IMG/VR virus record: IMGVR_UViG_3300047094_000493
Location: 1 to 40,002 of that record
DNA: 40,002 bases
Origin: a virus
Reading direction: 5' to 3' (one strand)
Within the stretch, counting starts at the first letter, position 1. Each line of letters starts with the position of its first letter. The notes below the pieces were generated by a model that was not told the origin of the DNA, searched no databases, and was given only the letters and a program-made list of their open reading frames with translations. The position numbers and the translations under genes were made by a program. Positions 1 to 40,002 of the stretch are shown here, piece by piece.

Positions 1-523
1 ATGAGTAGACCACGCCGCCGCCTCCGCCAGCGCCACCGACAGACGTGCCAGAGCCGCCTCCGCCAGCGACCACCACGACCTCTATGGTCGCGCCGGGCGT
101 GACGGAACTGCTCGCCGCCGAATACGCCCCCGTGCCGACGCCGTTCACGGTTGCAACGCGGAAAATGTAGGAGGTTCCGTTAGTCAACCCTGTCACCGTC
201 GCGCTCGTCGCGGTTGATGCAGACCGTGTAACCGTCGTCCAAGAGCCTCCGCTCGGCTGGTACTGCACCGAGTAATCAATGATCGGAGTTTGCGACAGCA
301 CTCCCGACGGTGCCGTCCACGACAGGCTCACCTGTGCGTTGCCGCCCGTCGCAGACAAGCTTGTCGGCGCAGGCGGAAGGAACAAATCCCAGCGAGAATC
401 GGAGCCGCCGCCGCCGCTCGCTGGCGTCAGTTCCCACACCGATCCGCCCGCGTAGGTGTAGCTTCTTCCGTTCTGCGTGCTGGTCTGCCCAACGGTGGGC
501 GATGATGGGAAGCTGAATGGCAT
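1..523 (-). CDS. Tail adhesin, FnIII plus glycine-rich domain (5' part, runs off left edge)
   Basis: The first 174 residues of a minus-strand gene that continues beyond base 1. The ATG lies one base after the stop of the gene upstream. The N-terminus (MPFSFPSSPTVGQT, then a NGRSYTYAGGSVWEL block) is a short module common at the start of phage fibre proteins. About residues 48-142 form a fibronectin type III domain (PPAPTSLSAT, VSLSWTAPSG, YSVQYQPSG, TGLTNGTSYIFRV). The glycine-rich adhesin region then opens with IEVVVVAGGGGSG. Such glycine-rich regions resemble the T-even gp38 type of receptor-binding tip. The missing C-terminal part may be the fragment at 39373-40002 (see findings). The FnIII and Gly-rich assignment is clear; the receptor role is inferred. 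Confidence 0.85.
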   Translation of the reverse strand, partial: MPFSFPSSPTVGQTSTQNGRSYTYAGGSVWELTPASGGGGSDSRWDLFLPPAPTSLSATGGNAQVSLSWTAPSGVLSQTPIIDYSVQYQPSGGSWTTVTRSASTATSATVTGLTNGTSYIFRVATVNGVGTGAYSAASSSVTPGATIEVVVVAGGGGSGTSVGGAGGGGGVVYS

Positions 524-524
524 G

Positions 525-830
525 TTAGTTTCCTAGCTCGATGTAAACGCCCGACGAATCCCATCTGTACACGCGGCTGTAGTCACGCGAGACGTACAGC
601 ACACCCGCCGAACCAGTGGCGGGAAAGCCTGCGGTGGTCGCCGCCTCGAAAATCTCGGTGGCGCTTGAGCCGCCGCCGCCGAGCGTCAGCGTGACGAGGT
701 TGCCGCTGGCGTCCTTCGTGAAGAGCTTGGCGTCGGCCCACGACACAGCCATTTCGTGTGTCTCAAGCTCTGACGCTGCTGGCGTCACGCCAGACGTGTA
801 GCTTCGCCGTGGTTGAACCTTGTTTGGCAT
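525..830 (-). CDS. Small tail-tip/fibre protein with FPATG...LYV motif
   Basis: A 101-residue protein whose ATG overlaps the stop of the propeller fibre gene (TAATG). The N-terminus (KVQPRRSYTSGVTP) and the KLFTKDASGNLVTLTLGGGG block look like phage fibre-associated modules. The C-terminus carries FPATGSAGVLYVSRDYSRVYRW and ends in VYIELGN. The same module ([22 protein letters not shown] ... VYVEIG) ends the collagen-like fibre at 11242-12129, so this protein probably forms a short tip or trimerisation domain in the fibre. No enzyme motif is visible. The structural role is inferred from position and from the shared module. Confidence 0.75.
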   Translation of the reverse strand: MPNKVQPRRSYTSGVTPAASELETHEMAVSWADAKLFTKDASGNLVTLTLGGGGSSATEIFEAATTAGFPATGSAGVLYVSRDYSRVYRWDSSGVYIELGN

Positions 831-2647
831 TACGGCACCGTAAGTGTTGCGGCGTTGCTAGTCACGCTTGCGGCGATAGCTGACGAAACGACAACGCGGT
901 ACTGGTCGCCGTCGTCGGCCGCCTTGCTCAATCCGCTCAACGAGAGAACGGATGCCGTGGCGTTGGCGATATTCGTGAAGACGGACGAGCCGACAGAACT
1001 GGCAGCGATTGTGCTGGTGCCTGCACCGTTCCCGGCGATAGCGACGAACACGCCGCCACCGTACGCGACACCACACCACCGAGCGCTGGCAGGCAGCGAC
1101 CGCTGCACCCACACAATGCCGTCCGTGCTTTTAGCTACTGTGTTCGCGGCACCTGCGCCAGTTCTTGCTACAGCAAAAAACGCATCATCACCAAAGGAAA
1201 CGTGACTCCACCCCGCAAAAGGCATTGCGGCTTCCGTCCAATTGATGCCATCAGCACTAGTGGCGGCAAAAGAACCAGACGAGTTAATCGCAACAAACAC
1301 GCCATTGCCATACGCCACACTCTGCCAATCGCGGGAATTAGGCAGAGTGCGCTGCGTCCACGTAACGCCATCTGGACTAGTGGCGGCGATGTCGCTACTG
1401 GAAGACGACACTGCGACGAACTTACCGTTTCCGTAGGTCACGCTCGACCACCTCGCGCTGGCCGGCAGAGTTTGCTGCGTCCAAGAACTTCCGTCCGCGC
1501 TAGTCGCTGCTACATTCGCGCCGCTGGAAAACGCGCCGCTACTGACTGCGACGAACGTACCGTTTCCGTAGGTCACGCTAGAGTACCTAACGCCAGTTGG
1601 CAGAGTGCGCTGCGTCCACGTAACGCCATCTGGACTAGTGGCGGCAACCGCACCCGCAGTTACGGCAACAAACGTGCCGCCTCCGTAGGCTACGCTTTCC
1701 CACTCCTGATTAGATGGCAGCGTGCGCTGCGTCCATGTCGTGCCGTCTGTGCTAGTAGCGGCAATGTTTCCGTTTCCTGTTCCCTCGCCATTGGAGACGG
1801 CCACAAACACGCCATTGCCGTAGGCTACGGAAGTCCATTCAGCACTTGGCAACGCACGCTGCGTCCATGCCATGCCGCTGGGATCTTTTTTCTGCCACTG
1901 GTACGAAGGCGTGCCGTCGTGCGTCACGTATGCGGAAACGCTGAACGACGCTGCGCCGCTGCTGGCGGTCTGGTTTGCAGGATGCTGCGTGATGACAATT
2001 GTCGGCGTGGAGACGCCGTAGAAGAACCCGCAGTCAATGGCATCGTCGACGCCGATGCCAGCCTTGGACCACACGCCGTCGCCGCGAAGGAACGTCGTCG
2101 ATGAAGCCGTGCCAGATGCGCCAAGCTGGGCTACCGTGATTACGCCAGTGCGGCCCGCCACGCTCTGCACCGGCGCTGCCGCTGCGGCAGCAACGCTGAA
2201 CGATACAACGTCGCTGGTCGAGTGCGTGTGGGCAACCGGGACAAAGCTCGTCGGCACATCAGCTAGTGCCGTGTATGAGATCGTCGGGATGCGTGCCATG
2301 GCAAACGTGCCAGCCGTCACGTCGCTGGCCTGCAACGCTATGTTGCCAATACGCCCGGCCACGCTCTGGACCGGGGCTAGGCTCGACACAGCACTAGTGC
2401 CATAGGAGGCGATCTGGAACTGGGCGGCGCTTGTGGTGATCGTGATCCCGTCGCCGGCCGTCAGCTGGAACGTGCCGAAGGCATTGGTGGCAGTGCCGGG
2501 GTTGATCAGAAAGCCAGCCGGGCCGATGCCGCCGCCTACCGTAACAGGCACGGTCGCGCCGACACTGCCCACCGTGATTGCAACAGACGTACCGCCAGAC
2601 ACGCTTACGCCGGCAGCAGTGCTCGAGACGACGACATTGATGCTCAT
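830..2647 (-). CDS. Tail fibre: Ig-like domain with inserted seven-repeat propeller-like region
   Basis: A 605-residue fibre. I chose the ATG at 2647 (MSINVVVSS) because it overlaps the upstream stop as ATGA; a longer open frame exists but would run into the previous gene. The N-terminus (VVSSTAAGVSVSGG ... GIGPAG) resembles that of the collagen-like fibre at 11242-12129. A typical phage-fibre GDGVWS segment lies near residue 190. Residues about 213-258 are the first half of an Ig-like domain, ending at YQWQKK. Residues about 259-553 hold seven repeats of the pattern WTQRTLP..W.SVAYGNG.FVAV....IAATS.DG. Residues about 554-605 (FTNIANATASVLSLSGL ... NAATLTV) complete the Ig fold. Receptor or glycan binding is likely but inferred. 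Confidence 0.88.
   Translation of the reverse strand: MSINVVVSSTAAGVSVSGGTSVAITVGSVGATVPVTVGGGIGPAGFLINPGTATNAFGTFQLTAGDGITITTSAAQFQIASYGTSAVSSLAPVQSVAGRIGNIALQASDVTAGTFAMARIPTISYTALADVPTSFVPVAHTHSTSDVVSFSVAAAAAAPVQSVAGRTGVITVAQLGASGTASSTTFLRGDGVWSKAGIGVDDAIDCGFFYGVSTPTIVITQHPANQTASSGAASFSVSAYVTHDGTPSYQWQKKDPSGMAWTQRALPSAEWTSVAYGNGVFVAVSNGEGTGNGNIAATSTDGTTWTQRTLPSNQEWESVAYGGGTFVAVTAGAVAATSPDGVTWTQRTLPTGVRYSSVTYGNGTFVAVSSGAFSSGANVAATSADGSSWTQQTLPASARWSSVTYGNGKFVAVSSSSSDIAATSPDGVTWTQRTLPNSRDWQSVAYGNGVFVAINSSGSFAATSADGINWTEAAMPFAGWSHVSFGDDAFFAVARTGAGAANTVAKSTDGIVWVQRSLPASARWCGVAYGGGVFVAIAGNGAGTSTIAASSVGSSVFTNIANATASVLSLSGLSKAADDGDQYRVVVSSAIAASVTSNAATLTVP
1341..1645. repeat. Exact 47-bp direct repeat inside the propeller gene
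   Basis: The 47 bases at 1341-1387 recur identically at 1599-1645, an offset of 258 bp or 86 codons, which equals two repeat units of the encoded protein. They code for the DG-x-TWTQRTLP junction. A second near-identical pair (ccgtttccgtaggtcacgct) occurs around 1426 and 1560. The DNA-level identity points to recent duplication or recombination between repeats, not just protein-level conservation. Confidence 0.85.
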
Positions 2648-3012
2648 GGGGCGTACGCCTTCAGCGTGCCAGACAGGTACGTCCTTGTGACCAGCGCAGA
2701 CGAGACGCCACGCAGATACCACCGATAAGTCGTGGCCGGACTGAGGGCCACCGTCTGCAGCTCAGTCAGCGACAAGTTCACCTGCCCGGCAGCAGCGTTC
2801 ACGACAGTGACTGTGAACGTAGAGGCAGTTGCGCCCTGCGTGCTGATGCCGCTCGGATTAACAAACGAGACAGCGGTAGCCGTTTCGTAAATTATGGCCG
2901 TCCACGTAAACCCCGTCGTGTCGATGTCTAGATCGGCAAGCATGCCGAACTCATCGCCGGTCGTCAGCGAGATGTTCAGTGTTCCAGGCAATGCGTCGAA
3001 GGATTCGGCCAT
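2644..3012 (-). CDS. BppU-like baseplate/fibre-support protein
   Basis: A 122-residue beta-rich protein (LPGTLNISLTTGDEF, TWTAIIYE, FTVTVVNAAAGQVNLSLTELQT, YRWYLRG). It is a clear paralogue of the protein at 12126-12449, which has the same order of segments ([15 protein letters not shown] ... [18 protein letters not shown] ... YGWRLEW). The fold pattern resembles the N-terminal domain of BppU-type baseplate upper proteins, which attach receptor-binding proteins to the tail; this family link is from memory and not proven. It lies directly upstream of the propeller fibre (ATGA overlap), as its paralogue lies directly upstream of the collagen-like fibre. Confidence 0.7.
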   Translation of the reverse strand: MAESFDALPGTLNISLTTGDEFGMLADLDIDTTGFTWTAIIYETATAVSFVNPSGISTQGATASTFTVTVVNAAAGQVNLSLTELQTVALSPATTYRWYLRGVSSALVTRTYLSGTLKAYAP

Positions 3013-3044
3013 ATCGTCACTCTACTCGGTGTGTAAAAATGCTT

Positions 3045-3917
3045 TTAGAACGGCGGTCTGCCAAAAAGCGGCGCGAAATTGACCTCGCGGTGGACGCGGC
3101 GGTACAGGATGTCGGGGGCGGTGCCCGGGCTTTTAAGCGAGCCGTTGCTGTTCAGGGCAACCGGATTGGAGGACGCGACCCTCTCGCCGCTCTCTGAGTC
3201 CACCACGTAGGCCCGCTTCTTCTGGCTTCCCTCGAGGTAGTTGTAGCCAACGTCAGGCAGCATCAGCCGCCAGCCGCTCTGCCTGAACGCGAGCTCTGCG
3301 GAGACTGACCAATACTTCAACTCAAACCCGTTGACCACCTCGACCTGCTGCTGGCCGCTGATTCCCTGGCACTTCCATTGGTACGGCTGGGCTCCGAGGT
3401 AGGCGTCGAGGTTCACGCAGTTGGTGACACTGGCCGCCACGCCAACAGGAAACGCGGCTCGGTTGCCTGAGATCGTGGCACGCAGTTCTGCCTCCTCGGT
3501 CATCGCGCCCTCGAAAAAGTCGTACGCCGAGTTGACCAGGGCACGCACGTCGCCGTTGCCGCTGCCGTGGAAGTAGGCCAGGGCCGGGATCGCGGCCCCA
3601 CCCGTCGAGAAGCTCCAGATGTCTGCACGGGCCAGCGGGTTTGGGTCGCTGTCCTGCGTGCCAATCGCGGGCACGGAGTACGAGTAGGTGACCTCGACGT
3701 GGTATCGGTCGAGCTCCGTTACAGCCCCCTCGTTGCAGAGCAGGTAGCCATACTCAGGGTGTGGCGTGCCGTGCAGGATGCCGATGGTGTTGAGCACGAC
3801 TTGCGTACCCACAGGCGCGCTAGTCGTAACGTGGTACTTGATCTCGGCAGTTGGAGACTCTCCGAACTTGTGCGAGAACGTGCGAGGGATGACCTCACGG
3901 TATGCGACAATGCTCAT
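3045..3917 (-). CDS. Putative distal tail / baseplate protein
   Basis: A 290-residue protein with no motif I can name. It starts at an ATG overlapping the tape-measure stop (TAATG), so it is co-translated with it and sits where siphophages encode distal tail and tail-hub proteins. The sequence is mixed alpha/beta with many aromatic residues (FSHKFGESPTAEIKYHV, YQWKCQGISGQQQVEVVNGFELKYWSVSAELAFRQ, GYNYLEGSQKKRAY). The segment that returns a measured response along ELKYWSVSAEL looks like a beta-sandwich virion protein. A tail structural role is inferred from position only. Confidence 0.6.
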   Translation of the reverse strand: MSIVAYREVIPRTFSHKFGESPTAEIKYHVTTSAPVGTQVVLNTIGILHGTPHPEYGYLLCNEGAVTELDRYHVEVTYSYSVPAIGTQDSDPNPLARADIWSFSTGGAAIPALAYFHGSGNGDVRALVNSAYDFFEGAMTEEAELRATISGNRAAFPVGVAASVTNCVNLDAYLGAQPYQWKCQGISGQQQVEVVNGFELKYWSVSAELAFRQSGWRLMLPDVGYNYLEGSQKKRAYVVDSESGERVASSNPVALNSNGSLKSPGTAPDILYRRVHREVNFAPLFGRPPF

Positions 3918-6900
3918 TAGGCGGCCCCCACAATGTCGACCACGCCGCCGAGCTTGCCGATCTCGCGGGCAATCTTCTGAAGCTCGGAAAGCTGCTTACG
4001 GTATTCGGAGATTGCCGGATCCTCGCGGCCGGTCGCCAGCCGCAGGAACTCGCTTGCGCCTTCGCTTGTCCGCACGTCCGTTGCCTGCACCGTTTGCTGA
4101 GATGCTTGCGAAAGAGCGTTGAGCCGATCAGATTCGATCTCTGCGGCCCGCTGGGCGTACTGCTCGTTCAGGTCTCGGATCTTCTCGGCTGTCTTTAGGG
4201 CATCCTCAAAGCCAGACCGGATCGCATCGGCAGCCTGCTCGAATGTCTCGGGGTCGATCACCTTGGCGTCGAGGTCGGCCTCCAGCTGGGCCAGCTGCTC
4301 TTGCGCTGCAGTGAATGCCTCGGGGGCGAGCTCAAAGTTGACGAAGGAGAACGTCTCGTCGAGCTTGTCGCGTACGGACGCAATCGCCCGCTCGGCGTCT
4401 TGCGTGGAGAATCCGAACTGAGCCCCCTCCTCCGCTGCCGCCTGGGCCTGGTCGAGCAGGGCGAGGCGACGGGTTGCGGCCTGTTCTGCCGCAACGTCGC
4501 CGCTGGCACGGGCCTCGGCGATTGCCGCCTCGGTCTCTTCGATCTGGCGTGTGATGGCCAGCAGGGTGTCTGCGGCCGTGGCTTGGTCGCCGCCGCCGAG
4601 GCCCTGCGCTGTAATGAACGCATCTGCCAGCTTGCGGTCAGCCTCAACGGCTGCAGCTGCGGCACGCTCTGCCGCTGCAATCTTTTCGTCGGCAGCCTTC
4701 TGGGCCGCTTCAGCTGCGCGAGCCTGCGACTGAGCCTCTTTGTCCAGCGTTTCAATCTTGGCCTCAAACGCAGCCTTTTCCTGCTCGGCCATCTTCTTGG
4801 CTTCCTCGGCCGTCAGCGTGCCGTCGGCCTGCAGCTGGGCGATCTGCTCGAGCGAGTTCTGGTAGGCGAGTGCGGCGTCGAATCCAGCCGACCCGAACTC
4901 AGCCGCGGCCGTGGCCGCCGTGCCGATCTCCTTGGCGAACTGCGAGGCCGCAAGCGTGGGCTGTGACAGGTCAAGCTCGGGGGTGATGGTGGTACTGACC
5001 TCGGCCGTAATGCCAAGGAAGTTCTCGGCAATCGTCAGCAGCCGCCCGACCGTCCCGCCAATGGCATTAGAGATCGTCTCGAATGTCGACGACACGCTGC
5101 CAAACACAGACGAAATCTTTGTGCCGATCGCTTCGATGGCAGCCTCAATCCCAAAGAACTCTACCCACGATGCCACCACGTCGCCGACGTATTCGCCTAC
5201 CTGAGAAAGCGCGGTGCCGATGATGTTGGTTACACGAGAGACAGCCTCGCCGATCGCTTCGATGTTGTCGGCCACAGCACCTAGTGGCGAGAACGAGACG
5301 GCAAACTCCGTGGCCGCAACAGCGCCATCGACCAGATACCGAACGACATCCACAAACGCCGTGTTGAACGATTCCCCGACCGCCCCGAACCCCTGGGCGA
5401 GATCGCCAATTGGCGAGACGATTTCCCCGATCACACGACCGACCCCACCGATCACAACTCCGACCAGCTCAAACGCTGTGCCAAGGCTGGACAGCACTGG
5501 CTGCAATACGTCGCCAATCGGCCCGACGATGGCGTTAATGCCGCCAAGGAACTCTGCCGAGCCTTGGGCGATGCCTTCGCCAAGGCTGACAAACGGAAGC
5601 AGGAGTAGCTCACCGAGCCGCGAACTGGCCACGCCCAAGGCGTCGATGCCGGCCCCGAAGTCGTCGATGCGTCCTCGGTCAATAGCCGAGAGCGATCCGC
5701 CCAGCCGCTCGATGTCGTCGGCGGCTGGGCCAAGGTTTGCAAAGAACGGAAGCAGGTCGGCACCGCTCTTGCCGAAGATCTGCATGGCGGCTGCCGTCCG
5801 CTTTGCCGGGTCTTCGATGCCCTGCAGCTGCTCGCCCACCAGGCGGATCTGTTCTTCTGGGCTAAGGTTCTCAAGGTCCGTGAACGAGATCCCAAGCCGG
5901 CTGAGGGCCTCCGTTGCGGCACGGCTCTCTTCGTCGGCACCCGCAAGCGTTTTCTGTAGCTTGCCGAATGCACTACTCACCGACTCAATCGACACGCCAG
6001 AGCGGTTGCCTGCTTCCTCCAGTGTCTGGATGAACTCAAACGAAACGCCCAACTTGTCGGCAGTGTTGCCGAGCTTCTCTACGCGGTCCTCGAGGTCGAG
6101 CAGACCGCTGGCCACCGCACTCGCACCAGCACCAAACGCAGCCACCGCAGCGAGGCCGACGGTGAACGGATTCACCAGCCCAGCCACCGAGGCGCCGATA
6201 TTGGTAAGGCCGCCAGACAGGCCGGCACCGCCGCCAAAGACCTTGCTGAGCCCCTCACCGGCAGACGCCAGGCCAGACAGCCGTCCTGCCACGTTGCCGA
6301 TTGGTCCCGGCAAGGCAGACAGCACGCCTGAAAGCTCGTTGAACTTCATCGTGCCGCCGTCGCCAGCACCATCGACGGAGTCCCCGAACTTGTCCGCCGC
6401 ACCAGCGGCCCTGTCCAACTCCGCTGCGGCCTTAGCCATCGCGGCGGTGTACGTTTCCTGCGATATGCGACCTGCTGCCAAGTGGTCGCCGAGCTCCTGC
6501 ACCTGGGCGTCGTACTTTTGCTGCGGAGTGAGGTTGGCCTGAGTGATCTGGGCCGCTCGTGCTAGAGCCTTTGCTCTTTCGGTCTCAGCTGCGGCGGCCT
6601 CCTCGTTCGCACCGCTGGCCTCTGCTGCCGCACGAGCATAGGTCTCCTCGCTGATAGCACCGGCCGCCAGCAGCTGGCCGAGCCGCTCGAGCTCGGCGGT
6701 ACGCCGCTCCTCGGCCGTGGCCACCTGCTCCGTGATCCGTGCCCCCTCGGCAAACGCAGCGGCGGCCGTCTGGGCGCTGCGAACGACAGCCTGCAATTCT
6801 GCTGCGTACTCCTCGGCGGAGATCTGGCCCGTCTTCAGGGCACTGCCGAGAAAGGCGATGTCGGTGGCGACCTGCTGCTGGGCCGCACCGGCCGCAGCCG

Positions 6901-7048
6901 TTGAACCCTTGAACGTGTCGAACAGCGACGCCGCAGCCGCAGCCTGCTTGCCGAGGTTCTGTAGCTGGCGATCTACCTGCGACAGCCCCTTGGTCATGCC
7001 GTTGGCATTGGCCGAGAACTGCACGCCGAGTCCGATCACCGTAGCCAC
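3917..7048 (-). CDS. Tail tape measure protein
   Basis: A 1043-residue protein, by far the largest in the window, lying just after the tail assembly chaperones. It starts with GTG overlapping the stop of the frameshifted T frame. The composition is typical: Ala/Glu/Gln-rich coiled coil at both ends, and a Gly/Ala-rich hydrophobic centre (for example GLAAVAAFGAGASAVASG) that could cross or insert into a membrane at ejection. Near the N-terminus a short unit recurs three times (LKTGQISAEEYAAEL about 71-85, LAAGAISEETYARAA about 127-141, LAAGRISQETYTAAM about 190-204). By the usual scaling of about 0.15 nm per residue the tail would be near 150 nm. No lytic transglycosylase or peptidase motif was seen. 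Confidence 0.93.
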   Translation of the reverse strand: MATVIGLGVQFSANANGMTKGLSQVDRQLQNLGKQAAAAASLFDTFKGSTAAAGAAQQQVATDIAFLGSALKTGQISAEEYAAELQAVVRSAQTAAAAFAEGARITEQVATAEERRTAELERLGQLLAAGAISEETYARAAAEASGANEEAAAAETERAKALARAAQITQANLTPQQKYDAQVQELGDHLAAGRISQETYTAAMAKAAAELDRAAGAADKFGDSVDGAGDGGTMKFNELSGVLSALPGPIGNVAGRLSGLASAGEGLSKVFGGGAGLSGGLTNIGASVAGLVNPFTVGLAAVAAFGAGASAVASGLLDLEDRVEKLGNTADKLGVSFEFIQTLEEAGNRSGVSIESVSSAFGKLQKTLAGADEESRAATEALSRLGISFTDLENLSPEEQIRLVGEQLQGIEDPAKRTAAAMQIFGKSGADLLPFFANLGPAADDIERLGGSLSAIDRGRIDDFGAGIDALGVASSRLGELLLLPFVSLGEGIAQGSAEFLGGINAIVGPIGDVLQPVLSSLGTAFELVGVVIGGVGRVIGEIVSPIGDLAQGFGAVGESFNTAFVDVVRYLVDGAVAATEFAVSFSPLGAVADNIEAIGEAVSRVTNIIGTALSQVGEYVGDVVASWVEFFGIEAAIEAIGTKISSVFGSVSSTFETISNAIGGTVGRLLTIAENFLGITAEVSTTITPELDLSQPTLAASQFAKEIGTAATAAAEFGSAGFDAALAYQNSLEQIAQLQADGTLTAEEAKKMAEQEKAAFEAKIETLDKEAQSQARAAEAAQKAADEKIAAAERAAAAAVEADRKLADAFITAQGLGGGDQATAADTLLAITRQIEETEAAIAEARASGDVAAEQAATRRLALLDQAQAAAEEGAQFGFSTQDAERAIASVRDKLDETFSFVNFELAPEAFTAAQEQLAQLEADLDAKVIDPETFEQAADAIRSGFEDALKTAEKIRDLNEQYAQRAAEIESDRLNALSQASQQTVQATDVRTSEGASEFLRLATGREDPAISEYRKQLSELQKIAREIGKLGGVVDIVGAA

Positions 7049-7700
7049 TAGTCACCTGCCAAGTCTCTTGCCAGCTGTTCCAACGCTTCCTGTATCTGCA
7101 GATCGTGCTGCGGTGCTTTCACAACCGGCACGAAGTCTTCCGCCTTTGGCGTCCTGCCCCGTGGGCAGTACGGCGCGAGTGCCGCACTGGCCACAAGGCC
7201 CGTCTGCCTCCATGTGTCAGGGAGTGGGTGGAAGTGCCTGTGGATCGCAATCCACTCGGCAAACTCCCGGCTGTCCATTTCCTGACATAACCGCCGAACC
7301 GTCATTCCGAGATGCGCCGCCAGACGAAACAGGAAAACTCTCGTCGGGCGGACTGCTAGTTTTTTGCCAACTCCTCCACGTCCTTGTCCGTAAGTGCGTT
7401 GTGCTCCATCGCCTTCGCCCACACCCGCGACATCACCTTGGCCGACTTCTTCGCCAGCTGCTCAATCTCTGCGTCGGTAAACAGCCGCTGGCCCTTGTCG
7501 TCACACAGGCAGCGTGCCAAGAACTTCGTGCGGAAGTTCTCGACACCCTTGCCCTTGTTGGCCACCCAGTCGTTTTCGTAGCTGTCACGCTCGCCGCATG
7601 TCATCACACGAATGAACACGCTGCCGCCCCACTCCTTGACCTTGACCTCGAGGAGGCCCAGGTCGTCCGCTGCCAGAATCTGTTCTTTGGTCAGTGCCAT
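7048..7700 (-). CDS. Tail assembly chaperone GT, made by -1 frameshift
   Basis: The T part is an open frame downstream of and overlapping gene G, in the -1 frame, with no convincing start of its own. After the shift at 7359-7365 translation would continue LAVRPTRVFLFRLAAHLG ... ARDLAGD for 103 residues, giving a G-T fusion of about 216 residues. In lambda and many other siphophages the GT product binds the tape measure and recruits tail tube subunits; the gene order tube, G, T, tape measure is the same here. The T part has the alpha-helical REFAEWIAIHRHFHPLP segment often seen in such proteins. The T stop overlaps the GTG start of the tape measure by one base. Confidence 0.8.
7356..7700 (-). 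CDS. Tail assembly chaperone G
   Basis: A 114-residue protein between the tail tube genes and the tape measure. It starts MALTKEQILAADDLGLLEV, a typical opening of this family, so I use the ATG at 7700 and not the TTG 12 bases upstream, which would overlap the previous gene. The family's role is to coat the tape measure during tail assembly. Features are VKEWGGSVFIRVMTCGERD (short beta-rich start) followed by helices ending in KDVEELAKN. The last two sense codons and the stop form the slippery site for production of GT. Confidence 0.88.
   Translation of the reverse strand: MALTKEQILAADDLGLLEVKVKEWGGSVFIRVMTCGERDSYENDWVANKGKGVENFRTKFLARCLCDDKGQRLFTDAEIEQLAKKSAKVMSRVWAKAMEHNALTDKDVEELAKN
7359..7365 (-). 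promoter_or_regulatory. Programmed -1 frameshift slippery heptamer
   Basis: On the minus strand the bases read A AAA AAC in the frame of gene G, directly followed by its TAG stop. This is the classic X XXY YYZ pattern. Slipping back one base enters the open T frame (AAA AAA then CTA GCA). The place, between G and T of the tail assembly region, is exactly where lambda-like phages use such a shift. I did not establish a downstream stimulatory RNA structure. Confidence 0.8.
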
Positions 7701-7704
7701 AGGT

Positions 7705-8016
7705 TCATCCAATCAGGTCGAACGTGAACGTGTAACGCGTCACATCGTTGGCAGCCGCTGTGGCTCCCTTGCCTGTACATACTGCGTTGTATGTCAAGCT
7801 GATGCCGCCACCGCTGATACTGAGCGAGCCGTAGGCGCCCCAGTTGAAATTAGTCGGCGCGAGAGCTTCGACGCTCACGCTGCCGCCGCTGGGGGCATAC
7901 GCGTTGCCGCTGCGATTCACGGGCGTACCGCCGCCGAGCTCCAGCTGCACGCTCGCCAGCTCTGTGATTGCAGAGCCGGCAAACGACACCGTACAGCCTT
8001 GCGAGTACGTCGCCAC
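7705..8016 (-). CDS. Tail tube-like protein, second paralogue
   Basis: A 103-residue protein starting at GTG after a strong GGAGG site five bases upstream. It opens MATYSQGCTVSFAG and has a compact all-beta pattern (VQLELGGG, GSVSVEALAPTNFNWGAYGSLSISGGGISLTYNAV, YTFTFDLIG). It resembles the tail tube protein upstream in size and in its MA(T/S)xxQG start, so the two may be diverged copies. It could be a second tube subunit or a tube-capping protein. No frame of comparison was available beyond this window. Confidence 0.65.
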   Translation of the reverse strand: MATYSQGCTVSFAGSAITELASVQLELGGGTPVNRSGNAYAPSGGSVSVEALAPTNFNWGAYGSLSISGGGISLTYNAVCTGKGATAAANDVTRYTFTFDLIG

Positions 8017-8034
8017 GGAAGCCTCCGTAGCGGA

Positions 8035-8403
8035 CTAGACCCGCGCGACTCGGAAGGTGGCCTGGCCCCGCGTGGCGTCATTGGTCGCCAGCGTGACGCT
8101 GGACGAACTGACGGTGGCGGCCGCCGAAAGAGTCAGCCCGCCAGAGATGACAAGCGTGCCCGTGGCACCGTCGGTGATAGGTGCAGTGCCGAGGTACTCA
8201 ATGCTGACTTCGCGGCCCGTGTCGGTTGCCGATCCCTTGAGCGGCCGGTCCATCGTCAACACGTTGCTGCCAGCGGACTGGCCGAGGTGCGACACGTCGA
8301 TAGTGTCGCCGGCCGCCACGTCGGTCATCGAGTAGGTGATGTTCGTGACCGTGTAGCCCGTGCCGCCGAAAGTGAGCGTCGTGCCCTGAGCGTGCGAAGC
8401 CAT
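8035..8403 (-). CDS. Major tail tube protein
   Basis: A 122-residue protein placed between the tail terminator and the G chaperone, the usual position of the tube gene. It begins MASHAQGTTLTFGGTGYTVTNITYSM and continues with VAAGDTIDVSHLGQSAGSN, a pattern I know from short phage tail tube proteins. The remainder is beta-strand rich (EVSIEYLGT, GTLVISGGLTLSAAATVSSSSVTL). Tube subunits of this fold stack as hexameric rings around the tape measure. It lacks any extra C-terminal Ig domain. Confidence 0.78.
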   Translation of the reverse strand: MASHAQGTTLTFGGTGYTVTNITYSMTDVAAGDTIDVSHLGQSAGSNVLTMDRPLKGSATDTGREVSIEYLGTAPITDGATGTLVISGGLTLSAAATVSSSSVTLATNDATRGQATFRVARV

Positions 8404-8406
8404 GTG

Positions 8407-8826
8407 TTAATTCTCCAGCCAAAAGAGGTCGTATGTTTGCCGGACCAGATAGAGCGAGTTTTCCGCTCCGTCGATCTCCACCAGGTCGTCGGCTTCGTCC
8501 ATCAAGGACGCCTGCCGCACCTCCGTATTGTCGAGAACGCCAGCGAACCCATCCAGAACCCGCCGACACTTATCTGCCAAGTCTCGCGCCGCCTCGTAGG
8601 TGGTGCCGTAGACGTACATCTCCACCGTGACTCGTGGCAGGCCAACAGGGCCGCTCATAGCCATCTCGCGGAGCACGCGGGCACGCCGCCAGATGATCAG
8701 CGGAAACTGGATCGGAGCCGGCCCGACGTAGCGGAGCGGGTAGATCCGCCCGCTGATCAACGCCTGCACGTCGGCATTGGCCACGAGGGCATTTCGTAGG
8801 ATCGCTTCTGGGGATTTCAGCGCCAT
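8407..8826 (-). CDS. Tail terminator / tail completion protein (DUF3168-like)
   Basis: A 139-residue protein opening with SPEAILRNALVANADVQALISGRIYPLR and QFPLIIWRRA, the classic start of the DUF3168 (gp11/gpU-like) tail terminator family. It ends RQTYDLFWLEN, again typical. These proteins form a hexameric ring that caps the tail tube and joins it to the head. It lies between the HK97 gp10-like gene (its ATG overlaps that stop, TGATG) and the tail tube gene, which is the standard order. Confidence 0.85.
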   Translation of the reverse strand: MALKSPEAILRNALVANADVQALISGRIYPLRYVGPAPIQFPLIIWRRARVLREMAMSGPVGLPRVTVEMYVYGTTYEAARDLADKCRRVLDGFAGVLDNTEVRQASLMDEADDLVEIDGAENSLYLVRQTYDLFWLEN

Positions 8827-9377
8827 CAGAACGGCCCCTGTAGTGACTTGATTTTGTCGGCGAGCTCGCGGGCGGCAGCGTTAAAAGCCGACTTCATTTC
8901 CTCGACCATCAGCGACTCGACCCGCTCGCGGGTCTGCTCCCACGCCGACCGCACAGGCGGCCTGCCGTACGAGCCGCCGACCGGCATCTTTCCTGTGGAC
9001 ACCCGTGTGCCGCCCTGCGTGCGGCGGGTACGCTCCTTGGTGCCAAACTCGACGAGCCCCTGGTGGTAGCCGAGCTTCTTGTTGTCGTAGGGCTCGTTCA
9101 TCTTGCGGCCAGAACGGAAGCCAAGGACGACCAGGCCAACGCCGGTCCTCGGGTATCGCTTGCTCTTGATCGCAATGGACCGCCGGAGGTTGCCAGTCGG
9201 CCCGCGTGGCGTTGCCGACTTAAGGGCCTGGAGCGTGCCGCCCTTTTCGGCAGCACGCCGCAGCCCGGCGGCCATGTGCTTGGCGGCTAGATTTTTTGGC
9301 AGGGCCACGAACGCATTGCGGATGCTTTCCAGCCCCGGGATGTTCGTCGTGATACTGATGCCAGTCTGCTCAGCCAT
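8826..9377 (-). CDS. HK97 gp10-like head-tail / neck protein
   Basis: A 183-residue protein from the ATG at 9377 (MAEQTGISI), which overlaps the upstream stop by eight bases. An upstream in-frame start would cover the preceding gene and was not used. The pattern GLESIRNAFVALPKNLAAKHMAAGLRRAAEKGG, ATPRGPTGNLRRSI and the C-terminal PPVRSAWEQTRERVESLMVEEM is characteristic of the HK97-gp10 family (also called gpZ-like), which works in head-tail joining. The central LVEFGTKERTRRTQGGTR is also typical. Confidence 0.85.
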   Translation of the reverse strand: MAEQTGISITTNIPGLESIRNAFVALPKNLAAKHMAAGLRRAAEKGGTLQALKSATPRGPTGNLRRSIAIKSKRYPRTGVGLVVLGFRSGRKMNEPYDNKKLGYHQGLVEFGTKERTRRTQGGTRVSTGKMPVGGSYGRPPVRSAWEQTRERVESLMVEEMKSAFNAAARELADKIKSLQGPF

Positions 9378-9693
9378 TGCGACGCTCCATGCAGATCGCC
9401 TCGTGCTCGGTGCGGTTGCCGTGCTCGAGCAGGCTGGAGATCTCAAGCGTGCGGCCACGCCAGGCGAAACGCATCTGGCTGTTAAGGCCGGGCAGGTGCC
9501 GCAGCCGCAGCCGGTGCGTCACGGTGGTTTCCTGCTGGCCGGCTGTCAGGGCCTCGCGGGCGGATACGCCCTCGACGCTAGCCCACACGGCCGATGAGTC
9601 GGACCACGCCAGGACCGTCTCGCCGAGGGCATTTGTAGTGCCGCTGGCGATCTGGACAGTGACACGCTCGCGTAGGTCGCCGGGTCGGATCAT
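9370..9693 (-). CDS. Head-tail adaptor / head closure protein (SPP1 gp16-like)
   Basis: A 107-residue protein with the family opening RPGDLRERVTVQ and the pattern ASVEGVSAREALTAGQQETTVTHRLRLR ... FAWRGRTLEI. This is the phage head-tail joining family (PF05521), which closes the portal channel and docks the tail. It is separated from the gp6-like connector gene at 12446-13051 by a five-gene fibre cassette, which is unusual because the two are normally neighbours. The gap 9694-9737 contains nothing I can identify. Confidence 0.87.
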   Translation of the reverse strand: MIRPGDLRERVTVQIASGTTNALGETVLAWSDSSAVWASVEGVSAREALTAGQQETTVTHRLRLRHLPGLNSQMRFAWRGRTLEISSLLEHGNRTEHEAICMERRNG

Positions 9694-9737
9694 TCCACCA
9701 CGGTACGCCGAAACTACGGGATACTGGCAGTTTCTGC

Positions 9738-9959
9738 CTACTCAGCGACAGGCGGCACGAACACGTCGAGCTGCTGGTCGTAGCGGTAGCCAATCCCCGC
9801 GTAGACGCCGCGTATGTTTCCGTTGTACGAGGTCCGCAGGCAGCGTTGCCCCCGCACGTCTGCGTAGTGCGATTCCCAATCGACGCCCTCGTTCTCGTCG
9901 CGGCCTACGATCACTTCGGTGACGATGTTCTGCTCGTCGAGGAAGGCGTAGTGTGCCAT
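9738..9959 (-). CDS. Small MAHYA-type phage protein (short form)
   Basis: A 73-residue protein starting MAHYAFLDEQNIVTEVIVGRDEN. It ends in RTSYNGNIRGVYAGIGYRYDQQLDVFVPP. It is a shorter homologue of the protein at 39020-39373 (MAHFAQLDENSIVTQVIV ... QTSYSGRIRKRFAGIGFSY), lacking that protein's C-terminal third (PFPSWTLDENHDW ...). Proteins of this type are common in marine and freshwater phages and sit near fibre genes; their role is not known to me. It follows the glycine-rich adhesin by two bases, exactly as its homologue follows the other one. Confidence 0.8.
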   Translation of the reverse strand: MAHYAFLDEQNIVTEVIVGRDENEGVDWESHYADVRGQRCLRTSYNGNIRGVYAGIGYRYDQQLDVFVPPVAE

Positions 9960-9961
9960 AA

Positions 9962-10852
9962 TTAGCTCCAAGTGACGGTGCCCGTGCCTGCTGTGATCTG
10001 AATTACCGTGTCTGTGCCGACCGTGGTTCGCGTGGCAGTCAATCCAGCCGAGAGCGTGGCGACTGCCTGCGAGGCGTTCCAGCGGAGGATGACAATGCCG
10101 CTGCCGCCGTTGCCGCCATTGCTGGACGCGGTTCCATTGCAAGCTGCCCCGCCGCCGCCGCCGCCAGTACCCGCCGCGCCAGCCGTCCCTGCGACAGCAA
10201 GGTCCGCGGAACCTGCGCCGCCGCCTGTCAGCCCGCCTGAGCCAGCCGTCGATGTGCCAACGTATCCACCGCCGCCACCACCTGCTCCGTAGAAAATGGT
10301 TGTGCCGGTGATCGCGGACGATCTGCCGATTCCACCGTTACCAGACGCCGACGCCGTGGAGTCTGCACCGGCGGCACCCGCACCGCCGCCACCACCGGAA
10401 GAGGTGGCAGCACTGACGCCCTGGCCTCCGGTGTTGCCTTGGAGCGAGATCAATGACGACATCCGAGTAAGGAAGGAATTGCCAGCACCAGAAGCACCAG
10501 TGGCGGTGATAGACCCACCCGTGTTTGAGCCGCCGCCACCGAGCGCAACGATTGACGCAAACACTGATAGTCCGCCGTTGGCCCCTGAGTTGTTTGCGGC
10601 TGTGGCACCTGATCCACCTGCACCGATCTGTACAGAGTAGTTCGTCATAAGCGTGATGCCGATGCTTTGCTCAACAAAGCCGCCACCACCGCCGCCGCCG
10701 GCAGCCCTCTCGTTGCGCCTAGCCGCACCGCCACCACCAGCGACGATAAGTGCCTGCACGGCCAGCAACTTCCTCGCATCGGCAGTGCCACTAAACGGCC
10801 CCTGTACGGGCGTGACGATCTGCCCGCCTAGTCCGTAGATTCCTTGGTTCAC
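9962..10852 (-). CDS. Glycine-rich tail adhesin
   Basis: A 296-residue protein. I use the GTG at 10852 because it overlaps the upstream stop as GTGA. After a short start (NQGIYGLGGQIVTPVQGPFSG) comes VQALIVAGGGGAARR and then a long glycine-rich region with runs such as AAGGGGGGG, GSGATAANNSGANGG and GAGGGGGGYVG. It closes with NGGSGIVILRWN and a beta-strand tail (SAGLTATRTTVGTDTVIQITAGTGTVTW). The polyglycine-II-like sandwich of T-even gp38 tips has this composition. It probably sits at a fibre tip and binds the host; the function is inferred. It is the counterpart of the split gene at the window ends. Confidence 0.8.
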   Translation of the reverse strand: MNQGIYGLGGQIVTPVQGPFSGTADARKLLAVQALIVAGGGGAARRNERAAGGGGGGGFVEQSIGITLMTNYSVQIGAGGSGATAANNSGANGGLSVFASIVALGGGGSNTGGSITATGASGAGNSFLTRMSSLISLQGNTGGQGVSAATSSGGGGGAGAAGADSTASASGNGGIGRSSAITGTTIFYGAGGGGGGYVGTSTAGSGGLTGGGAGSADLAVAGTAGAAGTGGGGGGAACNGTASSNGGNGGSGIVILRWNASQAVATLSAGLTATRTTVGTDTVIQITAGTGTVTWS

Positions 10853-11232
10853 AGGTCGGCCCCGAGTGCGGTGACGTGCGTGGTCTGCGCCACGCTGGTC
10901 GTCACGCGGATCGACCACGACGCGGACGGCAGAATCAGGTTGTTGTAGCTAGTGCTGACGCGGGTCTGCTGCACAGTGCTAGACCCCGTCGCAGCCGCGA
11001 CCGCGATCTCGTCAAAGTGCCAGTACGTTGTGCCGTCATACAAAAACACGCGGACGATAGCCGCCGCGCTCGTCGCCGCCAGCTTCACAACGATTTCAGC
11101 AATGCGAGTGCCCGTGCTTGCACCTGTGATGAGCGTGCCCACGTTTGTCGGCGCGGTGTAGCTAGATTCTGCCGTGGCGATGCTGACGGCACCGATGCGA
11201 GGCGTGACGGCGAATGCTGGTGATGTAGCCAT
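10849..11232 (-). CDS. Structural protein of the fibre cassette, unknown
   Basis: A 127-residue protein (MATSPAFAVTPRIGAVSIATAESSYTAPTN, then TGTRIAEIVVKL, IVRVFLYDGTTYWHFDEIAV, ASWSIRVTTS). It is predicted all-beta without Cys or catalytic residues. I recognise the type from phage genomes, where it is found near fibres, possibly as a decoration or fibre-associated jelly-roll. It sits between the collagen-like fibre and the glycine-rich adhesin; the first fibre cassette has the FPATG protein (525-830) in the corresponding place. No specific function can be claimed. Confidence 0.65.
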   Translation of the reverse strand: MATSPAFAVTPRIGAVSIATAESSYTAPTNVGTLITGASTGTRIAEIVVKLAATSAAAIVRVFLYDGTTYWHFDEIAVAAATGSSTVQQTRVSTSYNNLILPSASWSIRVTTSVAQTTHVTALGADL

Positions 11233-11241
11233 GATGTGTCC

Positions 11242-12129
11242 TTAGCGAAAGTTGCTCCAGAGATAGAGATTGTCAGCCGCCGATGGAGTCGAAGAACCAC
11301 CACCGCCACCAGAGACTCCGATCTCTACGTAGACGGGCGACTCCCACTGGTAGATCCGCGACGTGTCCTCTGCGAGGTAAAGGGCAGAGTCTGAGCCGGT
11401 CGCGGGGAAGTTGGCGATAGACGCATAATTGAGCGAGGCGGCTGGGCCTTGTGGGCCTGTGGCTCCCGTAGCACCCGCCGGCCCCTGTGGCCCTGTTGCT
11501 CCCGTCGCACCAGTCGCACCTGCTGGCCCCTGCGGGCCAGTGGCTCCCGTGTCGCCTGCTGGACCTTGTGGACCAGTTGCACCCGTAGCTCCCGCAACGC
11601 CCTGCGGACCCTGCGGGCCTGTCGGTCCAGCTGGGCCAGCGTCACCCTGGTCGCCCTTCGCCCCGGCGGCTCCTGTCGCGCCAGTGGCTCCTGCAGCGCC
11701 TGCCGGTCCTTGGATGCCTTGCGGTCCCGTGGCACCTGCAACGCCGGCCGGCCCTTGCGGACCAACGTCGCCTGTGTCGCCCTTAGCTCCAGCTGCACCG
11801 GCAACGCCTTGAATGCCTTGCGGTCCTTGTGCCCCAGCTGCACCAGCGGCCCCCGGAACGCCTTGCGGCCCTTGCGGCCCGACATCGCCCTGATCGCCTT
11901 TCGCGCCCGCTGGCCCGGCCGGACCTTGCACGCCAGCAGCACCAGCTACGCCTGGGATGCCCTGCGGCCCCGCAGCCCCCTGCTGTCCTGCTGTTCCTGC
12001 CGCGCCTGCCGGCCCAACACCGCTGGCCGCGCTCACAGACGTGCTCGAGCTCGTCACGGCCGCCGACACGGACGCACCGGACACAGTGGCCGTGATCGGG
12101 CTGCTCGTGACGGTTGCGGTCGTCGTCAC
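11242..12129 (-). CDS. Collagen-like fibre
   Basis: A 295-residue protein starting at GTG 12129, which overlaps the upstream stop as GTGA. Residues 1-38 are a Thr/Ser/Val-rich beta segment similar to the start of the propeller fibre. Residues 39-230 are 64 uninterrupted Gly-X-Y triplets ([18 protein letters not shown]), a collagen triple-helix sequence that would form a trimeric rod about 55 nm long at 0.29 nm per residue. Residues 231-295 hold the [22 protein letters not shown] module and an end NLYLWSNFR. It is probably a trimeric fibre shaft with a C-terminal cap. No enzymatic motif was seen. Confidence 0.85.
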
Positions 12130-12449
12130 CCGACTACCTCCACCTGGCCCTGCAGGGCAGTCCGCCGCACGCTGCCGGGGGCATCCCACTCAAGCCGCCA
12201 GCCGTAGGTGCCAACAGGCAGGGCCGTCGTCTGCGTCTCAGTCAGTGCAATGTTCACGATCCCGGCCGCAGCGTTTGTCAGCGTGGTCGTGAATGCCGTC
12301 ATCGTGTTGCCGGTGACGAGCGACGTGATAACAGCCGTCACCGTGTAGCCCGTCATCGTCGTGGGCGAGAAGTCGATGGCCGTGCTGAGCTCGTCGCCTC
12401 GGCGAAGCGACAGCCCAAGCTGGCCCGGCAGTTGTTCGTAGGTGCTCAT
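12126..12449 (-). CDS. BppU-like fibre-support protein, second copy
   Basis: A 107-residue protein from the ATG at 12449, which overlaps the connector stop as ATGA; an upstream in-frame start was rejected for that reason. Segments [46 protein letters not shown] and YGWRLEWD match, in order, the protein at 2644-3012. The family resemblance to BppU N-terminal domains is tentative. It precedes the collagen-like fibre and may anchor it to the virion neck or head, given that this cassette interrupts the head-completion genes. Confidence 0.7.
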
Positions 12450-13051
12450 CGGTAGGCTCCCCAGCGGCACGAGTCTAGAAGCGACTTTACGCCAAACTCG
12501 ATCTCGTTCGATACGGAGCCTGCTGCCTCACGCCGGTCGTACCAGTAGGCCACGAGCATCAGGATCGCGTGCCGGATCTGCGTGGGCACGCTGCGGCCGT
12601 CCTCGCCGTAGCCGCCCCACCACGTAATTACCACGGCAGACTCGTCTCGGCGATGCACAGGCCACGCCTGGTCGAAGAGCGGGCTGATACTGCCCGGCGT
12701 CGAGTGCCGATCGACTCGGTACTCGTTGGACGGGAACACCACCACAGCACCGCTCTCAGTGGTGTAGGTGATTGCCACCGTCGTGACGGCAGCGGCCGTG
12801 GCCATCGGTGGCCGTGGTAGCTCGATGTTGTCCATGCCGTTGGGCGGGAAACCATCCATCCGCATTGTCCACTGGGTGTGGACGAGCGAACGGTCTAGGT
12901 ACTCCTCGACCCAACCTCGAGCAGCGGCCACCAGCCCCATGATGTACGAATTGTCGTCGTCCGTATCGACCCGCAGGTGGGCCTTGGCGTCCGTTAGCGT
13001 GACGGGCTCAACGACAGGCTGCGTGGCTCGTGTCAGGCTGCGGTAGGTCAT
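12446..13051 (-). CDS. Head-tail connector protein (HK97 gp6 / phiE125 gp8-like)
   Basis: A 201-residue protein with the standard opening EPVTLTDAKAHLRVDTDDDNSYIMGLVAAARGWVEEYL and the matching C-terminal half IRHAILMLVAYWYDRREA. This is the phage connector family that adds a ring beneath the portal. The centre has FDQAWP and VITWWGGYG, also seen in the family. It overlaps the small gene upstream by ATGA. Its normal partner, the head closure gene, lies 2.7 kb further on, behind the second fibre cassette. Confidence 0.88.
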   Translation of the reverse strand: MTYRSLTRATQPVVEPVTLTDAKAHLRVDTDDDNSYIMGLVAAARGWVEEYLDRSLVHTQWTMRMDGFPPNGMDNIELPRPPMATAAAVTTVAITYTTESGAVVVFPSNEYRVDRHSTPGSISPLFDQAWPVHRRDESAVVITWWGGYGEDGRSVPTQIRHAILMLVAYWYDRREAAGSVSNEIEFGVKSLLDSCRWGAYR

Positions 13052-13245
13052 CTGGTGCGTTTCCTGCGTGGCGTGGCGTCGGCAGTCCTTGCGGGCATTT
13101 CGACGGCAGCGGTTTCAATCAGCGGCTGCTGTTTGTCCTCAACAGCTACCTTTCTGGCGATCAGCTCGGCAGCCAGACCGCCGGGGATGTCCACCATCTG
13201 GCCCAAGCGGTAGGAACGCCACGACCGAACAAACTTCAGTTTCAC
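13048..13245 (-). CDS. Small head-completion-region protein
   Basis: A 65-residue basic protein, MKLKFVRSWRSYRLGQMVDIPGGLAAELIARKVAVED, with a tail ending PRRKRTR. I chose the GTG at 13245 because AGGA lies five bases upstream and it follows the glycosyltransferase stop by two bases. An ATG inside the previous gene would add five residues. Small proteins with a (W/Y)(R)xYxxGxxVDIPGGxA pattern often sit just before the connector gene in HK97-like phages; the role is not known to me. Confidence 0.72.
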   Translation of the reverse strand: MKLKFVRSWRSYRLGQMVDIPGGLAAELIARKVAVEDKQQPLIETAAVEMPARTADATPRRKRTR

Positions 13246-13247
13246 GA

Positions 13248-13979
13248 TTATCCTACGCTCCATGCAGTTTCGGGGGCCTTGTTCGCCTTCATCCAATCGC
13301 CCGTGTATTGGAAAACAGGCTTGCCGAGATCCTTTCCCGGCCACGTCACGACGTACTCGCCGTGGCCAATTGACACCCGTGGCGTGACGAAGCACTTGTT
13401 GCCAGAGTCTCGCCACGTGCGCCAAAAGCCGATGTCCGAATCGACACGGCCCTCGCCGTAGCTGCCTTGGGGATCTGGGCACTCCCAGAACCACGGCTTC
13501 TTCATTCGCTTGAGGGCAGCCGTCGAGAGAATCGTGCAGCCGAAGTGCGCCGAGTCCACCTGCTGCACAGGCTCGGCAAACCACGAAGCCGGCAGCGTGG
13601 TTGTGCCGCTGGCCGGCGGATCGTCCAGCGTGCCCAGTAGCGTCAGCATCGGCCTGCCGTCCTCTCGCTTGACCTGCAGAGGCGCGAGGGCGTCGCACTG
13701 GAACGCCAAGGCCATGGCGAATAGCTGCTCGATGTCCTGCTTTGAAACGAACGTGTCGAAATCCAAACAGATGATGTACTCGCACTGATCGACGAATTGC
13801 TCCATCATCCGCGTGAGCACCTGAGACCAGAACGCGCCCTGGCCGAGCGTGGGCCGGATGCCGAGCGGCATGAGGGCCTGAGCCCAGCCGAACAGGTTGG
13901 CCAGTGGGCCGAACCGTGGCCCTGACAGAATCGCCTCGGCCCGGATCTCGACCTCTGTGCCGCCGACCTTGATGAGCAT
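13248..13979 (-). CDS. Glycosyltransferase-like protein in the head module
   Basis: A 243-residue protein with a strong GGAGG site before the ATG. The pattern fits a GT-A nucleotide-sugar transferase: YIICLDFDTFVS places a DxD motif at Asp73/Asp75, and the C-terminal half has SAHFGCTILST, DSDIGFWRTWRDSG and VSIGHGEYV, where the acceptor and metal-binding residues of such enzymes usually fall. It lies between capsid and connector genes and just after a hairpin terminator, so it may have separate expression control. It might glycosylate the capsid or fibres or alter host polysaccharide; the substrate cannot be read from sequence. A longer open frame in another frame over this region is a shadow. 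Confidence 0.68.
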   Translation of the reverse strand: MLIKVGGTEVEIRAEAILSGPRFGPLANLFGWAQALMPLGIRPTLGQGAFWSQVLTRMMEQFVDQCEYIICLDFDTFVSKQDIEQLFAMALAFQCDALAPLQVKREDGRPMLTLLGTLDDPPASGTTTLPASWFAEPVQQVDSAHFGCTILSTAALKRMKKPWFWECPDPQGSYGEGRVDSDIGFWRTWRDSGNKCFVTPRVSIGHGEYVVTWPGKDLGKPVFQYTGDWMKANKAPETAWSVG

Positions 13980-13995
13980 GCAACCTCCAAAATGA

Positions 13996-14027
13996 GAGCG
14001 GGCGGCCCCGTGTGGAGCCGCCCGCTC
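13996..14027 (-). terminator. Hairpin terminator after the capsid gene
   Basis: A perfect 11-bp inverted repeat (gagcgggcggc, 13996-14006, with its complement at 14017-14027) around a 10-base loop. On the minus strand it is followed by TCATTTTGG, a short T run. It lies 30 bases beyond the capsid stop and just upstream of the GGAGG of the next gene. It would let capsid mRNA exceed that of the downstream genes. Confidence 0.75.
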
Positions 14028-14056
14028 AGGATTGCACGACTGTCAAGCCGTCAGGC

Positions 14057-15370
14057 TCACGCACCGACCAGGGCGATGATCGGCCCGGCGACCGTGTCGC
14101 TGCCGAGCGTGTGGTGGCTGATGCCAACACGAGCCGTCGCACGGATCACGGTCTGATCCGAGAGGAAGTTGACCTGGTCGCTCGACTGGATCTCCAGATC
14201 CCGGCGGCTGCCGTAGATCGAAGAGTTGGCCATGTTGCCGTAGAGAGCCATCACCACGCCGGTCGAGTCGGCCCCGCTCGGCAGCTGATCGGTCAGAACG
14301 ACCGGCGAGCCGAGGAAGGTCAGGCCCATGCCCTGCGAGAGACCGACCGAGCCGCCCTGGTTGAGGTCCAACGCCTGCATGCAGGTGGCGAAGAAGAACG
14401 GCGAGCAGTACCACTTGGCACCCTGCCGGCTGTGCTGGGGCAGCTTCGCCATCATCGCCAGCAGGTTGGCCTTGGTCACCTCGTCGGGCGTATCGCCCGC
14501 AGCGGTCACCAGCGAGGCCGCATAGGTCGCAGCCGAGGCCGCGAGCAGACCGCCCGTGTGGCTGGTCACGAGACCGGCCACCGCAGGAGCGTTGCTCGGG
14601 TTGCCGGCCCAGGCCGCCGTCTCGATCGCGTTCGACAGGGTCAGGGCCAGCTCGGCCGCGATCCAGTCAGCGATCGACACGATTGAATCCTGCAGCAGCT
14701 CGCTCGACACGACCACCGCACCGCCGACCTTCTTGGCCGTCACGGACACCTGCGAGGCACTCGGGTCGCTCGCGGTGATCGCGGAATTTTCCGAGAGCCA
14801 GTAGCCGGTCGTTCCACCGGTCCTCTTCGGGAAGAGCACCACGTCGGACGGCATCTGCAGGTTGGTCGCATTCGCAGCGAAGGCGGAATACTGATCAACT
14901 AAGCGCAACACGGTGGATGACAGAATGTCTGGCACGAAATTGGAACCGGCACCGCTGGCACCACCGAGAGCACGAGCCTCGACGCCGTGATCGGCGCACC
15001 ACCGCTTCGCGTGGGTGTCGCCGCTCTTGGCCCGCAGCCACATGCCCGCCTTGTAGGCGTCTTCGTGCTTGGCAAACGCCCGCAGCGTGCCGGTGTGCGA
15101 CACGGCCTGCACTTCGACGGCCCGCTCCTCGGTCACCTCGGGGGCCGGAGCGCAACGCTCCACCACCGCCCGCAGGTTCTTGGCCGACTCGGCCACCGAC
15201 TTCTCGAAGTCCACCTTCTTGGCGAGCTCACCGGCCCGCTTGTTGAGCTGCTCGAGCTCGAGGTCACGCTCGGCGATCTTGTCGGCGTCGTCAGACTCGA
15301 CAGCCCGGACGGCGTCGATGCGGTTGGCAAGGGTAACGGCTTCGTCCTGAAGCTTCTTGAGATTGTCCAT
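14057..15370 (-). CDS. Major capsid protein, HK97 family
   Basis: A 437-residue precursor. Residues 1 to about 75 are a charged coiled coil (DNLKKLQDEAVTLANRID ... ELEQLNKRAGELAKKVDF), the delta/scaffold domain that the prohead protease normally removes. The rest shows the HK97 fold signatures: the NFVPDILSSTVLRLVDQYSAFAANATNL start, TGGTTGYWLSENSAITASDPS, VVVSSELLQDS, LSNAIETAAWAG, and a C-terminal P-domain/strand region with SDQTVIRATARVGISHH. It follows the protease and zinc-ribbon genes and has an AGGAG site before the ATG. A hairpin terminator follows. Confidence 0.95.
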   Translation of the reverse strand: MDNLKKLQDEAVTLANRIDAVRAVESDDADKIAERDLELEQLNKRAGELAKKVDFEKSVAESAKNLRAVVERCAPAPEVTEERAVEVQAVSHTGTLRAFAKHEDAYKAGMWLRAKSGDTHAKRWCADHGVEARALGGASGAGSNFVPDILSSTVLRLVDQYSAFAANATNLQMPSDVVLFPKRTGGTTGYWLSENSAITASDPSASQVSVTAKKVGGAVVVSSELLQDSIVSIADWIAAELALTLSNAIETAAWAGNPSNAPAVAGLVTSHTGGLLAASAATYAASLVTAAGDTPDEVTKANLLAMMAKLPQHSRQGAKWYCSPFFFATCMQALDLNQGGSVGLSQGMGLTFLGSPVVLTDQLPSGADSTGVVMALYGNMANSSIYGSRRDLEIQSSDQVNFLSDQTVIRATARVGISHHTLGSDTVAGPIIALVGA

Positions 15371-15419
15371 GTGCGGTGATTCTCCTGCGGCGGTATTGCC
15401 GATGGAGTCAACGCTACGG

Positions 15420-15590
15420 CTAGGCCCGTGGCCCCTTGCAGAAGCGGACCTCGGAATGTGTTGTTTTCACAAACGCCACGCCGCGAGCGCCGCACCTCGG
15501 GCAACGGAGATACCGCTGCCGCTCGTTGCCGACCGGCCGGCTGGATCTGCACCGCAGACGCTCACCGCACTGGCACCGAACGTCAGACAT
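15420..15590 (-). CDS. Small zinc-ribbon protein
   Basis: A 56-residue protein whose ATG lies inside the last codons of the prohead protease gene (eight-base overlap). It has the pattern Cys6-x-Cys8 ... Cys14 and Cys30-x2-Cys33 (VRCQCGERLRC ... RYLRCPRCGARG), a zinc ribbon resembling Ogr/Delta-type regulators in layout. Cys51 is a further possible ligand. It may be a DNA-binding late regulator or a virion-assembly accessory; no HTH is seen. It is short, but the pattern and the coupled start make it convincing. Confidence 0.72.
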   Translation of the reverse strand: MSDVRCQCGERLRCRSSRPVGNERQRYLRCPRCGARGVAFVKTTHSEVRFCKGPRA

Positions 15591-16218
15591 TTCGGAGCCT
15601 CAGTGTCCACGCAGCAGCTGCGTCACGCACCAGCGAACGCTTTGCGATCTCGGCCGGAACTTCCACGGTCTGCTGCGTCTGCATCCACGCCTCGTAGGAC
15701 CGCATGGCCACGGCAGCGGAGGTGGCGGGATACGCTGGCACGAGTACCGGCCCAACGTCATAAAGCCCGCTCACCTCCCTGATCTGCCGGATGGCGTTGC
15801 CGTCCTCGCCCTGGCGGAAGCCCTCGCCGCCCTTGTCGACGGTGAACGCGAACGATGAGCCGCGAACGTCACGCCGCGAGATCAGCTCCATCACGTCGGC
15901 ACGGCTCACGGGTGGCGTGACCACGTACCGCAGCCCCTTCTCGTCACTCGACAGTTCCAGCGTCCCGCTCGAGGTGCGGCCCAGAACGATGTTGCTGTCG
16001 TGATTGAACAGGGCGACAACGTCCTGCTTGCCACGCTGGCGGGTGAGAATCCGGTCGAACGCTCCCGGCAGGATCTCTTCGCGGAAGCCGCCTAGGTCGA
16101 GGCTCAGCCGGTTATAGACGGCAGCGTAGCCGACGATCGCGGCCCGGCCGTCAGCCCGGCTCTCGACGATCAGCTCGTTGTCGTCCTCAAAGGCGAAGTC
16201 GCGGCGTTCAATTTCCAT
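15583..16218 (-). CDS. HK97 family prohead protease
   Basis: A 211-residue protein from the ATG at 16218, overlapping the portal stop by eleven bases. The family pattern is clear: GYAAVYNRLSLDLGGFREEILPGAF, a catalytic His in LFNHDSNIVLGRT, and the Ser in RDVRGSSFAFTV. VSRADVMELISRRD and YPATSAAVAMRS also match. It cleaves scaffold domains within the prohead (U35-type serine protease with a herpes-assemblin fold). It lies between portal and capsid as expected. Confidence 0.93.
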   Translation of the reverse strand: MEIERRDFAFEDDNELIVESRADGRAAIVGYAAVYNRLSLDLGGFREEILPGAFDRILTRQRGKQDVVALFNHDSNIVLGRTSSGTLELSSDEKGLRYVVTPPVSRADVMELISRRDVRGSSFAFTVDKGGEGFRQGEDGNAIRQIREVSGLYDVGPVLVPAYPATSAAVAMRSYEAWMQTQQTVEVPAEIAKRSLVRDAAAAWTLRLRNV

Positions 16219-17488
16219 TTGTGTCGTCCTCCTCGGATTGGTCCTCGGCATCGTCGGCTGGGCTTTCCTCTGCCTCGGCCGGGGGCATCGGCTCTACGGC
16301 CTGGCCCTCGCCCACCTTGTCGAGCGTGGTCATGTTGAGTTGCACGAAGTGTTGGTCACCCTCTGGCCCGATCGGGTTCAGGTTCTCCAACTCGCGGATC
16401 TCGTTGACCGACATCCACCCGTTCTGAAGTGCCGAGACGTAGTAGGCCGACCGGCTAGCGTGGTCGCCACGGAGCAGGCCCGAGACGCTGTGCTCCGCAA
16501 AGTACCTTTCGTCGTCCACGATGAGGTCGCGCGATATCGCAGACTCCCACCGCTTCAGATGGGGCAGCAAGCAATGCTGGAGAAATTCCGTCCCCTGTAC
16601 CTCAATATTCGAATACGTGCTTCTGCTCAGGTCTTGGATCATGTGAGGTGGTACGCGAAAAATTCTCGTGCACTCGACCACAGCGAATTGCCGGCTCTCC
16701 AGCATTTGCGCCGACTCATTGCTGCCACTGAGCTCGCGAACTTTCACGCCATTCGGGAGGACAGAAGTACGGAACGCACGGTCTGGCCCCCTGTGCATCC
16801 GCTCCCACTGCTCGCGGAGTCGCTCGGACGCCTCTGGCGGGATTGGGTTGTCGCTCTCAAGGATCACCCCAGGCCGTGCACCTGAGCCGAAGTAAGTGGC
16901 CGCGTGGGTCTCAAGGGCCTGCGAAAGACCGATGACGTTCTGAAACAGCTTGTAGGTCGGGATCGGCTTGATGCCGTCCTCGGTCGTGAACCGCAGGGCG
17001 AAGATCTGGTCCTGCGAGTAGATCGTGATCTTCCCGCTGGGCTCCTTGTATCTGTACCGCAGCCGGCCATCTTCAAGCCGCTCGGCCTCCATCCGCGAAG
17101 AGTGCAGCGGCCAGAGCTCGGAGATCGCACCTCGAGCACCTGGGCGGATCTCGGCGTAGCTGGCCCCGTAGTGCAGATACATTCCGGTCATCCAATCCCT
17201 AAATTCCTGCGCCGTCTGCCACGGATTCGGCTGCATGTGCAGGAGTCGGTAGACCGGGTTCGACGGGGCCTTGGCCTTACCGCCATTGGCCAGCCGCTCG
17301 TAGACGTGCAGCGGCAGCGAGCTCACCGCGTCAGAGATGACGCGGATGCAGGCAGTGTAGGCCGAGCAGGCCATCGAGTTGTCGGCCGTGACGCGGATGC
17401 CCGACGGTGTGCGGTTGCCGCCGTCGCCGTGCCACTCAATGCCACGAAGGTCGATCATCTTCCAATCGGCGGCAGCGTTCTCACTCAT
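16208..17488 (-). CDS. Portal protein, HK97 family
   Basis: A 426-residue protein from the ATG at 17488, overlapping the terminase stop as ATGA. Family signatures are TADNSMACSAYTACIRVISDAVSSLPLHVYER, HMQPNPWQTAQEFRDWMTGMYLHYGASYAEI, IFALRFTTEDG, and RFDGxx-like NEIRELENLNPIGPEGDQHFVQLNM near the C-terminus. It forms the dodecameric DNA channel at one capsid vertex. The C-terminus is very acidic (EAEESPADDAEDQSEEDD). Nothing is missing compared with family members. Confidence 0.95.
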   Translation of the reverse strand: MSENAAADWKMIDLRGIEWHGDGGNRTPSGIRVTADNSMACSAYTACIRVISDAVSSLPLHVYERLANGGKAKAPSNPVYRLLHMQPNPWQTAQEFRDWMTGMYLHYGASYAEIRPGARGAISELWPLHSSRMEAERLEDGRLRYRYKEPSGKITIYSQDQIFALRFTTEDGIKPIPTYKLFQNVIGLSQALETHAATYFGSGARPGVILESDNPIPPEASERLREQWERMHRGPDRAFRTSVLPNGVKVRELSGSNESAQMLESRQFAVVECTRIFRVPPHMIQDLSRSTYSNIEVQGTEFLQHCLLPHLKRWESAISRDLIVDDERYFAEHSVSGLLRGDHASRSAYYVSALQNGWMSVNEIRELENLNPIGPEGDQHFVQLNMTTLDKVGEGQAVEPMPPAEAEESPADDAEDQSEEDDTNGN

Positions 17489-19047
17489 AGCGTGATGATG
17501 TCCCAAGATTGTGCGGGTGCTGGGGCGGTCGAGGTCGCGTGGATGCCGAGTGCCATGATCAGGGCGACGATGCCGTCGATCCGCTCCGTGCTCTTAGCCT
17601 TCGACGGTTTCTTGTTTCCTTGGTGATCGCTCTGCACCGCCACGTTGGAAGCCTGCCACGACAGCACGGGGTGGCCGCCGTGCAGCAACTTGCCGCCGAC
17701 AACGGCAGCCTCCAGCGCGGCCGTAGGGCTCGACATAGAGCCGTATCCCTGCCCAAATCCTAAGACGTTCAAGCCCTCGCCTTGCAGTTGAGTAGTGATC
17801 TGGTGGGCGTTCCAGCGGTCGATCGCCACCTGCCGGATGTTGTATTTCTTGGAGAGTGCCACAATGTCGGCCCGCACCTGGTCGAAGTCGGTGACGTTGC
17901 CTGGAGTCAGGTGCAGTTTGCCTGCCTTCGCCCACACGTCGTACGGCACCCGGTCACGCTTCACCCGGTCCCGCATGTTTTCCTCTGGTATCCAGAAATG
18001 AGGCTCGGCCCAGAAGGTGCCGTCGTCCAGCGGGAACAGCAGACAGAAACAGGTCGTGTCGTAGGTGGTCGCTAGGTCTAAGCCACCGAATGCCTCCCTG
18101 CCATCAAGCATCACCGGGCACGGCTTGTCGCCCTGCGCCCAGTGAGACATCTGCAAGAAGCGAGTGTCCTGCTCGGTCCACATATTCAAGTGAAGACGCT
18201 TGAACGTGTTCTCTTCGGTCGGCATGTCTTGGGCACGCTTGCACCGGACCCGCAGGTCGTCGAGCTTCACGCTTACGCCCAGGTTGGGATTTGCTTTGCG
18301 CCACGTGTCCTCGGCCGTCCAATCATCTGCGGCCTCAGCTGCGTAGATCGCCGGCAGAAAGGTCGCGTCTTTGATAGCCCCGTCCCGCACAGCCAGGGCG
18401 TACCGCCAAAGCTCCCAGCAGATGCTCTTGCGATCAAAGCCCGCCGTGGTGATCGCCACACACAGCGGCTGCCGCCGGGCTCCGGTGCTCGTGGTCATCA
18501 CGTCCCAGAGCTCGCGGTCAGGCTGGGCGTGCAGCTCGTCGAAGATAATCCCGTGAGCGTTGAGCCCGTGCTTGGTAAACGCCTCGGCGGACAGGGCCTT
18601 GTAGGTCGTGTGCGTGTCCTCTCGCACGATGGAGTTGCGAAAGACTCGCAGCCGGCTCCGCAGCTTGGGCGAGTTCTCGACACAGACCTTCGCCATCTCA
18701 AAGACGAGTCGGGCCTGGTCCCTGTCGGCGGCGCACGAGTAGATCTCGGCCCCCGGCTCGCCGTCGAACATCAACTTGAGCGCAATGCCAGCACACAGCG
18801 TGCTCTTGCCGTTCTTGCGAGGGATCGCAAGCAGGCTTGTGCGGTACTGCCGCACATCGCCGTTCATCGTGCCGAACAGTTTCGACACGTAGTCCTTCTG
18901 CCACTGCTCGAGCACGAACGGCTTGCCGCCCAGCTCGCCCTTGCTGTGGGTCAGGTTCTCCTCAAAGAACCGGACGGCGATGTCGGCCGCCTTCGCATCA
19001 AGCGAACATGCGGGCGTCGTCTTCGTCTTCCTTCGGGCCTTGGTCAA
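17485..19047 (-). CDS. terL: Terminase large subunit
   Basis: A 520-residue packaging ATPase/nuclease of the HK97-like Terminase_1 type. Walker A is PRKNGKST at residues 76-83, and Walker B IIFDE at 167-171 is followed by LHAQPD. The nuclease half has GGLDLATTYD (first acidic site), VAIDRWNA (second) and ERIDGIVALIMAL (third). The only reasonable start is TTG at 19047, 50 bases inside terS, with a GAGGG sequence upstream; no ATG occurs before residue 61. It acts with the portal and TerS; the HNH protein at 19500-19865 is its likely partner in cos cleavage. Confidence 0.95.
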   Translation of the reverse strand: MTKARRKTKTTPACSLDAKAADIAVRFFEENLTHSKGELGGKPFVLEQWQKDYVSKLFGTMNGDVRQYRTSLLAIPRKNGKSTLCAGIALKLMFDGEPGAEIYSCAADRDQARLVFEMAKVCVENSPKLRSRLRVFRNSIVREDTHTTYKALSAEAFTKHGLNAHGIIFDELHAQPDRELWDVMTTSTGARRQPLCVAITTAGFDRKSICWELWRYALAVRDGAIKDATFLPAIYAAEAADDWTAEDTWRKANPNLGVSVKLDDLRVRCKRAQDMPTEENTFKRLHLNMWTEQDTRFLQMSHWAQGDKPCPVMLDGREAFGGLDLATTYDTTCFCLLFPLDDGTFWAEPHFWIPEENMRDRVKRDRVPYDVWAKAGKLHLTPGNVTDFDQVRADIVALSKKYNIRQVAIDRWNAHQITTQLQGEGLNVLGFGQGYGSMSSPTAALEAAVVGGKLLHGGHPVLSWQASNVAVQSDHQGNKKPSKAKSTERIDGIVALIMALGIHATSTAPAPAQSWDIITL

Positions 19048-19456
19048 CAGATGAGACCCTCGCCAGTGCAGATGCCGTGAGGCCGAACTCGGCCGCGAAC
19101 TTCAGCATCTGATTCCGTGCGTCGCGCTTCCTCATCCACGCCGGGTGATTGCTCACCCTACCCTTGTCGTCAATGAGAGTTGTGCCGTTGGCCTTGAGCT
19201 CTTGGTCGGCCTGCACCATGTCGGCGAAGGAGTCGCAGTAGGCCGCGAGCGTCTGCTGGTGCCGCGGCGACATGACCTTCGACGCCTCGAGCATCGGCAC
19301 GATCCGGTGCCACTCAGCCGAAGCGACTTCCGACAGCCACGCCGGGGCCGGCGGTACGCCAGGTGGTGCGTCGATGCCAGCCTTATGCGGTCCCCTAACG
19401 CGAGAGCCTCGCAGGCTAAGAATCGCTTTAGGCGTCGGCTTCCTGCCTTTTCCCAC
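18998..19456 (-). CDS. terS: Terminase small subunit, P27 family
   Basis: A 152-residue protein. It starts at GTG 19456 with GAGG seven bases upstream. The opening MGKGRKPTPKAILSLRGSR and the middle WLSEVASAEWHRIVPMLEASKVMSPRHQQTLAAYCDSFADMVQAD are characteristic of the P27/Terminase_4 family, which recognises the packaging site and stimulates TerL. The C-terminus (MLKFAAEFGLTASALARV) is the usual ending helix. The 50-base overlap with terL suggests translational coupling. Confidence 0.92.
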   Translation of the reverse strand: MGKGRKPTPKAILSLRGSRVRGPHKAGIDAPPGVPPAPAWLSEVASAEWHRIVPMLEASKVMSPRHQQTLAAYCDSFADMVQADQELKANGTTLIDDKGRVSNHPAWMRKRDARNQMLKFAAEFGLTASALARVSSVDQGPKEDEDDARMFA

Positions 19457-19499
19457 GGCAAAACCTCAACTTCCAATTTCGGCCACGCCTACGCAGCGG

Positions 19500-19865
19500 T
19501 TACGACCGTGGTTCGCCAGACCCCACCCCCCCGTGATGGGGAGCACCCTCCCCCCTCCCCGCCGGTGGGCGCTCTCGGATCGTCTTCCGTGAGTGACACG
19601 CACGACATCGGCACGCGCCATTGCTCAGCTCGTACCGAAGGTCGGGGCGCTCGGCCACTGGCACGATGTGGTCGGCATGGTTGGCCTGGTCAATGCGTCC
19701 ACAGTCCACACAGGCCCATGCGTCACGGGTCAGCACGGCTTGCCGCCACTTGCGGTGTCTTTGGTCGGTGTAGCCGCGAGCCGATGCGTTAGGCCTAGCG
19801 GTGTCGTCACGCCTCTGCTGTGTACGCAGGCGAGGCGGGCGATAGCTTGGCATCCTGCTAGGCAT
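19500..19865 (-). CDS. HNH endonuclease
   Basis: A 121-residue protein with the phage HNH pattern GYTDQRHRKWRQAVLTRDAWACVDCG, ADHIVPVAERPDLRYELSNGACRCRACHSRKT. It includes the CxxC and CxxC zinc pairs and the D-H...N...H catalytic arrangement. HNH proteins next to terminase genes are needed for efficient terminase cutting in HK97 and related phages, so this is probably a packaging component and not a homing enzyme. The ATG at 19865 lies shortly after the previous stop; a second ATG four codons on is possible. Confidence 0.9.
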   Translation of the reverse strand: MPSRMPSYRPPRLRTQQRRDDTARPNASARGYTDQRHRKWRQAVLTRDAWACVDCGRIDQANHADHIVPVAERPDLRYELSNGACRCRACHSRKTIRERPPAGRGEGAPHHGGVGSGEPRS

Positions 19866-19868
19866 AGG

Positions 19869-20120
19869 CTACTTCTTCACCGCACACGTAGGGCACACGG
19901 TCCTATGGCCATCACCGTGGACGATGTAGCCTTTGCCGCCACAGTCCACACACACGGCGGGCTTAGGCTTGGGCGGCTCTGGCGTGGGCTCTGGGGCCTT
20001 GTCCTGGGCAGTTGTGGCATACGCTGCCGACACTGCTGCTGAGGCTTTAGGGGCCTCGAGGTCGATCTGTGCAGGGTCAGCCGAGAGGGCCGCTAGTACA
20101 GAGAGGATGTACTGCCACAT
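19869..20120 (-). CDS. Small membrane-anchored zinc-ribbon protein
   Basis: An 83-residue protein from the second ATG (20120), which has AAGGA eight bases upstream; the first ATG at 20129 has no room for a binding site. It starts with a hydrophobic helix (WQYILSVLAALSA), then a proline-rich linker (PEPTPEPPKPKP), then a C-terminal ribbon CVDCGGKGYIVHGDGHRTVCPTC with two CxxC pairs, as in DnaJ-type zinc centres. It belongs to the cluster of small membrane proteins before the terminase region. The function is unknown. Confidence 0.68.
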   Translation of the reverse strand: MWQYILSVLAALSADPAQIDLEAPKASAAVSAAYATTAQDKAPEPTPEPPKPKPAVCVDCGGKGYIVHGDGHRTVCPTCAVKK

Positions 20121-20122
20121 GA

Positions 20123-20383
20123 TTACCATCCTTGCCCGTGGTTGATCACTCTGTGTCCATCAGCATCGACCCGAGCGTGGACTACATACGCCTGCTCGGC
20201 CGGGGGCGGCTCGGCAAACATCATGACCCATAGGCCCGCCTTGGCGAGCCTCGCCAGCAGGCGCAGGACGGGGCGTTGTGGCTCTGGCTTCACTGGGCTG
20301 TAGTCGCTCGTGGCTGCCCACCACGTGAGCAGCACGGCCACCAGGCCCACGACCACGGCTGTCTGCATTTCTTTCTGGGTCAT
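20123..20383 (-). CDS. Small membrane protein
   Basis: An 86-residue protein with one clear membrane segment near the start (TAVVVGLVAVLLTWWAAT) and possibly a second amphipathic stretch (LARLAKAGLWVMMFAE). It overlaps the gene upstream by ATGA-type coupling and is followed two bases later by the zinc-ribbon protein. Size, topology and setting would fit a holin- or spanin-like factor, but there is no family motif to prove it. Confidence 0.6.
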   Translation of the reverse strand: MTQKEMQTAVVVGLVAVLLTWWAATSDYSPVKPEPQRPVLRLLARLAKAGLWVMMFAEPPPAEQAYVVHARVDADGHRVINHGQGW

Positions 20384-20607
20384 CGGTCAACGCTCCAGAC
20401 GGAGTAGACGAACATCACCACGCACGCACCGATCACGCTGCCGATCAGGCCAGCAGGGCCATTCCCAAACGGCAGCCCACCTGCGAGAGAGCCGATCAGG
20501 CCAAGCCCGATGGTCGGCACCCAGCCTTCAGGGCACTTGCCGGGCATCAGCCACTTGGCGATGCCACCGGCGATTGCGCCGAATACGAGCCACAAGAGAA
20601 GCGACAT
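20380..20607 (-). CDS. GlsB/YeaQ/YmgE-like small membrane protein
   Basis: A 75-residue protein with three hydrophobic segments: LLLWLVFGAIAGGIAKWLMPG, IGLGLIGSLAGG and AGLIGSVIGACVVMFVYSVW. The spacing and the GAIAGxIAKxLMPG start match the transglycosylase-associated (GlsB/YeaQ/YmgE) family of bacterial envelope-stress proteins. In a phage lysis region it could act as a holin or antiholin, which is inference. A GGAGA site precedes the ATG. Confidence 0.75.
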   Translation of the reverse strand: MSLLLWLVFGAIAGGIAKWLMPGKCPEGWVPTIGLGLIGSLAGGLPFGNGPAGLIGSVIGACVVMFVYSVWSVDR

Positions 20608-20615
20608 GGGATCTC

Positions 20616-21749
20616 CTACTGTGCAAGGTGGAACGTGTCAGCAATGAGGCGAGCAGGTGAAGGCATCCGAGCTTCTGGCGGGAATGGCTGCAGCCAATTG
20701 CCGTGGTCCAGATTCCGATACTTGAAATTCACGCCGCTGATGCTGAACGAATCTTGACCCGAGAGCATCGCGTCAACCGTCTGGCGATCCACCCAGAATG
20801 AGCCGTCTGGCTGATCGGCCGGCCACTTCGGGCCTGCATTAAAGACGCCCCAGCTGTTCATGCAGAGAAGCCCATCACGCTTGCCTTCGTTCTTGGCGTA
20901 ACGCACGGCAAGGAAGCACATGCAATGCGCCCAAGAGCCTTGGCGTGGCGCGAAGCCATCGGCGTCACGCTGCGACGAAAAGCCAACTCCGCTGCAAACT
21001 GGCACACAAAAGCCGCTTTCTAAACTTGCGGCAGCCTCGTCAAAGTTTCGCACGAGGGCGACGTTTGTCGCCGTGTTCTTGTTGGCTAGCTTGGCGAGGG
21101 AAATTCCCACTTGCCCACCGCCGCACAACAAGTTGCCCCATTCCTTCGCCCGCTGCGGGCTGTAGGTCGTCAGGTCGGCACCGGGGTACGGCTGGCGAAA
21201 CAGGATGCCGCCTACCGTCGGGTCTTTGCACTTGCCGGCGACCCAGCGTGCAGCTGCTCCGCCATAGGAGCCGTCGGAGTACCCTGCCTGCGTGACCGGG
21301 GGAAGCCGTCCCGCAGTGCGACTGCCCGAGTACAGGCTGGTCGTGTCCACGAGCTTGGGCGGCTCAGGCAATTCGCCCTCGGCCCAATCGACGCACTGGC
21401 CAACGTAACTTCCCATCGCCCACCCGAAGCTGACACAATCCCCGATTCCCTGCTTCCACGGGCCGAAAGGCTTGCCGTAGACCTGGCGGTGAGCACGGTC
21501 TGCGAAGCGATAGAGGAACGTGTCCTGCCCCTTGGCGTTCTTGATCACGTCCTTGGCAGCGTCCGAGAAGAGTGGCTGGTCGAGCTCGGCCAAGAAACGC
21601 TGCGTCCCGGCAGGATCTGGCACATAGCCGAACTGCCCGTCAATGCGTGCCGCGACCCGGTGCGTGGCTCGCTCAACGAGCGCACCCAAGATCGCCATCA
21701 CGATCACGAACACAACGGCAGACAGCGACCAGCGGTTAGCGCGTGACAT
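20616..21749 (-). CDS. Membrane-anchored papain-like cysteine peptidase, candidate lysin
   Basis: A 377-residue protein from the ATG at 21749, which overlaps the previous stop. Residues 8-25 are a signal-anchor helix. The mature part shows a papain-type layout: KQGIGDCVSFGWAMG (Cys105, with the usual Gln100 ahead as oxyanion residue), SWAHCMCF (His275) and LCMNSWGV (Asn298). Family members with the GDCVxFGWA pattern occur in planctomycete genomes as far as I recall. No muramidase, amidase or transglycosylase was found elsewhere in the window, so this peptidase, amid small membrane proteins, is the best candidate for host lysis. Other roles, such as virion entry or envelope processing, are possible. 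Confidence 0.75.
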   Translation of the reverse strand: MSRANRWSLSAVVFVIVMAILGALVERATHRVAARIDGQFGYVPDPAGTQRFLAELDQPLFSDAAKDVIKNAKGQDTFLYRFADRAHRQVYGKPFGPWKQGIGDCVSFGWAMGSYVGQCVDWAEGELPEPPKLVDTTSLYSGSRTAGRLPPVTQAGYSDGSYGGAAARWVAGKCKDPTVGGILFRQPYPGADLTTYSPQRAKEWGNLLCGGGQVGISLAKLANKNTATNVALVRNFDEAAASLESGFCVPVCSGVGFSSQRDADGFAPRQGSWAHCMCFLAVRYAKNEGKRDGLLCMNSWGVFNAGPKWPADQPDGSFWVDRQTVDAMLSGQDSFSISGVNFKYRNLDHGNWLQPFPPEARMPSPARLIADTFHLAQ

Positions 21750-22290
21750 CGGCAGCAGCCCTCGACAGGTCACGGAGTGCCGACACCCACGCCGCCCGGC
21801 TCTCTGGCGTCACAGGACCGCCAGATGAGCCCACAGCGTCGTCTAAGAACTTATGGATGGCTTCTTTGGCGTGCGGCTGCCGGGCACCGATGCTCTCGCC
21901 ACGGCATCGCATCTCGCGGGCGGCGATCCGCAGCTCATCAAACGCCACGCCCGTCTTGAGCCGCTGGTCGTGTTGTCCGTCCCACTCAATGCAATCTGCG
22001 AGTTCTGAGCACAAGGCTGACAGCACACTGGCGTCTGAGGCGGCGCGTTCGCCGATAAATTTTCCCTTGAGCGTGAACGCATCCGGCGGCACCGGCGCAG
22101 GGGATGGCTGCGGTGCTTGCCGCTGCGGCGCGAACGCAATCGCCGCAGCCATGAGCAACGCCACCGCTGCGACGTGCTTGCCGTCAAACGTCGGCCACTT
22201 TGCCGTGGCAATGAACGCTTTGAACTTCTCTGCGATCTGCTGCCCAGCGAGAGCATAGACCGCGACGGCAACAAGCAGTGCTGTAATCAC
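21736..22290 (-). CDS. Membrane protein with soluble C-terminal domain
   Basis: A 184-residue protein starting at GTG 22290, which overlaps the upstream stop as GTGA. Two hydrophobic segments near the start (ITALLVAVAVYALAG and HVAAVALLMAAAIAF) are followed by a proline-rich stretch and a helical domain with several Cys (ALCSELADCIEWDG, AREMRCRGES). It is coupled to the papain-like peptidase gene downstream. The two-helix topology is compatible with a holin fused to, or combined with, a periplasmic domain; this is not proven and no family was recognised. Confidence 0.62.
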   Translation of the reverse strand: MITALLVAVAVYALAGQQIAEKFKAFIATAKWPTFDGKHVAAVALLMAAAIAFAPQRQAPQPSPAPVPPDAFTLKGKFIGERAASDASVLSALCSELADCIEWDGQHDQRLKTGVAFDELRIAAREMRCRGESIGARQPHAKEAIHKFLDDAVGSSGGPVTPESRAAWVSALRDLSRAAADVTR

Positions 22291-22658
22291 GGCTTCCTCA
22301 ATAGTGGCAGAAGAATCTCAATAGTCCCGGCAGCGATAGCGATGACGAGAGCGCGAGCGGCTGGCCTGACGAAGTACCAAAACGGGTACAGGCTCATCGG
22401 CACACACAGCACGGCCACAGAGTCAAACAGCACGCCGATAGCCTCAAGCACGATCTGCCGTTTCTCCTCGCCCGTCAGGTTCTGTGTGGCGTCAAGCGTC
22501 TCGACAGCCAGCCGCACGAGAGCGGCGACGAGACAGCCGAACTCCGTTATCGTCAGCCCGTCTTTCGCCGAGACGCGAGCCGTGACGAGAAACGCCGACA
22601 CCTTTGACGCAATGTCGTTGAACGGTGCAGCGGCAGCGAGTGGGGCGTCGGCGACCAT
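22287..22658 (-). CDS. Putative membrane protein of the lysis region
   Basis: A 123-residue protein from the ATG at 22658; a TTG nine bases further up was not used. It is mostly helical, with an amphipathic centre (LTITEFGCLVAALVRLAVETLDATQNLTGEEKRQIVLEAIGVLFDSVA) and one long hydrophobic C-terminal region (LCVPMSLYPFWYFVRPAARALVIAIAAGTIEILLPLL) holding one or two membrane helices. Its place at the head of the envelope cluster suggests a holin-type partner of the peptidase. Nothing more specific can be seen. Confidence 0.6.
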   Translation of the reverse strand: MVADAPLAAAAPFNDIASKVSAFLVTARVSAKDGLTITEFGCLVAALVRLAVETLDATQNLTGEEKRQIVLEAIGVLFDSVAVLCVPMSLYPFWYFVRPAARALVIAIAAGTIEILLPLLRKP

Positions 22659-22660
22659 AC

Positions 22661-23020
22661 CTACCAATCTGGCTGGATTTCGGGGCTGTCTTGCAGTTCT
22701 TCAGGCAGGGAATACGAACGCAGCTGGAAAAACTGCGTCTTCACCACGCGGCGATCTTGCTCGGTCGCGTCGTCCCAGGAATCGCGGATACGCTTGGTGG
22801 CCGCTCGGATCTCGCTCGGCGTCGGGTCGCGGCACTCCGACCGCTTGGGCTTGAAGCGAAAGCGACGGTCGTGGCGAGGAGCCAGCGGCACCACGCCCTT
22901 GAGCCTGATCAGCTGGTCCTTCGTGATCGTCCAGTGGGTGCAGATCGCGACCATAGCCGAGTGAGAGTCCCACTGGATGCGAAGGAGGTTCAGATCAATC
23001 CTTGCCGTGTTGCCCGCCAT
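22661..23020 (-). CDS. Hypothetical basic protein with HTH-like segment
   Basis: A 119-residue protein of high charge. The first half (DLNLLRIQWDSHSAMVAICTHWTITKDQLIRLKGVVPLAPRHDRRFRF) could form a GcrA-like or generic helix-turn-helix (ICTHWTITKDQLIRLK), and the second half has PTPSEIRAATKRIRDSWDD. It overlaps the glycosyltransferase gene upstream by 26 bases. A late regulator is conceivable, since it lies before the lysis and head genes, but there is no direct evidence. Confidence 0.6.
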   Translation of the reverse strand: MAGNTARIDLNLLRIQWDSHSAMVAICTHWTITKDQLIRLKGVVPLAPRHDRRFRFKPKRSECRDPTPSEIRAATKRIRDSWDDATEQDRRVVKTQFFQLRSYSLPEELQDSPEIQPDW

Positions 23021-23882
23021 CCAGCCACCTCATCAAGCACCGTTGAGACGGGTTGAGGTACAATCGCTGCCCCGTCGCAGCGGCAATGCTCTCGTGAAAC
23101 GTGACGTGCTCGCAGTCCGCTCCGTCGTACTTGCCGGCCAGATATGCGGCTGTCCGGTAGATCGTCAGCCCGCCCATCGCGCTACACACCGGCACAGGAG
23201 GCGACCCGACCGGCGGCAGCCACTGGTGCTTCCACCCGCCGAGGCCGTTGGTGTAGTCGTCCCAGTACGAATTCAGCCTGAGTGCCCAGCAGTCGTAGTG
23301 CAGCCACGCTGCAACCGCCCGCGCCTCGCCGGCAGCGTTTGTCTCGTATGCCGGATGCTGCAGGAGCGACACGCTGGCCATGCCGTAGGCTTCTGGCATT
23401 TCTCGAAGCCACCCAAAGCCGTTCAGCACGCCCTCGGGTAGCCAGCCGCCCCATGCGTCCAAGTCAATCACCACGACGTAGTCGGCCTCGGCCGCACACT
23501 CACGCACCCAACGCTGGCACGCTGTGCGGTACTCGGCCAGGGCCTCAGTCCGCCGGCCAGCAAACTCCGTGGTGAAATGCTGCCGGTTGAGCCGCTGGCT
23601 TGTGAATGTCGCCTGGCTGTGCTGGCGGCAGAAGTCGGCGAGCACCTGGTCGGTGGCGTCCTCGTTGTCGTTCGTCTCGACGTGCAGCTGCCACTCGCCG
23701 CAAGCGTCACCCAGCCGGGCCGCAAGCTCGAGGTTGGCTGCCAGCTGCGGCGCGCAGTTGCGGGCCAGCCCGACAATGGCGATCCGGCTTTCGGCGAGCT
23801 CGACGGCCCCAAGGACGACCTGTTCGTCGAACGATGACCGGAAGGGCTCGGTGGGCCGCACAAGGTGCTCAGGGATTTTCAC
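22995..23882 (-). CDS. Glycosyltransferase, GT-A type
   Basis: A 295-residue protein starting at GTG 23882, overlapping the upstream stop as GTGA; the longer open frame upstream is a shadow of the neighbouring gene. A Rossmann-like start (SRIAIVGLARNCAPQLAANL) is followed by YVVVIDLDAWGG with DxD at Asp140/Asp142, and the C-terminal part has VTFHESIAAATGQRLYLNPSQ. This resembles family members that transfer sugars to extracellular or lipid-linked acceptors (Anp1/GT62-like layout, tentative). It is paired with the next gene and may modify host surface sugars or virion proteins. Confidence 0.75.
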   Translation of the reverse strand: MKIPEHLVRPTEPFRSSFDEQVVLGAVELAESRIAIVGLARNCAPQLAANLELAARLGDACGEWQLHVETNDNEDATDQVLADFCRQHSQATFTSQRLNRQHFTTEFAGRRTEALAEYRTACQRWVRECAAEADYVVVIDLDAWGGWLPEGVLNGFGWLREMPEAYGMASVSLLQHPAYETNAAGEARAVAAWLHYDCWALRLNSYWDDYTNGLGGWKHQWLPPVGSPPVPVCSAMGGLTIYRTAAYLAGKYDGADCEHVTFHESIAAATGQRLYLNPSQRCLMRWLDGGQHGKD

Positions 23883-24505
23883 CGTTTCACCTGCGTCAGA
23901 ATGCTTTTCAGCCACTCGGTTCGCTCCTCCATCGGAAAGACGCCGCACGGGTGGTACACGAAGTCGCCCTGCTGCCAGTGGCCACCGACTTCGTCCCTCG
24001 CGTTCGCCGGCCGGTTCCACACGCACGAGTTGAAGGCCCGGAGCGGTGCCACGGTCAGTACGTCCACGCCAACCGAAGCGAGCTCGCCGAGTAGGGTTTG
24101 CCACCCACACCGCAGGCCCACCCACCGGTTACGCTCTTCGGAAATCGTCTGCAGCAGAGCGCGTGCCTTGGTCGTGTCTCGCCATACCATGCTGCCGCAG
24201 TTCAAGCGGTTCCACGACACGATTCCTTCCTCGCACACCGTGACGTGCGGCCCGATGCACGCGAGCTCGTGGATAGGCTGCCGCATGTCTGTGATGACGG
24301 CATCGCAGTCGAGCGTCCACAGCATGTCGAACCTGTCGAGGTAGTGGCACAGCAGGTCGACTCTGGCCACCGCCTGGTCGTACGGCTGGTTGTCGCAGAT
24401 CAGCGAGTACCCGTGCCGCAGGCAATATTCCAGCTTGTTCGGAACGGTCAGCGCCGCCAGATCGGCAATGTTCGCCGACACGCTCGTTACGAGTGCCACG
24501 CTCAC
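23879..24505 (-). CDS. Glycosyltransferase, GT34-like (galactosyltransferase GMA12/MNN10 type)
   Basis: A 208-residue protein starting at GTG 24505, again coupled by GTGA. The start VALVTSVSANIADLAALTVPNKLEYCLRHGYSL, the WTLDCDAVITD motif (DxD at Asp66/Asp68), and the C-terminal GGHWQQGDFVYHPCG follow the GT34 order of motifs, where the final His coordinates the metal. The protein is shorter than eukaryotic members and lacks a membrane anchor, so it is likely cytoplasmic. It probably acts in one pathway with the gene downstream. Confidence 0.75.
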   Translation of the reverse strand: MSVALVTSVSANIADLAALTVPNKLEYCLRHGYSLICDNQPYDQAVARVDLLCHYLDRFDMLWTLDCDAVITDMRQPIHELACIGPHVTVCEEGIVSWNRLNCGSMVWRDTTKARALLQTISEERNRWVGLRCGWQTLLGELASVGVDVLTVAPLRAFNSCVWNRPANARDEVGGHWQQGDFVYHPCGVFPMEERTEWLKSILTQVKR

Positions 24506-24900
24506 GTTACACGCACGGTCGTCCGTGCCTCCGTGCCGTACCGCTTTTCGATCACCAACCGCTTCACCTGCTTGTCGTTGCCGATGATTGGGCCGATGGC
24601 ATCCAGAACCGCCTTGGCCACGTTGTCCACGTCCGGCAGCGGGGCGGGCGGTGCGGTGGGCTTGAGCCCCTTTTTGTTCAGGTGCGACCTTGGCCGCACG
24701 AACACGGCGTCGATCACCACCTCCACCGTTCCCGTACAGGCACGGAGGCCAGCGTCAACGGCTGCCAGCTGTAGGGCCTTGCGGTAGGCGTGGATCGGGT
24801 GCCGTGCCTCAACGTAGGCGTGCGCGAACTTGCCACGGGTCGTGATCTTTGCCCGAGGCTGCGGGACCGGCTCGCCGTCAACGGAAAACGCGATTGACAT
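24502..24900 (-). CDS. rusA: Holliday junction resolvase, RusA family
   Basis: A 132-residue protein from the ATG at 24900 (MSIAFSVDGEPVPQPRAKI); a GTG six codons upstream is less likely. The signature LPDVDNVAKAVLDAIGPIIGNDKQV carries the three conserved Asp residues and the Lys of RusA enzymes, which cut four-way junctions made in recombination or replication. Phage copies are thought to tidy branched DNA before packaging. It fits with the RecA-like and SSB-like genes at 30911-32393. Confidence 0.93.
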   Translation of the reverse strand: MSIAFSVDGEPVPQPRAKITTRGKFAHAYVEARHPIHAYRKALQLAAVDAGLRACTGTVEVVIDAVFVRPRSHLNKKGLKPTAPPAPLPDVDNVAKAVLDAIGPIIGNDKQVKRLVIEKRYGTEARTTVRVT

Positions 24901-24921
24901 GCCGCCATAGTCGCCCACTTG

Positions 24922-25320
24922 TCAAGCGAGACGGGCCAGCAGCGAGCGGAGTGTGGCGGCTGTCTCGTGATCCGGCACATACGCCGTCCGCAGCCGAGCC
25001 TCAGCGCGATAGATCGCCTCCCGCTCCTCGGCGGTGAGCGTGGGCGAGCGGAGCCGCATAATCTCATCCGCCATCGCATTGGCATATTTCACGCCGCAAC
25101 CAGCCTCGTCTGCGGGCCACGTTGGCGTCAGCCCCGTGCGTTCCCATGCTGCTTCAATTGCGATCTCGTCTTCAGCCCTCAGCACTGGGAGCGCATAGAG
25201 CGGGACGACCATCCAGCCCCACTCTCTAGCGGCTTCGTCTGCCTGTTCTCGCAGCATGTAGACCGCAGAGCTTTCGCTGCCATCAGCGGCGACGGCAGCG
25301 TAGGCGATGGGTTTGCTCAT
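24922..25320 (-). CDS. Small hypothetical with C-terminal L-R-x-L-L helical module
   Basis: A 132-residue protein coupled by ATGA to its upstream neighbour. The N-terminus (KPIAYAAVAADGSESSAVYMLREQADEAAREWGWMVVPLYA) resembles the short protein at 25673-25894 (KPVAWRVTSDGQ ... VSPLF). The C-terminus LTAEEREAIYRAEARLRTA ... HETAATLRSLLARLA is a helix pair that recurs in the genes at 25891 and 26505. No catalytic motif is visible. A structural or regulatory role within phage early genes is all that can be guessed. Confidence 0.72.
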   Translation of the reverse strand: MSKPIAYAAVAADGSESSAVYMLREQADEAAREWGWMVVPLYALPVLRAEDEIAIEAAWERTGLTPTWPADEAGCGVKYANAMADEIMRLRSPTLTAEEREAIYRAEARLRTAYVPDHETAATLRSLLARLA

Positions 25321-25664
25321 CTCTTCACATCTGGTGGTTTTGACTCGGAGTCAGTCTCGCCGCGAAACAGCCACACGCAGTGGGGAGTGTTTTCGCCTTC
25401 CCTACTCCAGTCGGAGAGTTCGTACCAATACACTCGCCCATTTGTGTCTACGAATGGCTTCATCTTCTCCGTAGATGCGTCCATTCGCATTCCTGCCATC
25501 GGCCCATTCACCATCGTCAGCAAGTGCGTAGACCTGTATGCAGCGTAGATGCACGGCATGCAAATCACGCAATCCTCGGACGCCATCGTTCCACCTCCGA
25601 AGTGGACGAACGGACCCGTGTCGGTTCCGCATTCATCGCATGAACCAGCGTGTTGAAGTCTCAT
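25317..25664 (-). CDS. Small protein with two CxxC pairs
   Basis: A 115-residue protein with an excellent AGGAGG site four bases before the ATG at 25664. CDECG near the start and CVICMPC about 20 residues later form a likely zinc-binding treble-clef or ribbon. The remainder (MRMDASTEKMKPFVDTNGRVYWYELSDWS ... HCVWLFRG) is beta-rich. The strong binding site suggests high expression. The family and function are not recognised. Confidence 0.72.
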   Translation of the reverse strand: MRLQHAGSCDECGTDTGPFVHFGGGTMASEDCVICMPCIYAAYRSTHLLTMVNGPMAGMRMDASTEKMKPFVDTNGRVYWYELSDWSREGENTPHCVWLFRGETDSESKPPDVKR

Positions 25665-25672
25665 AATTCCTC

Positions 25673-25894
25673 CTACCACATGACCTTTCTGATCCACACT
25701 TTTACTGGCTTCCGTCGTTTCGCGCCTTGAGGCGCGAACTCTTTTGAATCTCCGGCGAACAGCGGACTCACCAGAACAGGCGTGGTATTGTAGCCAGCTT
25801 TGAAATCGCCCCAAAACATCGCTTCTAATTTGGTTTCGTAGATGTCCGACTGACCGTCGCTTGTTACACGCCATGCTACGGGCTTTGTTTTCAC
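25673..25894 (-). CDS. Small hypothetical protein
   Basis: A 73-residue basic protein starting at GTG 25894, overlapping the upstream stop as GTGA. It opens KPVAWRVTSDGQSDIYETKLEAMFWGDF and continues TTPVLVSPLFAG, a layout shared with the N-terminus of the protein at 24922-25320 and common in small phage proteins that end this block with V-P-L-Y/F. The C-terminus is Lys/Arg-rich. No function is assigned. Confidence 0.65.
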   Translation of the reverse strand: MKTKPVAWRVTSDGQSDIYETKLEAMFWGDFKAGYNTTPVLVSPLFAGDSKEFAPQGAKRRKPVKVWIRKVMW

Positions 25895-26508
25895 TTCAGT
25901 CTCTCCAGCAGTTCTCGGAGGGTGGCGGCGCGCGGTAGGCAGGAATCAAAGTCGCCGCCGCGTAACGTAGCAAAAAATGAAATCGCCTCTCGCTCCGCGT
26001 CAGTGAGCGCACCCTCGCCCTGCACACTACCCTCGCTCGGTGTAGCGTCCCGATTCATAGCAGCGTTCGTGCGTTTTTCGTCGTTTTTCTCATACGATTG
26101 GCTCTCCCATTCCGGCCGCACCCTCACGAGCAGCGACCGCAGGATGCCGTAATCGTCCATACCGGCGATGCGTCCCTCCTCGACGACGTATTCCAGAGCG
26201 TCAATTTCGGCCTCGGATAGTATCGTGCCTACCCGTCCTCGCGTTCTGGAAACTGGAATGTCGCCGGTGCCCATAGCGGGTAGCGTCACGGGGTTATCAG
26301 TCCCGCCGCATCCGCCCCCATTCCCCCGTGGAACGGAGGATTCAGATGGATAGGCCCTCGCTTCCGGCGCAGCGTCATGATTCGTTTGCTCCCGCTCGCG
26401 GAGCATGGCGTCGGCCATTTCGTAACACGTTTTTGCAATTTGTTCGTAGCCGAGAACGCCCATCCCGCGAGTTAGCGCAGCGGCGGCGAAGTAGTCACGG
26501 TCAGTCAT
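25891..26508 (-). CDS. Hypothetical protein with DYFAAAAL start and two L-R-x-L-L modules
   Basis: A 205-residue protein. The first 40 residues (MTDRDYFAAAALTRGMGVLGY ... YEMADAMLRERE) form a helical unit found at the start of many small phage proteins. A low-complexity linker follows. Then come two copies of the recurring module: ILSEAEIDALEYVVEEGRIAG ... YGILRSLLVRV and LTDAEREAISFFATLRG ... AATLRELLERLK. The duplication inside one gene and the copies in both neighbours suggest spread of the module by recombination. Function unknown. Confidence 0.72.
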   Translation of the reverse strand: MTDRDYFAAAALTRGMGVLGYEQIAKTCYEMADAMLREREQTNHDAAPEARAYPSESSVPRGNGGGCGGTDNPVTLPAMGTGDIPVSRTRGRVGTILSEAEIDALEYVVEEGRIAGMDDYGILRSLLVRVRPEWESQSYEKNDEKRTNAAMNRDATPSEGSVQGEGALTDAEREAISFFATLRGGDFDSCLPRAATLRELLERLK

Positions 26509-26717
26509 TTTGTTCTTTCAAGTAAATTGCGGAGCGTTGTTTCATCATGAGTGGCAACGCGACCTGTTTCTACGACAAACTCTAGTGCATCCCGCTCCTC
26601 GCCGGAGAGCGTGAAGTTGAGGCTGCAATACTGCGTGACCGTGCCGCGAACGTGCGGGCACACCGTTTCGCAGCCCGTCACTGCACCGTTCCGCAGTCGC
26701 TCGATTTCCTCAGCCAT
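26505..26717 (-). CDS. Small protein with one L-R-x-L-L module
   Basis: A 70-residue protein from the ATG at 26717, which has GGAGG six bases upstream; the longer open frame above it would cover another gene. It has a short start (MAEEIERLRNG), a Cys pair (GCETVCPHV, then QYCSLNF), and the helical module LSGEERDALEFVVETGRVAT ... TTLRNLLERTK that occupies the whole C-terminal half. It is nearly a stand-alone copy of that module. The function is unknown. Confidence 0.7.
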   Translation of the reverse strand: MAEEIERLRNGAVTGCETVCPHVRGTVTQYCSLNFTLSGEERDALEFVVETGRVATHDETTLRNLLERTK

Positions 26718-26743
26718 CACGATCCTCCGTCCCTTCTCGCCAT

Positions 26744-26911
26744 TCACCGCACGAGCAGCTTCACAGCCGGTGGCACCCAGTGCTTCACCAACTTGCCACT
26801 CAGTCCCAGTTCCCTGATCCGTCGCCGCACCCACGGCGAAGGCCGCAGGGAGTTCCTGCTACAGCTTTCGTCCCACCTGCTCGGAGCCTCCGGCTCCTTC
26901 TCTTTCTTCAC
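26744..26911 (-). CDS. Small basic hypothetical protein
   Basis: A 55-residue protein starting at GTG 26911 with AAAGGA eight bases ahead. It is strongly basic with a tryptophan-rich pattern (KKEKEPEAPSRWDES ... RPSPWVRRRIRELGLSGKLVKHWVPPAVKLLVR). It overlaps the end of the small membrane protein by 53 bases in another frame. Without homologues the coding status rests on the start context and on filling an otherwise empty stretch. Confidence 0.5.
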   Translation of the reverse strand: MKKEKEPEAPSRWDESCSRNSLRPSPWVRRRIRELGLSGKLVKHWVPPAVKLLVR

Positions 26912-27017
26912 GATGTGAATCCTTTCTCATCGAGATTCCGACCAGAATGCCCAGAACGAACGTCGCACCCTGCACCACGAATCCGACCGTGATGCACACC
27001 AACTGCTCTACCGTCAT
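26859..27017 (-). CDS. Small single-pass membrane protein
   Basis: A 52-residue protein whose ATG overlaps the stop of the LexA-like gene (ATGA), a good sign of translation. It has one hydrophobic helix (LVCITVGFVVQGATFVLGILVGI) followed by a charged tail (RKDSHREEREGAGG). It may be an envelope protein acting on the host, but no family is recognised. Confidence 0.65.
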   Translation of the reverse strand: MTVEQLVCITVGFVVQGATFVLGILVGISMRKDSHREEREGAGGSEQVGRKL

Positions 27018-27235
27018 GGAGTCACCTCAATCCCTCGGGTGGCGTTGGGCTTGCGGGTGATCCAGCCCTTCTTCTCCAGGGCCTCGAGGTGGACGACCAC
27101 CCCATTTGGGCTCTTGATCGACATCGCCCTGGCGATCTCGCGCACAGTGGGCGAGTAGAGCTCCATGTTGGCCCTGATGAACTCGTACGCCTCTTTCTGC
27201 CTCGCAGTCAGCGGGGCCTTCTCGGCCGTGGTCAT
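27014..27235 (-). CDS. LexA-type winged-helix DNA-binding domain, stand-alone
   Basis: A 73-residue protein matching the N-terminal domain of LexA: LTARQKEAYEFIRANMELYSPTVREIARAMSIKSPNGVVVHLEALEKKGWITRKPNATRGIEV. The PTVREIARAMSIKSPNGVVVHL helices are the DNA-recognition unit. The autopeptidase domain is absent, so it would not be cleaved in the SOS response. It is coupled to the replication initiator gene by ATGA. It may regulate phage genes or occupy host LexA sites. Confidence 0.85.
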   Translation of the reverse strand: MTTAEKAPLTARQKEAYEFIRANMELYSPTVREIARAMSIKSPNGVVVHLEALEKKGWITRKPNATRGIEVTP

Positions 27236-28086
27236 GTGGATACCTCCTGTCGTAGTTGGTCAACCATCTTGCGTCTCGTGTACTCAAAGTCGTCGGCGTC
27301 CTTGCCCTTGAATCCCTCGGCCGGTGGCTTGTCGTCCGGGCCGCGGTAGGCGCCCGCAGGCCGCTGCTCCCGTGGGTTGTCGAACTGGCCGCCCAACACC
27401 TTGTCGACGAATCCCGGAGCCAGCAGCTGCGGCAGCGTCACGGGGTCGCGGAAGTATTTGCACCGTGGCAGGGCCTCAATGGCTGCGAGGGCCTTCTCAA
27501 ACCAGCCCTCCTCGGCCAGGCGGTCTGCGACCTTGTCCGGGGCGTTGGGCAGCTTCCACGGGCGGCCTGTGCCAGCAGCCCAAGCCTTCCGCAGCGTCTC
27601 CCAGCCTGCCGGCTGCTCCGGTCCTTGCGCAGCTCGCCTGGGGGAAGAAGAAGAATTTCTATCTCCTCTTATCTCCTCTATCTCTTCTGGTGCGCCACGC
27701 GCCGGTGGTGAGTGCGCCGCAGCGCACGGGGTAGTGCGCTGACGCGCACCATCTGCCCTGACTGCATGTAAAGCCCGTGATTTAGCGGACTTAGAGAACC
27801 GGCGATCCCACCCTGGAATAGCAACGGTCCCGTTGTCAGCATCGATCACCAGCCAGCCCACTTTCTCGACCTCCTGCCAGAACGCCTCGTCACCGCCGCA
27901 GATCCTGCACAGCAGCCGAACCGAGATCCGGGCCGTGCCATCGGAGCTGTTCAAACAGGCCCACCGCCAGAGAAGCACCAGACGGCCCACGACCTGGTCA
28001 ACGCCCAGGCCCGTGCGGTCCACGAGCTCGAGCGTCTCGGGCTTCTCTGGGATGCAGCAGTCGATCGGGAACCACTCACCTGCCAT
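27232..28086 (-). CDS. Putative replication initiation protein
   Basis: A 284-residue protein from the ATG at 28086, with GGAGG six bases ahead; the longer open frame upstream is not used. The N-terminal part (ETLELVDRTGLGVDQVVGRLVLLWRWACLNSSDG ... ISVRLLCRICGGDEAFWQEVEKVGWLVI) looks like a winged-helix initiator domain, followed by IPGWDRRFSKSAKSRAL, a phrase common in phage replisome organisers. A low-complexity linker comes next, and a C-terminal helical domain (WETLRKAWAAGTGRPW ... ALPRCKYFRDPVTLPQLLAPGF). The layout mirrors lambda O. No helicase or primase gene is seen nearby, so the phage would rely on host enzymes. Confidence 0.75.
   Translation of the reverse strand: MAGEWFPIDCCIPEKPETLELVDRTGLGVDQVVGRLVLLWRWACLNSSDGTARISVRLLCRICGGDEAFWQEVEKVGWLVIDADNGTVAIPGWDRRFSKSAKSRALHAVRADGARQRTTPCAAAHSPPARGAPEEIEEIRGDRNSSSSPRRAAQGPEQPAGWETLRKAWAAGTGRPWKLPNAPDKVADRLAEEGWFEKALAAIEALPRCKYFRDPVTLPQLLAPGFVDKVLGGQFDNPREQRPAGAYRGPDDKPPAEGFKGKDADDFEYTRRKMVDQLRQEVST
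27642..27749. other. Candidate replication origin inside the initiator gene
   Basis: The linker part of the initiator gene contains an AT-richer polypurine/polypyrimidine stretch (27642-27689) next to five copies of GTGCGC in 60 bases: direct at 27690-27695, 27712-27717 and 27734-27739, and inverted at 27722-27727 and 27744-27749. The three direct copies are spaced exactly 22 bases apart, about two helical turns. Iterons beside an AT-rich tract within the initiator gene are the arrangement of the lambda origin. Function is inferred. Confidence 0.5.
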
Positions 28087-28537
28087 GTGTGGCCTCCTTT
28101 GCGGACAGCCAATCACGCACTGCACCAGCCGGGTCACGTGTCCAGTGAGAAGCAAAGCCCCGCCACGAATCCCCATTAAGGACGCAGTTCTCCGTTCCGC
28201 CGTGAAAGTAGACGCGAGCTGAAACAATATCGGTGGCTGTGCAGACTGCCTTGCTCTGCGAAAACAGCTCGTGCCGAAGAATTGCAACGGCATGAACTCC
28301 TTGAATTCGAGACAGGGCCACAAGCATCAGCCTCTGCCCTCGAGAAAGCTCATACAGCGAGTTTGTGCTCCTACTCAATTCGCAGAAAAGAAAGCACCCA
28401 TAGCTCTCAATTACCATGTCAATGTCGCTAGGGGTAATCCCCCTTGCCATCTGACCGTACCACCACGAGTGGTCAAGCATCTTGCCTTGCGCATAAGCCT
28501 CTGGGCACCTAATTCCGCCGGGCGTAAATCCATTCAC
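28076..28537 (-). CDS. PD-(D/E)XK nuclease-like protein, possibly degenerate
   Basis: A 153-residue protein starting at GTG 28537, overlapping the methyltransferase stop as GTGA. The core GITPSDIDMVIESYGCFLFCELSR ... SRGQRLMLVALSRIQGVHAVAILRHE follows the layout of small phage PD-(D/E)XK-type proteins (DIDFVIE..G.FLF.E.K ... GQ...L..L). Here the E-x-K lysine position reads E-L-S-R, so the catalytic motif may be altered. It overlaps the initiator gene by eleven bases and may act in DNA processing with it. The family call is from pattern memory. Confidence 0.58.
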   Translation of the reverse strand: MNGFTPGGIRCPEAYAQGKMLDHSWWYGQMARGITPSDIDMVIESYGCFLFCELSRSTNSLYELSRGQRLMLVALSRIQGVHAVAILRHELFSQSKAVCTATDIVSARVYFHGGTENCVLNGDSWRGFASHWTRDPAGAVRDWLSAKEATHGR

Positions 28538-29658
28538 TTTGAAACCTCCATGCAAAACCCGAACTGCGAGAACGCACGAGCGAAGTCGCCATCGTTTGGG
28601 CCGAGAAACAGGATTGCCTGTCCTTGCAGCGGCACTGCGACCTTTCGCGGATGCCAAAACTTCACGCGGCCTTTTGGAAAGCATGCGGCAGACGCCTGCT
28701 CGGCGAGCGACTGGAACCACCTTGTTTCAGTCGCGTTATTCACCAGCACGATGGCACTAGTGACGTTGCCGCTTGCGTATGAGTCGCACAGCTTTTCCGC
28801 AAACTGGCCTATGAGCCCGGACTCGTAAGGCGGATTCATCCAAACCGTTCCACGCCAGTCTTTATCAAGCCCAGTGTCTTCGGACGTGTAGAACGTTGCG
28901 GCCTGGACGATGTCGTTTGCGAGCGGATTGGACGCCGGATCTAGGTCAATCTCGCCGAGCACTTGGCGAGCGGCTTCAATGAATTCCTTCGGCGTATACC
29001 ACTCGTTGTCGCCGCTGTTATTGGCAACGTGCGGCTTAGACTTAACGGCCTCGACTGCCTGCTCGACTTGCTCTGCCGTTGGCTTTTCTGGCAACGACTG
29101 AGCCGCCGCGACGATGGCGTGCTTTGGTGCGTCGATCTCGCCTGCGACGATTTCGCGTTCAATGCCAAGCGCCTCAACGGCTTCTGCGAACTTGCCGTCG
29201 CGGCGAATCGTCTTCTCGTCAACGCCGTGCTCGGCGGCCAGAGCTTCTGCAGTGCTTAGGGTGGACATTTTGTCCGCCCCAAAATCACGGCCAGCACGGC
29301 CACCTGCGTCCTTCTTCGTCCTGTTGTACCTGCGCCCTCGCAGCAGGCTCATCTGCCGAGAGTCAAGGTTGCGCCTGCCTAGCTGGTTTTTGTCAATCCA
29401 GTCCTCGGCTTCTTCCCTGGCCTTAAATCGCAGTTCGTGAATGTCAAACGGCAGATCAAGCCGCGTGCAGATTTCGTAGCGGTTGTGCCCGTCCAGCAGC
29501 GTCAGCGTTCCACTCTTCGCCCACGCGACCAGCGGGTCGCGCGCGCCGCCGTGCTCAACGATGTTCTCTTCCAACTGCTGCCGTTCTTCTGCTGACAGCG
29601 GTGGTATCAACGCCGCAAACTCGGCGTCGATCTTGATGTCTTCCCAAACTTGAGTCAT
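28534..29658 (-). CDS. ParB-like domain fused to phage Dam-type adenine methyltransferase
   Basis: A 374-residue protein with a GAGGAGG site before the ATG at 29658. Residues about 15-90 are a ParB/sulfiredoxin-like domain (LLDGHNRYEICTRLDLPFDI), then a helical part with an HTH (AEALAAEHGVDEKTIRRDGKFAEAVE), as in ParB-type proteins. From about residue 212 follows a phage DNA N6-adenine methyltransferase (DNEWYTPKEFIEAARQVLGEIDLDPASNP, and the catalytic NPPY at 275-278). Such fusions are known in phages; the methyl marks may guard against host restriction. The target site cannot be read. Confidence 0.92.
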   Translation of the reverse strand: MTQVWEDIKIDAEFAALIPPLSAEERQQLEENIVEHGGARDPLVAWAKSGTLTLLDGHNRYEICTRLDLPFDIHELRFKAREEAEDWIDKNQLGRRNLDSRQMSLLRGRRYNRTKKDAGGRAGRDFGADKMSTLSTAEALAAEHGVDEKTIRRDGKFAEAVEALGIEREIVAGEIDAPKHAIVAAAQSLPEKPTAEQVEQAVEAVKSKPHVANNSGDNEWYTPKEFIEAARQVLGEIDLDPASNPLANDIVQAATFYTSEDTGLDKDWRGTVWMNPPYESGLIGQFAEKLCDSYASGNVTSAIVLVNNATETRWFQSLAEQASAACFPKGRVKFWHPRKVAVPLQGQAILFLGPNDGDFARAFSQFGFCMEVSK

Positions 29659-29990
29659 GCGATCCTCCTCGAGTTGATTCGCCATTCCCGTTCCCCACGT
29701 CCGCTCGAGCTCGTCACCGTCCTGCCTGTCTCGACGATCCTGCCAGCCTTGGCGAGCTCGTTCAGTCGCTTGTTGACCTGGTGCGGCAGCAGCCCGCACC
29801 GTGCGGCGATCCCGCTGGCCCCAGCCGGGCCGTCGAGCAGTGCCGCGAGGATTTGCCGCTGGTGCCGTGTCGCCAGCCCGCCAGCCTGTGCGGCCGCCGC
29901 GTGCGATGTCTCCGGGTCTGACGACCTGGCTGCGCCGAAGAGCGGCAGCCCCTCTTCGATCGGTGGCGTGATGTAGTGGGGTCTGATCAT
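29655..29990 (-). CDS. Winged-helix DNA-binding protein
   Basis: A 111-residue protein coupled to the methyltransferase by ATGA. The core (TSHAAAAQAGGLATRHQRQILAALLDGPAGASGIAARCGLLPHQVNKRLNELAKAGRIVETGRT) is a typical winged helix with recognition helix PHQVNKRLNEL and a wing. The leading SSDPETSHAAA is a phrase frequent in small phage regulators of this type. GGAG lies eight bases before the ATG. It probably regulates early genes or helps replication. Confidence 0.82.
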   Translation of the reverse strand: MIRPHYITPPIEEGLPLFGAARSSDPETSHAAAAQAGGLATRHQRQILAALLDGPAGASGIAARCGLLPHQVNKRLNELAKAGRIVETGRTVTSSSGRGEREWRINSRRIA

Positions 29991-30136
29991 TTTCGTGGCT
30001 CCAAGTAGGTGCCGTGTGCAATGCAGTTCACGACCGACTTAGACACCCCGAGCCGCTCCGCGATTGCCGACTGCTTCACGCCCTCGGCGAGCAGCTGCTT
30101 CACGCGATCTACTGGCACTGGCGGTCGTCCTGGCAT
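29987..30136 (-). CDS. Very small HTH protein (resolvase-type HTH)
   Basis: A 49-residue protein, MPGRPPVPVDRVKQLLAEGVKQSAIAERLGVSKSVVNCIAHG, that is essentially one helix-turn-helix of the Hin/resolvase or transposase HTH type (SAIAERLGVSKSVVNCI). AAAGGG precedes the ATG at 30136 and its stop overlaps the next start as ATGA, which supports translation. It probably acts as a small DNA-binding regulator. Confidence 0.75.
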   Translation of the reverse strand: MPGRPPVPVDRVKQLLAEGVKQSAIAERLGVSKSVVNCIAHGTYLEPRK

Positions 30137-30270
30137 GTGATCCCTTTCGTGTATTGGCCCCGTGTCGTGGGGCAGGCGGCTCGGTCACCGGGGAAGGCTT
30201 CCCAGCCCGAACTGCGGTGGTCTGTTCGATACTCCCGCGAAACGACCCATGTGGCGGATGCAAACGCCAC
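30109..30270 (-). CDS. Possible small membrane protein, uncertain
   Basis: A possible 53-residue frame from GTG 30270, starting AFASATWVVSREYRTDHRSSGWEAF and overlapping the small HTH gene by 28 bases. Reading slightly upstream gives a hydrophobic VVVAFASATWVV stretch. There is no good ribosome binding site. It is listed because the 160 bases between the HTH gene and the exported protein are otherwise empty. Confidence 0.28.
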   Translation of the reverse strand: MAFASATWVVSREYRTDHRSSGWEAFPGDRAACPTTRGQYTKGITCQDDRQCQ

Positions 30271-30297
30271 GACGACCAGGGCGGGCCGGTCGATGGA

Positions 30298-30618
30298 TCA
30301 CTCGTACCGAATCACGGCGAACCAGCCGCGCGGGCCACGGGCCACGCCACGCTCCACGATCCGGTAGCGGCCTCGCTGGGCGTCCTGGTAGTAGCAGCAG
30401 TTGCGAAACGCTTGGTCAGGGCCAGCCGAACTGAACCCGATCCCCTCGCGCCGGCCACCGGCCCGGCCGCAGTGACGCAGGATGCCGGTCCTCGCCATGT
30501 CGTCGGCCGCATCCTGCGCCGACACGATCGTCGTCACCGTGAACACCTGCTCGGCCTGAGCCGTGGCAGCACCCATCAGCAGGGCCAGCGTCATCATCAC
30601 CATGAATCTTGCGGACAT
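30298..30618 (-). CDS. Exported small protein with signal peptide
   Basis: A 106-residue protein from the ATG at 30618; the longer in-frame start was rejected because it lacks the signal peptide context. MSARFMVMMTLALLMGAATAQA is a standard signal peptide with an AQA cleavage site. The mature part is Arg-rich with a Cys pair (RNCCYYQD) and another Cys (LRHCGRAGG), and ends RGWFAVIRYE. A phage-encoded secreted protein among early genes could act on the host envelope or in superinfection exclusion; that is a guess. Confidence 0.72.
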   Translation of the reverse strand: MSARFMVMMTLALLMGAATAQAEQVFTVTTIVSAQDAADDMARTGILRHCGRAGGRREGIGFSSAGPDQAFRNCCYYQDAQRGRYRIVERGVARGPRGWFAVIRYE

Positions 30619-30663
30619 ATCAGATCCCTCCGTGGAACAATCGAACCAGGGCAACGTGCCCAA

Positions 30664-30900
30664 TCACCACTCGCCACCAAACTTGCTTTTCATGCGGTCG
30701 CTGTACTCGTCCTCGCGGCCCGCCCTGAAAGCGCGGCTCGCGTTCATGCGTCCCGGCTTGATCACCAGCGGTGGCCGGGCTGGCTCCTCAAGCACCTTGC
30801 CGAGATCCGTCTCGACCATCAGCGGCTCCGCCTGGTCCTCGCGGGCCAACCGGGCCTTGGCCTCCTCGACCGTCTCGAAATCGCGTACAAACTTCGCCAT
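30664..30900 (-). CDS. Small hypothetical protein
   Basis: A 78-residue protein from the ATG at 30900, with AAAGGA upstream. It is charged and helical (FVRDFETVEEAKARLAREDQAEPLMVETDLGKVLEE) and ends in a basic stretch (NASRAFRAGREDEYSDRMKSKFGGEW). It sits right after the SSB-like gene and may work in the same recombination unit. No family is recognised. Confidence 0.68.
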   Translation of the reverse strand: MAKFVRDFETVEEAKARLAREDQAEPLMVETDLGKVLEEPARPPLVIKPGRMNASRAFRAGREDEYSDRMKSKFGGEW

Positions 30901-30910
30901 GTGATTCCTT

Positions 30911-31384
30911 TCAGAAGGGGATGTCGTCCGACCCGATGGCCGGGGAAGATGCCTTGACCTTGGCGGCTGGCGTCCGTGCCGGTCGCTTCGCGGTGGCTTC
31001 CTGCTCAAGCGGTTGAATGGGCAGAAACTTTCCGACGTTCACCCACTGCCGGCCGTTCTTGTCGACCTTGTGGTAGATCTCAGCCAGCACCCGCCGGCCG
31101 GTGAGATCGTCGAGCGGCGTGGCCTTCCACTCTGCGGCCGTCATGCCGAGCGACTCGGCCAGCGACCTGACGAGGGCCTTGGCCCAGCCCTGCCCCTTCT
31201 TGGCTCGGACCTTGGCCCACCAGTAGCGGCGGTCATCGTGGGCCAGCTCGAGGTACGCCTCGGCCTCGCTGTCGGCGGTCGTCACGATCTTGAGCTCATG
31301 CACGCCCTCTGGCAGGTCGATCTTCTCGCCGGCCGTCGCGGCCACCACCTGCGTCTCGTCGTCACTAAAAACGTCCCATTCCAT
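30911..31384 (-). CDS. SSB-like protein with acidic DDIPF tip
   Basis: A 157-residue protein from the ATG at 31384, with AAGGA seven bases upstream. The C-terminus ends SDDIPF, the acidic tip by which single-strand-binding proteins recruit partners. The body (VHELKIVTTADSEAEAYLELAHDDRRYWWAKVRAKKGQGWAKALVRSLAESLG ... TGRRVLAEIYHKVDKNGRQWVNVGKFLPI) fits the OB-fold, DUF669-type phage proteins that accompany Sak4-type recombinases. It is thus probably the single-strand-binding partner of the ATPase encoded just upstream. Confidence 0.8.
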   Translation of the reverse strand: MEWDVFSDDETQVVAATAGEKIDLPEGVHELKIVTTADSEAEAYLELAHDDRRYWWAKVRAKKGQGWAKALVRSLAESLGMTAAEWKATPLDDLTGRRVLAEIYHKVDKNGRQWVNVGKFLPIQPLEQEATAKRPARTPAAKVKASSPAIGSDDIPF

Positions 31385-31436
31385 TGGCTGTTCCTTTTGG
31401 GGTTCCTGTTTCTTCCGTTTCATCGAAGTCCACGAG

Positions 31437-32393
31437 TCATGCCACGGCATCGGCGGCCACCTCCGGCTCGATCTGTTGGTGCCTCATGTTGAGAAGAGCC
31501 GTGAGCTGCTCGGCAGCCTCTGGTGCCAGCTGGCCTTCCGAGACAAGCACCTCCATCCGGTCAGCAATCTTTCCGAGCGTCCGCACGGACGTTGCCTGTG
31601 CGATGTGCTCGGCAATCTTGATTCCGAGCGGAACCTCGACAGGCTGGCCGCCCCCTGTACCGCCGGTAGCGTCGGCAGTTCTTGCAGGCTCCGGCGCCGG
31701 AGCCACAGGGGACGGGAGCCCGTCCGATAGCCAAGCAGCAAGCTGCCGGCCGAAGTCTTCACCAGGCTTGTCGATCAGCTTGTCCTGGAACTTGCCCGTC
31801 CGGTCCTTGATCACGTTGGCGATATGCTCGGTCGAGATCTCGACCAACAGGTCGAACTCGTACTCAATGCCCTTGCCCTGCTCGGGGGCCAGACCGACAC
31901 GCTGCGGTGTCTTCTTGCCGTTGTTGTCCACCGTCGTCCACTCAGTCTTCGACCGCATGGTGGCGATGACGTGCCCGGGGTAGTTGAGGATCGCCTGGAC
32001 GAGCCGCCGCTGGTGCGGCGTGCCCTCGCTCCACGCGCTCCACGTGTTGCCCCTGTACTTGGCCTTGGCCAGCTTCTCGACCTCCTCAAGGAGCGTCTGC
32101 CAGCCGTGAGACAGGCTGTCGATGATGAGCACCGCATACCCAGCCTTGGCAGCCTCGCTGATTGCGGCCACGTAGCCGTCGATCGACTGGTCCTCGAGCT
32201 CAAGCACATCGAACGAGAACCGGTCGGCGTACTTGCTGGCCGAGCCTCGCTCGGTGTCGATCACTGCGATCGGCCTGCCGCCGGCAAGGCCCGTGCCAAC
32301 TCGGAGGCTGGTGAACGTCTTGCCGGCTCCGCTCGGCCCGTGAATCGCCGCGTGGAGGTTTGCCTGTGCCTTTGTCGCTTTCTTGAATCCCAT
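31437..32393 (-). CDS. RecA-like recombination ATPase (Sak4-type)
   Basis: A 318-residue protein. Walker A is GPSGAGKT at residues 19-26 and Walker B VLIID at 88-92, followed by SLSHGW. The opening LHAAIHGPSGAGKTFTSLRVGTGLAGGRPIAVIDTERGSASKYAD and the later HVIATMRSKTEW, PEQGKGIEYEFDLLVEI are the hallmarks of the phage AAA_24/Sak4 group, single-strand annealing or RecA-core recombinases. A C-terminal helical extension (from about residue 245) is rich in Ala/Glu. AAAGGA precedes the ATG. It forms a unit with the SSB-like gene and RusA. Confidence 0.88.
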   Translation of the reverse strand: MGFKKATKAQANLHAAIHGPSGAGKTFTSLRVGTGLAGGRPIAVIDTERGSASKYADRFSFDVLELEDQSIDGYVAAISEAAKAGYAVLIIDSLSHGWQTLLEEVEKLAKAKYRGNTWSAWSEGTPHQRRLVQAILNYPGHVIATMRSKTEWTTVDNNGKKTPQRVGLAPEQGKGIEYEFDLLVEISTEHIANVIKDRTGKFQDKLIDKPGEDFGRQLAAWLSDGLPSPVAPAPEPARTADATGGTGGGQPVEVPLGIKIAEHIAQATSVRTLGKIADRMEVLVSEGQLAPEAAEQLTALLNMRHQQIEPEVAADAVA

Positions 32394-32498
32394 GTTGCGT
32401 CCTTTGCTACTGGTGCTACTGATGAAAAAGCCCGTTTCGCGTCCTGCTGGCGGGCGGATGAATGCTTCCCTGCCGTGCCGTCTCCAACGGCTCTCCTT

Positions 32499-32525
32499 CC
32501 GGCCAGCGGCTCCACCGCTAGCCGG
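32499..32525 (-). other. Strong hairpin upstream of the RecA-like gene
   Basis: An 11-bp inverted repeat with a five-base loop (32499-32509 and 32515-32525). The one imperfect position is a G-U pair in minus-strand RNA. No T run follows, so it is not a standard terminator. It lies in the 138-base gap between the gene at 32532 and the RecA-like gene and may attenuate transcription or protect mRNA. Confidence 0.45.
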
Positions 32526-32531
32526 TCCTGT

Positions 32532-32768
32532 TCAGTGCGTGATGTCCCTCACGGGAACCCGAACCCATGCGTGGTCGACGTTCACCACCACCGTGGCGTC
32601 GTCGTCGGAGTACCACTCGATGTGGCCGCTCCAGTGCTTGCCCTTGGTGATGCCAGAGACGAAGTCTCCGACGGCTGGCAGCGTGTTGCCGGTGTCGCGC
32701 CACCCGGTGCCGTAGGTGTCCTGCATTCCGGCGACTGCGGCGAGGTATTCCGAGCTGTGTGCATCCAT
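32532..32768 (-). CDS. Small early protein, SH3-like beta pattern
   Basis: A 78-residue protein. I chose the second ATG (32768), nine bases after AAGGAG; the first ATG directly abuts that site. It reads MDAHSSEYLAAVAGMQDTYGTGW, then DFVSGITKGKHWSGHIEWYSDDDATVVVNVDHAWVRVPVRDIT, a small beta-barrel pattern seen in early phage proteins of unknown function. It is the first gene after the 177-base regulatory stretch. Confidence 0.7.
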   Translation of the reverse strand: MDAHSSEYLAAVAGMQDTYGTGWRDTGNTLPAVGDFVSGITKGKHWSGHIEWYSDDDATVVVNVDHAWVRVPVRDITH

Positions 32769-32945
32769 CGTGGTCATCTCCTTCGTGTGTGGGGCAAAGA
32801 TATACGGGCGTTCAGGTAAGTCAATCTAGTGGTCAAGCATTCCAGTTGGTGTTTTGGAAACTAGAAACTGCGTGCATCTGTCGTAGTTTTGCGTGTGCCG
32901 CTAACGTCACTTTGGGGCAAGAGCGTACCGATAGCGTTACTTGTG
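32769..32945 (-). promoter_or_regulatory. Noncoding leader of the main early operon
   Basis: No open frame of note on either strand. It holds the operator-like copy at 32902-32912 and the -10 of the candidate promoter at 32922-32949. A second, weaker promoter-like pair (TTGACT at 32819-32824 with ATCTTT at 32796-32801, 17 apart) lies closer to the gene. The base composition is clearly more AT-rich than in the coding regions. Confidence 0.5.
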
Positions 32946-32949
32946 TCAA
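32922..32949 (-). promoter_or_regulatory. Candidate sigma70-type promoter with operator in its spacer
   Basis: On the minus strand TTGACA (32949-32944), a 16-base spacer and TACGCT (32927-32922). The spacer contains AAGTAACGCTA (32932-32942). A degenerate second copy, AAGTGACGTTA at 32902-32912, lies just past the expected start point. It would drive the RecA-like operon to the left. Confidence 0.5.
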
Positions 32950-33089
32950 GCAAGAAATCGGGAGAGCGTGGAAACAACGAGGTCGATGCCGTGAGCGACC
33001 GCCTGGGCGAGGTCGCTGTCGGTGCCAAGCTGCTGGCCGAGGCGGATGAAAACGAGGGCTTGGATCAGCCGGTCGAGTTTTTGTTTCAT
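32946..33089 (-). CDS. Small early protein of 47 residues
   Basis: A 47-residue protein (MKQKLDRLIQALVFIRLGQQLGTDSDLAQAVAHGIDLVVSTLSRFLA) with a very good GGAGG site eight bases before the ATG at 33089. It is helical and amphipathic with no known motif. A candidate promoter lies 40-67 bases upstream and another overlaps its stop. It lies in the control region and may be a small regulator. Confidence 0.62.
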   Translation of the reverse strand: MKQKLDRLIQALVFIRLGQQLGTDSDLAQAVAHGIDLVVSTLSRFLA

Positions 33090-33128
33090 CGCTTGGCCCT
33101 CCTTGGCCGAGAGAATCCTGCGCGAGCT

Positions 33129-33156
33129 AGTGTAGCGTTATCGTTACTTCATGCAA
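33129..33156 (-). promoter_or_regulatory. Candidate promoter upstream of the 47-residue gene, with operator
   Basis: On the minus strand TTGCAT (33156-33151), a 16-base spacer and TACACT (33134-33129), giving a leader of about 33 bases to the ATG at 33089. The spacer contains AAGTAACGATA (33139-33149), nearly identical to the element in the spacer of the promoter at 32922-32949. Confidence 0.5.
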
Positions 33157-33199
33157 GGGCTCTTGAGAAGATTTCTCTGGGTGCGGTTTTCCTCGAGGA

Positions 33200-33463
33200 T
33201 TACGAGGGCTTCCGCTTCCGGCTGGGCTTGGGTGCCGCCGGCTTCTCAGCCCGCCTGCCGACAGAGCGTGTGGACAGGCTGGCCTTGAGTGCCACGGCGT
33301 CGGCCCGCTTGACCAGCCACGCCCGCTCGCCGGCCTTCCAGCCGGTCAGCCTGGGATCCTCGGCGATCAGCAGCCGCCGGATGTAGCCCTCGGTGCAGCC
33401 GCAGAGTTTCACCGCTTCGGCGACTGTGATCCACTCTTTGTCTGGTGAGGCCACGGCAATCAT
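33200..33463 (-). CDS. Excisionase-like HTH protein
   Basis: An 87-residue protein next to the integrase and divergent from it. EWITVAEAVKLCGCTEGYIRRLLIAEDPRLTGWKAGERAWLVKRADAVAL is a MerR/excisionase-type HTH plus wing, followed by a basic tail (RRAEKPAAPKPSRKRKPS). It may be the excisionase or the lysogeny regulator; no CI- or Cro-type repressor was found elsewhere. The ATG at 33463 abuts AGGA, so the in-frame GTG four codons on, at the proper distance, could be the true start. Confidence 0.75.
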   Translation of the reverse strand: MIAVASPDKEWITVAEAVKLCGCTEGYIRRLLIAEDPRLTGWKAGERAWLVKRADAVALKASLSTRSVGRRAEKPAAPKPSRKRKPS

Positions 33464-33697
33464 TCCTGGAATGTAACGCTAGCGTGCGTAGTGTGCAAAC
33501 TTAGGTGGACAACCTTGGTCCGTATATCACAGCACGATTGCCAGTTTCGGATTCTCGCTTTGCCCTGTTCACTCGAAACGCTGTACACTATCAACCGACC
33601 CGAAACGGGGCGATCTTTCTAGCGGATGGGGTGCAGTTTGAACAACTGTACACTATGTGCTAGCATCGCCCCTCAAACCCAAAAGAGGAGAGCGACG
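33464..33697. promoter_or_regulatory. Divergent intergenic region, integrase control and possible attP
   Basis: 234 bases with no credible gene. Contents from left: an interrupted palindrome cattcctggaatg at 33461-33473, an operator-like atgtaacgcta at 33471-33481 (plus strand) whose end forms the palindrome acgctagcgt, and the direct repeat CTGTACACTAT at 33581-33591 and 33646-33656 with a small CCCG-AAA-CGGG hairpin at 33599-33609. The repeats could be integrase arm sites or operators. The attachment core cannot be identified without the host. Confidence 0.5.
33638..33666 (+). promoter_or_regulatory. Integrase promoter
   Basis: TTGAAC (33638-33643), a 17-base spacer and TAGCAT (33661-33666), with the expected start about 25 bases before the integrase ATG. 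The second CTGTACACTAT repeat (33646-33656) lies within the spacer, so a protein that binds it would block the promoter; this suggests self-regulation or repression. Confidence 0.55.
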
Positions 33698-34618
33698 ATG
33701 CAGCTGAAAGACCTGTTGATTGACCGATTTGCACCCCACAAAGACCTCTGCGACCGGACGGTGGCGATGTACGTGGCGACGCTGGCCCGCCTGCGGGATT
33801 TCCTGGGCCGGGAGCCGACGGTGGACGACCTGGACGATCTGACGATCGCCAAGTTTCTGCGGTGGCGGCGCGTCACCCAGCATTCCAAGTGGAAGCTGAT
33901 CAGCCCGGCCTCGCTGGCGAAAGACTCGGCCCACATCCGCACGCTCTGGAATTGGCTGGCCAAAAAGCGATGGAAGCGGTCAGACGGCCAGATGATTGAA
34001 TTCCCAGACTACGCCAGGCCGAAGGTGCCGAAGCCCGTGCCGAAAGCCTACAAGGCCGAGGAGCTCGTGCGGCTGGTGGAGGTTGGCAGGCAGCGGAAAG
34101 GGTTGGTGTCGGGCGTGCCGGCGGCCTGGTACTGGCCGACCAAAATTATGGCCATGTTTCAGACCGGCGAGAGGATCGGCGCGGTCTTGCAAATCCGCTG
34201 GTCGGAGGTGGACCTCGAGCGGCACACGCTGACGTTCCTGGCTGCCACCCGCAAGGGCCACAGGGAGACGATTACGCGGCCGATCACGCCAGACCTGGCA
34301 AAGATGCTGGCGGCCCAGAAAGGCCCGCCAGAGGCTCGCGTATGGCCTTGGCTGGACGACCGGGAACCGCTGTCTGCGTACAACAGCCTGCGGGTGCTCT
34401 GCCGGGTGGCGGGCGTGGACTACAAGCCGTTCCATGCCATCCGCAAATCGACGGCCAGCTACCTAAAGCGGGCCGGAATCTCGGCCCGAAAGCAGCTGGG
34501 CCACAGCAGCGAGGAGATGGCCGAGAACCACTATTACGACGAGGAGATTACCGGGCGGGAGTCCAACCTGGACTACCTGCCGGATCTCGACAGGCCGCAC
34601 GAGCCGCCAGCGGCGTAA
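33698..34618 (+). CDS. int: Tyrosine recombinase / integrase
   Basis: A 306-residue protein from the ATG at 33698, seven bases after GAGGAG; the upstream in-frame start lacks a binding site. Residues 1 to about 115 are a SAM-like core-binding domain (RTVAMYVATLARLRDFLGREPTVDDL). The catalytic domain shows Arg in MFQTGERIGAVLQIRW, the Lys-bearing turn in LAATRKGHRET, HAIRKSTASYLKRAG (H-x-x-R), QLGHSSEEMAENHYYD with the His and the Tyr nucleophile. It integrates and, with Xis, excises the phage. It is one of only two plus-strand genes. Confidence 0.93.
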   Translation: MQLKDLLIDRFAPHKDLCDRTVAMYVATLARLRDFLGREPTVDDLDDLTIAKFLRWRRVTQHSKWKLISPASLAKDSAHIRTLWNWLAKKRWKRSDGQMIEFPDYARPKVPKPVPKAYKAEELVRLVEVGRQRKGLVSGVPAAWYWPTKIMAMFQTGERIGAVLQIRWSEVDLERHTLTFLAATRKGHRETITRPITPDLAKMLAAQKGPPEARVWPWLDDREPLSAYNSLRVLCRVAGVDYKPFHAIRKSTASYLKRAGISARKQLGHSSEEMAENHYYDEEITGRESNLDYLPDLDRPHEPPAA

Positions 34619-34730
34619 GCCTTGACCAGTTCTGTCAAATGCCCACAACGTCGCCCGGCTGGCCGGCAGCGGACTGATAAACCGTGTCGCCCACCCAGCC
34701 GGGTGGCGTTCCACTTTGGGAATCTGGAAC
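34619..34730. other. Short intergenic stretch after integrase
   Basis: 112 bases with no gene. It has a weak CACCC-AGCC-GGGTG hairpin (34691-34704) without a T run and an inverted repeat gttcca/tggaac (34708-34713 and 34725-34730) just before the next ATG. An attachment site may be here or in front of the integrase; no tRNA fragment is visible. Confidence 0.35.
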
Positions 34731-34940
34731 ATGCACGCAATCCTTCGCTTCCGCCTGCCGGAAGAACAGACCGAGTTCAACGCCGCCATGCAGGGCCGCG
34801 AGGCCAAGGCTGCGATCTGGGCCGTGGACCAGCACTGCCGCTCGATCCTCAAGCACGGCGAGCCGAGCGAGGAAACGAGGCGGCAGCTCGAGCAGATACG
34901 CGACTTGCTCCGCGAGCGACCGGGGCTACTCGACGATTGA
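34731..34940 (+). CDS. Small protein of the RLPEE family
   Basis: A 69-residue protein from the ATG at 34731. ILRFRLPEEQTEFNAAMQGREAKAAIWAVDQHCRSILKHGEPSEETRRQLEQIRDLLRERPGLLDD is a helical pattern I know from many phages and prophages, where it is annotated only as hypothetical. It runs from the integrase unit towards the opposing minus-strand operon and overlaps the end of the next gene by 15 bases (tail to tail). Confidence 0.72.
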   Translation: MHAILRFRLPEEQTEFNAAMQGREAKAAIWAVDQHCRSILKHGEPSEETRRQLEQIRDLLRERPGLLDD

Positions 34941-35582
34941 TGCCTGCTCCTCGCGGTAGAGCACCAAGGCAATGGCTGCGTAACACGAGATGTCCTTGAG
35001 CGTGTCCTCGACGCCGTCGAACTCGCACGTGCCTCGCCGGAAGAACGCCTTAAGCCGGTGCATCTTGTCGGAGATCCGCAGGATGCAACCGGCCCAGGCG
35101 GGCATGTTCACGACATCGGCACTGCTGCGGATGTTGCTCAAGGCGTCTTCGTCTACCCCGTAGTCCATCGTCTTGCGTAGGTGGAGCGTCCGCAGCTCGT
35201 CGAGCACCTCGAGGAACTCGCGCGAGCCGGGCCTGATCTCGCCATGGTCCTCCAGCAGGCTGTCACCCGTAAGCCGCTCGGCGTACTTGGCGGCACTCGC
35301 CTGCGTGGCTTCCTTCCACCGCTCTACCGGATCGTCATCTGGCGTGGCGTGGCACTTGCCACCGTCGCAGCACCCGCCCGCGAGTCGAGTCTCCACAGCT
35401 GCCCGTAGCTGCGAGTTGGTTTCTGTCAGGTCCGTGATAGTCCCTTGCATGGTTTTCCTTTCGATGAGAAGTCTGGCTACGTCTGCGGCGAGTGCCCCTG
35501 CCGTCCCTGTCCACTGGCCCTGGTAGCGGTAGGCCCGCTGCCGTGCCTCGGCGAGATACTCGTCAGTCAGGTCGTATTCCAT
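34926..35582 (-). CDS. MazG-like / Nmad1-like nucleotide-pool protein
   Basis: A 218-residue protein. The N-terminal half is a helical region with a Cys cluster (GGCCDGGKCHATPDDDPVERW). The C-terminal half (LRTLHLRKTMDYGVDEDALSNIRSSADVVNMPAWAGCILRISDKMHRLKAFFRRG ... GVEDTLKDISCYAAIALVLYREEQ) has the helix pattern of the all-alpha NTP pyrophosphatase superfamily (MazG, DUF1599), with Asp in SDKMHRL and E-D-T-L-x-D as metal ligands. Such enzymes remove certain nucleotides or support DNA modification. It is the last gene of the minus-strand operon. Confidence 0.78.
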   Translation of the reverse strand: MEYDLTDEYLAEARQRAYRYQGQWTGTAGALAADVARLLIERKTMQGTITDLTETNSQLRAAVETRLAGGCCDGGKCHATPDDDPVERWKEATQASAAKYAERLTGDSLLEDHGEIRPGSREFLEVLDELRTLHLRKTMDYGVDEDALSNIRSSADVVNMPAWAGCILRISDKMHRLKAFFRRGTCEFDGVEDTLKDISCYAAIALVLYREEQASIVE

Positions 35583-35585
35583 GCG

Positions 35586-36656
35586 TCAACGCTTCGCTCT
35601 CAGGTCTCTGTCGCAGAAGAGCGGGTACGCCCGTGTGACCTCGTTCCGGCCGTGGTCGATGATGGCCATGCCCTGGCAGGGCCGCTCTGGCGAGGCCACC
35701 CGCTCAGCGTACGGTGAGTGTCCAATCACGCTGCCGTTGGCCACATAGCGTGCCCCACGCAGCCAGCCCCACGAGTGATAGTGGCCGAAGATCGTGAGGT
35801 CTGCCTTTCGGCCTGCGTCCCACCGGGCGATCGATTTGCTGGCCGGCAGGGCCAGACCGTAGACACCCCCGCCGTAACGAATGCTATGCCCGTGCGTGGT
35901 GCGGACGAGGAATCCGTCCAGGTCCACGTAGCCAAGGTGCCCCTCAGCGATCCGCCACGACACGTTTGATTTGGCCTCCTCGCGGGCCAGCGTGAAATAC
36001 ATCATCTGCTCCCACGAGTGGTCGAGCTCCGTGGCGATCCGGTTCTTCTCGGTGCTGCGGCCGTGGTTGCCGGCGTTGGTGCAGACGATCACCTCGTCGG
36101 CATGCTGGGCAATGGAGTCGATGAGCCCACGCAGCCGCTCGGCAATCCACCTGGTGGCGTTCATCGGCGAAAGCTGGGCCACCTCCATGCAGTCGGGATG
36201 AATGTGGCCCGTGATGAAGTCGCCGCCGAGCCAGACGAGAACGCGGCGGACATTGGCTTGGTTGCGCTCGTGCTCAAGGCAGGCTAGGAACCGCTCCTCG
36301 AGCTCGTTCATCCGCAGCTGGCACACGTCGAGGCTGTAATCGTTCTCGCCGTTGACGGTCTCTGGCAGCACTCGCTCTTCGCAGTGGACATCTGATAGCA
36401 TCAACACCGCAGTGGCGTCGTGCTTCTTCGCCTTGACAGCTTTGGCCAAAGGCCGCTTCGGGGCCTTGATCCCCGACAGCCCCGCCAGGGAGTCGCCACG
36501 CTCACGCTCGCGGTCGATCTGAGCTAGGGCGGCACTGTACCTACCCTTCAGCGTTGCCACCTCAGAACGCAGCCTAGCGATCTCTGCGTCGGCTTGCAGC
36601 CGTGACGCAGCGGCAACGTCGTCGGCCAGCTCGTCCTTCAGGCTTCGTTGAGCCAT
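35586..36656 (-). CDS. Calcineurin-like metallophosphoesterase with N-terminal coiled coil
   Basis: A 356-residue protein. Residues 1-55 are a coiled coil (EIARLRSEVATLKGRYSAALAQIDRERER). The catalytic part has all the family motifs: SDVH at 88-91, GGD at 144-146, NAGNHGR with GNH at 196-198, THGHS near 254-258 and FGHYH at 290-294. These bind two metal ions. The substrate may be a nucleic acid or nucleotide. It lies next to the MazG-like gene, so a joint role in nucleotide or DNA turnover is plausible. Confidence 0.88.
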   Translation of the reverse strand: MAQRSLKDELADDVAAASRLQADAEIARLRSEVATLKGRYSAALAQIDRERERGDSLAGLSGIKAPKRPLAKAVKAKKHDATAVLMLSDVHCEERVLPETVNGENDYSLDVCQLRMNELEERFLACLEHERNQANVRRVLVWLGGDFITGHIHPDCMEVAQLSPMNATRWIAERLRGLIDSIAQHADEVIVCTNAGNHGRSTEKNRIATELDHSWEQMMYFTLAREEAKSNVSWRIAEGHLGYVDLDGFLVRTTHGHSIRYGGGVYGLALPASKSIARWDAGRKADLTIFGHYHSWGWLRGARYVANGSVIGHSPYAERVASPERPCQGMAIIDHGRNEVTRAYPLFCDRDLRAKR

Positions 36657-36904
36657 GCGACAACCCCCTGTTCGCCAACGTTTGAGATCCCGCGCGCACG
36701 CATCCTGATAGAAAGATCTCTTGCCAGCGTCCTCTTCCGCGTGCCCAGCTCACCGGCCTGCCACGCCGCCTTGATGGCTGCGAGTTCCGCCAGGTGCTCA
36801 GGTGCGACCCGCTCGTACCACCGGCTCTGCCCTTGGCGTACCGCTGCCATCGCCTCACGAACGTCGTCGAGCAGACCGCCGCTTCGGCTTTGCTTCGTCT
36901 TCAC
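36638..36904 (-). CDS. Small putative DNA-binding protein
   Basis: An 88-residue protein starting at GTG 36904 with AAGGAG seven bases upstream, inside the end of the previous gene. LLDDVREAMAAVRQGQSRWYERVAPEHLAELAAIKAAWQAGELGTRKRTLARDLSIRMRARGISNVGEQGVVAWLNEA is a helical pattern frequent in small phage proteins; the C-terminal half (TLARDLSIRMRARG ... VVAWL) could be an HTH. It overlaps the metallophosphoesterase start by 19 bases. The exact role is unknown. Confidence 0.7.
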   Translation of the reverse strand: MKTKQSRSGGLLDDVREAMAAVRQGQSRWYERVAPEHLAELAAIKAAWQAGELGTRKRTLARDLSIRMRARGISNVGEQGVVAWLNEA

Positions 36905-37040
36905 TCTGGGGCTCCTTCCCTTTAAGGTGAATCCAGCCGTCCTCGTCAGGGATGCCGCCGCCAACGTGCTCTTCGTCGTCGTCAAGCTCGGGCGGCAGAA
37001 TCACCGCCTCGGTCACTGGCTTGGATTTGGCGCGTCCCAT
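36855..37040 (-). CDS. Small acidic protein with basic tail
   Basis: A 61-residue protein. The acidic middle (PPELDDDEEHVGGGIPDEDGWIHLKG) is followed by a basic end (KPKRRSARRRS). It overlaps the next gene by 50 bases in another frame, and its own binding site is weak, so the coding status is less certain than that of its neighbours. The DEDGWIHL phrase looks like real protein. Confidence 0.5.
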   Translation of the reverse strand: MGRAKSKPVTEAVILPPELDDDEEHVGGGIPDEDGWIHLKGKEPQSEDEAKPKRRSARRRS

Positions 37041-37061
37041 GCCACTAGGGTGGCAGGCGTG

Positions 37062-37484
37062 TCAAGCGTTTCGCCGTGCGTTCCTGATAGCACGCTTCAC
37101 CAGCAGCCGCCCAGCCGCGTCGAGGAACGGCAGGCCGCGAGCCGTGGCCTGCTCGCGGAGCCATTCGACGATGGTGTCGATATTGGTCTCGCACCACTCC
37201 ACGCCATGGCGATCCATCTCTGCCGCTCTGGCGTTGCAGGAGCAGTCGGGGCTAGCGGTGATGCCGACGCGGGCAAGGAGCTTTTTGAGCTCCGTGCCGG
37301 GGCCGTGGGAAAGTGGGAGAGTGGGCGGCTCGGGTAGCCGTGAGACTCGCGGGTAGAACTCGCTCTCTGTGTCAATCGTCCACTCGTCGCCGTCCTGCGA
37401 GACAACGCACGACATCACCTCCGCCAGCGTGTAGCCACGCTCGGCGCAACGGGCCTGAAGGTTAGAGCGGTGGGTGGTGATCAT
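37062..37484 (-). CDS. Hypothetical protein with CxCN motif
   Basis: A 140-residue protein coupled to the Cys-rich virion protein by ATGA. The second half GTELKKLLARVGITASPDCSCNARAAEMDRHGVEWCETNIDTIVEWLREQATARGLPF is a well-defined unit that I have seen in many prophage regions of Planctomycetes, always near fibre or tail genes and without a known function. The Cys residues (DCSCN, EWCETN) may bind metal. The N-terminal half has GYTLAEVMSCVV. Confidence 0.7.
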   Translation of the reverse strand: MITTHRSNLQARCAERGYTLAEVMSCVVSQDGDEWTIDTESEFYPRVSRLPEPPTLPLSHGPGTELKKLLARVGITASPDCSCNARAAEMDRHGVEWCETNIDTIVEWLREQATARGLPFLDAAGRLLVKRAIRNARRNA

Positions 37485-38401
37485 GGGAGTGGGTTGCCCA
37501 CTGCGTAGCTAAATCTGTAGATCACTCGCCCAAATGAAGTGACGCTTTCTGTTGTTCCGCTGAAAGACGTGCCGGAACACACCTTAGACATAAACGACGA
37601 ATCGGAGACGGTCGCCTGGATTTGCGTGCAGTCGGCAGCAATTAGTCCAAGTCCTTGACTGCTGATCCCAATGCTCAAGAGTGGATTCGCAGGCCCACCG
37701 ACAGTACTGGCGTCAGGGCATGAATACGATTGAAGCGTTTGCAAATAGCTCCAACTGTCGCAAGTACCGCTGTCATGCGAGAGAGTCCAGGTTCCGTTAG
37801 GTGAGAGCCTCGGGAACTCGTAATAGCTCTCGAAATTAGAGATCGTTACGGAGACGGTAGCAACATTCGGGCAGCAGCACGGATTCGGCGTACACGTCGT
37901 CCCCGCGCCCTTGAACGTCTTCCCCGCCCCTTGGCACTGACACTGCGGCTTGACGCTGCATGTCGTGCCCTCGCAGCACGCGCCACCTGCCCCCAGCGTG
38001 CTAAAACATATTCTCAGCGTGTAGCTAGTGTTTCCTCCATAGTTGTCGATAGCAGCGACCGTGAACGTCCTGTTTGTGGCTGTAAACGAGTAGCACACGA
38101 GGTGTGCCGGATTGCATTGTTGAAAAAAATGAGTAACGTACTGCCCCCCCTGTACGACCGATCCGTCTATTGACAAGTCATCGTCCACGACGCCAGATAT
38201 GTGAACCTCGCGAGGCAAAGAGAATCGCTGCGGTATCTCAATCGTGCGAAGGCCGTGCTGCACCCCTGCACCGCCGCACCCTTTTCCGAGCAAGCCCGAC
38301 GTGACAAAATTTACGTCGACACAATCCCCGCAGCACCCGCAGTTCTCTACGATCTGGCCGTCCTTGACGATCAGCGATCCGTTTTTCGTGGCGAGTGTCA
38401 T
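37481..38401 (-). CDS. Cysteine-rich virion-associated protein
   Basis: A 306-residue protein with about 25 cysteines, coupled to both neighbours by ATGA. Early Cys block (ENCGCCGDCVDVNF), then beta segments (FTATNRTFTVAAIDNYGGNTSYTLRICFS). The central part has GACCEGTTCSVKPQCQC, GAGKTFKGAGTTCTPNPCCCP, a motif (CC..G.C ... F.G.GT.C.P.PC) found in many planctomycete extracellular proteins. The rest is beta-rich. Likely a disulfide-stabilised fibre-end or virion surface protein; role inferred from position. Confidence 0.68.
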   Translation of the reverse strand: MTLATKNGSLIVKDGQIVENCGCCGDCVDVNFVTSGLLGKGCGGAGVQHGLRTIEIPQRFSLPREVHISGVVDDDLSIDGSVVQGGQYVTHFFQQCNPAHLVCYSFTATNRTFTVAAIDNYGGNTSYTLRICFSTLGAGGACCEGTTCSVKPQCQCQGAGKTFKGAGTTCTPNPCCCPNVATVSVTISNFESYYEFPRLSPNGTWTLSHDSGTCDSWSYLQTLQSYSCPDASTVGGPANPLLSIGISSQGLGLIAADCTQIQATVSDSSFMSKVCSGTSFSGTTESVTSFGRVIYRFSYAVGNPLP

Positions 38402-38898
38402 GTGCAGGCCGTGGTGCTGATTGTTATGACGGACGACGACACGGTCTCAAATATCTTGATATCCAGCTTTGTGAACTGCAGGCCCGCAGTGCCGAGCGAC
38501 ACGCTGGTAAGGACGCTAGTCTGAGCCGTCCTGCGATCAACGCCAGTCGGAGCGATCAGATACCACGCCGTGCCGTCCTTGGCGATTGCGCAGTTCACGG
38601 TTGCTGTCGTCTGCGTGAACTCGGTGAACAGGTTCATCGCGCTGGCGGTATTGGGGGTCGTCGTCACGTTGCGAAACGTCACCGTCTTCGCCGTGTTGAT
38701 CGCCCACGACCCGGTGAACGTGCAGATCCTGAAGACCTTGCCAGACGCCGCGCCACCTCGAGGCCCCCACTCAATAGGCCCGCAGTCGCGGTCCCCGGCC
38801 TCGACCTGGCGGACAGCCTTGCCAATGCGTTCAGCAGCTGGCCGAGTGAAAGACACGCGGTCTACCGCTGCAGGCTTGCCGTCGGGCTTCTTTGCCAT
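38398..38898 (-). CDS. Virion structural protein, unknown
   Basis: A 166-residue protein starting MAKKPDGKPAAVDRVSFTRPAAERIGKAVRQVEAGDRD, a phrase that recurs in fibre-region proteins, followed by GPRGG and a beta-rich domain (VFRICTFTGSWAINTAKTVTFRNV ... TVNCAIAKDGTAWYLIAP). The helical start probably mediates assembly and the rest a beta-sandwich. It sits between the small membrane protein and the Cys-rich protein in the fibre operon. No enzyme motif. Confidence 0.65.
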   Translation of the reverse strand: MAKKPDGKPAAVDRVSFTRPAAERIGKAVRQVEAGDRDCGPIEWGPRGGAASGKVFRICTFTGSWAINTAKTVTFRNVTTTPNTASAMNLFTEFTQTTATVNCAIAKDGTAWYLIAPTGVDRRTAQTSVLTSVSLGTAGLQFTKLDIKIFETVSSSVITISTTACT

Positions 38899-38901
38899 AG
38901 G

Positions 38902-39027
38902 TCAAAAGTAACTCAGTATCGCCCGACCAATCACCCACCGCATCGCTGCCTGCCCCGCGCGAGCCGAGAGCAGCAGCGCGGACGCTGCGGCTGTTAGCAG
39001 GGCGGCGAGGTAGATGGAGTCACGCAC
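38902..39027 (-). CDS. Small membrane protein of 41 residues
   Basis: A 41-residue protein (MRDSIYLAALLTAAASALLLSARAGQAAMRWVIGRAILSYF) starting at GTG 39027, six bases after GGAGG and overlapping the upstream stop by eight bases. It has one hydrophobic helix. It fills the gap between two structural genes and is probably real. It may be a minor envelope-active factor; there is no family match. Confidence 0.6.
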   Translation of the reverse strand: MRDSIYLAALLTAAASALLLSARAGQAAMRWVIGRAILSYF

Positions 39028-39373
39028 CGGGAACCTCCACCCACGCCAGCGTAGTCTCGTCCCAATAGTGTCTGCCTTCCGGCTTCGCCGTCGGTGCCTG
39101 CCAGTCGTGGTTCTCGTCAAGCGTCCACGACGGAAACGGCTGCGGTGAGACGAACACGTCGGCCTGGGAGTGGTAGGAAAAACCGATGCCAGCGAACCGC
39201 TTGCGGATTCTGCCGCTGTAGCTTGTCTGTATCCAGCGACCACCAAGCAGCGATTCACAGAACGCGATGCCCTTGGCCTCGCTTTCGACGCCGTTGTCAA
39301 GCAACTCGCTGTTGCTCACGACGATCACCTGAGTGACGATGCTGTTTTCGTCAAGCTGCGCAAAGTGTGCCAT
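39020..39373 (-). CDS. MAHFA-type phage protein (long form)
   Basis: A 117-residue protein: MAHFAQLDENSIVTQVIVVSNSELLDNG, GIAFCESLLGGRWIQTSYSGRIRKRFAGIGFSYHSQADVFVSPQPFPSWTLDENHDWQAPTAKP ... YWDETTLAWVEV. The form with the PFPSW extension is widespread in marine and freshwater phages and is near tail fibres. It overlaps the stop of the glycine-rich adhesin by TAATG. The short homologue is at 9738-9959. The function is not known to me. Confidence 0.82.
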   Translation of the reverse strand: MAHFAQLDENSIVTQVIVVSNSELLDNGVESEAKGIAFCESLLGGRWIQTSYSGRIRKRFAGIGFSYHSQADVFVSPQPFPSWTLDENHDWQAPTAKPEGRHYWDETTLAWVEVPGA

Positions 39374-40002
39374 TAGAACGTGATGCTCCCGGTGCCGGTG
39401 AACGTGTAGACCTTGTAGCTGCCGTCGGTCGTGACGGTTGGCGAACCTGTGGTCGCGGCGGCAGTCGCCAGTGTGCGAATGATCACCACGCCGCTGCCGC
39501 CAGCAGCGCCGGAGTCGCCGCCTGCGCCCTGCCCAGAGTTTGCCGTGCCAGCAGCCCCAACCGAGTTAGCGCCGTTACTTGGCGTGACCTGATCCGCCCC
39601 CACCGAGACGCCAGCACCGCCGCCGGAAAAATACCGCGTGCCAGAGTAGAGGACGCCGACGCCAGCCGCTGCCGCGAGCGTGCTGTACGAGCCAACACCG
39701 TTGCCGCCAGCGCCAGCGGTGCCGCCGGATGCGTTTCCGCCAGCACTCGCCGCACCACCGCCGCCGCCAGAGCCGCCAGAGCCAAACGACCCCGTACCGT
39801 TGCCGCCGCTAAAGCCTTGACCGCTTGTTCCGCTGCCGCCATACGATCTCTGGTCGGTGGTAAATCCGCAGCCGCCGCCGCCGCTGCCTCCGTCTTTGCC
39901 TTGATAGTTACCACCAAACGATCCGCCGCCACCACCGCCAACGGCAGCGGCCAGAAGGCTGGCGAACGAGGAGTTTGTGCCGCTTGTGCCGGGAGAGTTT
40001 GA
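39373..40002 (-). CDS. Glycine-rich tail adhesin (3' part, runs off right edge)
   Basis: The last 209 residues of a minus-strand gene that enters the window at base 40002. It begins SNSPGTSGTNSSFASLLAAAVGGGGGG and continues with long glycine-rich runs (GGSGGGGCGF, GGSGTSGQGFSGGNGTGS, GTRYFSGGGAGVS). It ends in GGSGVVIIRTLATAAATTG and the beta-tail TDGSYKVYTFTGTGSITF, the usual close of these adhesins. No start is in the window. It probably is the C-terminal part of the gene that begins at 523 (see findings). Confidence 0.82.
   Translation of the reverse strand, partial: SNSPGTSGTNSSFASLLAAAVGGGGGGSFGGNYQGKDGGSGGGGCGFTTDQRSYGGSGTSGQGFSGGNGTGSFGSGGSGGGGGAASAGGNASGGTAGAGGNGVGSYSTLAAAAGVGVLYSGTRYFSGGGAGVSVGADQVTPSNGANSVGAAGTANSGQGAGGDSGAAGGSGVVIIRTLATAAATTGSPTVTTDGSYKVYTFTGTGSITF

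Follow-up and report, generated by a model that had tools for sequence, protein, structure and literature searches.

A module of six tightly packed genes (F1 to F6) in an IMG/VR virus record is probably a phage lysis cassette whose endolysin slot is occupied by a papain-like cysteine peptidase (F3). Lysis is the most likely role in view of the position of the module, its conservation, the lack of known murein hydrolases, and the existence of both anchored and unanchored forms of the enzyme. The window (the whole stretch of DNA analyzed here, 40,002 bp) comes from a linear, possibly incomplete record. It also encodes terminases, a tape measure protein, head-tail proteins, and RusA, with a tyrosine integrase on the opposite strand; the phage is probably siphovirus-like and temperate.

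Gene layout, predicted fold of F3, and partner genes

The module runs from 22658 to 19869 on the minus strand, in the layout RusA, two glycosyltransferase-like genes, F0 to F6, HNH-TerS-TerL. The six ORFs were found at the same coordinates as in the original prediction, which had singled out the region as a candidate for unusual lysis. The features are as follows:

24502-24918, minus strand: RusA resolvase, upstream of the module (Pfam RusA, E 6e-20)
22661-23020, minus strand: F0, small soluble protein upstream of F1 (20 of 80 loci; part of the family only)
22287-22658, minus strand: F1, small membrane protein and candidate holin-like partner
21736-22290, minus strand: F2, N-terminal hydrophobic segments followed by an exported-looking domain
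20616-21749, minus strand: F3, predicted signal-anchored papain-fold cysteine peptidase, Q100-C105-H275-N298 (conservation, model, and fold search)
20380-20607, minus strand: F4, GlsB/YeaQ-like two-helix membrane protein (NCBIfam PRK10457, E 2.1e-10, below cut-off)
20123-20383, minus strand: F5, one-helix protein with a C-terminal NHGQGW
19869-20120, minus strand: F6, Cys-rich CxxC...CxxC tail, possible redox or metal-binding partner (from sequence)
19500-19865, minus strand: HNH endonuclease, directly downstream of F6 (PHROG 589, E 8e-21)
18998-19456, minus strand: terminase small subunit, TerS (Pfam Terminase_4, E 4.5e-23)
17485-19047, minus strand: terminase large subunit, TerL (relatives in 1282 phage records; 39% identity to the pPLIM01 homolog)

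By their coordinates, F1 and F2 overlap by 4 nt, F4 and F5 by 4 nt, and F2 and F3 by 14 nt, which suggests a single translationally coupled operon. The RusA gene upstream of the module is comparable to the end of the early region in lambdoid phages. Two glycosyltransferase-like genes (22995-24125 and 23879-24505) lie just before the module and another (13248-13979) among the head genes; Pfam supports these assignments weakly to moderately (23879-24505, GT34 with E 1.6e-6; 13248-13979, no match). Collagen-repeat, EPTP/propeller-like, and glycine-rich proteins (11242-12189, 830-2722, and 9962-10918) are probably parts of tail fibers.

The true start of F3 (MSRANRW...) lies at 21749 and yields a protein of 377 aa. 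In this numbering, Cys105, His275, and Asn298, previously noted in papain order, are confirmed, and Gln100 completes the set. All four are invariant in an alignment of 23 diverse sequences; across the family of 106 distinct homologs, the Gln is kept in 105/105, the Cys in 105/105, the His in 106/106, and the Asn in 102/106. The active-site Asn is replaced by Gln in a subgroup of four homologs (L131, L140, L155, and L157). An AlphaFold2 model of F3 (pLDDT 85, pTM 0.80) was assigned to the papain fold by Foldseek and VIA-align 2; an earlier model, for which the alignment was narrow, reached only pLDDT 52 and was discarded. The best solved match is xylellain (Z 21.3, rmsd 3.0, 239 residues), and further structure matches include procathepsins (procathepsin B1, Z 19.0) and Cwp84 (Z 16.9). 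In BFVD, the model matches further papain-like proteins of phages and, with weak similarity, mycobacteriophage LysA.

The window F3 could not be placed in a family by sequence searches of Pfam (nothing at E up to 1), PHROGs, NCBIfam, PDB, and INPHARED; a profile of F3 against PDB sequences had a best match of only E 0.025, and Peptidase_C39_2 is matched weakly by 5 of 23 family members (best E 0.005). We call F3 papain-like, and do not file it as C1A, because it has no significant Pfam match to the C1 profile. On the strength of the model, F3 is a predicted papain-like cysteine peptidase. Its strongly hydrophobic N-terminal segment (residues 4 through 30, peak hydropathy 2.56) comprises a single N-terminal helix, modeled as residues 9 through 37; this anchor is absent from some distant homologs. 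All six genes are under purifying selection (median dN/dS 0.085 to 0.21), with a value of 0.085 for F3 and 0.115 to 0.21 for the nonprotease genes (F1, 0.19).

Four or five of the six genes had been expected to encode membrane helices. F1 conforms, with two or three hydrophobic segments; F6 does not, having merely a short N-terminal hydrophobic stretch, with no clear 19-residue helix, ahead of its CxxC...CxxC tail. The assignment of F4 to the GlsB/YeaQ type survives as a likeness (to PRK10457) that stays below curated cut-offs (Pfam Transgly_assoc, E 0.04). In some planctomycete elements the F2 homologs are lipoprotein-like, with lipobox-like starts in L131 and L117, and an F5-like ending (NHAQGW) is found in element L130. 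Pfam and PHROG searches gave no family match above chance for F1 and no confident match to holin or spanin families among the partner genes; none of the small membrane genes matched a holin family. Among F1, F2, F4, and F5, the likeliest candidate for a holin or pinholin is F1.

Distribution and genomic position of the module

Relatives of F3 are encoded on 589 IMG/VR stretches. In loci with enough flanking sequence the neighbors recur (F1 in 85 of 98, F2, upstream of F3, in 99 of 108, F4 in 72 of 103, F5 in 81 of 96, and F6 in 76 of 87), and the commonest order is F1-F2-protease-F4-F5-F6. HNH, TerS, and TerL are present in only part of these loci; the module is thus kept in phages with different neighbors.

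A planctomycete host, raised in the original prediction, is supported by a syntenic Planctomycetota MAG contig (peptidase, 52% identity), by the gene order of the plasmid pPLIM01, and by a genome survey. An F3-type peptidase occurs in at least 13 of 392 sampled Planctomycetota genomes (a lower bound, scoring having been limited to the top five candidates in each genome) and, among 395 Bacteroidota, in the seed genome alone; with the two seeds excluded, the counts are 12/391 versus 0/394 (~2e-4, one-sided). A search for the gene set in planctomycete prophages, proposed at the same time, found it, including in elements of Planctopirus limnophila. One of these, pPLIM01, is a closed circular 37,010-bp phage-plasmid of P. 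limnophila DSM 3776 with one copy of the peptidase (PLIM_RS21800, annotated as hypothetical), which lies in the order membrane protein, peptidase, membrane protein, HNH, TerL, portal, head protease, capsid; a literature search on the plasmid name found no paper. Window and pPLIM01 proteins share only 24 to 39% identity, so the gene order common to them is old.

Most of the twelve planctomycete loci that were read in detail have packaging or head-tail genes near the peptidase. The position is of the lambda type in the window (before HNH-TerS-TerL) and on pPLIM01 (before HNH-TerL); the peptidase adjoins the terminase in G342, G124, and G380, and it has the P2-type position, between head and tail genes, on the G324 chromosome and in G286. 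The chromosomal prophage copy of P. limnophila lies at G324:C1 2747195-2747998. The peptidase gene is thereby mostly found in one of the two classic lysis slots, near the terminase or at the junction of head and tail genes. In planctomycete chromosomes, the closest relatives of TerL (~50% identity) do not have the module upstream, which is uninformative either way.

A phage-like cluster of ~25 kb occupies the same chromosomal locus in three planctomycete species (L127 and L128 in G124:C4; L129 and L130 in G342:C1; L178 and L179 in G470:C2). The flanks hold the same host genes, and dS is about 1 in both cluster and flanks. TerL, portal, capsid, peptidase, and the thioredoxin protein have dN/dS values of 0.08 to 0.25 (peptidase, about 0.13), and no integrase or replication genes were seen in the cluster. 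It is thus an orthologous phage-like cluster under purifying selection, as looked for in a gene transfer agent, and is a candidate for a gene transfer agent or a domesticated phage. In G336:C5 (L125), peptidase, thioredoxin, and TerL lie ~16 kb from a related portal gene (435459-436952), with host-like genes between, and the cluster has possibly been split.

Occurrence of the gene set outside phages in another role had been named as evidence that would speak against lysis. What was found is the peptidase gene without phage genes around it, in Mucilaginibacter and in planctomycete G364 (L134, no phage genes in view). The lone Mucilaginibacter homologs (L083 and L084) are without a signal anchor and cytosolic, with the catalytic residues kept; used as a query, the Mucilaginibacter protein found no relative in IMG/VR.

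Murein hydrolase search and alternative roles

It had been observed that nothing else in the window resembles an endolysin, and this is borne out: Pfam and PHROGs revealed no peptidoglycan hydrolase family there. We pooled 57 window and pPLIM01 proteins that had no other identification, setting aside those already assigned or scanned separately (one pPLIM01 protein was truncated at the edge of its locus, and the pool lacked a few short ORFs annotated on pPLIM01). The 23 Pfam families matched at E up to 0.01 include no murein hydrolase, and the best 25 of 69 matching PHROG families include no lysis family. For 112 proteins of eight planctomycete elements, no murein hydrolase is found among the best 25 of 29 Pfam families, the other four being single matches for which E values below about 4e-6 are not expected; none of 15 virus records contains Amidase_2. 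A GH24 phage lysozyme is present in 6 of 392 planctomycete genomes (L172 through L177) and in none of the 13 with the peptidase; murein lysozymes may thus also serve in Planctomycetota. Of the proposed lysis region, the lysis-slot position and the lack of a recognizable endolysin in the window or the complete replicon therefore stand, while a holin family match was not obtained.

The peptidase could be a lysis accessory that removes an outer-envelope or murein-linked protein, like the spanin or LysB step, with an unrecognized murein hydrolase cutting the wall. The earlier suggestion of a protein wall in place of murein did not hold: P. limnophila, the host of pPLIM01, has peptidoglycan, and its sacculi consist of lysozyme-sensitive murein (PMC4432640). 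Since the host phylum has murein, a hydrolase too divergent for Pfam or PHROGs could exist, and many proteins of the window, pPLIM01, and the eight elements have no assigned family. Nevertheless, the searches of the window, the closed replicon, and the eight further elements detected no family of murein hydrolases, and the endolysin slot is already occupied by the peptidase; we regard an accessory role as rather unlikely.

We consider it improbable that the module acts in lysogenic conversion, superinfection exclusion, or envelope remodeling and not lysis. Partners that are mostly membrane or exported proteins, the likeness of F4 to GlsB/YeaQ proteins, and the lone homologs outside phages are all compatible with such a role, but the association with packaging or head-tail genes, and the fact that a phage-like element passed on vertically has kept the peptidase, speak for a part in making or releasing particles. 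In an element kept in this way, a particle-release gene would be expected to persist, and a superinfection gene less so. A role as a virion maturation or virion-associated protease, which the location between head and tail genes in two elements might suggest, is very improbable, because another ORF of the window (15583-16251) reads from its sequence as prohead-protease-like, pPLIM01 has an annotated ClpP-type head protease, a signal anchor would remove the enzyme from the cytoplasm, the site of head assembly, and the neighbors are membrane proteins. With other head proteases present, a prohead-protease role for F3 was set aside.

Proposed mechanism and comparison with known systems

In nine planctomycete loci the peptidase is followed, immediately or after one intervening gene, by a thioredoxin- or glutaredoxin-like gene, with Pfam support in eight. 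The F6 homologs of G342 (L130), G124 (L127), G470, and G336 (L125) have a thioredoxin domain, as does the gene after the peptidase in G302, G425, and G364; G402 has a glutaredoxin-like domain and G392 a CGPC motif without a Pfam match. An F5-type gene or space separates the peptidase from the thioredoxin gene in G342, G124, and G470. G454 carries the window-type ribbon motif, and in the IMG/VR relatives the WCxxC motif is missing and just the Cys-rich tail remains. Such a partner may reflect the need of an exported cysteine peptidase for a reductant in an oxidizing compartment, or the opening of wall disulfides. Either would fit older chemistry, in which Planctomyces envelope protein is SDS-resistant, cysteine-rich, and disulfide-stabilized (PMC3035269); against it stands the murein of P. 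limnophila (PMC4432640).

In the lysis cassette that we infer, the peptidase would be exported by its N-terminal signal anchor and work in the periplasm, with F1, F2, F4, and F5 as putative membrane partners. F6, or the thioredoxin in related elements, would keep the catalytic cysteine reduced or open envelope disulfides; the peptidase would then cut envelope protein, or possibly the peptide part of murein, and the cell would burst. Lysis cannot be assumed, since a planctomycete phage released without lysis has been described (PMC10945688). We put forward only tentatively the broader proposal that phages of Planctomycetota lyse by reduction plus proteolysis, the thioredoxin or Cys-rich partner opening disulfides and the peptidase digesting a cystine-stabilized protein layer. 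If this is true, proteolysis, not murein hydrolysis, would be the decisive lysis step, and the module would be a protein-directed lysis system in bacteria.

F3 shares its predicted papain fold, the Q-C-H-N active site, and an NSWG motif with xylellain and the C1 papain family (cathepsin B and Cwp84); it differs from that family in being phage-encoded, membrane-anchored, and without a Pfam match. SAR endolysins (P1 Lyz and R21 of phage 21) are murein hydrolases, and the active site of P1 Lyz is redox-controlled. F3 resembles them in its N-terminal signal anchor and lysis-slot position but differs in its papain fold, and the split between SAR and classical endolysins is resembled by that between anchored and anchorless F3 homologs. 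PeiP and PeiW, pseudomurein endoisopeptidases of family C71 from viruses of archaeal hosts, are cysteine peptidases that act as virus lysis enzymes on a nonmurein wall, as proposed for F3, although they belong to a different family. The lysis cassettes of lambda and P2 are matched in position (before the terminase, or between head and tail genes) and in the small membrane genes around the enzyme, whereas the window module has no recognized holin, endolysin, or spanin family. Mycobacteriophage LysA has an N5 papain-superfamily domain (PMC3314691) and is thus, like F3, a (for F3, putative) phage lysis enzyme with a papain-superfamily peptidase domain. LysA usually combines an amidase or muramidase module with wall-binding domains and has peptidoglycan as its target, whereas F3 is a single anchored peptidase with no known muralytic domain. 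What we propose is accordingly a variant of the phage lysis cassette, a papain-like enzyme in lysis being already known inside LysA.

How phages break planctomycete cells appears to be undescribed; a literature search on planctomycete phage lysis and endolysins gave nothing on point. Hundreds of environmental phage stretches carry the module, as does pPLIM01 of P. limnophila, a species for which deletion methods exist (PMC4910669), which makes the question of lysis testable. If confirmed, a peptidase with a redox partner would join the known lysis enzymes, the finding would inform the long-standing debate over a protein layer in planctomycete walls, and annotators would gain a marker for phages of Planctomycetota.
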